Part shown: positions 1 to 64,000 of the stretch, piece after piece
Layout: every line of letters begins with the position of its first letter
How positions within the stretch are numbered: position 1 is the stretch's first letter
Source of the DNA: Daucus carota subsp. sativus
Taxonomy: Eukaryota; Streptophyta; Magnoliopsida; Apiales; Apiaceae
Assembly (NCBI RefSeq): GCF_001625215.2
Contig: NC_030386.2
Coordinates: forward strand, 36,521,296-36,585,295
Length of the DNA stretch: 64,000 nt
Direction of reading: 5' to 3'
Notes under the pieces: model-generated
The model's input: only the letters and a program-made list of their open reading frames with translations
Told to the model about the DNA's origin: nothing
Databases searched by the model: none
Position numbers and translations under genes: made by a program

Positions 1-935
1 ATCATTCACAATAGCACATGAGTTCCTTTAGGTCCCTCTACAAGTGGTAATATATTGAATTGATCAAGTAGAAAGATGATAAGTTTGCTGAGTTATTTGA
101 TGTGCCCATTTAGTAATTTATGGTATTGATATACAATGATGGTACCAATGCTTGGTTGGTACTTCTCAATACCTTTCACCATTTCTGTTTTTTTCCTTGG
201 ACATAAAAGAACTTTGTCTTCTTCTGCTTCTTATTAAATGTATTATATTGTTTGTGATTATGTGAACCCTTGTGAAAACATTAAGTTATTATATAAAATA
301 TTATATTCTTGGCAGTTTGATCCCATGGGTCTCTGGTGGCCGAATTTGGTAGCTATATATTAGTGTGTTTTTTCCATAGTAAAGTTATTGTACATACCGG
401 TCAAGCTGGAGCAATGATGTATCTGTTAGGCCATGTAGATTGTGATTACTTTTGCATGGAGTCCTGGCCTTTAATCACTTGGGGATGTTTGATTTAGCTT
501 CTATCTTGCTATTCTTGTTATGTAGAAAACTCATCATATGTGGTGTTGAAAACAAAGTGTCTTTACAACTTAGTAAAAAAGAAAGTGTCTGTACATTATG
601 TGGTCGATTAATATCTTGCAGCTGCATAATATATTCGCTGATTTTTTATTAAATACTTCTAGGTATGGAGGCTCTAGCTGCACGAATAACTCAAATGACT
701 TTGTTTGTTTGTATGTTATTACAATAGCAATGACTCTTGCACCACCTTATTTTTTATGTATCAAGTGATTTGTTTTCACTTAATATAACAATGACTCTTG
801 TACCCGCTTATCTCTTATGTATCAATTGATTAGTTTTCATTAGTTTGACTTCTTGCATCAGGGAACTTGACAATCTTGTTATACTTAACTTTTCAGTTAG
901 CTTCTTGGTATTGCATTTTAAATGTTTCCAGCATA
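1..935. other. Upstream region and 5' leader of the CBL gene
   Basis: No coding exon is recognised here. The short open frames are AT-rich and match no family I know. A pyrimidine-rich tract ending in CAG near 886 could be the acceptor of a 5'UTR intron feeding the leader of the CBL gene, but no donor is clearly identified. The rest looks like ordinary promoter or intergenic DNA, or the tail of an intron. Confidence 0.4.
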
Positions 936-2727
936 ATGGGCTGCTTTTCCTCGAAGAAAACAAAATACACCCCCGGTTATGAGGAGCCAACTGTTCTTGC
1001 ATCTGAAACATCCTGTGAGTAGTCCCTTAATTTCTGAAGTATATGTTATTTATGCTCTTTTTTAAATTACTGCATCAGTAGGGAATTAAATTCTGTTTAA
1101 GCACAAAGTTCTAGTGTCTTACTTAGTGATGCACGGATATTTCGTTCCTTGGAACCATAGGCTAATATTGGGTCAATGAGCTCTAATCAGTCTACCACAG
1201 AGATCAGGCTCTGAGCCTCTGACAGTCCGACCTATAATTTCTGATGAATATGTGAGATGTAAACTTGCAGTTAAAAATCACTAAATTGTCCTTGTTCTCT
1301 TTCAATTAAAGAACCTAGAAGATGCAGATAGGTCATTAAGATTGGTTTTTGCAGAGTGTGTTTCTACGATCAAAGTATTGTTATTAAATAAGGTACCCTG
1401 TCTATGCAGTTTCAGTGAGTGAAGTTGAGGCCTTGTATGAGCTATTCAAAAAACTAAGCAGGTCGATTATTGATGATGGACTTATACACAAGGTACTTCC
1501 ATCCAATTTAAGATAAAGCTTGAAGTCATATCTCGGGCATAAATACATATACATGTTTTGAATTTTGATATGTTTATAAAATTAGTTCATGATATATATT
1601 ATTTTTAACATTTGAAATAATATCGTCTTGGCTATAGGAAGAGTTTCAGTTTGCTCTTTTCAGGAACAGAAACAAGAAAAATCTCTTCGTCGACAGGGTA
1701 TGTTATGCACAAGTATACTCATTAGTTTTATGTCTTCTTTTTCGTGCTCATTAAAGTATTTATCAAACAGTAATATTACTGAGGTAGTTTTCTGTTATGC
1801 AGATTTTCGACTTGTTTGATATAAAACGCAATGGAGTTGTAGATTTTGGGGAGTTTGTTAGGTCATTGAGCATATTTCATCCAGATGCCCCAGTATCTGA
1901 GAAAATTGCTTGTAAGATAGGCTTCTTTGGACATGACTACTACTTTAATGTTGACTCTACCCTAAAAATAATGGTTTGCTTGATTTATTCCTAATTCATT
2001 ATTTGGAAAATTGTTTTGCAGTTGCATTTAAGTTATATGATCTAAGGCAGACGGGGTTTATTGAGAGAGATGAGGCAAGTATACAAGTTCTTCGGGTTTG
2101 TTTCTTTTTTCCTACTGATTACCCTCTTAAGTAGGAAGATTAATGACATGTTGGCAAAATTTCAAAATCACGGACCAAGAATGGAGTGGTTTCATATTCT
2201 TATTACTTTTGTATTGACCGTCTACGGTGCAGTTATCAACTTTTTCCCTTTTCATGGTACCTCATGCGTTTTTGGACTTTGTTCTCTGCCTAATGTGATC
2301 AAACCTGTGTTCTAGAACAGTTGAAGGAGATGGTGGTGGCCCTATTACATGAGTCAGATCTGATCCTTTCGGAAGATTATGTAGAAACAATCGTGGATAA
2401 GGTGCAGTTAACTATAGCTACCTGCAATGTTGCACTCCCTTGTTGTAGTCACTGATAGCTTTGTGACATTTGGTACAGACATATACAGATGCAGATACCA
2501 AAGGTGATGGGAGAATAGATCAAGAAGAATGGAAGGAATTTGTACTAAAAAATCCATCTTTGATAAAGAACATGACCTTACCATATTTGAAGTGAGTATC
2601 TATTTCTCTATAAAGCAAAATGTCACGTTTTTATGACTAACATAATCTTGATAAAATTTTCAGGGATATAACTTTGGCTTTCCCCAGTTTTGTCCTAAAC
2701 TCAGAAGTTCCCGATTCCGAAGTGTAG
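936..2727 (+). CDS. CBL4: Calcineurin B-like calcium sensor, CBL4/SOS3-like
   Basis: Eight exons give a 213-residue protein, a normal CBL length: 936-1014, 1410-1492, 1638-1697, 1803-1911, 2022-2074, 2321-2401, 2479-2591, 2664-2727. The start MGCFSSKK is a classic N-myristoylation plus Cys3 palmitoylation signal, which implies membrane anchoring. EF-hand loops lie at about 43-56 (the atypical first loop), 80-91, 117-128 and 161-172. The C-terminus carries the family FPSF motif. Stretches such as [25 protein letters not shown] and [14 protein letters not shown] fit CBL4/SOS3 better than CBL1/9 or CBL2/3. CBL4 binds CIPK24/SOS2 kinases and controls Na+/H+ exchange at the plasma membrane. Intron 5 begins GC instead of GT (2075-2076). 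The paralogue number (CBL4, 5 or 8) is inferred. Confidence 0.93.
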
Positions 2728-4169
2728 ACTGGTGGCCAGGTTGATTTCTGGATCACACTTGTTCACACATCCACATCTGCTTTTATTACTTGACCTGCAC
2801 TCCGTGGATAAGATCAGAAGAGCTTTGGTTTCTATGGTGACTATCTTTGAACCGTATAAGATCCTTAGTGCCTAAGGCAGTACTGTTTGCCGAGCAATGA
2901 GTTTGGATTCACAGACTCATAATGGGACTCGCGAGTTAGTTTCTTACTGTAGTTCCTTGTAAATTGTACATTCAAATTGATAGATAGGGACCTTAAATGG
3001 TCCGAATAAATTTGGAAAATTTTAGCTATCCAGGAGAATATATGTCTGTGTTATTATATTATCTTTAAAACAAAGTATTCACTGAGTGATAAAATGACAC
3101 AAGTACTGCGTACTGATGACATCTAGGTAGAATGTAGCCCATCCGATAACCATTTATAGAAGTCGGATATTTTTCGATGCTGTGTATCATCATTTATAAT
3201 TACTCTTAATTTACATTCCAGCCAGATTCTCATAGCCTGAAGGGAGGCTTAAATTATGAACTTGTCCCGAAGCAATCCAAAATGTTATGCAGATGAGTCT
3301 CCCTTCAAGCGATCAGGCCATGTAGGAAGCACAGTATGTTAATATGATGTCCCAGTTTTAGTTGGCACGGTACATTGTTATGCCAACTTTAACTATAGTT
3401 TGATGTGCTCCTTTACCTTTCTCACATGGTAGATCTCCTTGTTACGAACAAGCAAGGACATGATTAATTGCTTTGGACAATTAACACTTCAGTACCATAT
3501 TCTATGCTTCAAAGAGCAATTAGTGATCCAAGAAGTTGTTAAACACAGCAAATAATACTAGATGGTACATAATTAGTGATGCAGATGAGATCTTTTAGGG
3601 ATATGCACCCTGATTTTCTACCAGCTCTGTCTTATAGTACTAAGCTAAAGTGGTTGTGCTTTTAATGGAGTTGATTCAGGTCGTAAAAAAATATAAAGAA
3701 TTTGTATAAGGAATTTAATTTAATTTATTGCATACACCAAATTCGTCTCAATTATGTTTTCAAAATGAGGTGGCAAACAGAAAACTAATAACGGAAGATA
3801 AGCTCTTAACTTGATTGGGTGATTTATGTGTATGATTGAGCATTTCATTTTGGTTTAAAATCGAACCGAATCGAAAAATCAAAAGTCAGTTATGCATACA
3901 AGATTATTTTTAATATGGATGGAATCAATCATTGCCAACAAGATTTAAGAAATAAAATTGAGAATTTTGAGATAACTTTCTCGCTCTTTTTAAGAAATAT
4001 TCCCATCTCAAAGAAATTATCCAAGAAATTGTCCCAATAATCTTTTCCAAAAAATTTACAAAATTTGTTATATCTCAAAGAAAAGTTTCTAAAGAAATTT
4101 CACATTAAAAAAAATTCTAGTAAATATTTCTAAAAGAATTTACATTGCATTTCCTCATCAAAAAAGTTG
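2728..4169. other. 3'UTR of CBL and intergenic DNA
   Basis: Holds the likely 3'UTR of the CBL gene in its first few hundred bases, then AT-rich spacer. I see no reading frame or RNA gene. Confidence 0.5.
3005..3010 (+). promoter_or_regulatory. Candidate poly(A) signal AATAAA of the CBL gene
   Basis: An AATAAA hexamer lies about 280 bp after the CBL stop codon in otherwise non-coding DNA, a plausible distance for a plant 3'UTR. Plant poly(A) signals are loose, so this is only a candidate. Confidence 0.35.
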
Positions 4170-4179
4170 TTAAAATTAC

Positions 4180-4741
4180 GGGTTATTTATCAAATTGGTC
4201 ACTGAAGTGGGTTTAATATATCAAGTTGGTCACTGAACTCAAAACGGTATCAAGATGATCACTGAAGTGGCCATATATATCAAACAAGTACCTTGAAATA
4301 TGAGTTCAAGCAGTAAAAATATTATTTATAAAGTTTTACACATTATTTTTGAATGTTACCAAAACCAAGTAAAAGGTTATGACTTCTAATATTTATGACA
4401 AAAAATTTAGACTTTATCAAGTTTATTTATTATTTATTTTTAATTAAAACAAAGAAATAACTATATAATAAAATATAAATAATAAATAAACTTGATAAAA
4501 TATAAATATATTATTTTAAATACTAGAAGTCATAACCTTTTAGTTGGTTGTGGTAACATTTAAAAATAATGTGTAAAACTTTATAAATAATATTTTTAGT
4601 GTTTGAACTCATATTTCAAGGTACTTGTTTCAGTTGTTTGATATTTATGGCCACTTCAGTGACCATCTTGATACCGTTTTGAGTTGAATGATCAAACTTG
4701 ATATATTAAGTCCACTTCAGTGACCAACTTGATAATTACTC
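4180..4741. mobile_element. Foldback MITE, Mutator-like
   Basis: The element is a 562-bp near-palindrome. The left arm, from GGGTTATTTATCAAATTGG, is repeated inverted at the right end, and the arms are about 250 bp each. It is flanked by 10-bp direct repeats, TTAAAATTAC (4170-4179) and TTGAAATTAC (4742-4751), with one mismatch. The length of the target duplication and the long arms fit a non-autonomous Mutator-like element. No coding capacity is present. Confidence 0.8.
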
Positions 4742-4751
4742 TTGAAATTAC

Positions 4752-5699
4752 CGACAAACAATTTATTTTTAGAAAATATTTTTATGCTTTCTGAAGGTGA
4801 AGCAGTTTTGCGAAACTATTCACTTCTTCAAAAAAATTCCTCTATTTTTCTGTTTCATAGAAATAAAAAAACACATAAAGATAAAAAATAAAAAAACAAA
4901 TGAAGAAAACACATTTTTTTTCTGAAAAATATTTTAAATATTCAAAACATCCCGAAAAAGTGGGAATATAAGTCTTCTAACAGAAGGAAGGAAAAAAGAG
5001 CATTAGTTACCTTTTTTTTTATCGAAAATATTTTTCGTTGCTGAAGTCCTCTCAATTTAGTGAGGAGTATGCGGGAGGTTTGTCAAAATTATATTTTCTT
5101 TTTCTTTCCTTTTTTTCGCTTTTCTTTAACAAAGAAGACAGTATATACGTGGCTGATGTCTATTGGTCGTGTCATGTAATAACCACGTTTCAAGTGGCAT
5201 TCGTCCCCTGAGCTTATATTCCCTCCAAATATATTTAAAATTAAAATTCAAAAATTTACAGTAATAAAAAATATTATAAAAAATTGGACAAATAATTTGA
5301 TTTCACGAATAGAAATATACTGATTATATATTTAAGAGAAAATTTTAAAATTACATTTCTATATAATGCATTCTATAACAAATTTAATAAAATAGACAAA
5401 TAAGAAAAGATGTCATTTATTGAAGAAAAGAACCAGTGACATTTATAGTTTTTAAAAATAACCCTTGATAAATTCTTGATGGTAAATAGCCAAATAGGTC
5501 ATGCATTGAGGTAAGTTCTAGAACAAGTAAAAAAAATTCATGAAAGTGTAATTGTTTATGATATATCAATGGCTTCAAAAGCACCCGTACATTTCGGACC
5601 ACGCTTGCCCTTCGGCTATATATTGCATTTCACTGATCATATTTCACAAAAGGGTTACATGATCAACGAACACATCAGTGTTTAATCCTCTTCATTAAG
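4752..5699. other. Promoter region of the PI 4-kinase gene
   Basis: AT-rich spacer that ends in the likely transcription start region and first leader exon of the downstream kinase gene, whose last base before a GT donor is 5699. No gene is seen. Confidence 0.4.
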
Positions 5700-6054
5700 G
5701 TACAACCCCTGTTTCTTGATTTCTTGTTCAGATTGTGTGCATATTTTAATTTGTGTTGAAAGATTGTGTATTTGATTGAATTACATTCATGGGGTGTGTT
5801 AAATTTTGTGTTTTTATGATGGGTTGTTTCTTTCTTGTGAGATTAAGGTGTCGTGCAGTTGAATGTTGAAACCCTTTTGATGTTCTTGAAATGGATTGTT
5901 AATTAGTATGTAATTGGTGTTGATTTGTGAGATTTGCTGGTTTGTTGTTGTGTGTTTGATGTTGGGGCTTTTGATGGATGATTGTAAAGTTGGGTACTTC
6001 TGATTTTTAGTGATGAGTGTGGTGATTAATGGTTTTTTATGGGTAAATATGTAG
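5700..6054 (+). other. Candidate 5'UTR intron of the PI 4-kinase gene
   Basis: AAG/GTACAA at 5697-5705 and a T/G-rich tract ending ATGTAG/GCTGG at 6054 bound a 355-bp segment just upstream of the start codon. It has the T/G-rich composition usual for plant leader introns. Inferred from signals only. Confidence 0.5.
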
Positions 6055-6085
6055 GCTGGAAGAATTTTGAATTTGTAGTGCTGCC

Positions 6086-8901
6086 ATGTCGATAGCCGGT
6101 GTAGCTCGGAGTCCGGTTCATGGTGGGTCTTTTAGTTTTCCTGGTAATGTGTTGGATCAGTTTGGACTACGGTCGAGGGAGTCGATTTTGATTTATTTGA
6201 CTGTGGATGGGTCTGTGTCCCGAATGCGTGTGCTGGAGTCGGATTCGATTGCTTCTGTGAAGCTAAGAATCCAGATGGACAAAGGGATTTATGTGAGGAT
6301 GCAGAAACTGATTTTTGATGGGAAAGAATTGGCTAGGAATAATTCTTGTGTTGGGGATTATGGGGTTGCGGATGGGAATGTTTTGCATTTGGTTCTTCGA
6401 CTCTCGGATCTCCAAACTATTACGGTTCGTACTGTTTGTGGTAAGGAGTTTGAGTTGCATGTTCAGAGGGAGAGAAATGTGATGCATGTTAAGGAGCAGA
6501 TTGTGGATCAGGGGATAGTTTCTCTCGGTCTCAAGGATCAGCAGTTAATTTTTAATGGTGAGGAGCTTGACGATCAAAGGCTCATATCTTCAATTAGTAG
6601 AGACAATGATGCGGTGATCCACTTCTTGCTCCGCAAATCAGCAAAGGTAAGTGCTAAAGCAGTGGAGAATAATGTTGAAGTTTCTATTGTAGCTACAGAT
6701 CTTGCTGAAGAAACTGAGGCTCTGAATGGAGGAAAGTTTCAACTGGGAACTCAGTTAAGGAAACCGCATGCTATAGTAAAAAATATTTTGCAAAGTAATC
6801 TGATTTTAGAACCCATTGTTGTTAGTTCAGATATTAAACTGACACCTGGTATTAAGAAGCTAATTAGTGGAACATTAGATGGATTAGAGATGGGCAAACA
6901 ACCAGTTAGGTCTTCAGAGGGATCAGGAGGTACTTATTTTATGTGGGATTCTTCTGGTCACAAATATATATCTGTCTTTAAGCCAATGGATGAAGAGCCA
7001 ATGGCTGTGAATAACCCTCGAGGGCTTCCCCTGTCAACCAATGGTGAAGGGTTAAAGAAAGGAACACGAGTTGGTGAAGGAGCATTCAGGGAAGTTGCGG
7101 CATATATTTTGGATCATCCAAGAAGTGGACCACGCCTTTGTTACAATGAGGAGGAGGGCTTTGCTGGGGTACCCCCCACAGTTATGGTCAAATGCTTTCA
7201 TGGAGGATTCAGTTATGCTGCAGGTTATGAGAATGCACCTAAAAAATTTAAGATTGGATCCCTGCAGATGTTTAAGAAGAATTCTGGCAGTTGCGAGGAT
7301 ATGGGTCCCCGTGCTTTTCCTGTGGAAGAGGTGCATAAGATATCCGTGTTGGACATAAGACTGGCCAATGCAGATCGGCATGCTGGAAACATATTAATTA
7401 GTAAAGATGGCTGTAGCGATCGACTTGCTCTCATTCCGATTGATCATGGCTACTGCTTGCCTGAGAATGTAAGTTTGTTATCCTTCTCTCGTATGTTCGA
7501 TAACTCTTATATTTGATTAGTGTATTGAAGGTTTGTTATTGTTATTATTTTGTTGTGCGCCTTCTGTATTGCTCTGTTCATTGTCAACTTGCTAAGTTCT
7601 GTTGTTGGTGTTTTGGCGGATTGATGTAATAAAGTTCTTTGGATAGAACTCCCTTTGTACTTGTGGATTTAGCCAATATTAACTACTCTATTAAATATCT
7701 GATACACTAATATCTCTTAGGGTTGTAAGATATAGTTGCTAAGCTTGTTTATCACATTAAGTCTAATGATGATCGAATGCTAATCATGAAGGCAAATGCT
7801 ATTCTATCAAGGTGTGTGCTAAGAGTAATCAACACATATAATGGATGTTTAGACATTCATAACTAATTTTTCCTATATAATTGCTTTGATAGTTTTTTTT
7901 TCTTATACCATTTCTTTCCTAATATGCTCCAGGGAGTCACTTATCAAGATTTCTATGTATGCACACATGGTTGTATGTACTCCTTTCCACTGCTGATTGT
8001 TTTCTTTCTCATTATGTGTAGTGGTTTGCCTTCTTCTCATCTTCTGAATTTGGTATTAGCACTTAGCTGGCCCGCTAGGTGCAGTATTATGATAGATTTT
8101 GTTGCAATGCAAGATGTACACGTGTTCATAGTCGCAACTATTTAATTTATGGTAAGCTCAAGAGTCTCAATGTTTTCAGATTTCTGTGTATAAACATCAT
8201 GGTTCATAAGACCTTCCCTGATGGTGGCTGTTTTCTCTGTCATTCCGTGTAATATCAGCTGATTGCTGGCTCTTTGGTGATGTGATATGATAGCATATAT
8301 TGGATCATAGATAATACATGTGTTTTGTAACAGAAGTTACTTGGTTTTTTCTTCGAAACTTCTGTTTCTTTTCTGTTAGAAAAATTGGAGGAAACAGGCG
8401 TTGCTGTGGTCTGCCTCAGAAACTTTACTGATCAAGAAGTTTTTTCTATAATATACATAGGCCAAACTAGCAATATGGGGGCTGCGGTATTAATTTTTTT
8501 TTATTTTCATCTCTTTGCTGCAGTTTGAGGACTGTACATTTGAGTGGCTCTACTGGCCTCAAGCTCATGAGCCTTATTCTCCTGATACAATCAAGTACAT
8601 AATGTCACTTGATGCCGAGCAAGATATCGAACTACTGAAATTTTATGGATGGGACCTTTCCCGTGAGTGTGCACGCATCCTTCGAATATCTACTATGCTT
8701 CTAAAAAAAGGTGCAGCAAAAGGACTTTCACCACACGCTATAGGAAGCATCATGTGCAGGCAAACATTGAAGCAAGAATCTGTGGTTGAGCAGATTATTC
8801 AAGAAGCTGAAGAAGCTGTGCTCCCGGAAACAAGTGAAGCTGCGTACCTTGAATCTGTCTCTTCACTCATGGATAGTCGCCTCAATGAGCTCTTCCCTTA
8901 G
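6086..8901 (+). CDS. PI4KG4: Phosphatidylinositol 4-kinase gamma (ubiquitin-like domain kinase)
   Basis: Two exons, 6086-7468 and 8524-8901, join in phase 0 (PEN|FEDCTFEWLYWPQ) to give 586 residues, close to the usual length of the plant PI4K-gamma subfamily. Two ubiquitin-like domains lie at about 34-107 and 110-188. The PI3/4-kinase fold begins near 280 with GGTYFMWDSSG and VFKPMDEEP (ATP-binding region). It continues with the catalytic loop RLANADRHAGN (425-435) and the metal-binding DHG (453-455). These proteins belong to the type II PI4K superfamily. Some plant members act mainly as protein kinases on ubiquitin-pathway partners rather than on lipid. The 1,055-bp intron sits just after the DHG motif. 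Reading past the donor would stop within 15 codons. The subfamily symbol is a best guess. Confidence 0.92.
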
Positions 8902-10754
8902 GTCCCTGGAATCAGATACTTAATATATCTACATATATAATCAAAGATATATCTGTTATTAGCAGATGATGGAAAATGATGCTTCATTTTGGTTGCATTC
9001 GAATGCAGAACCCAATAACCCATGTAACTTGGTTTCTCCGGCTTTTGCTCTAAGCACATCCTTGTGTTGTATGCGTGTATGTTAGCGCTATGCTACATCT
9101 CCTCCCCTGTTTATCAACCCATCCCCACTTTGTATTTCTTCAATGCCCTAAATCAAACACATTATACTATTGTTTTCTGGTATATATGTGTGTTATGTAT
9201 ATTTGTGCTGTTTTCTGAAGCATGTCATATCTGTTGCCTCTTCCCTTTAAAGTTTTGCTACCACTCAATCATAAATTTGTTGTTTTTTTTCCTTAAATTT
9301 TTAAGTGCAGAGTTTAAGCCTTTCGGAAGGCAAATATATCTTCTTTTGCTGAAAAAAAAAAAAAAATGGACTTGTGGCAACTAAAATTTTGGGCAGATGT
9401 TGAAGTGACACACCATCTTGCATAAATATGTGGCATCATACATAAGCCAATCAATAGAGAAAGCTACAAGACAAGAAGTTCCAAACACACACAAGAAATC
9501 AAGAATACACAGTACGTTTGAAGTTTTGTTTTAGTGATTGGGCGGTCCAGTGTGCTTTTTAAATTGCAGGCAAAACTACAGATAGAGCAGGTGCTTGGTC
9601 CTTATTCGGATGTCACCATTCACCCAGGTACATGGTGCACTCTAAAAGAAAAAAGGTTTGGTCGACTTGACTGATACTTCATCCAATCTCAATCATCTTC
9701 CCAAATTTCTTTATTCATGAAAAAATTTTATCCTGAACTTATTCACGGAAAAACCCGAAGGACAAAGTTGAGCCAAAAAATCCCGATTCAAGAGACGGAT
9801 TCGTGTTAGGTCATAAGTCATATATACAAATTAAACCGTACACATGATTAATATCAGTGGTAGTAGATTCAACCATATCAGTGCTAATAGATTCAACCGT
9901 GTCGGGGTATTTTAAAGGAGTAGTCTCAGCCAGTATGCATGAAGTTCATGTTTAACTCCACAAATTAATTAAAAGTTGAAATTTTCACCTGCCAACATAA
10001 ATTTAGTTAGTTGGTTCACTCTCATTGACTTGTAGCCCTTCTTTCCAATTGTCTGCTTGTTTATTTCTGCAAACATATTTTCTCTAACACTAGAAAAATG
10101 ACTTTTATTTCACTGGTCTTCAGATGGGTTCTGCACAAGATTTCCAGAAGGAAGTAGTTAATTTATAGTACAATATATTACATATAATAGGACTAGACAT
10201 GTAAAAAATGAAAAGCTTGAGTTTATCATCTTACACATTGAAGCACTTTGGGTTGGAGATTTGACGATAAGATGCATGAGATTCATGCCAGCAAGATGAA
10301 AATGGACATGGACCCTCCTAGTAGTTGCAAGGGACCTTCTTGTTTTTATGGAGTTGGCTGCTTCCCATTATTACCCAGCTAGGTCCATCGCCATTATATC
10401 TCAACTAAGTCCTGACATTGATCTGTCTGTTCCGTTGTGTATTAATCGAATACTTAGATATCGTTTTCCTAATCATGTTAATAATCGAGGTTTCGACTTC
10501 CTTAAATGCTTATCGACACCGACAGATTGATTAGTATGTATTTTCCATTCACAAAAGCGAAGTTGCCAATTACAAATTTTTGCCCTGGCGGATACTACAG
10601 AAGGGAATGTCATTTCTTCACTGGACGAATTATTGAACTATGAAGAAAAAATTAAAATACAACAGAGGAATTAATTATATACCTATACTATAATACAAAA
10701 TGAATAAAAAGGACTGGATCCCGCTGGGAGTCTTCTGTTAATGTAGTTGCCCAT
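8902..10754. other. Convergent 3' regions between PI4K and pectinesterase
   Basis: The two genes converge here. The stretch holds their 3'UTRs, a homopolymer A run near 9352-9366 and AT-rich spacer. The open frames at 9064-9384 and 10348-10530 have no recognisable motifs. Confidence 0.5.
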
Positions 10755-13743
10755 TTAAACCGATAATCCTGCCAAGAAAGCCACTCCTGTGGCAGGTAAC
10801 CACGAAGATCCGTAAATGAACTGTGAAACTGTAAATTTGTTTGCTTCCACTGGGGATGTGATGACCCGATAGCCAGGCCATTTTACCCGTTGTCCGACAG
10901 CTCCACCCGGTCCGTAATTCATATACTCGCCATAGTATAACGTATCGAGTGCAAATGTCGTGTTCCATTCTAGCCATCCCCTGGGATGAATATGGTCACC
11001 CATGTTAGACAACATATAAACTGTTCGCGAATATAGTTTCCAAGGACGCCCCAAATATGTTGAGAAGTTGGCTTTCGACGCCTGCAGATCTGACGTTGCC
11101 ACTATTCTGCAGGCATGGATTGAAATGCCAGTGTTCTGATTGGGGTCTTTCCGGTTCTGAGCTGTGATCGTGTTCTTCTGCTGGTCCATGGGCTTGCGCG
11201 CGTACATGCTGCAGTTCTGAAACACGACTGCTGCATTCCCAAAGATGAAGTCCACTGTTCCATATATGTCACATTCGCGGTAGAACTGACGTTGAGAATG
11301 CACATACAATGTGTCTTGATATCCGATAACATTGCAGCGGTAGATGACCGCATGATCCGCGCCAACACGGAGGGCCACCGCCTGGTGCTTGCTAGGTCCG
11401 GCCCAATTTTCAAATGTGATGTCCCTGGCAATGAAACCAGCACCAGTAGCCGCTGCAGTGTCACAACTCACAAGTCAAACAGTAGAATCTTATTACAAGT
11501 ACTACACATATATTTCAAGTTTTGCAGAAAGCTAAACTGTAACTTTAGGACTAAAGGCAAGTGGGAGAATGAGATACCCATGACCCCCTGCCCCTCCAAT
11601 AATGTGATATATGGATAGCATTTCACTTATATTCAAAAACAACCACCTCCACCGATTTTGCTGTACCAACATTTCTGTCAATGTCGTCTATTCTTGACCC
11701 AGGAACACTAATAATATCAATCATTTGTTGCTTATGTCTTTAAGAGATAGCACTAAACAAATAGCAACAAGTCAGATACAGCTCATGGTATGCGACTTCA
11801 AATTTCGATAAGTATTCCGGTGCACAATACTCCTGTCCCGTGACAAACTTTCGGACATTACATAATCATAACATGAATTGATGTTGAACAAGATATTCGA
11901 CTCAACTTGGAATATGACAACTATTTTTTAGTTTCAGAATTGATTCCTTAATAGAGAATAAAGGCTTTTAAGATGAATATCGTGGCTAAATCTGTCTAAA
12001 TAATCAAGGCATCCAATGCAGGTGTAACATCAATTTGTCTATCACTAATCACATGCATTACTTAACGACAAAATAAAGCAATTAGCTTCAAACAAATGAA
12101 AGAAAAGAAAACACACGTAATTATAACACCTTTTATACAGCATTACTGTAGAATCATGAGATAAAACATCACTTAATCATGCGTTGAGAGCGACAAGACC
12201 AGAAATCGCAATAGTGCAAATACTATTAGCTCTTTAGTCTTTAGTAACAAAGGAACAAACAGATCACATGCACGAGCATCCCCATTACTTTATTTATCCC
12301 ATTCACTTTGTTATCTTCTTGCCAGCTTAATTAACTTTTCAACATAAAATCAGAGGATTAAAAAGGGAATATATATTTACCAAAGGACGCTGTGTGAAAT
12401 GTTGTGACGTTGTCAAACACGCTTTTGCCTCCTGAAATCACCGTTTTGCCCTTGCCGTCACCAATGAACATCAAGTTCGTTTTCTTCCTTCCCACTTTCA
12501 AATTCTGCTCTTCGTACCTACATTGCATTTATTCATTTATTATTGCAGCGTACATTTTTGACAAATCACCGATCACAATAATGAAACAAAGTTAACGAGG
12601 TGATATTTAATTTTGCATTTACGTGACAACTAAGATACAATGCAGAAGTAATCTAGATAATTTTCGAATCCACCAAAAAGTTATTTTTTAAGATCTCCAG
12701 AAACTTTTAAAAAGGTGTAGATATTGTAATAATATAATAATTAAAAAGAAAAAAAAAGATATATTTTAATAATAAACTTACTTTCCTGCCTTTACGTAGA
12801 TGATAAATCGGCGAGTGCCATACTCAGGCGCTTTCTTGATCGCCGCCGCTATGGTCTTGTACGTTCCGTTGCCGTCTTTGGAGACTATAATATCAGCTTG
12901 TATCGCCGTCACAGGCGATTGTAACAACCTCCTTTCTCTTCTGGACAACCATTCCGGGAACTCACGCGCCGCCGGCGATTCTTCGAGCAATCTCCGGCGA
13001 TTTTGTATCGGAATTCCGCTAAAGTCGTCGCCGTTAGTCGCTGCAAATATAGCTAAGCAGTTACTAACCAGTTCTGATAAGTCCTTGAGTCTGTCCACCA
13101 TTTGATCCTTGACGTCACCTTTGACATCAGCGAAGCCTTCCGCACACGTGTCCTGGTTCGTCAACGCCGCGCTCAGCCACGTCATCACATCGGCGGTGGA
13201 TCCGACCGGCTGAGACCTCCGGTTCGGCGGCGGCGCAACGGACGTCAGCGACATGGAGAGCTGGTCGACCGAGTGTTCCAGAAGCTCGAGGCAGTCATCG
13301 TAGGCGGCGCGTGCGCGCGTGTCCATCTGCAAGTTATTAATCTCCGCCGAAGCGGACAGCGCGCGGCCGAAATGATGCAGTGTCATATTCACCGAGATAT
13401 GCACTAAATCAGTATTCGAAGCCGTGGTCGAGCCAGGAAAATCAAGCAGCGAGTCGACACATAAACTCGGAAATCGAGTCTTCCTGCACACTTGTGACAT
13501 TGCTTGACTCGGTTTCCGATGCGACGGGAGATCAGTATTATCATCTCCCGTCGCTTTATTTCGCAGTGCCACGAGCACTGCGACAGAAACACCGCAAGCT
13601 ACGATCAAAGTAGCTGCGAAGATAAACAAAAATTTAAGCTTAGAATTGCGAGGACGAGGTGACGTGGCATGCGCCACGGCAGTGCTGTCAGGATAGTGGC
13701 GGGAGGATCCGAGCTCGGATGAACCGAGACGTCCATAGCCCAT
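10755..13743 (-). CDS. Pectinesterase with pro-region inhibitor domain (type I PME)
   Basis: Three exons on the minus strand (13743-12782, 12517-12381, 11452-10755) give 598 residues. An N-terminal membrane segment (about 37-60) is a signal anchor. A PMEI pro-domain (about 82-235) carries the expected cysteines (86, 95, 151, 200, 229). Two RRLL subtilase-processing sites follow at 250-253 and 271-274. The catalytic domain has GYQDTL, GTVDFIFG and LGRPW, which supply the two active-site aspartates and the arginine. The enzyme removes methyl esters from wall homogalacturonan, and the pro-domain is cut off before or during secretion. The pattern resembles Arabidopsis PME34/PME61. The exon joins (VKAGK|YEEQ and TASF|AATG) restore the standard family sequence. 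Confidence 0.95.
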
Positions 13744-13770
13744 TAATGAATTAGCTGCAAGTTGAGTGAG

Positions 13771-13774
<4 letters not shown>

Positions 13775-13810
<36 letters not shown>
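13775..13810. repeat. (GA)n microsatellite in the pectinesterase 5'UTR
   Basis: About 18 GA units (CT on the coding strand) lie 30-70 bp upstream of the pectinesterase ATG, between the start codon and a TATA-like box. CT-rich leaders of this kind are common in plant genes and prone to length change. Confidence 0.9.
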
Positions 13811-13812
<2 letters not shown>

Positions 13813-13841
13813 AGAGTGATAAACAATTGGTGAGCGAGTAG

Positions 13842-13849
13842 AATATATA
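13842..13849 (-). promoter_or_regulatory. TATA-like box of the pectinesterase gene
   Basis: TATATATT on the minus strand about 100 bp upstream of the ATG, just beyond the GA repeat. Position and sequence fit a TATA box. Not proven. Confidence 0.45.
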
Positions 13850-15407
13850 GATTATGCTGTATGAGTGTGGGAATTGTGATTGAGGAGGGGTGGGGTGGGT
13901 GTGAAGTCTGTGTCTAGAGTGTTAGCTGGACTCCTATTCCCGGCAGTGCTGGGTTTAACTGTTTTAATTGGTTCTCAAATAGGTTTTCAAATTTTGGATG
14001 GCTGATTCGTTTTGATTAGTGGTATGCTGTACCTGGGCTTTTCTAATCCTGTGATTAAGACAGTTTTACACGCCTTTTATATACGTTGAGGTGGAGCAGA
14101 CACATTGCAAAATTTTTTAACCTAGACGTATTAATGAAAAGGCTGGATTTATTAGCACATAGCTTTCTTATAAATTTCTGTCAGAAAAAATAGTTTTTCT
14201 ATTATTTCATCAATATAAATTAATACTTTATACGGGAAAAAAGAAACTTCATTTTATGATATTGTTCGAAATCCTTGATAGTAATCTAACTCATTAAATT
14301 TATTGCTAGATTCATGGGTAGTCGGCGAAACAAAATGATATGTATGTCAAAGGATTCTCAAAACTTCTTTCAAATGCTCACCTATGAATGAATGGATATA
14401 TGACAATATTTTTAACAATAATAGTAGATCCACGTCGACTCTATATATGTAAAGATTTATAAATTAAAATGAATTATATTTTTATAATTTTATTTAAAAA
14501 ATTGAGATAAAATTTGAAATGCTTAACAATTTCTTTTGATGAATAATTGCATATGTCTACTAGAATAATTACTATATTCTGTCTTATCTATTTTAATAAT
14601 TATTTAGGCTTTTGATAATGTAATGTTCTTTAATGAAATTAATAATTAATCACACACTCTGTCTTTCTGGCATTTAAAATTTGAATCCACAATTTAGCTG
14701 GGGAAGGAGAAGGTGCATGTTGGTTTGGATTAGTTTAAAAGAAATAACTTCTAGCTTACAATAAAAAGATAAAGCAAAAATAAAAAGTAAATTAATTGTT
14801 ATAAATTGTTAAAGTGTTTGAAAAGAAAGTAGAAGTTGCAAAGAGAAATTAATATTTTCTCCTGACAAAAAAAAAAGAAATTAATATTTTCTATTTTTAA
14901 TTTTCTTCTCACCATTTCTTAAAATAACGGGTTAAGAAAAATACAATTAAGAGTAGCTCTGCTTCTCTTTCCAGACCGGGGCACAATCTGAAAAAGCAAT
15001 GATTCGCTATTTTCTGAAGGATCATACGTTTGATAATTTAGTTATGTTTTGAAGAGTGAATTAATACATTCATTCAACAAATTATAAATTAATATTTATT
15101 TAATAATTCTTCCCAAGATGATTATTCCTTGTGCCTAATTCTACTGATTGTTTTTTCTTTTAGTTAATTTAAAAAATAAGCGTAAATGTACTGAAATGAG
15201 ATGATGACGATATTTGATAATTGATGCCTGATGGCTATCATATTGAATCAACTGTTCTGAGAATTGAAAATAGTCGTTTGATTTTATTTTTATATTTTAA
15301 TTAAATATATAGAAAAAGCCTATTCCTAACACTATATAAATGTAAATTATTATGTATAAAATATCATTTCAATCCCATGTTTCAATCTCTCATTATCAAT
15401 ACCCATA
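13850..15407. other. Intergenic, AT-rich
   Basis: Pectinesterase promoter region followed by AT-rich DNA. Around 14740-14860 there is a degraded partial copy of the GGGGCCGTTTGG MITE family described at 15411. No gene is seen. Confidence 0.4.
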
Positions 15408-15410
15408 TTA

Positions 15411-15819
15411 AACCGTTTGACTAACCTTAAAATAAGTGTTTCTTGCTTAAAATAAAGAAGTGAAGTAGAAGCGAGAAGAGAAGCAAGTTAAGACTTTTAA
15501 ATGATTAAAGTATCTGAGAAAGAAGTAGAAGTCAGTGAAACAAAAGTTAACCTTCCTAATTTTTTAGTTGTTTATAATTGTTTCTTGAATCTCTAATTTC
15601 ACCGTACATGTTTTAAGCCCCATTTGTGAACTTTTAAGTTGGAAGCACTTATTCGCACCGTTTGTGTAAAAAGTCGAGAAGTACTTATAAAAAGCTACGA
15701 TTCCTAACTTTTGTTTCATGACTTCTACTTTTTTGCCAAACACTTTAATCACTTATTAGTCTTAAATAACTTCTAACTTCTACTTCACTTTTTTATTTTA
15801 AGCTCATTCAAACGGCCCC
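15411..15819. mobile_element. MITE, GGGGCCGTTTGG family, copy 1
   Basis: Inverted terminal regions (AACCGTTTGAC at left, TTCAAACGGCCCC at right) and shared inner blocks about TTGCTTAAAATAAAGAAGTGAAG match four other copies in this window (27765, 43843, 59847, 62231). It is flanked by TTA on both sides. It is longer than the roughly 235-250 bp of its relatives, with extra central sequence and a degraded left end. Confidence 0.7.
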
Positions 15820-15822
15820 TTA

Positions 15823-16539
15823 AACTCCTGATCGCATTAAATAAAAACCTCTTACGAACTCGGCATATCATATCTTGGTTAATCAGCTGAAGAGTTATTA
15901 ATGTATATTTTTTATATGCTTCTATTTCATGACTTGGAACTATATAGTTTCCGTAAAGTCAAATAAAAAAGGTCAATTGTTTCGATTATAGAAAACTTTA
16001 GATGAAGAGAATGAAGAATATTACTACTACCCCTTTTAAAGAAAAAGAAAGGAATATTACTACTGCCAGCTTAAATTATTGTAATTTTTTTAGTAAAGTC
16101 CCGAATATCGATCTTTATGGGAGAGTCCACATTTATTTAATTTATATGGACAACGACGGGAACAATGCGTCAATGTGGCGTTCCTGGAACTTTCCTCTAA
16201 TCTATCATTGCGCTCAAGACTATTACTGTACTAAAATTTGCAAGCTATGTCGGTCTCAGACTCTCTCAGTTACAAGGGCAGCCCTCCGCCGCCTTTCGTT
16301 CTGTTTTTGCCACCCGCTCGAACTTTATAAAAACGGTAAATACGAATATATGAGCTGAAATAAAAGAATGTAGCATGTTCGCTGCTAAATTTAAATTGAT
16401 TATTGTCAGAAATTGAATTTTTTTTTGACTAAAACAGGGTTAACATCAGATACCTTGGACAAATGAATACTTTTATTTCAAACTAATTTGATATATTCCT
16501 CCCACCTGTCAAATACTGAGCATCTAGAACCCTAATTAA
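15823..16539. other. Intergenic with one unrecognised open frame
   Basis: An open frame of 118 codons at 16002-16358 (+) shows no domain, signal peptide or repeat that I recognise and is likely chance. The remainder is AT-rich spacer. Confidence 0.3.
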
Positions 16540-17269
16540 GAGCATCTCCAGTAATAAAAATTCTTATTAAATTATCTAGGTGGCTTTTATTTAACATCTA
16601 TGTGTCATTTTTGTCTTCTTTCTCTGTTTCAAGCAGATGGATTTTCAGTCCGATTTTTTTTAATTCTGTGGTTCTACCTCAGATCTAAGGTTATTTTCTC
16701 TCATTGGTGAAAACTTTGTTTTACACTTCTTAATTGTAAGCGGGGTTTTGATTAGGTGACGAAAATTTGTATGAAATCGCTGTTTTGATCGATAACTCTA
16801 TCAGGGGCATGATGAAGAGGGTACCAGTAAATTAACGAGAATGGATGAAGCGAGTACTTATATTTGTATATACATTTTCTTCAAAATATCGTTTAATTGT
16901 CTATTTGTGAGAATAGGCGATTGCAATTTACTGCTTGTTCGACTTGATCATTGGTCTAGATGTTGTATGATTTTTTATTATTAGATTAACACTTTTGTTT
17001 CAAAAAAAAATTTATGTAAAAAAATTTAGATTCCAACCCTCTCTCTCCTTAATAAAAAAAAAATATAAACAATCATGTTTGGTTGACATATTTGTCTATC
17101 CAAAAAAACATATAGATATAATTTTAAATAAGCATATATCTCATTGGAGTACATGCTCCACCGCTTGTGCGGACCCCGTCATCATTAATCACTTAGCAAA
17201 AATATTACATAATCAATTTTAGCCGATAAAAATATTCAACCATTATACATATTATCTTTAGAGATGCTC
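16540..17269. mobile_element. PIF/Harbinger-like MITE (GAGCATCTCC ends)
   Basis: Starts GAGCATCTCC and ends with its inverted form AGAGATGCTC. Both sides carry a TAA target duplication (16537-16539 and 17270-17272), as PIF/Harbinger elements make. The 730-bp body has no transposase frame. Confidence 0.7.
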
Positions 17270-17272
17270 TAA

Positions 17273-19508
17273 AAATCATTAATATATACTAAATAAAAAA
17301 TATAGAAATTATAAAAATTATATACAAAAAACTAATTCCAAATAAATTTGCAAAGAACTTTTATATCGCTTATTATTATTATATTAAAATAATATATTAC
17401 ATCTGTAACAATCTAAATCATTAATAACAAAACTATTAAATATATCGATACCATCAAAATATAATTTATTACAAGTTCAACAAATTGTATACTAATCATC
17501 TAAGAGTATCTATGACAGAGCTCTTAAATCTTTAAAATATAATATTATATGTGGTTCCTAATGAATTAAGGCATTGAAAAATATGACAAATCAAATACTT
17601 CTCTTTATACTTGTTCCTTATTTATATTTTATTTATATAAATAAGAGTGAAAAGTAAAAAGGAGAGAAATGTTGGAGTTAAGTTGAATGGAAACTAATAT
17701 TATATTCATAAATACAAGTTAAGAGCTACCGGATGTTGTTTATAAGAGAGGATAAACGATGAGTTCTTTAATTTTTAAAGAGTTTCTAGAAGACTATTAG
17801 AATTCTCATTTTTATATTGACTCTAAAATTTGAAGTTAAGAATTTGTTTGGAAATATCTGACATGAGCAAGGCTACTGTAAATTTTGTCAAATGATCCGA
17901 CCAAGCGTGTGGGTCCGTGGGCTTTAATTTACCATTACAAAAGAAACCCACAATGTTCAAGCACACATACTTAAAACCAGGTTCAAAATGGCCCACTTAG
18001 TTTGACCCAGTTATCATATGCAATCAAATTAATATGGTTTGCATAGCAGGAAATGGAAAATAATAAAATTAACTTTCAAAATTAAAAATAAAAATTGACA
18101 ATTTTAATAGTTTTAGTTATAATATTAATGAAAATAGTGTTTATATATCAATATATGTACGCATTATTATTGAATAAATGTATAATTTGTAATTTAATTA
18201 TCTATACTGGTCAAATCTCACAACTGAACAAAATCATCTGTAATAATATATTAAAACTAAATTTTATAATATTAATTTTTAAATACATAAGCAAATGTAA
18301 AATTTTAACAATTAAAATATATTATCTTTAGAAATATTTAAACAATTTAAGAAATACTACTATTATTATAAATTAATAATCCAAACCGGTATCCGTGACA
18401 TTATTGGGAAGCCTCAAATCCTTTGTTAATGGAAAGCACGTCCAGCGTCCACGGGCCCTGTAAATCGTAATCTCAGTTACGTAGAGTTGTAGACCATGCA
18501 CCGACAGCAGAAATATATTGTGAAGCAATGAAGTTACACATTTATGGCCATGTTCTGCCTTGAAAATTGTCACCTCCTGAGTCATATCATTTTGAATTAT
18601 ATAAATGTACTCCTTCCCTCTCGCCGATCGTCAAAATTATTTTTTGACATATTTTTAAAGATCTTTTTAAAATATAGTTTCACGATATTTTTTATATTTA
18701 TTTTTTCTGGGTACAAGTTTGATATTTAAATTTTTATTAAAAAATAAAAATTAAAAAAATATTACATAATTATATTTTATAGAATTTTCAAAATACATGT
18801 AAATAGTGAACATCAATGACTTAGCAGGACACAAGGAGTGATATATAATTTTGGTTGAATGATATTTTATTATATAATTATCAATAAATAGTGTAGGAAC
18901 AAATAATGTCTCAATCGCTGATCAGCAGCAGCTCGTGTCATGTCCATGTATACGCGTTTAGAGATAAAAGACATAACGACAGATGTTAAAAAGAGTCCAG
19001 AAAATAATGTGAATAGAATATATATCTTTCACAATTCATTCAACCACACTAAATTAGTGGTTTATCCCATAGAATATTGGTTGGTTTCAAAATGTTTTGT
19101 TTGTCCTCGTTCTGCAAAATAATAAGGATCCATGCAACTTGCTCAGACTCTGATTAGTATCATGTACCTTTTCGTGTTATATATTATTTTTATCATTTAT
19201 TTCAAATTCAAAACGAAACACTACATAAAATAAATTCGAGTATGGAATCCAAACACAAATGATACAAAAGTATCAAGATACGCAGAGTAAATAGAATTCT
19301 ATACTTATACCACACATAGACACACACATATAAAATCCCCCGGAAAAGGGAAAACCGTACACTTTAATATGGAATAAATACTTTATTTTATGTTTAAAAT
19401 GACTTTGACCTTAATTTATATGTTAGTCCTTTAGAATTCAAAAATTCTGAATATTATACTTTAATATGGAATAAATACTTTTATAAACTAAGAAATTTTG
19501 AGGATTTT
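17273..19508. other. Intergenic, AT-rich, with Stowaway-like relics
   Basis: Very AT-rich spacer. A block at about 18610-18840 starts ACTCCTTCCCTC and ends AAGGAGTG, like an old Stowaway-type element. A 26-bp motif (ACTTTAATATGGAATAAATA) is repeated near 19361 and 19459. A 70-codon minus-strand frame at 18373-18585 is unrecognised. Confidence 0.35.
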
Positions 19509-21516
19509 TTTCAGATTCGGGACGTCGCAGGAGACTCTCATTCACGAACTTGTTTTTTCCTAAACAAAACAATTTAACTATCAAGTTAATTTTTATTTCT
19601 TCAAACAAATCTCTCTTTTTTAAAGAAAAAGGTTAAAACAATCTAAACCTGCATCTAGTGGGGTAGACCGATTAATAATATCAGACACGACCCGAACCCG
19701 CAACCCGATTTAGTGAGACAAAACTCGAAAGTGACCCGAAAATCACCTGTTTGACACGAAATGGACTCGACAGGATCCGAAATTTGAATTTCGTTTCTAA
19801 TAACTTCAATTTTCAGTTTTATTCAATTTTAAGTGATTTTAGCTTGACCCAAAATCGACCTGATTGCTGACACGAACACGACCGAACCTGTCATCCGTGC
19901 GGGTAGTACATTTTTGGAGTTTGAATACTGTATTCTGAAAATCACAAGAGACAGGCAGGAGGTTGTGCATGTGCAAGCTTCCCACGAGGTAGGGAGCATA
20001 TACATGTATATATCCAACTAAGCTGCTTGTATCGCAAATGTCAAACTTCTATTATTGTGCCGCTTATATCTTCCAAAACATGACTTGACTATTACAATTA
20101 AATTTTATCTTGATAGTTACTGTAATATTTTTAATATGTTATAAAATTGCTGATTACAGTTAAGACCACATTATGAATTATAGCTGGAATAAATTAATCT
20201 CGTGATCAAATTTATAACAAATGAATAATTTCGCCACAACAAAAAAAAATAAAATAATTTTGTTTATTGTTGCAGTGAAATTATGTAAAGTTCGTTCTCA
20301 GGGAAGGACTGAATACAATATTAAATCAAGTATATTACTCCTTTCTATTTAGAAGTTTAGAGAATAAATTGTGGTTTTTACTATCAACTAAATTAAACTA
20401 ATAAAGCAATTAAAAATGTGAATTAACGATGATAAAAAGCAATCCAAGAATCAGGTTTCTTTGCTGGCTACAATGAATGTCAATCAATTGTGATAAACAA
20501 GTCTCCACTCTGCTAAAAACAATCCTTCTATTGATTATAATGTTCTCTCCCAAGATACAAAATAATACCTATAACTTAATCTTGAAGTCACTCCCATGAT
20601 CAATCAAAACCAACTTATAAGCTATCACGAACCAAGGATTTTCTGTTTCACAACTCGCCTAATAATCTCCCGATTAATTAATCAAGTTATGTCTGTCATA
20701 TCATGTACAAGAAATATAAATCCTCTCCCGATTCATTATAAATCCTACAGATACAATTACAGGTTCGCGACTCCTATAACTGTGTTAAGCGCTCAATGAC
20801 AGATTAGCATACATAGAGAAACCACAATCTTAGATCAAACAAACATATTAAGCCAACAAATACTCCCCAATCCTCGGATTAGAGGATTAGTTACCCATAA
20901 CAATTAAAGAAAACACGAATATATATATTACTGAAATCATGTCAAAAGAGTACAAGAGTAAGAAAATACAACTTGACGAAATCTCTCGAACTTGGACTGA
21001 ATCCCTTCAATCTTTGCTCAAGTTATCTCCTAAAGCTTTCTCTATCTCTATACACTCTCCTCCATCTCCAATAATCATAAAACCCTAATAATAATAATGT
21101 TTTAATGGTTTCCTCGAAAAACAATTCCGATTTCCTAAAACAAGTTGGATTCTGAGACAAAATTCGTGGGCTGACTTTCAGGCCTGATTCTGGGCTGATC
21201 CTTTTGTCTTTAGATAGCTGGACCACTTTAAACTTGTAGACAATTAAGATATCTTCGCGTGGGCTGTTGAATCGTCTAATTCTGACGTCCGGAACTCAAG
21301 TTATGGCCCAAACAAGATTTGCTGCGCAGGTGGCCCATAAAGTCCGAATTTCCATCAAATACAAGCCCAAATAAGCCAGTTTCATCCAACTTAGGAATAT
21401 TTATTTTCCTGCCATTAAACACTTAAAATCAATTAGTAATTACCCGATTATTTACAAAATACTACAATTATGGGAATAAAATCATATGAAAGCATATATA
21501 AATATATGCTCTATCA
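19509..21516 (-). repeat. 3' LTR (in element orientation)
   Basis: Direct repeat partner of 25022-27029 at a constant offset of 5,513 bp. It lies after the purine-rich tract in element orientation. Confidence 0.85.
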
Positions 21517-23585
21517 AATATCCCCACACTTAGTGTTTTGCACGTCCTCGGGCAAATAAAATAAACTTAAACTAACACCTAATAGATATATACCACTTCC
21601 GTAGGTGATCACGGTTGCATTTGGCATATGCAACAAGCCCTTTAAACCCCTAGGCAGCCCTAGTGGACGAGTAAGGTCTCGTGAGGGCCTGTAGTGAATG
21701 TACCCACAAAATTCATTTTTTTCTGCCAAGTCTTAAGAATGCAACTAATATGAATGCAAACTAAATGAATATGCATAGATCCCAATCATGAAATTATCAA
21801 CCTTGTCAACATATAATCCTCAGAATATGCAACAATCAAGGATTTCATCTATCACACACATTAGTCATGCAACTCTTTCACTGCAAGTACGGAGTGCATC
21901 GTGTGTGCTCAACATGCTCTCTAATGAAACAACATAAAGACCAACAAACTTCAACAGAATCTTAGCCATGAGTCGTTAATAAGAATAATGCTTAAACACT
22001 TCGTTACATTAGAGTCAACTACAGCTTGGGGTCACCAAGGAACTTCCATGCCTCTCTTATATATGCTCTTTTTCTTTTCTTTGTTTTTTTTTCTTTTTTT
22101 TTTCAATATCTATTATTTGGTGTGTACATGCTCGGTCTAAGGTCGGGACGCTTCTCAGGGTAAGTGAGTTACGACCACCATAAGACTTCACCAACCAAAT
22201 TGTTCACACATGCTTTCGATGGCTTATTTGACCGTGCAATGGTTGAGATCCCAAAAGATTTATGCACTAATACCCATTTAGCGAGTGTTGGGTCAGCAAT
22301 CCCAAACCATGAAAGGCTTTAGGTTACTAGGCACAAAATCCCCTCAGACTTAATTACTCGAGTATTAATGAGCCCAACCTAGTCAATTATACCACCATTT
22401 TTTTTTTGTGAACTTTATTGCTAATATATGTGTCTATTTTTTTTTCTTTTTTCTTTTTTTCTCTCTCTCTTTTTTTTTTTTATAGAAAGGCATGTATATC
22501 CCAAAGCTCCCCCTCACTTAAAAATTATAGACTCTCAGCTCAAAAGGGAATAGTCAAAATTCTACGCCCGGCTCATAGCTAAGACTCAAGAAATAAGCTA
22601 GTCTAAATCTCGCCTCTAGAACAGTTATAGTGTAATTACAAGTTACCGCACAAGCAATTTCTAAGCATGCAAGACATCACATATGATCAAGATTACTAGC
22701 CAAGAAATTATGCAAATAAACTCATCATAGGAAATTGACTTGGTCGACAAACATTCATGGAATTGTGCAAATGCAAACTAAAAAGAAAATATAATAAAAA
22801 TAAAAAAAATAAAAAATAAAATAAAAAAATGCATGCTAAATTAAATAACTATATGCTCTAATTTAAATGCAACTATCATGAATAGTCTAAATTTAAGACA
22901 AGGCAATATACAATTTTTTTATTATTTCATTTTTTTGTTTTTTTTTATATATATTTTTAATATAATATTATTCGCCTTGAGAACACATCCCCACACTTAA
23001 ATGAGTCAATGTCCTCAATGACACAAAAACTACTCTAAAAGGATAAGGAAGAAAACTGCCCTGATATCAAGATGCATGTTGTGAAGAATATCTCTCTAGG
23101 GAAGCAGAGACGTCAGCCAACTGTTGCTCAATCTTTTTTTTTTAATTCAAAGAAGAGTATGAATTGGAAAATCTTCTCTTCCTTGTTTTAAAAGAGGTGC
23201 TGCAGGATTTAGGTTAGACACAAACACAAAAAACAAATTATATTATACAAAGCACATATAAATATATAATTAGTATTAATAAAAAAATATATATAAATAA
23301 TGATAATAAATACTAGATTTAAAACTAACACTAATAAATATCTGAATATTATAAAATATTAGCAATACAAAATAATAATTAGCTAACATAAATCTATTAA
23401 TAAAAGAAAGCATATTATTATTATAACACAAAAGTCTATTTAATAAAATATATAAAAACAAACCGGTACATGGTACGTGCTCTTGTGGTAACAAACCGCA
23501 TACGGCCAGATCCTTTTGCACCGACGGCAGTAAAGCTGAACGCCAGGCAGCAAAAGCTAAATAATTCTTTCCTGGCATTAGAAGT

Positions 23586-23670
23586 TGTGCTGTGGGTGGC
23601 CTGATGGTAGGCACTTGCGTGGTGAAAGTGGGAGGTTCAGGGTTCGAAACCCACTGCAACCTACAATTTT
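23586..23670 (+). mobile_element. tRNA-like segment, possible SINE head nested in the LTR element
   Basis: Contains TGGCCTGATGGTAGGC (A-box-like) and GGTTCGAAACCC (B-box-like) at pol III spacing. No full cloverleaf or clear 3' tail is seen, so a SINE-derived head is more likely than a tRNA gene. Confidence 0.35.
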
Positions 23671-24149
23671 TGTCGGAGTGGACTGGGCTTACACATGGGC
23701 TGCTACCACACTTGGGCCACGGAGTGGACTGGGCTTTCTAAGAACTGCATGAGATTAAGCCAATTGAGTCAGTAGCTTCTGCACCGGCAGCATGAATGCG
23801 CACAGCCGGCAGATAAAATAACTAAAATCGCAGGATGTCCAGTAGCTCGTGCACGGACAGCCCAGGTATCGCACCCCAGGCACGCAGGAATAGCAATCCG
23901 GTTAGTTTTTTTTTTTCTTTTTTTTTTTTACGTCCAAAATTATTAAAATTTATTCCTATAATCCTGCAACACCTCACAGAAAATTATCAAAGCACCTTGT
24001 GGGAGTTAAAAAAAAAAAAAAAATTCTAGATTCCTAAAAAAAATACAAAACAAATATATATATTATAATATATTAACTTATAGAAACCTTGGGTTGCCTC
24101 CCAAGAAGCGCTTGTTTAACGTCATTAGCTTGACGTAATTACCTCATTT

Positions 24150-25121
24150 TCATGGTGGTTCCTTCAAAACCAACTCAAATTGTCCAGTTGTCACATCCGT
24201 CTCCTTCAAATTGTTTTCACCAGCTTCAGCTTCCTTCTTCCGAAAATTAATATTATAAGTGACATCCTGTACAAGTTCTTCAACAATATCTACAGCAAAA
24301 CTTTCGGTTTCAAGTGACGGGGCCTTCATAACTTGATCAAGATCAAACTCAACTTTTTCTTCACCCACATTTAGCGCAAGCTTGCCGGCTTTCACATCAA
24401 TACTGGCTCCAGCAGTAGCCAAGAATGGTCTTCCCAAGATAATCGGAATCTCAACATCCTCATTCATCTCCAAAATAACAAAATCACAAGGAATAACAAA
24501 TTTATCAACATTCACCAAAACATCCTCAAGTACACCTAGTGGATATTTTATAGTTCGATCCGCAAGTTGAAGTGATATCCTTGTTTTCTTTAACTCTCCC
24601 AAACCAAGTCTTTTATAGATAGAGTATGGCATCAAACTCACACTAGCTCCAAGATCACACAATGCTCGTTTTACTCCTACTTGTCCAATAGTGCATGGCA
24701 AAGAAAAGCTCCCAGGATCCTTGAGTTTAGGAGGAATCTTCCGTTGTATAACAGCACTACACTCTTCATTAAGACTGATTGTCTCCACCGCCTCTAACTT
24801 CTTGCGATTAGATAATACCTGTTTCATGAATTTCGCATAAAGGGGCATTTGAGCCAACGCATCAGCAAAAGGAATGCTAATGTGTATCTCCCGAAACATC
24901 TTTAAAAATTTCTCATATTGTTTCTCTAACTTCCGGTTCGTCAACCTTTGTGGAAAAGGGATTGGAGGCACATATTGTTTCACGTGAGCTTTCGGTACAA
25001 TATCTTCATTAAGACTGATTGTTTCAGATTCGGGACGTCGCAGGAGACTCTCATTCACGAACTTGTTTTTTCCTAAACAAAACAATTTAACTATCAAGTT
25101 AATTTTTATTTCTTCAAACAA
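24150..25121 (-). mobile_element. Retroelement gag-end / aspartic protease region
   Basis: An open region on the minus strand contains the retropepsin signature CDLGASVSLMP followed by IILGRPFLATAGA, the two halves of a retroviral-type aspartic protease as found in plant Ty3/gypsy elements. It lies directly inside the 5' LTR of the surrounding element and is the only recognisable coding part. It is treated as a fossil part of that element. Confidence 0.8.
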
Positions 25122-27029
25122 ATCTCTCTTTTTTAAAGAAAAAGGTTAAAACAATCTAAACCTGCATCTAGTGGGGTAGACCGATTAATAATATCAGACA
25201 CGACCCGAACCCGCAACCCGATTTAGTGAGACAAAACTCGAAAGTGACCCGAAAATCACCTGTTTGACACGAAATGGACTCGACAGGATCCGAAATTTGA
25301 ATTTCGTTTCTAATAACTTCAATTTTCAGTTTTATTCAATTTTAAGTGATTTTAGCTTGACCCAAAATCGACCTGATTGCTGACACGAACACGACCGAAC
25401 CTGTCATCCCTGCGGGTAGTACATTTTTGGAGTTTGAATACTGTATTCTGAAAATCACAAGAGACAGGCAGGAGGTTGTGCATGTGCAAGCTTCCCACGA
25501 GGTAGGGAGCATATACATGTATATATCCAACTAAGCTGCTTGTATCGCAAATGTCAAACTTCTATTATTGTGCCGCTTATATCTTCCAAAACATGACTTG
25601 ACTATTACAATTAAATTTTATCTTGATAGTTACTGTAATATTTTTAATATGTTATAAAATTGCTGATTACAGTTAAGACCACATTATGAATTATAGCTGG
25701 AATAAATTAATCTCGTGATCAAATTTATAACAAATGAATAATTTCGCCACAACAAAAAAAAATAAAATAATTTTGTTTATTGTTGCAGTGAAATTATGTA
25801 AAGTTCGTTCTCAGGGAAGGACTGAATACAATATTAAATCAAGTATATTACTCCTTTCTATTTAGAAGTTTAGAGAATAAATTGTGGTTTTTACTATCAA
25901 CTAAATTAAACTAATAAAGCAATTAAAAATGTGAATTAACGATGATAAAAAGCAATCCAAGAATCAGGTTTCTTTGCTGGCTACAATGAATGTCAATCAA
26001 TTGTGATAAACAAGTCTCCACTCTGCTAAAAACAATCCTTCTATTGATTATAATGTTCTCTCCCAAGATACAAAATAATACCTATAACTTAATCTTGAAG
26101 TCACTCCCATGATCAATCAAAACCAACTTATAAGCTATCACGAACCAAGGATTTTCTGTTTCACAACTCGCCTAATAATCTCCCGATTAATTAATCAAGT
26201 TATGTCTGTCATATCATGTACAAGAAATATAAATCCTCTCCCGATTCATTATAAATCCTACAGATACAATTACAGGTTCGCGACTCCTATAACTGTGTTA
26301 AGCGCTCAATGACAGATTAGCATACATAGAGAAACCACAATCTTAGATCAAACAAACATATTAAGCCAACAAATACTCCCCAATCCTCGGATTAGAGGAT
26401 TAGTTACCCATAACAATTAAAGAAAACACGAATATATATATTACTGAAATCATGTCAAAAGAGTACAAGAGTAAGAAAATACAACTTGACGAAATCTCTC
26501 GAACTTGGACTGAATCCCTTCAATCTTTGCTCAAGTTATCTCCTAAAGCTTTCTCTATCTCTATACACTCTCCTCCATCTCCAATAATCATAAAACCCTA
26601 ATAATAATAATGTTTTAATGGTTTCCTCGAAAAACAATTCCGATTTCCTAAAACAAGTTGGATTCTGAGACAAAATTCGTGGGCTGACTTTCAGGCCTGA
26701 TTCTGGGCTGATCCTTTTGTCTTTAGATAGCTGGACCACTTTAAACTTGTAGACAATTAAGATATCTTCGCGTGGGCTGTTGAATCGTCTAATTCTGACG
26801 TCCGGAACTCAAGTTATGGCCCAAACAAGATTTGCTGCGCAGGTGGCCCATAAAGTCCGAATTTCCATCAAATACAAGCCCAAATAAGCCAGTTTCATCC
26901 AACTTAGGAATATTTATTTTCCTGCCATTAAACACTTAAAATCAATTAGTAATTACCCGATTATTTACAAAATACTACAATTATGGGAATAAAATCATAT
27001 GAAAGCATATATAAATATATGCTCTATCA
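25022..27029 (-). repeat. 5' LTR (in element orientation)
   Basis: Near-identical partner of 19509-21516. The internal gag/protease reading frame begins inside its inner end. Confidence 0.85.
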
Positions 27030-27054
27030 TTTATCAAACATGACAATTACGTAT

Positions 27055-27236
27055 CAAGGGCAGATCTAGGAAGAGGCACGGGGACACGTGTCCCTCCTAA
27101 AATTTTTTTTACATTTTTTCACTATTCTAAATTTTATAAAATTGTAGAAGTATCCCCCTAAAATTTGAAAATATATAGATGTTTTCTGAAAATTTGCTTG
27201 GTGCCTCCTAAGATTTTGTGTCTATATCCGTCCCGA
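27055..27236. mobile_element. hAT-like MITE relic (related to 50032-50216)
   Basis: CAAGGGCAGATCTAGG at left and ATATCCGTCCCGA at right are degraded forms of the CAGGGGCGGATCTAG ends of the element at 50032. The body, with GGCACGGGGACACGTGTCC, aligns to that element in inverse orientation. GTAT is shared at both flanks. It starts 26 bp from the LTR element. Confidence 0.65.
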
Positions 27237-27764
27237 GTATGTGCAAAGGTGGAACATGAAGCAGATTGCAGATTGATGGAACTAAAGAACAAGTGACCCA
27301 CAGGCCACATATACTTTTAAACTAGTTTGGTAACGAGGCCCATCAATGTTTGGAGCCCGTTTGTCTTAAAAATGCTCGATTTTAATTTAAACTATCTAAT
27401 AAGCTACGATAGATGATATATTCATTGAATAATGGATTTTATTTTTATAATTTTTATTAAAAAGTCAATTTTAACAATCAAAATTTATTTTTATTATATT
27501 TTTGGTAACTCATAAATTTTATTGAATTTAGGAGATAATTCAAAATACACTTATCCTATCAAAGTCAGTATAAATCATAAATAAGATAATATCTTATTTT
27601 AAAAGATGAAATGGGTTCCATATATAAGAGTGGAAACCTTATCTTAAACGTCATAATAGTGTATCATTATGATTTATTAACACCACGTGGTGTATCTAAT
27701 CAGGAAAAAGAAAACATCATGTGGTTTAGTTGCACAATCACAACTGTTGAAATGAAGGCATTTC

Positions 27765-28382
27765 GGTGGTGTTTGGCCACGGTTTTTAAGCCGACTTCTG
27801 GGCTTATAAGTTAGAAGCACTTATTTTGTACTGTTTGTGTAATAAGTCAAGAAGCACTAATAAAAAGCTGAGAATGCTAGCTTTTGTTTCATGACTTCTA
27901 CTTATTTCCCAAACACTTTAATCACTTAGAGCAAGTCCAAGAGTGCCTCAAATTGATGTCCTAACTTCAAATTTAGGGCATTTGATAAAAAATACTGCTC
28001 CAACAATGTCCTAGTGATGCCTTATATCACTAGGACAACTCCTCCAAGCCCTATTTTTGAGGCACTCTATCTTCTTGCCTTATCCCATATTTTATAATAA
28101 ATTTTTATCAACACTCTCTTTTTCTTTCTACTTTATATTATGTTTTAATGATGAAAGTGAACTTTTAATAATAAAATATTAAACATATAGAGAAAATAAG
28201 GCACGTTGTTGGAGTTGAAGTTAGTTAAATATGTCCTAAACTACTAGGACATAATTTTTTATATTATATTTGGGGTTTCAATGTTGGACTTGCTCTTATA
28301 AGTCTTAACTTGCTTATAACTTTTATTTCACTTCTTTACTTTAAGCAAGAAGCACTTATTTTAAGCGCAGCCAAACGGCCCC
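27765..28382. mobile_element. MITE, GGGGCCGTTTGG family, copy 2, interrupted
   Basis: Starts GGTGGTGTTTGGCC and ends CCAAACGGCCCC, flanked by TTC on both sides (27762-27764, 28383-28385). Removing the nested element and its target repeat leaves about 248 bp, the same size as the copy at 59847. Confidence 0.85.
27929..28295. mobile_element. PIF/Harbinger-like MITE nested in copy 2
   Basis: Ends GAGCAAGTCCAA and TTGGACTTGCTC are inverted repeats, flanked by a TTA target duplication (27926-27928, 28296-28298). At 367 bp it is non-coding. It belongs to the same family as the outer element at 37356-38815. Confidence 0.85.
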
Positions 28383-28838
28383 TTCTACAAAGTATCCCAG
28401 GCTCCCAGCCAGAAGTGCTTTTGTAAACATCATGCTTCTGTCATTTTGATCTCATATCTGTAATCGTATCCTGTTATTATTCGACATTCAAGCAATTTTC
28501 AATAGTGAATGGACAGCATGCATATTTATTTTAAAGCCGCACCTGGTGTGGTTGGTAAACTAGAAAAGTGCTGTGTTCCAATTAATATGAAACTGATTAT
28601 AATGACTAAGATATATTTCAAAAAAATAATTCATAATTTTTCAAATTATTATTAATAAAACTTTTTGTATAATATGATAATACATGACATGAACATTCAT
28701 ATTACGACAGTATTAATATCACAAGATTCAGATAAAGTTATCATAGACACATGAATGCAAATAGCCTTTAGCTCAAGCTCAAGGATTCGGACAATAATGT
28801 AAATGTAAAATTATGCAAATGCAAGCTGAAAAGAACAT
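28383..28838. other. 3' flank of lipase copy A
   Basis: AT-rich DNA with the probable 3'UTR of the minus-strand lipase A. Nothing else is seen. Confidence 0.4.
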
Positions 28839-29982
28839 TCAACTGAACTGATGTAGCTTAAATTGCCACTGAAAATCTTGTTTCCACCACTGATGAATAC
28901 CATGACACTCCTTAAAATCGTTCCCCGAATTCATATTTGTTGTCAAATAAGCCGAAGGGAGCAGATGAGTTGGCTCGATATCTTTTCCCAGTGCAGTTGA
29001 GAATAAACTCCCTATTGAATTTTGGGTAGCAACTCTCCCAATTCCTCCAGCACCAAGCTCAGCCATCTTCTCTCTATGCTCAAAATATCCTATATACTCT
29101 GAGCAAATAGAATCTGATGGATTCACAAAGAGGTATGGGATCCATGTGGATAGTACTTGAAACGAATCCTCGCGTTGCAGCTTCTGATTCTTGCTGCTGA
29201 CTGCAGCAGTGATTCCAGCAGTGATGAGACTACTTGCAATCCTCACTCCATGCTTCACTTTCTCATTCTTGATTTTATCAATTGGCGCGGAAGTGAACGG
29301 TGGATTGAACAGATAAGTCTCCACTGGACAGCCTAATTTGACCATGTGTTTTCCAGCAAGTAATGCAATGGCTGCACCTAAAGAGTGTCCAGCTAACCAA
29401 ATATTAGCAGCTCCAGCAAGTGAAACCATCTCCTGGACAGCTTGCATAGCTATTTGGAAGCGGCGACTCTTGTGGAGTCTGTTGCCAATGAATTGCAGGT
29501 CCAGCTTCAGGTCCTTGGATAGACTACTTGCCTTGGGAACTGTGCCTCGGATTGCAATGACATATCTTGGAGGGTTCTGTTGGAAATTGTTGTTGTAAAT
29601 AGGATATTTGAACTCATAAATGGCCCCGATGATTGAATGATCCGTATCATCCACCAGTGCACGGGTTAACTGGAAATGGAAGAATTCCCACCAGGCAGGA
29701 GCAAGAGCTTGAGGGCCTTGGCGTTGCTTTTGGCGATCACATTCTAGAATGTATGCCCCCTGTAACAAACTAGCAGCCACAGATGTTCGATGATATGAAT
29801 TATTCCTGCAAGTATCCAACTTTAATGAATTTTCTAAAATGATTTACATAGTTTTTAAACATCAACTTTTGACACCACAGAAAATTGAACAAATCAAGCA
29901 TGAATGTTAAAACATTTTACCAGTCGACAACAGATAAGTGCAGTGCTCCTGAAAGGCTAAAAGTTTCCTTGTCTAAGGCCAT
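28839..29982 (-). CDS. Lipase array copy A, At4g10955-like alpha/beta-hydrolase
   Basis: Two exons on the minus strand, 29982-29921 and 29805-28839, encode 342 residues. The family start reads MALDKETFSLSGALHL and the split codon is the Trp of VVDW. The nucleophile elbow GHSLG lies at 160-164 (Ser162). A conserved Asp region (VNPSDSICSEYIGYFEHR) and a C-terminal His (THLLPSAYL) complete a class 3 lipase-type triad. Databases often label the family 'GDSL esterase/lipase At4g10955', although the motif is GxSxG. The substrate is unknown. It is the most diverged of the array members. A leader intron lies upstream. No defect is seen. Confidence 0.9.
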
Positions 29983-30028
29983 AAAGGTGCTGTATGCTTC
30001 TTCTGGTATTGTGATCTGCGTTGAAAGT

Positions 30029-30732
30029 CTGCCACAAGATAAAAGGAAAATCAGATACTAACTATCAAGTAACTAGCAGGTTTGCACGCAAGGAAGTAGT
30101 ACACATAGATGATTGATGCATATACAGGCTTTAGGCTTATCAAAAAATCCCAGATATCTGTCATTCTGCTTAACATTTTGATGGATTAATCCTAAGAACT
30201 GTGCCTACGCAATGAACTCAATTATATGGATTAATCCCAGATATCTGTCATTCTGCTTAACATTTTGATGATAATACTTGAGGCATTATCATCGTGTTAG
30301 AACCTATCCCTGTATATAACGATATAGATTCTACTCAATAGACTCTTGCTTCTCTCCACATCAGTAGTATATTTACAAACAAAATGTCTCTTTCTCTGTA
30401 GACCAACCTACGGATTCTTCCCTTTTTCACTAAGCAATTAACATCCAAATCAAATAAATGTACTTATTTATCTTTGGCCCTTGAGTGATAATGTACTTCT
30501 ACGTGAATAAAGTGTCTACTTACTATCGGCTGGGTAACGAGTTTAAACATTCAACAAAGATAAAGCTGCTTGCATCGGACGATGAATGTACTATAGTTTC
30601 TTGGTGATCGAACACACAAACAGCATTAGAACAAATGAAATGCAGCCCATTAATCAAATATAAACTGCACCACTCACATCAATACATCATAAACCATATA
30701 TGACATAGAAATACAATTGCCAGAAAACTTAC
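30029..30732 (-). other. Candidate 5'UTR intron of lipase copy A
   Basis: On the minus strand AATCAGG/GTAAGT (donor at 30732) and CTTGTGGCAG/ACTTTC (acceptor at 30029) bound a 704-bp intron 46 bp before the ATG. Related acceptors (CATGCAG) sit at the same place in copies B, E, F and G, so a leader intron seems ancestral to the array. Confidence 0.55.
30146..30273 (+). repeat. Partial 87-bp direct repeat
   Basis: About 41 bp containing CCAGATATCTGTCATTCTGC occurs at 30146 and again at 30233, inside the copy A leader intron. A small local duplication. Confidence 0.7.
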
Positions 30733-31827
30733 CCTGATTAGGCTCGCAGCTAAAGCTCTTCACAGTTTAGTTAAGAAGATCAAGAGAGACTTTTAACAAA
30801 TAGAATGGGGGTGGATATCATGCATTTAAATAATTCGTCAACCATCATCATCACTTCAAAGTAAACTCAGGAATAGTTGATTTAATACAAATTGTACACT
30901 ACTCTAATAGCAACTGTTTGTATTGCGTTTAAATCAGAGAAGTCAGATGATGATAAGTCAGAAGGTTGACTTTTAATTTTTGTATTTCAAGATTATAGTT
31001 TACTCTCAGATACCTCCCACCAACTACAAAAATGAAGTAAAAGATGATGATGATCGATCAAATTGGATAAGTAAACAACAGATAATAGATGCCATTCAGC
31101 CATTAGCATGTAGTTGAAAATCATTTTATGGAAAATGCCAACAGCTTTTCGTCTTATAGTAAATTGAAAGCTACTTTAAAGTTTATTCCATATAAACAAG
31201 CAAAATGAAGCTGCATGGAAGATTGGAGGCTCTATCCTCTCTGGTAGTACGGGAAATTATTGTTGACTTGGCAACCAATTATTGCCAAAGCATTGGCAAT
31301 TTGCAACTTATTGAAAAGTTATTTCAATAAGATAACTGTCATGTGTCTACTTAAAATACAAATATGTAATCCGAATAACTGTCAAAACATCTAGTTTAAT
31401 CTGTTTATGGTTCGATATCAATCGTCCCCCGATCGAGAATCATTCATGTCTTATCTTATTAAGAGCAGTGTGATCATCTACAAGACTATGAACCACTGTG
31501 GGTTAGCTTAGATCCTGTTCAATTTGCTTCAAGTTATCGTGTAACGTGGTTGTGTATAGTAAAAATTGAGTTTGAAACTAAATCAAAAACTCTTGAGTTC
31601 TTCACTTCAAAATTTTTGAGCTGAAATCAACATTTGAACTGTCAACTTGTTTGTAAGGAGAGTCTTTACAATGTAATCAAAGTTGCCACTTTGTGCGAAG
31701 ATGAGAAAATGACATGTATTTTACTTTAATTTGAGAGTAAAAATAATTTATTGTTGGAGAACATGTACAAATACAACAACATTGTTACCATGAACCATAT
31801 GAGCCTATTAAGGCATATAATCAGAGT
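30733..31827. other. Spacer between lipase copies A and B
   Basis: Leader exon and promoter of copy A at the left, 3'UTR of copy B at the right, AT-rich between. No other gene is seen. Confidence 0.4.
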
Positions 31828-32984
31828 CTAGCAGTACTTGTGTATCTTGGACTGCCAATTAAAACTCTGCGTCCACCACTGCTCCACTCCATGGGCTTGC
31901 GTAATGCTCTGGCTCTCACTCATGTTGATCACCAGACAAGCTGTTGGAAGCAGATGAAATGCTTCTGTACTACACCCCAATGCACATGTGACTATACTCC
32001 CCACTGAATTTTGGGTTGCTAATTTTCCAATTCCAGCTGCACCAATACTCTCCATTTTCTCCCTGTGCTCGAAGTAGCCAATATACTCCGAACATATTGG
32101 ATCATCTCGGTTCACAAATAGGTACGGAGTCCAACCTGATAACACAGTGAACGCGTCGTCTTCCTCTTGAGGCCTCTGTCGATGACCTGTTAGGCCAACT
32201 GACAGTCCAGCCTTGATCACACTCCCAACAATTCGAGCCCCGTGTTTCAGTTTCTCGTTTTTGATGTGCTCTAGTGGTGCTGCACTGAATGGTGAATTAA
32301 AAAGGTATGATTCCAGGTAGAAGCCCATCCTTACCATTTTCCGCCCCACGACTAGACCAATAGCTGCACCCAGAGAATGACCTGCCAGCCATACGTTTTC
32401 GGCACCAGCATTATGTACTAGTTCTTGAACAACATTTAAGGCCTTTTTAACTCGGGAACTGTCCTGAAGTTTTTTCTGGACGAATACGAATTGGAAATCC
32501 AGCTTTAAATCTTGTGATCTTGTGTCTGGTTCGGTCAGTGTGCCTCGAAATGCAATAACATACCGCGGAGGGTGCAATTTGGAAAATGTGTTTATGGGAT
32601 ATTTAAACTCATAGATGGCTCCGAATATTGAAAAATCTGAATCATCTACGAGCACTTGACATAGATGGAAATGAAAAAAATCCCACCATGGAGGTGCTAA
32701 TGCTTGGAGGCCATGGCGATGGTGCTGACGATCTCGTTCCTGAATGTAGACACCTTGGACTAGGCTTGCAGCAACAGATGTTCGATGTTGTGTGTTATTC
32801 CTTCAAAAATGTACACAGGACCTTAAATTAGTAAATAGATCCATTAGTAATTACCATTCTATTAACAGTAGCAAATCAATGAAACAACATAGATTAACAT
32901 TTGGATTTGGATTTGAATTTACCAGTCGGTTGAAGTCATGTGTACTGGTCCCGAAAGATTGAAATATTGTGTCCTGGTTCCCAT
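31828..32984 (-). CDS. Lipase array copy B, At4g10955-like alpha/beta-hydrolase
   Basis: Exons 32984-32923 and 32800-31828 (minus) give 344 residues. Exon 1 reads MGTRTQYFNLSGPVHMTSTD, with the Trp codon split by the intron. Exon 2 continues NNTQHRTSVAASLVQGVY. The GHSLG elbow lies near 162 in WLAGHSLGAAIGL, and the later Asp and His regions (VNRDDPICSEYIGYFEHR, FHLLPTACL) are intact. No stop or frameshift is seen. A leader intron with acceptor CATGCAG near 33052 and donor near 33180 precedes it. Copy B is closer to copies C-G than A is. Confidence 0.9.
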
Positions 32985-33755
32985 TGACAATCCTGTATGT
33001 GATTCCCCTTGTTCTTCCTACAGAAACCTTGTTTCTGAATCAGAAAGCTAGCTGCATGGAAAAGCATACACAAAACTCATGAATACTAATATATAGATTA
33101 GTTCTGATCTCTTCTAGTTTCCTACAAACATCTAAAATAGCACTATCACGATAATTTTTTATTTTATAAAAGCGTCTTACCGGTGCTGATTAATCGATCT
33201 GCAACTCCTCAGTCCTTAAGCTTCTTTCTGCAATCGCATTACAGGCACTAAATGAACAGCATTAGGTGAACAAGAGGAGGAAAAAATGCAGAAGTCAAAT
33301 AAGCAGAAACAATATTTGTGTTAATTCATTATACTAAAACAAGTTGAAGTATTGTAATACTATACAGTATTGACTACGAGCAGAAGAGAAATTCACCGAC
33401 TTGATCCAGTCAAAGCCATGATCATATTGTGATGATTATTATTAAAAAATTAAAAATCATAACTCTAAAAACATTATAAACTTTAAATTATATCTGAAAA
33501 TATTTATCAAATTTTACCTAGCAATTTAATGATGGAGTTGGTTGCAATTTGGTGGTTATAATTTTCACCAAGTTTCAAAATAATGTAATAATGTCTATGA
33601 TTTCAAATTTACAAATTGGCAAACATTTTTATTGTTTCAAAATGGTAGCTACATTCCAAAATTTATAAATTTTCATGATTTATGCGGTGTTATAAAATGA
33701 TGACAATATTTTTACAGTTTAATAAATAAATTTCAATAATGTATATAAAAATTAA
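32985..33755. other. Leader and promoter region of lipase B
   Basis: Contains the candidate 5'UTR intron of copy B (about 33052-33180) and AT-rich promoter DNA. No other coding sequence is seen. Confidence 0.4.
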
Positions 33756-33899
33756 GCCCGCAAGGGTTGGTTCAGCTGGTTAAAGAGAGGACAAGTATCC
33801 TCTTGGTCACGTGTTCGATCCTGGATCAGAGCCTGTCGCGCTTAGGTCGAAGGGTAGCGGCTGCGGGTTCCTACGTTAAAAAAAAAAAATTAAAAAATA
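33756..33899 (+). mobile_element. tRNA-derived SINE
   Basis: Begins GCCCGCAAGGGTTGG with an A box (GGTTCAGCTGGTTAAAG) and a B box (GTGTTCGATCC) at normal pol III spacing, followed by a short unrelated body and an A-rich tail. Both flanks carry AAAAATTA, a plausible target duplication. It is a SINE rather than a tRNA gene because it cannot close an acceptor stem and ends in poly(A). Confidence 0.8.
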
Positions 33900-34786
33900 A
33901 AAAATTAAATTTACTGACTCTAAAACTATTTTTGATAATACATTATAATTTAAACTCAAAAGGTTATCAAGTTCGCGTTCAAGTAAAGTTTGATTTGATT
34001 GAAATAATATAAATTAAAGCAAATATTCCAAAGTAGTTAAATAAGATGGTTCACACTTTTGAACATATTTTCAAGAAAAATTGTTTAAATTGAATAATAT
34101 TCTTACATGTAAATAAATATTTATGTGTACATGATATCAACATTATTTATTCCAATTTATTAATTTATTCTATATATTCTTGTGATATTTTGATTTTATT
34201 AGTTTTCTTATTTATTAAATTATCAAGACAAGATTATCCTTTTGAAACTAAAGTTACCGATTTATATATAATACATTATAATCATCATTTTGAAACTCAA
34301 CAAAAATTTTGATCACCGATTTACAAATTTGAATTTCTTACAATTTATGAAAAAATAATTTATAATTTCTGATCAGAAAATGATCAATTTGATTAAAACA
34401 ATTAAAATTGGATAACTATTTAAAACGAATGAAATAATATATTACCGATTGAGAGATCATCAATATTACTGCGTCACTCATACATGTTACATGTGCTCCC
34501 TCCGTTTCAAATTAAATATCCACTCTACAAAAATCACATAATTTAATGAAAATAAATATTAATTTTATATTTTTTTGACACATATTTACTTTCTCAAGGC
34601 CTACTCGTCCGTACATAAGAGTTCTCCACGCTAGTTGAGGTTGGGAGTATCTTCTCTAGCAACCAACATTAATTGTAAAGAAGTTGACTTCTAACATTAA
34701 TTTGGCCCCCAAATTTGCCAAATTATTGGCGTCGGGGCCTCTGGCCTGCAAGTTGCAAATTCTTCATTGACCAGAGAATTAATAAA
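33900..34786. other. Intergenic, AT-rich
   Basis: AT-rich spacer. A fragment near 34496 (GCTCCCTCCGTTTCAAATTA) resembles one end of a Stowaway MITE without a matching right end. No gene is seen. Confidence 0.4.
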
Positions 34787-34796
34787 GTTATTTCCC

Positions 34797-35216
34797 GAGT
34801 AAACTTCATGTGGTCAAAGTTTACACCAATTTTTAAAAAATTGACTAGAGTTTCAAATTCTCAAGAAGATGGTCAAATTTTGGCTCCGATTTTTAAAAGT
34901 TTGGCTCCCGTTAAATGTATTAATGGTAGCGTAACGGGAGCCACATTTTTGAAAAGCGGACCAAAATTTGGCCACTTTTCTGAGAATTTGGAATGAACAA
35001 AATGGTGAAAATGAGTTCCAAATTCTCAGAAAAGTGGCCAAACTTTGGTCCGCTTTTCAAAATGTGGCTTCCGTTGGGCTCCCGTTAGTGACATTTAACG
35101 GGAGCCACACTTTTAAAAAACGAAGCCAAAGTTTGGCCATCGTTTTGAGAATTTGAAATTCTGGCCAAAGTTTTGAAAATTGATGTAAACTTTGGCCACA
35201 ACTCTGAAATTTACTC
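34797..35216. mobile_element. Foldback element, Mutator-like, perfect 10-bp TSD
   Basis: A 420-bp long inverted repeat. Near-identical inner arms (for example CTTTTCTGAGAATTTGGAA and its complement) surround a roughly 20-base loop near 34995-35015, and outer arms share GTGG(T/C)CAAAGTTTACA. It is flanked by exact 10-bp repeats GTTATTTCCC at 34787-34796 and 35217-35226. Open frames here are mirror images of each other, not genes. Confidence 0.85.
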
Positions 35217-35226
35217 GTTATTTCCC

Positions 35227-35548
35227 CGCCAGAAAATTATGACATGTATTTTATTGATAATTATTATTCACTTTTGACTATATGTTCAAAATTAATATTG
35301 TAAATTATATATTTCAATGAACAAAAACATTAGTTTCATATCTTTAATTTATGAAAAATGAAAAATAATAATAATAATATCTATAAATATTTGATCAAAT
35401 TTTTAAAAAATACATGCATCCTAGGAGAGAGTAAAATTAAAAAGTGATACGCTTGCGTGTTGCTGCTTACATATTGTAAACCCTAGTATACCACGTTCAC
35501 TAAAAATGCCCTGCAAATATTTGAAGCCAGTGTATCTGCTAAAAACTA
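35227..35548. other. Intergenic
   Basis: Short AT-rich spacer between two MITEs. Nothing is seen in it. Confidence 0.5.
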
Positions 35549-35783
35549 CTCCCTCTGTTTTTTTTTTATATGACGCTTTGATTTTTGGCACACACTTTTA
35601 AGTGCTTTGACCGGGTAGTTAAAAATATTATTTTTAAAATTTTTTTTTTCTGAATAAAAGTTTTGATCATATATTATTATTCAGAAAAAGAAATTTTAAA
35701 AAATAATATTTTTAACTACCCGGTCAAAGCACTTAAAAGTGTGTGCCAAAAGTCAAAGCGTCATTAAAAAAAAACAGAGGGAG
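35549..35783. mobile_element. Stowaway MITE (Tc1/mariner type)
   Basis: 235-bp near-perfect palindrome with ends CTCCCTCTGTTTT and AACAGAGGGAG, flanked by TA on both sides (35547-35548, 35784-35785), the Stowaway hallmark. No coding capacity. Confidence 0.92.
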
Positions 35784-36167
35784 TATTTGCGAGTTGTGCA
35801 TAGTAGCAGTACGCACAACACAGGTATCTAACATAATGCTACGAGCATGGTTCGTAGAATTGAGAAATTGAAACTAATTATTTGACCAACTGATTCCTAA
35901 TTTATTAAGAAATTTTTAATCAATTAGAGATTGTCAGTCAAATCAACATAAAATAGATAAATCGAAAATTTTTTTTTTTTAAAAAATAATCAAAAATTTT
36001 AAATAAATCAACATTCCTCTGGAACACACTTATGAGTCCAAAAGCATACACAAATTACACAATCCCAGTATATTTACATTGCACTTGAGTGTTCTTTTCC
36101 AAATGCAAGGAAATATTGAATTGCTGGTGGTCATGTGATAACATTGTGTCTATCACATAAAGCCCGA
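35784..36167. other. 3' flank of lipase copy C
   Basis: AT-rich DNA with the 3'UTR of copy C. The last 150 bp align loosely to the 3' flank of copy E (about 41,900-42,100), so the two loci share an origin here. Confidence 0.5.
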
Positions 36168-37266
36168 TCAAAACTTGTGAAACAAGGTCTCCCGGTCAGT
36201 GCTTTCTGTCCACCACTGCGCTAGTGCATGGGCATCCCCAGGCTTTCGGGTCATGTTCTTATTAATCACTACACAAGCCGTCGGAATGAGGTGATATGGT
36301 TCCGTCTTATACCCCAATGCCCATGATGTAGCTATACTCCCCAATGAAATCTGGCTCGCACGTTTTCCGATTCTAGAAGCACCCATGAACTTCATGGTCT
36401 TCCTGTGCTCAAAGTATGGGATGTACTCCGAACATATTAGATCACGAGGATTCACGAATAGGTAAGGTGTCCAGCTAGATAACAGGCTAAAATGGTTATC
36501 TTTGGCATGGTGATGGCCCGTCAGGCTCGCTGATAGTCCAACCTTGAGTAAACTCCCCATGATTCGGGCCCCGTGTTTCAGTATCTTGTTCTTGATTAAA
36601 TGCTCTAGTGCTGTTGCTGCTGAACTGAATGGTGGATTGAAAAGGTAGGTTTCCAGGTGAAAACCTAGTTTTACCATGTTTCGGCCCACTATTAATGCAA
36701 TAGCTGAGCCGAGAGAGTGGCCTACGAGCCATACATCTTCAGCACCGACATCATCTATGAGTTCTTCGACGGCTTCTAATGCCTTTTCAGCTCGGGAACA
36801 GTACTGAAGTTTGTTTTGTAGGCATGTAACTTCGAGATCAAGCTTAATGTCTTGATATATCGTTTCGGGTTTCAGGACTGTGCCTCGGAATGCAATGACA
36901 TACCGAGGAGGGTGCAGTGTGGAAAAAGTGTTTAGTGGGGATTCGAACTTGTAGATGGCTCCGAAAATTGACGCATCTGTATCATCTGAGAGCTCTTTGT
37001 GTAGCTGGAAGTTGAAAGACTTCCACCATGGAGGCGCCAGGGCTTGGAGGCTGTCCCGAAGGTTCTGACGATCTTTTTCCAAAATGTAGACGCCTTGAAC
37101 TAAGCTCGCGGCAATTGATGTTCGGTGGCCTTTGTCATTCTTGAAAAAAGTACATAATATGCGAACTTATGTAACAATATACAAGCATTTGGGTTTTAAA
37201 TCACTAGTCGATTGCAGTTATGTGTAACGGTCCAGAAAGGTTAAAATGTTCTGTTTGCGGCCTTCT
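36168..37266 (-). pseudogene. Lipase array copy C, 5'-damaged but with intact exon 2
   Basis: Exon 2 homology (37140-36168, minus) is uninterrupted and keeps WLVGHSLGSAIAL, the Asp region and the C-terminal His, 973 nt like its relatives. The 5' end is broken three times. The exon 1 homology (37266-37205) lacks the ATG (AGA in its place). The Trp codon at the intron is TAG instead of TGG. The acceptor before exon 2 reads CAA|G instead of CAG|G, so the next AG would shift the frame into a stop. No in-frame ATG lies early in exon 2. The DNA just upstream belongs to another copy (D), so its promoter is gone as well. Probably a recent pseudogene. Confidence 0.8.
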
Positions 37267-37355
37267 AGAATATTTCTGGAAACTAAAGAGTTAGTTTATT
37301 TAACAGATAGCAGCAACTGTTATTCGGTGATGTGTGTTACTCCTTAAAAAAATAA

Positions 37356-38815
37356 GAGCAAGTCCAAAAGCTACCCTGTCCTAAGTCATAATATAAAGGC
37401 ACTTGATTAGAAATAGAGTAAATGACACATTGCACCCCTTATCTTTGGTCATTTTTTCGATATGATCTTAAATTTATAATGTTGGCAGAATGCAACCCTT
37501 AACTTTTAATTTCACTTCGTATTGCATCCCTTTGTCAAAATTCCGTCTAAAACAATCGTTACCGTTAGTTTACAAGAGGGTAAATTTGGAAAAAAGTTTC
37601 AAAGTTTAAATTTTGACACAACACGCCCCATAATTTTATTATTGTGGTGAATTGCAACCTAACTTAAATTTTAATATTTAGTAGTATTTTTGCCCGATCT
37701 TCGAGCACGGCGGTCAATTATTTAATTTTTGTTCATTATTATTTCATAAATAAATTTAATATTTAATAATAAGTTTATTCGAATTAGGTGGCATTGATGA
37801 ATTGGTATCGTTTAAGAATTATAATATACAAAGATTTGTTATAAAGGATAACTTTAATATGATAAATTAAATATTTTGTAGTCATAGTATTAACTAATAT
37901 TTTTCTTATTTGTGAAAAGTTAAACAATATATTATATCTTCTTAAAATTATATTTGAGAACCGAATTTATTTAATACAGTATTAGCCATTTTTTTTTACC
38001 GTAGATGATAAACTATTCTTCTATAACTTTTGAAAAATGAAAACTATATTTTAAAGTAGATCAAATATATTTTCTAAAGATGTGATTTATAAATTTCTTT
38101 TAAATTATATAAATATGTATTATTGGTCAAATTTTAGTCAATTTGACCAAGTCAAATCAAAACAAGAGTATTATTTTTATATCTACAAAAAAGTATTTAA
38201 TTTTATCATATTAAAGTTATTTCCTGTAAAAAAATTTAAAATTGTAGCTTGGATGCAATCTATTACAATAATAAAACTATGGGGTGCGCTACGCCAAAAT
38301 TTAAACTTTGAAATTTTCTTTCCAAGTTTACCCTCACAAAAACTAACGGCAACAATTATTTTGGATGGAATTTGACTTGAGGGTTGCAATACGAAATAAA
38401 ATTCAAAAATAAGGGTTGCATTCTGCCAACATTATAAATTTAAGACCATATCGAAAAAATGACCTAAGATAAGGGGTGCAATGTGTCATTTACTCTTAAA
38501 AATATTGATCCAACAGTGTCCTAACGATGCCTTAAAATACTAGAATATCTAACAAGTGCCTTATTAATGAGGCATCACTATACATGCCCTATACCATTGT
38601 CAATCAATAAAAAAATTAGTTTTATTTCATTTCTCTCTTCCCCTCCTTTTCATTTCCCTCCAATAATCATTTAAATATATATATCACTATTTTAATAATA
38701 TGAATTGTGGATAAGACTTTTTGTTGGAGTGAATGTATGAAATGATGAAAACTATTAGGACATCATATTTTATTATTTTTATAAAGCACCCACTAAGACA
38801 CTACTGGACCTGCTC
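37356..38815. mobile_element. PIF/Harbinger-like MITE in the D intron, interrupted
   Basis: Left end GAGCAAGTCCAAAAGC and right end GGACCTGCTC are inverted, flanked by TAA (37353-37355, 38816-38818). Same family as 27929-28295. A 1,080-bp element is nested inside. Without it and its 9-bp repeat the MITE is about 370 bp. Paralogues F and G lack the insertion at this point of their introns. Confidence 0.85.
37416..38495. mobile_element. Mutator-like (MULE) non-autonomous element, nested
   Basis: Terminal inverted repeats exceed 100 bp, beginning GAGTAAATGACACATTGCAC at left and its complement at right. The flanks are 9-bp target repeats TTAGAAATA (37407-37415) and TTAAAAATA (38496-38504), one mismatch. 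Long TIRs with a 9-bp duplication fit MULEs. The 97-codon frame at 38082-38375 shows no transposase motif. Confidence 0.85.
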
Positions 38816-38818
38816 TAA

Positions 38819-40200
38819 GTAGCAATTGCATTAATCAACAACAGCATTAATGAAATGGACCTTGAGTATTCAATTTAGGGTCGTTTTAGTATATTTGTTT
38901 GTGAACACACGATAATAATTAGTAATTTTTATTTGATGAAGATTTTTGTATAAAAACGGGTCCGTCATTATTAACTAATCAGAGATATAATAAGAATCTA
39001 TCACCCAATTAAAAATGGTTGATTATTTGTGTTCATGGACACACACTTAAAAAATCATTCAATTTATTTTTTGAAATTAGGAAATTTAAGTTGCAAAACA
39101 CTGAAATCGAATAATGTGAATTATGATGATTTTGTGCTTTAATTTACCAGTCGGTTGCTGTACTTATGTTTCTTGGTCCTGAAGTATTGAAATTAATCTT
39201 CTCGATTGAATGCCATGAACAAAATGAAATTTCTTCTCTTCTTGCAATCGAACTTTATTCTCCTTGTTCTCACCCTTATCACAAAATCAGCTGCATGTAA
39301 AAGAAGTATGACAAACTGTTATCCCATAACTTGATATATTTAGGCCACGTTTCGGCGTGACTACTTGTAATTGTTTAGACATCTTGATCCGTTACGGAGG
39401 ATGTTTGATTTTTTACCTATATTTTTAGAAGGTTTGATCATATATTTAAAATTGATTTTTTTTAAAATTTTTTTTTCTAAAAATATTTATGTTATATTTT
39501 ATTTAGAAAAAAATACAAAAATATTAATATTTTTATATGATCAAAACATCTAAAATTACGTGTAAAAAGTCAAACGGCTTATAAAATGGATTAGAGGGAA
39601 TATATTTTTAGCGTGTAGCTGATTCTGTATTCAGTTTCTTATTCAATATAGTAAAAACAATATTCATAATTCAAATTCGAAGTGCAACCGTATATCCTAG
39701 CCAGCTACAAGTCTACAACGTCTAAATCGCAAATATAATTCTAAGAGAAACGTTTAATTTTCTCAATTCTTCTTGCTGATAGTTTTTTATCATGAAAGTT
39801 GATTGTACATACCAATGCTGCAGAAGAGAGATTGTCTTCTTTATATTGTTTAACTCTGTGCACCTTCCTTGAGCTCCTTTATTCATATAACAACCACTTA
39901 TTCGAAGAAATATATATAGACACACACTAGAGGAGCGATCGAGGAAGGAGGTTTGCACCTTCATTGAGCCCCTTAATTTCTGCAATTATATAAATATAAT
40001 AACCACTTACAGGAAGAAATATATATCTAAACACGCTATGGGAAAGATGGATGGAGGAGCTTTGCACGTAACCTTCGTGGGTTTCTTCGTGCAAAGACAA
40101 CCTATATTAGAATTATATATAGCCGTCAACTCGTCTAGTTGCAGTACGTCAATTGACCTCGTGCATGCATAGTTGCATACTAGACTGAGACTCCATTGAT
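38819..40200. repeat. Duplicated 5' block of the lipase array (D version)
   Basis: Intron end, exon 1, leader intron and promoter of copy D align along most of their length with 48,815-49,960 (copy F version). Both hold two tandem units of about 110 bp carrying GAAGAAATATATAT and GGAGG..TTTGCAC. The D version has an extra insertion at about 39,386-39,610 absent from F. Confidence 0.8.
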
Positions 40201-40894
40201 TATTGGTATAACTAGAGCCGTCGCTCTCCGTCCCAAATTAGATAAACTCGTTGATTTATTAGACTGAGACTCCATTGATTATTGGCATAACTCGATCAAT
40301 GTCTTATTGCTGTCATATTTATCAATGGTTTTGACTTTATGCAGTGTTCATGGAATCATGGTACTGTAAAGGTAACTCGGGAAACTCCAGTGCGAACTGC
40401 ACTCACCAAACCTTCCTCAAACACTTTTGATTATTACTCATCGCGAGGCAGTTTATAGAACTTGACACGCATTTTAATGATTCTAGAAAATATAATTTAT
40501 CAAAATATTTTTAATTTTTTTTATTTAAAAATTTGATGTTTAAGATTTTATACATAAAAAGAAAATCTTAAATATTAGTTACATAATTATATTTTATAAA
40601 AATTTTAAAATACGTGCCGATTAGAGGAATTTTTTTTAAAATAAATGAGAGGAACGAAAGGAAAGGAGTATATTTTATCCATGAGATAAAGAAATCCCAT
40701 CACATGAATACTTCCTCTCGTTATACCAATTCTATAGTACATTTTAGATATATAATTTTTTTCAAAAAATATTTTAATTTGATCACATAATAAAATAATT
40801 TTTTATAATTTCTCTTTAATAAAAATAGAACATTAATATTATTATTTTGAATTTCTTTTCTCAAATTATTAATTTATATACATGGGAATTTACC
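40201..40894. other. Intergenic with Stowaway-like relics
   Basis: A repeated phrase (AGACTGAGACTCCATTGATTA at about 40,182 and 40,261) and AT-rich DNA with degenerate ends resembling Stowaway elements around 40,470-40,680. No gene is seen. Confidence 0.35.
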
Positions 40895-41560
40895 AGGTGG
40901 TCGTTGTGCATGCACACAACTTCAATTCACGGACACAGGAGTGAGCTGAAATCGTCTCATGTAAAAGATTTGTATAATATTTAAAGATTCAATAAAATAG
41001 AATTATGTAAATGTATATATAAGCTATGTCGTTAAAAGCCTATATATGCAGTCCTTTAACAAAAGTGATAACAGCAAAAACTAACTGTCGCTGTAAACCA
41101 TCAACAATTTGGATACATAAAACGGTCTCACCTTTGTTAACAAGATGATTTACAACTGAATGTAACAAGAAGGAAAGCAGAAACGCAGAGTAAAATAGAG
41201 CCTGTTGCGATTATATTAACAAGGTGCAGTACTTTAAACTCAGTATTGAGTGCGAGAATAATTGACTACACTGACTTGATCGAATATTCAAAGTGTTCAC
41301 TTGTTTATAAACTATCACCACTCGTCCTTGGGTTCTTGTCTTCACTGGCTACTCTCTTGGTACACATTTATCAGTGCTAATCATACTCTTTTTTTATTGT
41401 TCTCCAGTCTTCTATGTGAGAATAAAGTACGTAATACGTATGGAGCTTTCTAATTTATGCCTGCCATATAATTTAACTAAGCAATTGGTACTGGAATTTG
41501 CAGATAACATATCTCATTGAATTATACTCTAATCATTTTCAGTAGTGTTTTTACAACTGA
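40895..41560. repeat. Orphan promoter block related to copy E upstream DNA
   Basis: Aligns with 43,567-44,500 upstream of copy E, from GGTCGTTGTGCATGCAC through GGTCTCACCTTTGTT (leader donor) to TTATAAACTATCACCACTCG, but no hydrolase exon lies just downstream of it on the minus strand. It may be the displaced promoter of copy C. Confidence 0.65.
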
Positions 41561-42105
41561 CATGAGATCTAGGGCATTCATATATAACAGACCACACTGA
41601 AAAATATTATTTCTTTATTATAAAATAATAGTAGTTTTGTTTTTTCCCACGGTAATTGATGAGACGTAAAAGAAATATTTCTATACATTATTTTTCTTCG
41701 TTTTTTTTCCAAATAAAAATTTGACCCCAATATCTTTTATAGTATGCTAAAATTTTCAATAAAAGGCCTAGTGTCTCTCCTCGGATCACAAACACAAACA
41801 ATATTTTTATATGAGAAACACTAATACGTACAACCAGATCTGTACATCTTTTAGTTGAAAGACAATCAAAATCAGACAGACACAGAGTGCACCAAGTGCA
41901 ATTTTATTTTCAAAAAGCACGCACAAGCAAGTTACACAATCACAACAATATTATTGCACTTGAATAATTTTCTTTTCGAAAGGCAAGGAAATCTTGACAT
42001 GGCTCCTACTTCAACACTGATCACACAGCACACAGCACACAGCACACATGCCCACAGTCATACATGGGTGACTTTGGATACCATTGCAATCCTCATACAT
42101 ATAGC
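41561..42105. other. Spacer and 3' flank of lipase copy E
   Basis: AT-rich spacer. The last 250 bp are the likely 3'UTR of copy E and resemble the 3' flank of copy C. A short CACACAG run lies at about 42,029-42,048. Confidence 0.4.
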
Positions 42106-43280
42106 TTAATAAAACTCGTGTAAATTGTACTGCCAGTCAGAACTTTTTGTCCACCACTGCTCTAGTCCATGGGCATGCCAAATGCTACTGGTCGAGTTAG
42201 TTACCAGATAAGCACTTGGAATTAGGTGATATGGTTCACTGCTATATCCAAAAGCACATGATGTAACCATACTCTTGTATGAAATTTGGGTCGCCCATTT
42301 TCCGATTGTAGAAGCACCAATCATCTTCATGGTTTTCCTGTGCTTAAAGTATGGGACATACTCCAGACAAACTGGATCACGTGGATTCACGAATAGGTAA
42401 GGTGTCCAGCTCGATAACACGCTAAACTGCTTATCTTCGGTTCGGTGATGGCCCGTCAGGCTCGCTGATAGTGCAACCCTGAAAAAACTGTCCACAATTC
42501 GGACCCCTTTTTTCAGTATCTTGTTCTTGATCAGTAGCTCTAGTGCCACGGCTACTGAACTAAACGGTGGATTGAAAAGGTAAGTTTCTAGGGGAAATTT
42601 CATTTCTACCATGTTTCGCCCCGCTATTAGTGCAATAGCCGAACCCAAAGAATGTCCTGCCAGCCATACATCTTCGGCACCAAATTCATCCACTTGTTTT
42701 TTGACGACTTTTAATGCCTTTTCAGCTCGGGAACAGTCCTGAAGTTTGTTTGGGACGCATAAGACCTTGAGATCCATATGGATATCTCGTAATATTGTTC
42801 CCAGTTCAAGTAGTGTTCCTCGGAATGCAATTACATATCGTGGAGGGTGCAGTGTGGAATATTTGTTTAGTGGGGATTTGAACTTGTAGATGGCTCCGAA
42901 TATTGACTTATCTTTATCATCTAGGATCACTTGCTGTAGTTCAAAGTTAAAAGTCTCGTACCATGCCGGCGCTAGAGCATCGCCGCCAACTTCCCGATTG
43001 TTCTGACGATCTCTTTCCAGAATGTAGACGCCTTGAACTAGGCTAGCAGCAATCGATGCTCGGTGGCCTGTGTTATTCCTGAAAAACAAATGCACATACA
43101 TGCAATTGATTATCTAAGTACTTGCACAAGACCTAATTATCCTCCTGCAGTAGCAAAGCAGTTATGGAAACAATTGATACGACTGCAGTATCATAAACTA
43201 TTTGGGTTTTTGATTTACCAGTCGACTGCAGTTATGTGTGCAGGTCCTCAAAGGTGGAAAAATTCTGTTTGACATGCCAT
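42106..43280 (-). pseudogene. Lipase array copy E, nonsense codon in exon 1, exon 2 intact
   Basis: Exon 1 (43280-43219) and exon 2 (43078-42106) have normal lengths (62 + 973 nt, 344 codons) and normal splice sites. However, codon 11, a conserved serine (TCA/TCG/TCT in A, B and C), is TGA. Exon 2 is open throughout and keeps WLAGHSLGSAIAL and the Asp and His regions. An ATG at 43101 within the intron reads straight into exon 2 (MYVHLFFRNNTGHRAS), so an intron-retained or internally initiated transcript could still make a 331-residue enzyme. It is therefore either a very young pseudogene or a gene with a new start. Confidence 0.75.
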
Positions 43281-43842
43281 TAAGCTAGCAAAAATGGACC
43301 TGGTTTTTCCTTTTTGTCAAACTCCTTTCCTCTTGCCGCTTAACAGATTCTTCTTCAAATACAAATTCGAGCTGCTGCATGAGAAAAAGCCATCAATACT
43401 CTCATCATTACTACTTGTAAAATTAAATATGAGCTGCTTGGATCATCTGATTTCAATCACGTAAGTATTTATCTGCACATAATAACGAGTTCAGTATAAA
43501 TAATTCGGATCTTTTTCCTTTTTATGGAGATAGTATAGCTACATATAATAATTACTAATATAATACTCTGTGGTCGTTGTGCATGCACCTTCAACTGATC
43601 ATATCAACAGCTAGAGCACAAAATTGTTATACGAAAAGTACTACTGCAACTTCATGTCATGTCATGTAAACGATTTGCAATATTTAAAACATTCAATAAA
43701 ATTCAATATGTAAATGTCTATATAAGCTATATACATATCATCAAAAGGCTTTATATATGGTCCTTTAACAAAACTGATAACATCAAAAACTAATAATCTT
43801 TACTATAAAGAATGTGAAAGACTCTGACCGTTTTAATATATA
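43281..43842. other. Leader intron and promoter of copy E
   Basis: Contains the conserved leader-intron acceptor (GCAGCTCG on the minus strand near 43,373) and AT-rich promoter DNA aligned in part with 40,895-41,100. Confidence 0.45.
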
Positions 43843-44077
43843 GGGGCCGTTTGGGTTAACTTAAAAAAAACTACTTATTGCATGCTTATAGTAAAGAAGT
43901 GGAGTAGAAGTGAGAAGTAAATAAATTAATAAAGTATTTGGAAAAGAAGCAGAAGTTGTGAGAGAGAAGCTAGCATTCTCAGCTTATTAAAAGTGCTAGC
44001 TTCTACTTCTTTACACAAACGGATCAAGAAAAGTAAAAGCCAGTAGCAGTTTCCGCTTCTTTTAGACAAACACCACC
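43843..44077. mobile_element. MITE, GGGGCCGTTTGG family, copy 3
   Basis: Starts GGGGCCGTTTGGG, ends GACAAACACCACC, 235 bp, flanked by ATA on both sides (43840-43842, 44078-44080). The paralogous promoter block at about 41,095 lacks it, which serves as an empty site. Confidence 0.85.
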
Positions 44078-45751
44078 ATAAACTATCGGCATTGTGGATA
44101 AAATTAACGGTCTCACCTTTGTTGATAAGATGATTTGCGACTGAAACTGTATCATGAGTACGTATACGAAAACATTAGAGGGAGGACAACGAAAGAAGAA
44201 GGAAAGCAGAAACGTAGTAAAATATATAGAGCCTGTGTTGCGATTACATTAACAAGTTGCACTACTTTAAACTCAGTATTCACTGCGTGCATAATTGACT
44301 ACACTGACTTGATCGAATCAAAGTGATCACTTGTTTATAAACTATCATCACTCGTCATGCATCTTGGCTTCTTGTCTTCACTAGCTACTCACTTGGAACA
44401 TTTCTCGGCACTACTAATTATATTTTCTATTGTACATATTTCTACACTTATGCCTGGCCATCTAATTAATTTAACAAAGCAACTGACATAGGTTTTTCAG
44501 ATAACATATCTCATTATACACATCCTCTTCGAGTCCATAAATCAAATAAATTTTGAATCATTCCTTAAGGCTTCAAGTCCAAGCGAATAATTAATATGAC
44601 ATATATCGATATAAAATTACTGCCAATTATTGGCTTTAAGCACCAACCCTAATATCTTGTTATAAAAATATTCATATTTAATAAACTAACTGATACACGA
44701 TGTTCTACCCTCTCGCAAGTTGCTTGCTACCATTTCGTATGGTATTCTTTTCATCTCTACCGGTTTACTTATTAATCTTGTTATGTTTACCAAATTTTAA
44801 TGTGAGCCACTAGCTTAATTGTGACAACCGAGCTCCATTTTTGGCTTTATTGGTATTTTTTTAAGATTATATGTGATGATTGGGTTGACTGCTAGTCCTA
44901 GAAGCCTGTGATACGTCAAATATGTGAATGAATTGACGGGAGAAGACCCTAGTCAACTATTCCCCACTTCCGGAACAATGTATTTACATGTCTCATCCGT
45001 GATACATTAAGGCTGGAAATTAATAAAGTAAAGGGAAAACAGGTTGACATAAAATAAATATTAGTCTTTTCAAAATGTAAAAATTGGAGTGAAACTATTT
45101 CTTAATCTCCCCCTGCAGGATGTGTAAGAACAATATATTATTTATTATAATATTAATATTATATTAAAATACTTGGAAATTAATAAGGATATATTCATAA
45201 TACAAAATATTTGTTAAATTAAACCCATCAGCTATTTTCTTCTTCATTGTGGAGTGTAAGCTTTGTTTTTGAGATGAAAGTTTATAAAAATTTCACTATG
45301 TAAGTATATAGTTACTTTTACTTGATTTTATCTTTCGATCTCTTATAAAACTTGAGATCGAGCAACTTTTAATTCGTTAATATATCCAAAAGGATGATGC
45401 ATATTTTCTGAGAAAAAAAAGATATATATATATATATATATAAAATATGTTTTAAACCAATTAATGCCCCAGCACTCTCATCTACTTAATTGTGATTCTT
45501 GAATACTTAAATAGTTCTTGGTATCCATCCCTCTCATCCACTTGTATTTCTCGAATAGTTATTGGCATCCATCTATCATGATATGACTCTCTCTTGCTTT
45601 TACTACTCTTTTCTTGTGCATATTAGATGCTAGCTAACACAAAGCATAAGTTGTCTGGTACCATATTCATTATGGGTACAGAAGCAGTACTTCCAACTCC
45701 CAACCGCAAAAATAAGCAACTAAGAAATTTGTACTTCAGTTTTATCTTTTA
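44078..45751. other. Distal promoter of copy E and spacer
   Basis: Up to about 44,500 it is the duplicated promoter block. Beyond this is AT-rich spacer with an (AT)n run at about 45,421-45,441. No gene is seen. Confidence 0.4.
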
Positions 45752-46165
45752 GGGCAAACCCAGCAGTGATCCAAAAATCTAAATTTGGGGCAGATTACCC
45801 CAAATTCTTCTCCAGCAGTGATCCAAAAAGTGATCCAAATTTGGATCAATGAATAGTACTGATCCAAATTTGGATCACCTACTTTATTATAAATAATGAT
45901 TTTATTGTTTAAAAAAGAGTACAATACATGCATAAATTAAAAGTACATAAAATGCAAATAATATAATATAAGTAGTTAATAATGATTAAACATTAAATTT
46001 AAGATTATATAGTTTAATATGAAATTTATGTAATATAATATACAAAAGATAATTTGGATCAGAATTTGGATCACGCTGCTGGAGTTGGTGAGAAATTTGG
46101 ATCAGAATTTGGATCAGTTGGTGATCCAAATTTGGATTTTTGGATCTCGACTGCTGGAGATGGCC
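45752..46165. mobile_element. MITE with GGCCATCTCCAGCAGT ends
   Basis: The right end, complemented, reads GGCCATCTCCAGCAGTCGAG. The left end reads GGGCAAACCCAGCAGTGATC. Both ends carry multiple ATCCAAATTTGGAT palindromic units, giving strong foldback potential. No clear target duplication was found and there is no coding frame. Confidence 0.7.
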
Positions 46166-46767
46166 AAGCTCAAAGTTATCTAAACCCGCACTAATTTTAT
46201 AAGATGAGATGCATTTGAATCCATAAAATTTCTTATTTTATAAATTAAACAAATATCATTTTATCTCTTGAAAATATAAAACTTACAAATTCATGACAAA
46301 CACAAAACAAGAACACTGGCCAGGCAACAATAACTCCAAAAAAAAAGAAAAACGTAGACTGTTATACCCAAATGAATTGACATTGGCCTAACTTATAAAA
46401 TATAATTTATTTATTTATTTTAAATTATATTTAAATTCATACAAATTATATATATATATATTATATTTGTTTAATTATTTAAATAATTCGGTTCGGTTTT
46501 TTTAACAACTGTTCGGGCTTTAGTTTTCAATTTTTTCTTTTGCTCAATTTTTTAACAACTGTTCGGTTTTGATTTTTTTTTTTTTCCATTTTTTGCTGAG
46601 TCCTGTTGGTGGCAATGAGTATAGGTAATAACCCACAAACAATTTCAGTACCTTTAAAATCAGGTGGAATTGCAAGACGTGGAGGTAGCTGTCACTGCAA
46701 CAAACAGGGGATCATTACAACCACGGATAGCATATTGGCATGGCATCACAGATCACAATATTATTAT
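46166..46767. other. Intergenic
   Basis: AT-rich and homopolymer-rich DNA with no recognisable feature. Confidence 0.4.
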
Positions 46768-47176
46768 GCCCATCACATATAGCCCTACTGAAACTTCTGT
46801 ACCAGGGTCTCCCAGTTGGTGCTTTCTGTCCACACTGCGCTAGTGCATGCACATCCCTAGTCTTTGGGCTCTTATACTTATTAGTCACTAGGTAAGCCAT
46901 CTGAATCAGGTGTTCTATACCCCAATGCACATGATATTGTAGCTCTACTCCCCAATGTTATAATTTATTAGGTCGCACATTTTCCAATTCTAAAAGTACC
47001 AAGTAATGAACTTCAGTGTCTTCCTGTGCTTAAAGTATGGCATACACTCCGAACAGATCAGATCACGTGGATTCACAATTAGATACGGTATACGGTGTCC
47101 AACTCGATAGCACACTCAACTGACTATGATCATCATATGGTGATGGCTCGTTAGACTCACTGCAGCTAGTCCAGCC
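46768..47176 (-). pseudogene. Lipase array copy H, 3' remnant
   Basis: About 410 bp align to the 3' third of exon 2 of copies C and E, with recognisable pieces such as VHALAQ, MAYLVTNK and the ICSEYIPYF region, but there are several small insertions and frame changes. Homology stops near 47,176, so the 5' two thirds are lost. It is the most decayed copy in the array and so probably its oldest casualty. Confidence 0.75.
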
Positions 47177-47789
47177 TACAGTACTACTTGGTATGTTCGA
47201 TAAAGGGTAGATCTATAGTCTCCAGTTGCCCACGCCAAACTCATCCCTCTTTTATTTTATTCTTCACGTCCAGGATTAGATTGTTTAATTACTACTTACA
47301 TTTTTTTTTAATTAGATATAGACGCAGTTTGTGTTATCTTATTTTTCACAAAGTTACTTAAATGTTTGCGGAAAAGAATGGAGAAGATTACTTTTTTTAG
47401 AAAATATATTACTTATTTATGAATATAATGAATGTTAAACCCTTATAATTAAAAGTATTTAAAATCATTAAATATTAAACAAATATAAATTTTCTTGAAA
47501 TAAGTTTTTATTGTCATAATTAAGATGACCAAACCTGCCCATGACACATAAAACATTAAAAAAAGTTAGCGCAGAAAACATAATAAAATCAAAAGCATGT
47601 AAAATAAAAGAACCATTTATTAATGATAACAGACACAATTACAACATTGTACAAACCGATATACACGTATAAAAATACATTTTATTTGAGGCATGTACAA
47701 ATATATAAGTTTCTAACTAACACCAACATTGTAACGTATGAGCCCAACAGGTATCAGATGATTAAAAGATTACAGGTGGTGCACCATGG
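47177..47789. other. Spacer and 3' flank of lipase copy F
   Basis: AT-rich spacer. The last 200 bp resemble the 3' flank of copy G. No gene is seen. Confidence 0.4.
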
Positions 47790-48938
47790 CTAGTACCTGT
47801 GCAACTCGGGCTGGCAACTAAAACACTGTGTCCACCACTGAGCAACTCCATGAGCTTCCTTCAAGTTTTGGCTCCCACTCTTATTGATCACCAGATTAGC
47901 TGTTGGAAGCAGATGAAATGGTTCTGCAGTACGGCTACCCAATGCATACTTAGCTAAACTCCTGGTTGAAACTTTGGTCGCAGCCTTTGCAATTCTAGCA
48001 CCACGAGGTCCCCAACGCGCCATTCTGTACCTGTTCTTAAAGTAGCCAATATACTCGGAACAAATTGGATCATCTTCATTCACACATAAGTATGGAGCCC
48101 AAATGGATAACTGCGTGAACTTATTTTCTACTTGAGTCCTCTGTTCATCGTCCATCACGACCTTTGATAGTACAGCCTTGGCTACAGACCATGCAATTCT
48201 TATCCCACTCCTTTCTCTACGGCTCAGCTTGATGTGCTCTAGTGGTATTGAAACAAACGGTGGGTTCAAAAGGTAAGTTTCTAGGGGAATTCCTATTTTT
48301 GCCATGTCTCGCCCCACTGTGAGTGCAATAGCTGACCCCAGAGAATGGCCAGCCAGCCACACAGTATTCGCGCCAGCATTAATATTATCCACTAATATTT
48401 CCACAACTTTAGATGTTACTTCAGCTCGGAAGCTTTTTGTGAGTTTCTGCTTGAGTAAAATCTTGGGATCAAGTTTGAAATCTTGATACATTGTCTCGGG
48501 TTCGATGACTGTGCCTCGTAGCGCAACCACACAGCGGGGAGGGTGCCATTGCCCGAATGTGTCTGTCGGAAGTTTAAACTTGTAGATGGCTCCATATATT
48601 GAGGAATCAGATGGATCGATTAGTGTTTCTTCAAGTTGGAAATGGAAAGATTCCCACCATAGAGGCGCTAAAGCTTGGAGGCCTGTTCGACTCTGTCTAC
48701 GATCTCGTTCCATAGCATAGACCCCTTGAACTAAGCTAGCAGCCACTGTTATTCGGTGATGTGTGTAACTCCTTCAAAATAATAGGTAGTATATAAATGC
48801 AAATCTTATATTAGTAGTCATTGCATTAATCAACAACAGCATCAATGAAATGGACCTTGAGTATTCAATTTAGGGTCTTTTTAGTATTTGTTCGTCAACA
48901 CACAATAATAAGAATCTGTCATCTAACAAAATTGTTGG

Positions 48939-48981
<43 letters not shown>

Positions 48982-49172
48982 CGCGCGCGCGCGCGCTCAT
49001 GGACACACTTAAAAATCATTAATTTATTTTTTGAAATTAGAAAATTTAAGTTGCAAAACACTGAAATCGAATGATGTGAATTATGATGATTTTGGGCTTT
49101 AATTTACCAGTCGGTTGCTGCACTTATGTTTCTTGGTCCTGAAGTATTGAAATCTTCTGGATTGAATGCCAT
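47790..49172 (-). CDS. Lipase array copy F, At4g10955-like alpha/beta-hydrolase
   Basis: Exons 49172-49108 and 48771-47790 (minus) encode 348 residues. Exon 1 reads MAFNPEDFNTSGPRNISAATD, with the split Trp codon TG|G. Exon 2 starts SYTHHRITVAASLVQGVYAM. GHSLG is in WLAGHSLGSAIALTVGRD, the Asp region is VNEDDPICSEYIGYF and the His region FHLLPTANL. Splice sites are GT-AG and no stop is seen, so it looks functional. The intron (48772-49107) contains a compound AT/GC microsatellite. Copy G is its closest sister. The upstream block is duplicated at copy D. Confidence 0.9.
48941..48996. repeat. Compound microsatellite (AT)n-(GC)n
   Basis: About 18 AT units followed by GTGTGCGC...GC inside the intron of copy F. 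The same intron position in copy D has no such run, so it grew after the duplication. Alternating purine-pyrimidine DNA of this kind can form Z-DNA or cruciforms. Confidence 0.9.
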
Positions 49173-50031
49173 GAAAGTACAAAATGAAATTTCTTCTCTT
49201 CTTGTAATCGAACTTTATTCTCCTTGTTCTCACCTTAGATCACAAAATCAGCTGCATGTAAAAGAAGTAGACAAACAGTTATCCCATAACTTGATATATT
49301 TAGGCCACGTTTTGGCGTGACTACTTCGCTTAGACATCACCAATTCACGAGTTCTTATTCAGTATAGTAAAAATAATATTTATAATTCAAATTCGAAGTG
49401 CAACAGTATATCCTAGCTAGCTGTAACGTCTAAATGGCAAATATAATTTTAAGAAAAACGTTTAAATTTCTCACTTCTTGCTGATGGTTTTTTATCATGA
49501 AAGTTGATTGTACGTACCGATATATACTGCAGAAGAGAGAATATTGATGTCTTACTTATATTGTTTAACTCTTTGCACCTTATTCCTTGAGCTCCTTTAT
49601 TCATATAACAACCACTTATTCGAAGAAATATATATAGAGACACACTAGAGGAGGGATCGAGGAAGGAGGTTTGCACCTTCACTGAGGCCCTTAATTTCTG
49701 CAATTATATAAATATAATAACAACTTACGGGAAGAAATATATAACTAAACACGCTATGGGAGAGATGGATGGAGGAGGTTTGCACGTAACTTTTCTTGGG
49801 TTTCTTCATGCATGAACTAATTCAACCTATAAGAAGAAATATATATTAGAATTATATAATATGCATGACGGTCTAGTTGCAGTACGTCTATTACCTCGTG
49901 TATGCATACTAGACTGGGACTCCATTGATTATTGGTCGAACCAAAGTCGTCGTCGCTTACGCATAGTAATACTAATCATCTAGAGTTCTGCTTGTCGTCA
50001 CCGGAATGCAGACTTGTTCCCGTGTTGGAGC
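49173..50031. repeat. Duplicated 5' block of the lipase array (F version)
   Basis: Leader intron (acceptor CATGCAG near 49,250; donor GTACGTAC near 49,518) and promoter of copy F, aligned to 39,217-40,200 upstream of D and in part to 53,130-53,960 plus 59,331-59,470 upstream of G. It carries an empty site for the Helitron at 49717/49718. Confidence 0.75.
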
Positions 50032-50216
50032 CAGGGGTGGATCTAGACCCAAAATTTTAGGGGGACACCAAGCAAATTTTCGGAAAAAACCTATATATTT
50101 TCAAATTTTGGGGGGACACTTATATAATTTTGTAAAATTTAGAATGGTGAAAAAGTGTAAAAAAAAGTTTTAGGGGGGCACGTGTCCCCCCGTGCCTCTT
50201 CCTAGATCCGCCCCTG
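50032..50216. mobile_element. hAT-type MITE with perfect 8-bp TSD
   Basis: 185 bp with ends CAGGGGTGGATCTAG and CTAGATCCGCCCCTG, flanked by exact 8-bp repeats GTTGGAGC (50024-50031 and 50217-50224). Eight-bp duplications and CA-GGGGCGGA ends fit hAT. An older relative lies at 27055. Confidence 0.92.
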
Positions 50217-50224
50217 GTTGGAGC

Positions 50225-50643
50225 CCACAGAGACAGAGCTAGGTGAAGCATTATACACATGCAAAATGTATAATATTATAGATCGAAAAATTACATATTT
50301 TGAGGTTTTGGGGTAGGGTTCATTAACGGTTTCAACTTTCAAGCAATCGAACTGGATCCATAAAATTATAAATTCAAATAGTAAAATTCTAAAAACTGAT
50401 CGGAATTATTTAGTGTAAAAACGGAACCAAAACCAAATCATAAATTTTGGTTTGATTCGGTTCGGAATCAAAAAACCAAAATTTTAATTGTATATTATAT
50501 TTATTTATTTTGTTTAAATTTTTTATCCTATATTCATTTACTTAAGAAATATATTTTCTACAGGAACTGATAGAAAATTCACACGAACGTGCTAAATTTT
50601 CGTTATCATCATATGTAAAAGCTGTTTCATTTAATAATAATTA
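50225..50643. other. Intergenic
   Basis: AT-rich DNA with no recognisable feature. Confidence 0.4.
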
Positions 50644-50835
50644 GGGTTTGTCTGGTGTGTGCCCATGGGCACACATTATACACTAAAATTGATGTTTTTG
50701 GTGGATTTTGATTGGTGGACTTGATGTAAATGCAGGGGGTCATCCTTATTTATGATTAGGTGACCAATAAAAATGCACCAAACTCATAGGAGTTAGCGCT
50801 TATTGTGTGCCCATGGGCACACCATAGAAAAACCG
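50644..50835. mobile_element. Mutator-like MITE with perfect 9-bp TSD
   Basis: 192 bp with about 33-bp inverted ends that include TGTGCCCATGGGCACA, itself a palindrome. It is flanked by exact TAATAATTA at 50635-50643 and 50836-50844. It is non-coding. Confidence 0.9.
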
Positions 50836-50844
50836 TAATAATTA

Positions 50845-51245
50845 TTATAACACCATTATAAACTATTATGAAAAGAATCTTATGTTGTTTAAAATTTTAT
50901 TATGTAAGTATATCGCCAACAAACTTATATCACCAACAAAATTGTTAATTTAAGTTTTAGAAATAAGATAATTTCTATCACATTTTAGGTAACAGATAAA
51001 TAATTAATATGTTAATATCATTAGCCTCCATATTAATATGAAATTTAATTCAAATCCAATCCTTCAGAAGATTTTGAAAATGGCGCTAACACTGACAATA
51101 CAAACACAAAATCCTCTGATAACAATTTCACTCCCAAATAACTCTATAAAATTAGTGTCATATTTTACAATCAAAAAACTAAGGAGTTTATATATTGATA
51201 TTATTAGCCAAATTTATATTAATACAAAACTATATCAAATAAATA
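50845..51245. other. Intergenic
   Basis: AT-rich DNA. A 147-codon frame at 51038-51481 runs into the next MITE and is not a gene. Confidence 0.4.
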
Positions 51246-51557
51246 CTCCCTCCGTCCCCGTGAATTGTATACAGTTTCCTTTTTGGGACGTCCCATCAAT
51301 TGTATACATTTCAAAAGTAGTAAACTTTTATAATATAAAATATCATTACACCAATTACTTTCCTCCACTATCTCCATTCTATAATAATATAAACACTATT
51401 ACACCCACTACTTTCCTCCACTATCTCAAATCTATTATTAAATATAAATGGGTCCCACCACTATACCTATTTTTCATCTAACTTTACTCATTTTTTACAC
51501 AATTTCTTGGTCTCCGTGTCCCAGCCATTTGTATACAAATGACCGGGACGAAGGGAG
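51246..51557. mobile_element. Stowaway-type MITE
   Basis: Ends CTCCCTCCGTCCC and GGGACGAAGGGAG, 312 bp, flanked by TA on both sides (51244-51245, 51558-51559). The inner TGTATACA motif near both ends extends the inverted repeat. No coding capacity. Confidence 0.88.
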
Positions 51558-51883
51558 TATTTAACATCACACTATTCAAATAAATTTTTATATGATATTA
51601 TTGATAAACTAACCAATACAAATAAAATATTACAAATCACAACATTACGCAAATCAATTCACAAATATATATTGAACTACAATATGTTTTACCGGGTGGG
51701 AATAAATCAATAAAACCAGTAACACATAAAAAAATTCAACATCATATACTATTTGGGTAAAAACACAACAAATCGATTTGATAAAACCGTTAATCACACA
51801 CAAATTTTGACACACATCATAACGTATAAGCCCAATATATAGGTACCAGTCTATCAGATAGTTAAACGATTATTGGTAGTACA
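51558..51883. other. 3' flank of lipase copy G
   Basis: AT-rich DNA with the likely 3'UTR of copy G. Nothing else is seen. Confidence 0.4.
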
Positions 51884-53124
51884 TCATGGCTGGTACTCGG
51901 GCTGGCAACTAAAACACAGTGTCCACCACTGAGCAACTCCATGAGCTTCCCTCAAGTTTTGGCTCCCACTCTTATTGATCACCAGATTAGCTGTTGGAAG
52001 CAGATGAAATGGTTCCGCAGTACGGCTACCCAATGCATACTTAGCTAAACTCCTGGTTGAAACTTTGGTCGCAGCCTTGGCAATTCTAGCACCACGAGGT
52101 CCCCAACGCGCCATTCTGTACCTGTTCTTAAAGTAGCCAATGTACTCGGAACAAATTGGATCATCTTCATTCACACATAAGTATGGATCCCAACTGGATA
52201 ACTGCGTGAACTTATTTTCTACTTGAGTCCTCTGTTCATCGTCCATCACGACCTTTGATAGTCCAGCCTTGGCTACAGTCTACAGACCATGCAATTCTTA
52301 TCCCACTCCTTACTCTACGGCTCTTGATGTGCTCTAGTGGTAGTGAAACAAACGGTGGGTTAAAAAGGTAAGTTTTTAGGGGAATTCCTATTTTTGCCAT
52401 GTCTCGTCCCACTGTGAGTGCAATAGCTGACCCCAGAGAATGGCCTGCTAGCCATACAGTATCCGCGCCACCATTAGCATCCACTAAGATTTCCACAACT
52501 TTTGATGTTACCTCAGATCGGAAGCTTTTTGTAAGTTTCTCCTTGAGTAAAATTTTGAGATTTAGTCTGAAATCTTTAAACGCTGTCGCTGATTTGATTA
52601 CTGTGCCTCGTAATGCAACCACACACCGGGGAGGGTGCCCTTCCCCAAATGTGTCTGTTGGAAGTTTAAACTTGTAGATAGCTCCATATATTGATGAATC
52701 AGATTTGTCGATTAGATCTGTGAGAAGTTGGAAATTGAAAGATTCCCACCATGGAGGTGCTAAAGCTTGGAGGCCTGTTCGACCCTCCCTACGATCTCGT
52801 TCCATAGCGTAGACGCCTTGTACTAAGCTAGCAGCAATTGTTATTCGGTGATGGATGTTACTCCTTAAAAAAATATAGTACATGAAATCTTATATTAGTA
52901 CTGATAGCACAGATCAACAACATTATAGAGTATATATTAATGAAATAGACCTAGCTAATTGAGTGTTCAATTTTGTAATTTGAAATTATGAAATCTAGAG
53001 TTGCAAAACACTGAAATCGAATAACGTGAATTAATGATTTTGCGCTTCTAATTTACCGGTCGGTTAATGCTGTACTTATGTTTCTTGGTCCTGAACTATT
53101 AAAATCTTCTGGATCGAAAGCCAT
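51884..53124 (-). pseudogene. Lipase array copy G, frameshifted sister of F
   Basis: Exon 1 (53124-53057) encodes MAFDPEDFNSSGPRN and ends CG|G, an Arg codon where other copies have Trp. Exon 2 homology (52863-51884) keeps WLAGHSLGSAIALTVGRD, but a 7-bp insertion near 52,280 (TCTACAG next to an existing CTACAG, absent from F) shifts the frame after RSGIRIAWSV. The downstream part, in the other frame, still matches F closely, including the His region. An ATG at 52883 in the intron is in frame with exon 2. Two defects and very high similarity to F mean it died recently. A Helitron sits in its promoter. Confidence 0.85.
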
Positions 53125-53966
53125 GAACAAAAATAGAATTTCTTCTCTTCTTTTAGTCCAACTTTCTTCTCCTTGTTCTCCTCAATCACAAAATAAGCTG
53201 CATGTAAAAGTAGACAAACATGTTATTCCCATAATTTGATATATGAAGGCCATGTTTTGACAACTTATAAGTCGTTTTGACATAGAGCTGTTTGTGCTAA
53301 GTTTCTTCAATTCACCACATATTTCTCCCTCTCCTAGCTTGTACGTATGGCTGGCCGCATAAATAATAAAGTTTTTAGAATCGAAGGAGACGACGACTAA
53401 CATTAATTACAATAAGTCTATGAAGGACAAGGAGTTAATCTAATTTGAATCACGTGGCATGATTGTTCAAGCGATGCCATCAAGAGCCTGTATATACGAA
53501 CCGTGTAACTGATTCAGTACTCAGCCTCCTGCAGGAGCGAGACTAGTGTCCTGAAAGAGATTTACAATAGCAAAAATAATAGGAAAATGTTTGGTGTACA
53601 CAAAATTTTGTACATAATGACATGTGATGGGTTTTAATTAGTATGAGCCTTTTGTATTTACATCAATAACCTCAATTTCAACATTTCACATCAATTATCA
53701 TTTTATTATGTACAAATTTCTTGTACGTACACCTAACACTATTCAAAACAATATACAAATTTCAAATTCAAAGTGCAACCCCATATATCCTCCTAGCTAT
53801 AATATTGTTTAAATGGCAAATGGAATTCTAAGAAAAACGTTTAGTTTTCTCATTTCTTACCGATCTTTTTCTCATGTAAATTGATTGTGTGAGAGAGATT
53901 GTCTTACCTCTACTTCAATTGTTTGCACCTTCCTTGACCTCTTTAATTTCTGCAATCATAAAATAA
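53125..53966. other. Leader and promoter of copy G up to the Helitron
   Basis: Aligns in parts to the 5' blocks of D and F, including the leader-intron acceptor (CATGCAG near 53,203) and the phrase TTTAATTTCTGCAAT just before the Helitron. It is interrupted by a small inverted-end element at about 53,588-53,740. Confidence 0.6.
53588..53740. mobile_element. Probable MITE with GTTTGGTGTAC ends
   Basis: About 37-bp inverted ends (TGTTTGGTGTACAC at left, complement of TGTTAGGTGTACGTAC at right) around an AT-rich core. No clear target duplication was found. It is absent from copies D and F at the matching place. Confidence 0.5.
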
Positions 53967-54838
53967 TCTTATATTTATATAAAGGAGGTTCTTCACATGC
54001 TTACGTGGCGTCTCCCATATGCCGTGTTCTATTCTTTCTCAATTTCTAGAATTTCACTATTTTTTTTTTAGAGATCTCGACGGTTACTCCTTCAGCTAGG
54101 CATCTGTAAAGACCTAAACTGATAATTTAAATGCAAAGTTCACATTTCGAAGCCGGCGATCAACAAAACTCTTGCCAATGACATCCATCAAGTTGCTCAT
54201 CAGATCACCACTCTCACCCTACTTCAACCCTCCCACATTTCAAATCTTTTATAAAATCCTGGGCAACCCAAATTTTTTTTTTTGGATTTTTTGACATCTT
54301 CAACTGTAATTGATGATCAGTCGGAGCAATAAAGGAGCAAGTCATGGGGCACCATGTGTCTCCGGCCAATCGGTGTCGACTAGCGGCAGCGTGGGCTCTC
54401 CTACAACCGGGAGTGAGGCGATTGGCAACACTCCCCCAGTGATAAGACTTCTTTTACAGTTGATCATGTAGATGCTCATGCTGGTGATGTTGCATCTCAA
54501 GCTACTTATATGTGAGTGCTTAATTTGCTGTGTTTTTTGAGGATTTTATTGCAGGGAATCGAGTGTGATTGATTTGCTTTTACAATTGAGACCGGATTCT
54601 ATGGTGATTTGATTATATATTTTGATTTTGGAGCAATTTTGTGATCATTGGATGGTAATTATTGAATTTAGAAAAGTGATTTTTTTTTCTGTGTTTGTTT
54701 TTGTGTTTGGACTAATTACTACCGTCTGAGCATGAATTCTGCTAACTGTGTGTATTAAGTGTTTTACTATATTCTTAGTTTTGTTGTGATGAGACAGTGA
54801 AAAAAAAGGGGTCAACAAGCAGTCAGAGGGGATAAGAA
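53967..54838 (+). repeat. Helitron 5' segment, first tandem unit
   Basis: 872-bp direct repeat of 54839-55710. I see no difference between the units, including the T10 homopolymer. It starts at the Helitron TC terminus and stops inside the second captured DP exon. Confidence 0.92.
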
Positions 54839-55742
54839 TCTTATATTTATATAAAGGAGGTTCTTCACATGCTTACGTGGCGTCTCCCATATGCCGTGTT
54901 CTATTCTTTCTCAATTTCTAGAATTTCACTATTTTTTTTTTAGAGATCTCGACGGTTACTCCTTCAGCTAGGCATCTGTAAAGACCTAAACTGATAATTT
55001 AAATGCAAAGTTCACATTTCGAAGCCGGCGATCAACAAAACTCTTGCCAATGACATCCATCAAGTTGCTCATCAGATCACCACTCTCACCCTACTTCAAC
55101 CCTCCCACATTTCAAATCTTTTATAAAATCCTGGGCAACCCAAATTTTTTTTTTTGGATTTTTTGACATCTTCAACTGTAATTGATGATCAGTCGGAGCA
55201 ATAAAGGAGCAAGTCATGGGGCACCATGTGTCTCCGGCCAATCGGTGTCGACTAGCGGCAGCGTGGGCTCTCCTACAACCGGGAGTGAGGCGATTGGCAA
55301 CACTCCCCCAGTGATAAGACTTCTTTTACAGTTGATCATGTAGATGCTCATGCTGGTGATGTTGCATCTCAAGCTACTTATATGTGAGTGCTTAATTTGC
55401 TGTGTTTTTTGAGGATTTTATTGCAGGGAATCGAGTGTGATTGATTTGCTTTTACAATTGAGACCGGATTCTATGGTGATTTGATTATATATTTTGATTT
55501 TGGAGCAATTTTGTGATCATTGGATGGTAATTATTGAATTTAGAAAAGTGATTTTTTTTTCTGTGTTTGTTTTTGTGTTTGGACTAATTACTACCGTCTG
55601 AGCATGAATTCTGCTAACTGTGTGTATTAAGTGTTTTACTATATTCTTAGTTTTGTTGTGATGAGACAGTGAAAAAAAAGGGGTCAACAAGCAGTCAGAG
55701 GGGATAAGAATTGCAGGGGACTCCGCCAATCTAACATGAAAG
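54334..55742 (+). pseudogene. Captured fragment of a DP (E2F partner) transcription factor gene
   Basis: Two exon-like pieces match plant DPB-type proteins. The first encodes VSGQSVSTSGSVGSP followed, after a one-base frame change, by DKTSFTVDHVDAHAGDVASQ. It is present twice, at 54334-54511 and 55206-55383, and each copy is followed by a GTGAGT donor. The second, 55670-55742, encodes KKRGQQAVRGDKNCRGLRQ, the start of the DP DNA-binding region, ending at a GT donor. Only the beginning of this second exon is in the first unit (54798-54838). In whole genes DP dimerises with E2F in cell-cycle control. Here only the N-terminal part exists and it is out of frame, so no DP protein can be made. Confidence 0.75.
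54839..55710 (+). repeat. Helitron 5' segment, second tandem unit
   Basis: Begins again with the Helitron 5' terminus TCTTATATTT directly after GGGATAAGAA of the first unit. It continues beyond 55,710 into the unique remainder of the DP fragment. Two bases (AA) of microhomology precede TC at both unit starts. Confidence 0.92.
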
Positions 55743-56421
55743 GTTTGTGCCTTTGTCATTCTATGTTGTTGCGATAGTAATCTTCTGCGCATGCTGTTGA
55801 TATATAGTTGATGTTTAACCAAGAGTGCTTGTACTGATCAATGGGTGCATAGTGAAGTGGTCTATGTCATAACAATGTTATATTTTGGGCTCTATAGTTC
55901 AAGTTGCCTATTACAAAAATTGTTAAGTCTCTGCTCAAAAATGAAATCTGATTATATTGTCATGTGATTATGGTTCTTTAGCTAAAATGGTTGGTTGTTT
56001 GGCGTCCACTGGCATCCATTCCTCCGATCCTGTCAGTGCCAATTTTTCCAAGGTCAAACCCTTATTCTTTTTTACTGATTGTTTTGGTCAATTTTGTTTA
56101 TTATTTTTAGGGTTTTGATTATTTTTTGTGTGTGCTTTGTAATTTGATTTGGGTTGTGTGAAAATTAGCTTTCTTGATCTTGATACTTGAGGGTTTTGTT
56201 TAATATGATCAAATTGATTAAAGTGCTTTGTGATAGGTTGAACTTTTGGCCGTTAGGAGATTAGGAATTTGATATAGTTTTTGTTAACTTTCGTGTATTG
56301 ATTTGATTGTTAGGAGCTCTCAGCGAATTAGGTAATTTCAAATTAATAACAAGATTCAATCTGACACTCTAATTTAATATAATAAATTAACTAATTAGAT
56401 AAATTTGGATAAAATTAATGG

Positions 56422-57058
56422 ATGATCTCGGATAGCTTTGCTGCTGAGATAAAGTTGTCTGACAAGTTTTTTTCCCCACCAAAACCATCATTCTCGCATA
56501 TTGAAATTGTATCTTTCATTTTGCTTGGTTTCACCTTCGAATATGGTTCACAGTTTATAAATTATGCAATTTCGCGTCAAGTTCAAGACTTAAATGTGCA
56601 TATTCCAGAATTTGTTATGGATTTATCCACCTTTAGTTCTACTTCCATGAAGAAACTTAAGATGAGTCTTGATTTTTGTAAGGTGTTTAGATTCTCGGAT
56701 TGTTGGGATTTGCCTGCTTTAACAACTCTACGCTTGATACTCCCTTCATTAAGCCTTGGCGGAATAAGTATTCCTGAATTATAGTTGATCTGTTTGCCTT
56801 CTTTACAGACTCTGGTTCTCGATTGTATTGAGTTACCAAATTCTCTTGATTGCTTGCTTCAGTAACTCTCTATCTGGCAAGGTGCAAGTCCTTAATATTA
56901 GCTGTATTGGTTTATTCCCAATCACATTTAGACTATCTCAGTTAGAGTATGTGAATATGAAATTAAGGGATAGCACTGATGGAAGAAAGCCTATTCCAGG
57001 ATCTAAGTTGATGAAGATATATTATCGCGGATTTACTTATGTCTCAGGTTTAGGGTAG
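56422..57058 (+). pseudogene. Captured fragment of an F-box/LRR (FBD-like) gene
   Basis: The translation contains RQVQDLNVHIPEF, STSMKKLKMSLDFCKVF, CWDLPALTTLRL and, further on, LPSLQTLVLDCIELPNS, the leucine-rich pattern of plant F-box/FBD/LRR proteins. It has in-frame stops: TAG at 56782, in the place where a Trp codon would be expected, and TAA near 56,863. Weaker homology-like sequence continues to 57,058 in another frame. No F-box or FBD domain is present. A possible earlier exon (MVGCLASTGIHSSDP near 55,987) is uncertain. Confidence 0.65.
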
Positions 57059-57813
57059 TGCAAAGATTCTTACTCTCGACTTGGAGACTATTGAGGTATG
57101 AGGTATAGTTCTGCTTGATTCTTTTCTGCTATAGTAATTAAGATATTACAACTTTATTATCTTTTCTTCAATTGAAGATAATTTTATTAAAATTGATTGT
57201 CATGCCTACTGCTTTTTGTCAATCATTGGTCATTCATTGGAGAATGTTATTATTGATTGATAATAGTTCAAACTTTTGGATGACAATGCTATAATTTGAT
57301 CAATTTTGTTTAGTTATTTCCTAGGCTTTATCTTCTATTTCAGATTCTCTCGTAAATTCTCCTCCTCATTCTATAACTTAAAGTATGTGAAGGTGCCACA
57401 AGGATGTAAAGAAACAAATTTTGTCAACTGACCTCAAATGCTACTTGCTTGGTCGCTCTCCAAAGCTACTATTGTCACTAAATTTCCTCAGGTACTAATG
57501 AATCGTATCGACTTTTGATTAATCGTTTCATTCCCTTTCTTGTTTTGTAAGCATAAGAGGATGATGTGGCATCTCTCAAGGGCCTCCATCTAAGTTTTCT
57601 ATTTTTCTAGCATCTTTGTGCTTTGGTATTTTTATTTTGATTAAAACTAATTAATTCTTTATCTTTTCAGCTTATTAATTGTTATGAATTACAGTTACAG
57701 ACTTTTTATTTTCCTCTTCACTTCACTTCTTGCTTTCCATGTGACAGTATATATAGATGTTTATGCATTGAATTGCTAATTGGTTGTGATTGACTTGATG
57801 AGTAATTTGGTTT

Positions 57814-58002
57814 GGAAAGGCATTAAGAAAGCAACTGGCTAACAAGATCGGTGTCTGTTTGTATAGTGTGATTTTGCTGTATGTTCGATATTGAACTTCT
57901 ATGATGATATGTGTCGGTTATTAGAGACAGCTAGGAAGTCTGCACCAACCACTGGAGAATGAAGATGCCCCACAGATACCGTCCTGGAACTCTTGCCCTG
58001 CG
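57814..58002 (+). pseudogene. Captured fragment of an intron-bearing histone H3 gene
   Basis: First piece 57814-57850 encodes GKALRKQLANKI (histone H3: GKAPRKQLATKA). The second, 57925-58002, encodes TARKSAPTTG and, after a one-base loss, PHRYRPGTLALR. A short intron with GT and AG ends separates them, and a GT follows the last codon. Such introns are found in replacement-type H3.3 genes, not in replicative H3 genes. The N-terminal tail and the C-terminal half are missing, so it is non-functional. Confidence 0.8.
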
Positions 58003-58556
58003 GTATATATTTGTTTATAACTTCATATGCATCCATCAAATACAGTGGAATAAACCTTTCGGAGGTTTACTTATGTTTTACACGTTTCTACCTAGACATC
58101 TATAAATATTAAAATACTGTGCCCTGTCATGTATATATGTGATATAAAGAAGAATCATCCCCGCTCGTGAATTGTGATGATTCTGTAAGTGTGGCCTCCC
58201 CCGTCGAGTTCTACGTGGCGGTATGATTTTTTAAGGAGTCAGTGGGAGCCTGGGAGGTTTTGTCGCCAATGTTGTGGCCTCGTGGGGGTTTTGCTTAAAA
58301 GAATTACACTTATTTCTGTTATTAGTATTAGTCATATCTCTTCTGAAATAATCTTAATGTAAACAAGAGGTTTTTTGTTTGAGGTGTTTTGGACATTTTT
58401 TCTTTTGTTAGATAAAAAACTGCTTATGGCTTCTGCAAACTTTGCATTTACATTTTTATTTTAGCAGAGCATCAATATTCTCTTATGAATCATGTAATTT
58501 ACACGGTGATGTATTTGAAACTATTTTATTCATTTGAAACTATTTTATTCTTCTTC

Positions 58557-58817
58557 CTAATTGAACACACACATGCCCCTTTCACCTTCGACAGGACTAC
58601 AACCCTGGCTGAAGGTAATAGTAGTGCTAAAGGATAAAGTAAAAGTACAGGATAAGTTTAGTGACAAATCATCCTGTTTCTGTTTACTGATCCGAGAGTG
58701 AGATGGATCCTGGCCTTCTGATGAAGAAAGTGAGGGCTCCTGATCTACTGTTTCATCATTAGACCCCCTCTTGCTGCAACACAAATGAACTGGGTCTTCT
58801 TCAGAAAGAAACCTCAC
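58557..58817 (-). other. Unrecognised open frame inside the Helitron
   Basis: An 86-codon minus-strand frame rich in Ser, Asp and Glu (VDQEPSLSSSEGQDPSHSR). It opposes the orientation of the other captured fragments. I do not recognise a family. It could be part of a fourth captured gene or chance. Confidence 0.3.
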
Positions 58818-59304
58818 CCCAGTATATCAGTGTTAGAAATTTTGTTATTCATCAAGTTTAACTCATTGTAAAAATCATGAAAATACAAATGAAATCTAAT
58901 ATATTTACTTTTCTGTTATTATTTCATTTGAAAACACACAATTATATTCTTTCCTTCAAGTCGGATGAGAACTTTTCTTAGAATAAATTATCAAGTTCGA
59001 GTGAATTTGATGGATATATGTTCGATGATATTTTTTACATATTTTTATATTTAATTAAAATTATTAATTATCAGTCAAAGTTGTATTATTAGTGATCACG
59101 TGACATCTCTGAGCAAATATGTAAGAATGAGACTGAATGAGACTGCAATACACATAAAGTTAGAGTTTGAGAAGAAAGTTAGAGTTTGAGAAGAAGCTAT
59201 ATTATTTTATATTTTATATTTTAACAAGAAATACAAAACAAAAGATCCATAAATTATAGATCATGAAAATCTTTTAAAATATTTTATATTCTAATTTTTT
59301 CACT

Positions 59305-59317
59305 CGCGCGGAGCGCG
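59305..59317 (+). other. Helitron 3' terminal hairpin
   Basis: CGCGC / GGA loop / GCGCG, followed by a T run and CACTAG with the element end at 59330. This is the termination signal expected of plant Helitrons. Confidence 0.88.
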
Positions 59318-59330
59318 TTTTTTTCACTAG

Positions 59331-59846
59331 TTAACTACTTATAGGAAGAAATATATACACACCAGAGGAGAGGAGGGAGGATGCTTGCACCTTTCTTGAG
59401 CTCCTCAATGCTACGTTACATATAGGAAGCTTGAAATCAATATACTAGACTAAAACAGCCTCTTGAAATGTATTTACATATACCACGAAAGAACAAAGAA
59501 AAAGGTACTGTAGTCTCTTTCATGAGTGGGAAAAAGTAAATAATAGAGAGTTGCAGGATTTTATTAATGATGTGGCCGGACAAGCAAATTATATATAGTT
59601 ATATACTTGCACACTTGCATTGCTATTGAGTCAATAGTGCCCTCTTGCATACAAAATAGACTCCACTGATCATTCAACGAACCAACGACAAAGTCGTCAC
59701 ACGTAAAATGAAAATAATACCGATACTGCTTTAAAACCAATAATAATCTGCTCATTATAGATGTAACATAAGTTAAGTTATAAATAACAAGCTTGATTAT
59801 AAGGAGTATTCATTATTTCTTCAAAACCCAAGTGCTTGATTATAAT
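59331..59846. other. Distal promoter remnant of copy G and spacer
   Basis: The first 140 bp (TTAACTACTTATAGGAAGAA onward) continue the copy G promoter block interrupted by the Helitron. They match the tandem promoter units of D and F. Beyond this is AT-rich DNA. Confidence 0.55.
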
Positions 59847-60094
59847 GGGGCCGTTTGGCTGAGTTTAAAATAAATGCTTCTTGCTTAAAGTAAAGAAGTG
59901 AAATATAAGTTAGAAGCAAGTTAAGACTTATAAGTGATTAAAGTGTTTGGGAAATAAGCAGAAGTCCTGAAACAAAAGCTAGCATTCTCAGCTTTTTATA
60001 AGTGCTTTTTGACTTATTACACAAACAATATGAAATAAGTGCTTCTAACTTATAAGCCCGGAAGTTGGCTTAAAAGCCGTGGCCAAACACCACC
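59847..60094. mobile_element. MITE, GGGGCCGTTTGG family, copy 4
   Basis: Starts GGGGCCGTTTGGC, ends GGCCAAACACCACC, 248 bp, flanked by AAT on both sides (59844-59846, 60095-60097). It is the best preserved copy of the family in this window. Confidence 0.88.
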
Positions 60095-61333
60095 AATTTC
60101 TTTTCTATCCAAGAGTCACTTAAACTGAGTAGATGGACTGAGATATATTGAACTTTCGACAATATATACGATATAATAATAGATATTTTGGGTGCATTGA
60201 TTCTCGTCTTTTTTCAGTGAGTTGGAGTAAAATTATATTTGAAATTCTAAATATTAAATATTTTTTCTCAAAAATCTTTTCTAGTTCAAATTTAACATTC
60301 AAATGATTCTTATATTATCTTATAACTTATGTTAAGATTTTTAAGATAATTATGTGTAGAAAAAATAAACGTGAATCATTTGAAAATCTACAAAAATTAA
60401 TAATAATAATTTTGTACGGGCTAAAATTGTCCCACTCATTTTTTTCTACATTTTATTTTATGTCTATGTCCTTATAATTATTTATTTACGTTACAGATCT
60501 TATATTTATATCATGCTCCTTGTAATTCCAACCACCGGATATTTTATATGATAAATCTTTTTTTTTTATCTTACTACTCAGCTGGTCAACTAGCGGGGTC
60601 GTGCTCAGCTGGTCAACTAGCCAGGGCGTGCTGGCAGGGACGGAACTCAGCTTGATCTGAGGTTGGCTCCTACGGGTAGAAGTTTTGAGCCCATCTAGCA
60701 TATAAGTTTCGTTGAAGTCTACCATTGCAAAAAATAAGCAGCCCTGTTCATATAAATGATCTAGTCCTACAACCTATATCTCTAAACATCAGTCCAGCCC
60801 AATAATCATAAGACCATTTCACAACAGTTAGCTGTTAACAAAAAAAATGATCTACTTAAACTAAAGCTGCTTAATGGGGTAAAGAAGAATGTCGAAACTC
60901 TCAATCGTACATACTCGTGACTTAATCTCGTAAAACATGGATCAAGGAATGGTATTTATCAATTTAATCCGTACTTAATTATTTCCACTCGGTCATGATC
61001 ATAAATGGAGATTTTTGTGTGTGTGTGTGTGAAATAGAGACTCCTATTTTCCTCATTCTAATTTTTTCAGATAATGTATAATTAGATTTCAAACCACTTA
61101 CGTCTACTAGAAAACTTTCATCTTACCCCATTTCAGTATCTCACCAAACATTCAGATTACACCACATGCACAAACAGAAATTTAGTTTCCATATCACATG
61201 GCACAACAAACATTAATTGATTGCACAACAGTACGTACTGTGAACATGCATGCATGCATCCTCGCCCTCTTTTTATTTTATTACACACCAGAAGCAGTAC
61301 TCTTGATCATCAGATAATTAATTGATTCAGCGA
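60095..61333. other. Spacer downstream of the WSD gene
   Basis: AT-rich spacer with the 3'UTR of the WSD gene at its right end. It holds a (TG)n run at about 61,016-61,031, a GCATGCAT run near 61,247 and the small tandem repeat listed separately. No gene is seen. Confidence 0.4.
60577..60621 (+). repeat. Tandem CTCAGCTGGTCAACTAGC
   Basis: The 18-bp motif occurs at 60577-60594 and 60604-60621 (27-bp period). The next segment, CAGGGACGGAACTCAG, resembles the end of a hAT-type MITE, but no matching end was found. Confidence 0.6.
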
Positions 61334-63991
61334 TTAATTCGCAGTGATGAGTCCTCTTTTGATGAGAGTGTCCTTGATAAGATTGAGAGAAACCTCCATG
61401 TCTGTGCAAAGCTTGTGAGGATCCGGAATCAGATCGGATTGAACGGTTAGAATCAGAACCATTTTATCGCCACAGCTCTGCCAATGCATTGTCAATGCCT
61501 GATGCACAGCAAATAGAACACTAATCAACCATACATGTATACTCACTCTTCCAGCAGGTTTTTTACATTACTTTTTAGCACGTATTTTGAGGTTTTCATA
61601 GAAGTCTCAAAATACGTGTAAACAGTGAACGTAAACAACGTGATGTACGGGAGTAGCAGCAGAGAAGTAAATTAGAGATGACACACTGACACACACTCAC
61701 TTGGGGAGCTCCATAAACAGTAGGGGCAACATAAGCTAAGGGATGACCATAAAGACTGATCTCTTCTTGTGGACCAACCACGTTTGAGAAAGATACTGTT
61801 GTTTTCGAGATTATATTGTGCATTAATGGAGCAACTGCCTGCGATATTTATAACAAAGCAGCTATAATAGGACGACTCCATTATATATATATGTAGATAA
61901 ATGACAAGATATACATTCATTTAATAGGTATACCTTTGTTCCAAATAATTTGTGAATGAACAAGCCAATTGCAAAGGAGCAGACAGCCTCAAAAGAGAGC
62001 TTTTTTCGATCAAGCGTCGCTTTCGCTCGGCGAATATAGTCTAGAGGATCATCTCTTATAGCGATCTCGAATGGAAGGAGAACATACCCGAACTTATTGC
62101 CCGACTCTAGCTTCGTCTCATTTTCCATTATCTTTGCAAAAGCCTGTGCGTCAATATTAAGACTTGTACGTAAGCTAATTAATGGATAATTACATGTATG
62201 GAGTTTGATGATCAGCTCAATCTAATCAATTGGTGGTGTTTGGCAATCGATTATAAGCTCGACTTCTTGGTTTATAAGTTAGAAACACTTTTTTGTACTG
62301 TTTGTGTAAAAAGTCAAGAATACTTAAAAGAAGTTAAGATTACTTATTTTCCAAACAGTTTAATCACTTATAAGTTTTAATTTGCTTCTATTTTTTTTTC
62401 ACTTTTTTTTTAAAGAAAAAAGCGCTTATTTTAAGCTCACTCAAACGACCCCAATGATTCCATCCATTCCTGGGTCTCAATGTTTGTTAGGTAGTACAGA
62501 AACATATTCTTTTACTAAAATAAATTGATACCTCAATTCCTGCAGACGCTCTCAAGTTGACATAGAGGGCTGCTCTAACACGAAGCCCTTTGGGCAGGAA
62601 ATCCCTTATCTTGCTAGCCATCTGATATCCAGCTTTCTCAACTTGCTTACTTGCTGAAGACAAACATAGTATAATATAGAAAAACTTCATATTTCAAGGC
62701 CAATTTAAGAATCGCAAAACAAGCTTAAGTTTATGTAAACGCGCGCAGATGCAGACATATATATCACCTTTTGTTTCAAAGAGATGAATCTTTCGTTAGG
62801 CATGTAGTGCTCATGTCTGGTAACTTAGCACAAAATTTGGATACTTACCGTATCGTCCATTGAGATAGCGTGAAAGCCCAGCTTCCGTTACTCCAAACAC
62901 GACATCGTTGATCGTCTGCAAGCAGAATTTCAATATTACACTGATTGTAGTGGCTGAAAGAAATAATTAATTAAAGAGATGAAACATATGTTTCATCACA
63001 TTTATATTTTTAAAAATCATGCATGCATCTTTCTTTCAAGAGTGCAACATAGTATAAACTCCTTTCAATCTCATTACCGTGTTCATGGCAGTTTTCACAA
63101 GCTTGACATCATTTAGATTAATAAGCTTGTGCACCATACACTTCTTAGCAGATCCGGACTCTGGTGAGCCTTTAATAGGAGTATCGGAGTCTTTAAGAAA
63201 AAGTGCAGTGGCAGTCAGTAACAGAACATCGACAAAAGTGTTAAAAACCATCAAAAGCATGGTCCAGAAAGTGCAGAAAACCCCTTTAGTTTTGGAGCTG
63301 GAATGGCTCCTCGCTCTAGTACTCGTGGGAAGAGTAGGCAGCCTCTTGGGATCCGAAGATTGGCGAGTGCAAGCCAAAAGGCTAGACATGAGAGAGATGC
63401 CATCACCAAGTGAATGGTGAATTTTAAGAACAACAACACCGCTAGCCCCTGATGTTTGTATGTTCAAAATGTGAAACTCCCATAAGGGCTTAGAGTAGTC
63501 CATTTTTGTTTTATGAAGATCTGATATGTAATCTTCGACGTATCTGTCTGCTGCTTCTGTTGGATCATCCGTCTTGGGGAGATCTATCTTTGGGACAAAG
63601 ATATGGTTGTCCACATTCACCTTCGTCTTCCTCCACCTCATCTTTGTATAATTATTTCCCTCATCCATCACCTTGAAATATATAAACAAGACATGCATGA
63701 TTATGATTTATGATTACTTAAAAAATGTCCCTTAAAATACAAGAAAAAAGCTAATCTTACCAGCAAGCTGGAGAAACGAGGATGCTTAGCCAGCGTATTC
63801 TCCAAGCCCATTTTACAACGGTCAGCGTCCCACTTAGTTTTTGAACCCATGGTAGCCATGACACAGCAGTTCAGTTGCGGTGATTGAAACAGCAATGCAG
63901 GGGGGCTTAGCGGCTCATCCTTGTCTGTGATCTCATTCTCGGCAGCTGATCTTATGATATTTAGAGGTTTAAGGCTGCCAATGATATCCAT
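61334..63991 (-). CDS. WSD-type wax ester synthase / diacylglycerol O-acyltransferase
   Basis: Seven exons on the minus strand (63991-63761, 63671-63078, 62915-62849, 62653-62532, 62143-61934, 61838-61701, 61498-61334) encode 508 residues, normal for plant WSD proteins. The N-terminal acyltransferase domain begins DEPLSPPALLFQSPQLNC, and the catalytic HHSLGDG (HHxxxDG) is at 162-168. A hydrophobic stretch (about 205-225) may anchor the protein in the ER. The C-terminal DUF1298 half includes FSNVVGPQEEISLYG. The enzyme esterifies fatty alcohols or diacylglycerol with acyl-CoA for wax or oil. The start at 63991 is the only ATG before EPLSP, but the frame stays open to the window edge, so a few more N-terminal residues are possible. 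A MITE sits in intron 4. Confidence 0.93.
62231..62452. mobile_element. MITE, GGGGCCGTTTGG family, copy 5, in WSD intron 4
   Basis: Starts TGGTGGTGTTTGGC, ends CAAACGACCCC, 222 bp, with AAT on both sides (62228-62230, 62453-62455). It lies wholly within intron 4 (62144-62531) of the WSD gene and leaves both splice sites untouched. Confidence 0.8.
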
Positions 63992-64000
63992 GTAAACTCT

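Follow-up and report, generated by a model that had tools for sequence, protein, structure and literature searches.

A probable gene-capturing, non-autonomous Helitron of carrot with a perfectly duplicated 5' end

The window analysed here, a stretch of 64,000 nucleotides from the genome of carrot (Daucus carota subsp. sativus), contains an inserted element that carries pieces of several host genes and a doubled 5' end (Table 1). Plant Helitrons are characterized by a 5' TC, a 3' CTRR (CTAG), a hairpin located ca. 10-12 nt before the 3' end, and insertion between A and T (written A/T below) without target site duplication. The present element starts with TC at 53967, ends with CTAG, and is flanked by A on the 5' side and T on the 3' side. 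The GC stem of its 3' hairpin lies 13 nt ahead of the 3' end (z -2.39; 6 of 200 shuffled sequences fold as well or better), and the letters of the hairpin, as expected for a plant Helitron, recur across the 76 genomic matches to the 3' end pattern (at most 3 mismatches). The termini proposed in the initial annotation, namely 5' TC, 3' hairpin plus CTAG, and A/T flanks, are thus found at 53967 and 59330.

Table 1. Features of the element and of the related unoccupied sites, in window positions
Feature	Position	Strand	Remarks
Whole non-autonomous Helitron as inserted	53967..59330	+	5364 bp; termini, sister copies, paralogous empty sites
Outer 872-bp unit, extra 5'-end copy	53967..54838	+	begins exactly at TC terminus, ends ..AGAA
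Inner 872-bp unit	54839..55710	+	54839 is the sisters' 5' terminus; 54839-54939 is the family's conserved 5' end
DP (E2F dimerisation partner) fragment	55060..55923	+	two exons and intervening intron, frameshifted
DUF1421 (UBA-like) gene fragment	56005..56318	+	86% to C4:48799070-48799389
F-box/LRR fragment	56426..57550	+	part after F-box motif; 254 bp of parent missing inside
5' subterminal stretch of second, H3-carrying Helitron type	57556..57754	+	without its first 29 nt
Histone H3 fragment	57755..58018	+	end of exon 1, intron, exon 2; frameshifted
WRKY transcription factor fragment, antisense	58664..58792	-	88% to C5:42948676-42948805
Family 3' end	59201..59330	+	hairpin 59305-59317 (5-bp stem, 3-nt loop), CTAG 59327-59330
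Paralogous empty site 1, upstream of tandem lipase copy	39951..40025	+	65/75 identical over joined flanks, 2 single-base gaps
Paralogous empty site 2, tandem lipase paralogue	49669..49785	+	88/117 identical over joined flanks, 11 gap positions

The unoccupied site is kept in two tandem lipase paralogues within the window, with no target duplication. Both sites, which are paralogues and not haplotypes, agree with the breakpoints of the element, although at the exact insertion junction the aligned paralogues read A/A while the element flanks are A and T.

Two near-complete sister copies, at C7:26255378-26259870 (97% identity) and C6:4965882-4970008 (95-99% identity), stop at the identical 3' base and have unrelated flanks. 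The 5' end pattern (at most 2 mismatches) gives 77 listed matches in the genome, and the reversed-pattern controls give 0 for either end. The window's own 5' end is 1 base shorter than the pattern and is therefore not counted in the 77, but BLAST, with 44 matches, does recover it. A 5' end is found upstream, on the same strand and within 10 kb, for 43 of the 76 3' ends, compared with 2 on the opposite strand, showing that several copies at unrelated genomic sites share both ends. The absence of any further copy, which would have spoken against the initial annotation, is thus not what is observed, and its assignment of a complete non-autonomous Helitron is upheld by the sisters, the shared termini, and the empty sites.

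A Rep/helicase encoded at another locus presumably mobilises the element in trans. Matches to Helitron_like_N (PF14214) number 168 in the genome, and no Rep-bearing element with the family's ends was found among the matches listed. With both the Rep matches and the element ends being lower bounds, comparison of the 150 listed Rep matches with all 76 3' ends and with 60 of the 77 5' ends gives no same-strand pair within 25 kb; a single match lies within this distance, but on the opposite strand. We have also considered as an autonomous partner the locus at C3:37540682, where a 5'-like match precedes an open Rep frame by 9 kb. It was rejected because the first 28 nt of the 5' end are missing from the match and because the family 3' end is absent (E 1e-3) from the 8 kb around and after the Rep.

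The cargo derives from five unrelated plant genes, namely DP, DUF1421, F-box/LRR, histone H3, and, in antisense, WRKY. The DP fragment, partly repeated at 54188-54838 inside the outer unit, matches its parent locus at C6:31987452-31988510 with 78-89% identity; frames downstream in that locus encode an E2F_TDP domain (2.3e-11), the nearest solved chain being DP-2. For the DUF1421 piece, Pfam gave no name on the first exons of the parent, and the gene is named by the domain (6.3e-23) in the frame downstream of the C4 match; other genomic matches exist, e.g., C6:9621852 (85%), and the C4 locus is a candidate parent. The F-box/LRR fragment matches C1:32461622-32462917 (85-87%) and C1:32469726-32470048 (86%), and the parent reading frame contains an F-box domain (3.5e-6). 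The H3 fragment is 91-92% identical to C4:39428679-39428884 and the sequence just upstream, and a Histone domain (1.5e-24) is located in the next exon of the parent gene. The C5 parent locus of the WRKY piece has a WRKY domain (1.1e-17) downstream. Another match to this piece lies at C6:6801830 (L084; 91%); the one frame scanned there has no WRKY domain, so that this locus may be another dispersed copy and not the parent.

These pieces are genomic (intron-containing), and their parents, unrelated genes of the host, can be identified, as expected for gene capture. The initial annotation had proposed a cargo of three genes, all in one orientation and with introns kept. Its DP, F-box/LRR, and H3 pieces are present, the second comprising only the part after the F-box motif, which itself was not captured, and introns are seen in the DP and H3 fragments. 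The DUF1421 and WRKY pieces had been missed, and the single orientation is incorrect since the WRKY piece is antisense. A chimeric protein from the DP, F-box/LRR, and H3 pieces is unlikely, because the reading frame of the DP and H3 fragments is shifted against that of the parents, and a stop interrupts the F-box fragment at a point where its parent reads on.

Relatives with subsets of this cargo support a stepwise capture. L033 (C8:31130844-31132525) has only the H3 piece and its own intact 5' end; DP and DUF1421 are matched by L034, L035, and the second of the elements in L031, none of which matches F-box, H3, or WRKY (E 1e-3); and in the C3 element (L025/L086) the F-box piece is represented only by its last 132 bases. 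The segment 57556-57812 is 89% identical to L033, starting 29 nt inside the intact 5' end of the latter, and two Helitron types appear to be fused in the element. In the capture history suggested by these comparisons, DUF1421 and DP would have been taken up in one Helitron lineage and H3 in another lineage having its own 5' end. The two lineages would then have been joined, with the F-box piece between them and the second losing its 29-nt 5' tip, such that a single 5' end and a single 3' end bound the chimera. The loci with cargo subsets could instead be deletion derivatives rather than earlier capture stages; a direction is indicated only by the H3 type, which has a 5' tip of its own. Judged from the sequences, the locus is thus very likely a non-autonomous, gene-capturing plant Helitron that grew by stepwise capture, as the initial annotation had put forward and as the sisters, shared termini, empty sites, and cargo-subset relatives support well.

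A feature absent from that annotation is the perfect tandem duplication at the 5' end, in which the outer and inner units show 0/872 differences. Both sisters have a single unit, and they differ from the inner copy in this stretch at 10/870 and 7/505 sites, respectively. Same-unit stacks occur in 5 of the 43 paired elements (the window, L034, L075, L079, and L080). Their units begin exactly at TC, include no host flank, and reach 872-886 bp, with corresponding units differing by 0-8 bases. Two of the seven elements with multiple 5' ends, L081 and L087, are not clean same-unit stacks and were dropped, the alignment sharing only 60 nt and about 510 nt, respectively. A further 5' end 1168 bp inside L075 is not part of its stack, as the sequence following it is unrelated (38/92 mismatches).

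We tentatively favor an origin of the 872-bp unit in premature re-ligation during rolling-circle synthesis. Rep would cleave the 5' end at A^TC, and synthesis of the leading strand, starting from the flank, would copy 872 nt anew; rather than finishing, Rep would then link the TC end bound to it with the nascent ..AA end, which results in flank-[TC..AA]-[TC..CTAG]-flank. Leading-strand synthesis at the donor site after 5' cleavage has been proposed for Helraiser (PMC5876387). More generally, stacked 5' ends may, on the same guarded footing, be footprints of aborted rolling-circle replication, the TC end still bound by Rep being re-ligated wherever the nascent leading strand has an A. The main alternative, whose probability we also put below even, is self-insertion, in which a copy enters an A/T site of another copy and the composite later transposes as the segment between its outer 5' end and its first 3' end. 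Such a model has been proposed for Fusarium (PMC5148889), and a related origin from nested elements for maize (PMC3288121).

The two models can be distinguished by the junction bases, because self-insertion demands A/T at every junction while re-ligation during replication demands only A. The junction set leaves out L081, L087, and the 645-bp unit of L079, the last because its innermost copy diverges past position 449 and has no readable native continuation, and takes in L077 (144 bp, no paired 3' end). The base before the join is A in 8/8 junction types with readable continuation, whereas the native next base is T in only five, A in two, and G in one, so that 3/8 (A/A or A/G) have no A/T site. 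The 3' flank is T in 76/76 listed ends, which against the junctions gives a Fisher p of 5.9e-4, a post hoc value with the T scored in the search pattern. In the BLAST-found ends, where the T is unscored, it is 16/16 (p 0.028, also post hoc); three of these share one flank and are thus not independent, and comparing 14 ends with the 8 junctions gives p 0.036. This less biased set weakened the test and slightly lowered our confidence in re-ligation. In addition, T follows A at about one third of positions anyway, so that 5/8 is compatible with some A/T preference.

The window's own junction, ..AGAA/TT, is an A/T site and suits ordinary self-insertion equally.

Self-insertion is a known model, four other junction types are likewise A/T, and L081 does resemble one element within another. 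It is, however, at odds with the three remaining junction types and with the identity of the two units when set against the differences from the sisters. Moreover, the un-collapsed nested precursor is not seen, since two intact 3' ends are not found after any of the listed 5' ends, which, together with the TC starts and the junction bases, favors re-ligation. An ordinary tandem duplication or an assembly error is an unlikely origin: the units are perfectly identical with the assembly as sole evidence, and unequal exchange seems to have enlarged arrays such as L079 (alternating units of 645 and 175), but the units start right at the transposon terminus, without host flank, in the window and four other elements, a border that a random duplication would not respect. 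Finally, that the whole is a chance mosaic of pseudogene fragments and no Helitron, as the decayed fragments and short hairpin might suggest, is already refuted by the sisters with the same borders, the genome-wide termini, and the empty sites.

The explanation as a whole, comprising Helitron, trans-mobilisation, capture order, and re-ligation, is one in which we have high confidence, re-ligation itself keeping its tentative status. The locus provides an unusually complete capture history in one genome, with five parents, sisters, partial relatives, and an empty site, and the perfect 5' duplication and the other same-unit stacks offer a concrete test between two models for multiple 5' ends. 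If re-ligation holds, the length of a perfect tandem unit would record how far the fork had gone, and Helitron-bearing genomes would hold a natural record of replication intermediates.

No published account of this carrot element was found in the literature searched; a curated set of carrot Helitrons exists (PMC10581907). Among the non-autonomous helA Helitrons of maize, 82.1% have 1-5 gene fragments and 17.6% have multiple 5' termini (PMC3288121). The carrot element shares with them the TC/CTAG ends, the hairpin, A/T insertion, stepwise capture, and relatives with cargo subsets; it differs in plant, termini, and cargo, and in that its extra 5' ends abut as tandem units, with some junctions in the stacks not A/T. 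FoHeli of Fusarium likewise has multiple 5' ends and one 3' end, but its 5'-end repeats are 31, 65, 73, and 85 nt (PMC5148889), whereas the carrot units reach 872-886 bp and their junction bases have here been tested against self-insertion. With Helraiser/Helibat the element has in common the 5' TC, the CTAG-3', and the 3' hairpin, which there is the terminator, and read-through capture of flanking DNA, as described there, is counted as a common feature (PMC4778049, PMC5876387); those elements are autonomous and from animals, whereas the carrot family has no partner among the matches listed. Tandem truncated Helitron pieces are also reported from centromeric arrays, for which rolling-circle amplification is described (Xiong et al. 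2016, as cited in PMC5148889, PMC6591975, and PMC10095026), whereas those in carrot form short stacks located 5' in individual, dispersed elements. Gene-capturing Helitrons of such type are thus already known, in maize, and the carrot element is for the most part an ordinary example, although an unusually well documented one.

In the window (C6:36521296-36585295), the Helitron under study starts with TC at 53967, preceded by A, and finishes with CTAG at 59330, followed by T, with a hairpin of 5-bp stem 13 nt upstream of the 3′ end. Its body and 3′ end are shared with two near-complete sister copies that lie in different flanks. The element is real, complete, non-autonomous and gene-capturing, as the initial annotation had proposed from the sequence, and belongs to a kind already known. 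The copy differs from the C6 sister at 43 of 4109 aligned sites and from the C7 sister at 75 of 4464, while the three-way comparison assigns 18 of 4089 sites to the window copy only. In the C6 sister, 374 bp of the DP region are missing, and its 5′ tip carries a few additional AT bases, the TC and the preceding A being retained. Downstream of the C7 sister, ~223 bp away (positions 5494-5716 of the fetched locus L031, C7:26259871-26260093), lies a same-family Helitron of the DP plus DUF1421 type in the same orientation.

Features of the element, its surroundings and its relatives (window positions unless a contig is named)
Feature	Position	Strand	Details
DP fragment	55060-55923	+	78-89% to parent; two exons and intervening intron
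DUF1421 fragment	56005-56318		86% to parent
F-box/LRR fragment	56426-57550	+	85-87% to a neighbouring pair of paralogues near C1:32.46 Mb
Histone H3 fragment	57755-58018	+	91-92% to parent
WRKY fragment	58664-58792	antisense	88% to parent
Lipase-like copies	near 31.8, 36.2, 42.5, 47.8, 51.9 kb
Lipase-like reading frame	52239-52889	minus	Lipase_3 E 3.4e-5
Paralogous empty site	39951-40025		upstream of lipase paralogue; 65/75 identical to joined flanks, 2 gaps
Paralogous empty site	49669-49785		upstream of lipase paralogue; 88/117 identical to joined flanks, 11 gaps
Sister copy	C7:26255378-26259870		BLAST
Sister copy	C6:4965882-4970008		BLAST; TC at position 994 of locus L032
L034 stack			units 124, 66, 124; corresponding units differ by 0 bases
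L075 stack			units 76, 886, 886; 0-1 bases differ
L079 stack			645 and 175 alternating; 0-1 bases differ
L080 stack			unit 855; 8 bases differ
L077			144-bp unit, no paired 3′ end; 2 bases differ

The insertion lies ~1.1 kb upstream of the nearest reading frame, among those scanned, of a tandem class-3 lipase-like gene cluster (28000-53300). When the two flanks of the element are joined, the resulting sequence aligns across the junction to the upstream regions of two lipase paralogues, and no target duplication is seen in this alignment. One alignment gap adjoins the junction, where the paralogues as aligned read A/A, so that the evidence for an A/T target comes from the flanks in the window itself. 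The 5′ flank also holds a short repeat, probably a MITE (53581-53744), found at 74-83% in at least 39 other genomic places.

The parents of the captured fragments were named by Pfam domains or solved structures: E2F_TDP (2.3e-11) and the DP-2 structure (6e-17) for DP, DUF1421 (6.3e-23), F-box (3.5e-6), Histone (1.5e-24) and WRKY (1.1e-17); the domain that identifies the parent of the DP, DUF1421, H3 and WRKY pieces is found in a different frame of the parent locus than the captured stretch, and these assignments thus rest on co-location on one strand. The DP and H3 fragments are frameshifted relative to their parents, and the F-box fragment hits a stop where the parent frame stays open. The three pieces annotated initially (DP, F-box/LRR and H3) do share one orientation, but the count of three falls short, DUF1421 and an antisense WRKY piece being also present.

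Relatives of the element carry subsets of this cargo. L034, L035 and the second element in L031 contain DP and DUF1421, with no match to F-box, H3 or WRKY at E 1e-3, while L047, L072 and L075 have DUF1421-like pieces (74-82%), DP being absent from their fetched parts (partial for L047 and L075). Of the F-box piece, an element on C3 (L025/L086) has no more than the final 132 bases, its right border being identical to the window's. An H3 Helitron, L033 (C8:31130844-31132525), possesses its own 5′ end, and the L033-like stretch of the window starts at 57556, 29 nt inside that end and directly after the F-box piece. These relatives support the stepwise genomic capture suggested earlier, together with a fusion of two Helitrons, although each partial-cargo relative could also be a deletion derivative.

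The 5′ end of the window copy is doubled, 53967-54838 being identical to 54839-55710, while each sister has a single unit. The 872-bp unit begins at the Helitron terminus and its last bases are ..AGAA, the inner copy continuing with T. If the duplication were as old as the whole window branch, ~8 differences would be expected (from 18/4089); none is observed, so the duplication is younger than that branch or was homogenised. Stacks of one and the same 5′ unit occur in other family members as well (see the table), and the six 5′ ends of L079 (150-2435) look like an array that grew by unequal exchange once a double stack was in place.

Genome-wide, the 3′ pattern has 76 matches (≤3 mismatches) and the 5′ pattern 77 (≤2 mismatches), the reversed patterns having none. 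For end pairing, the 77 were joined by 18 5′ ends hand-picked from 44 BLAST matches, the window's own among these 18, giving 95. A same-strand 5′ end lies within 10 kb of 43 of the 76 3′ ends, compared with 2 on the opposite strand. More than one 5′ end is found in 7 of the 43 paired elements, and none of the 5′ ends has two or more 3′ ends after it, a zero that leans low because decayed inner 3′ ends, that of L034 for example, escape the 3′ pattern. Such ends, with the CTAG lost and the hairpin region retained, occur ~140 bp upstream of the outer 3′ end (L034 4049-4104, L078 166-221, L042 968-1017). The family also includes two inverted 5′ ends 110 bp apart, at C7:33345267 (+) and C7:33345377 (−). 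At C4:20251662-20252153 (−), a Helitron_like_N match within a 1501-aa open frame marks a candidate intact Rep/helicase gene.

HUH-type Rep proteins are described as holding the 5′ end covalently while a 3′-OH is freed (PMC5876387). We infer that the stacks may arise by re-ligation, in which the Rep-held TC end would be rejoined to the growing strand wherever this ends in A; this would multiply 5′ ends only, as observed. The base before the junction is A in all eight types of junction whose native continuation can be read, the native next base being T in 5, A in 2 and G in 1. The 3′ flank is T in all 76 listed 3′ pattern matches (Fisher p 5.9e-4 vs the junctions), where T is itself a scored position, and in 16 of 16 BLAST-found 3′ ends, where it is unscored (p 0.028; p 0.036 for 14 independent ends, three with one shared flank being counted once). 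This comparison was conceived post hoc, after the data had been seen. Self-insertion at A/T inside another copy, followed by transposition of the composite, is nearly as probable for the window copy, whose A/T junction cannot decide between it and re-ligation. A literature search, judged partly from titles and passages, found no published test of the junction base, and the stacked 5′ ends merit a wider survey.

Similar features are known from other systems. Stepwise capture is described for the non-autonomous helA Helitrons of maize, 17.6% of which have multiple 5′ termini (PMC3288121), and Fusarium elements repeat their first 31-85 nt, which was explained by self-insertion (PMC5148889). The decayed inner 3′ ends of L034, L078 and L042 resemble the pseudo 3′ termini of helAs, and the C7 sister and its neighbour fit the reported habit of maize Helitrons of inserting near one another.
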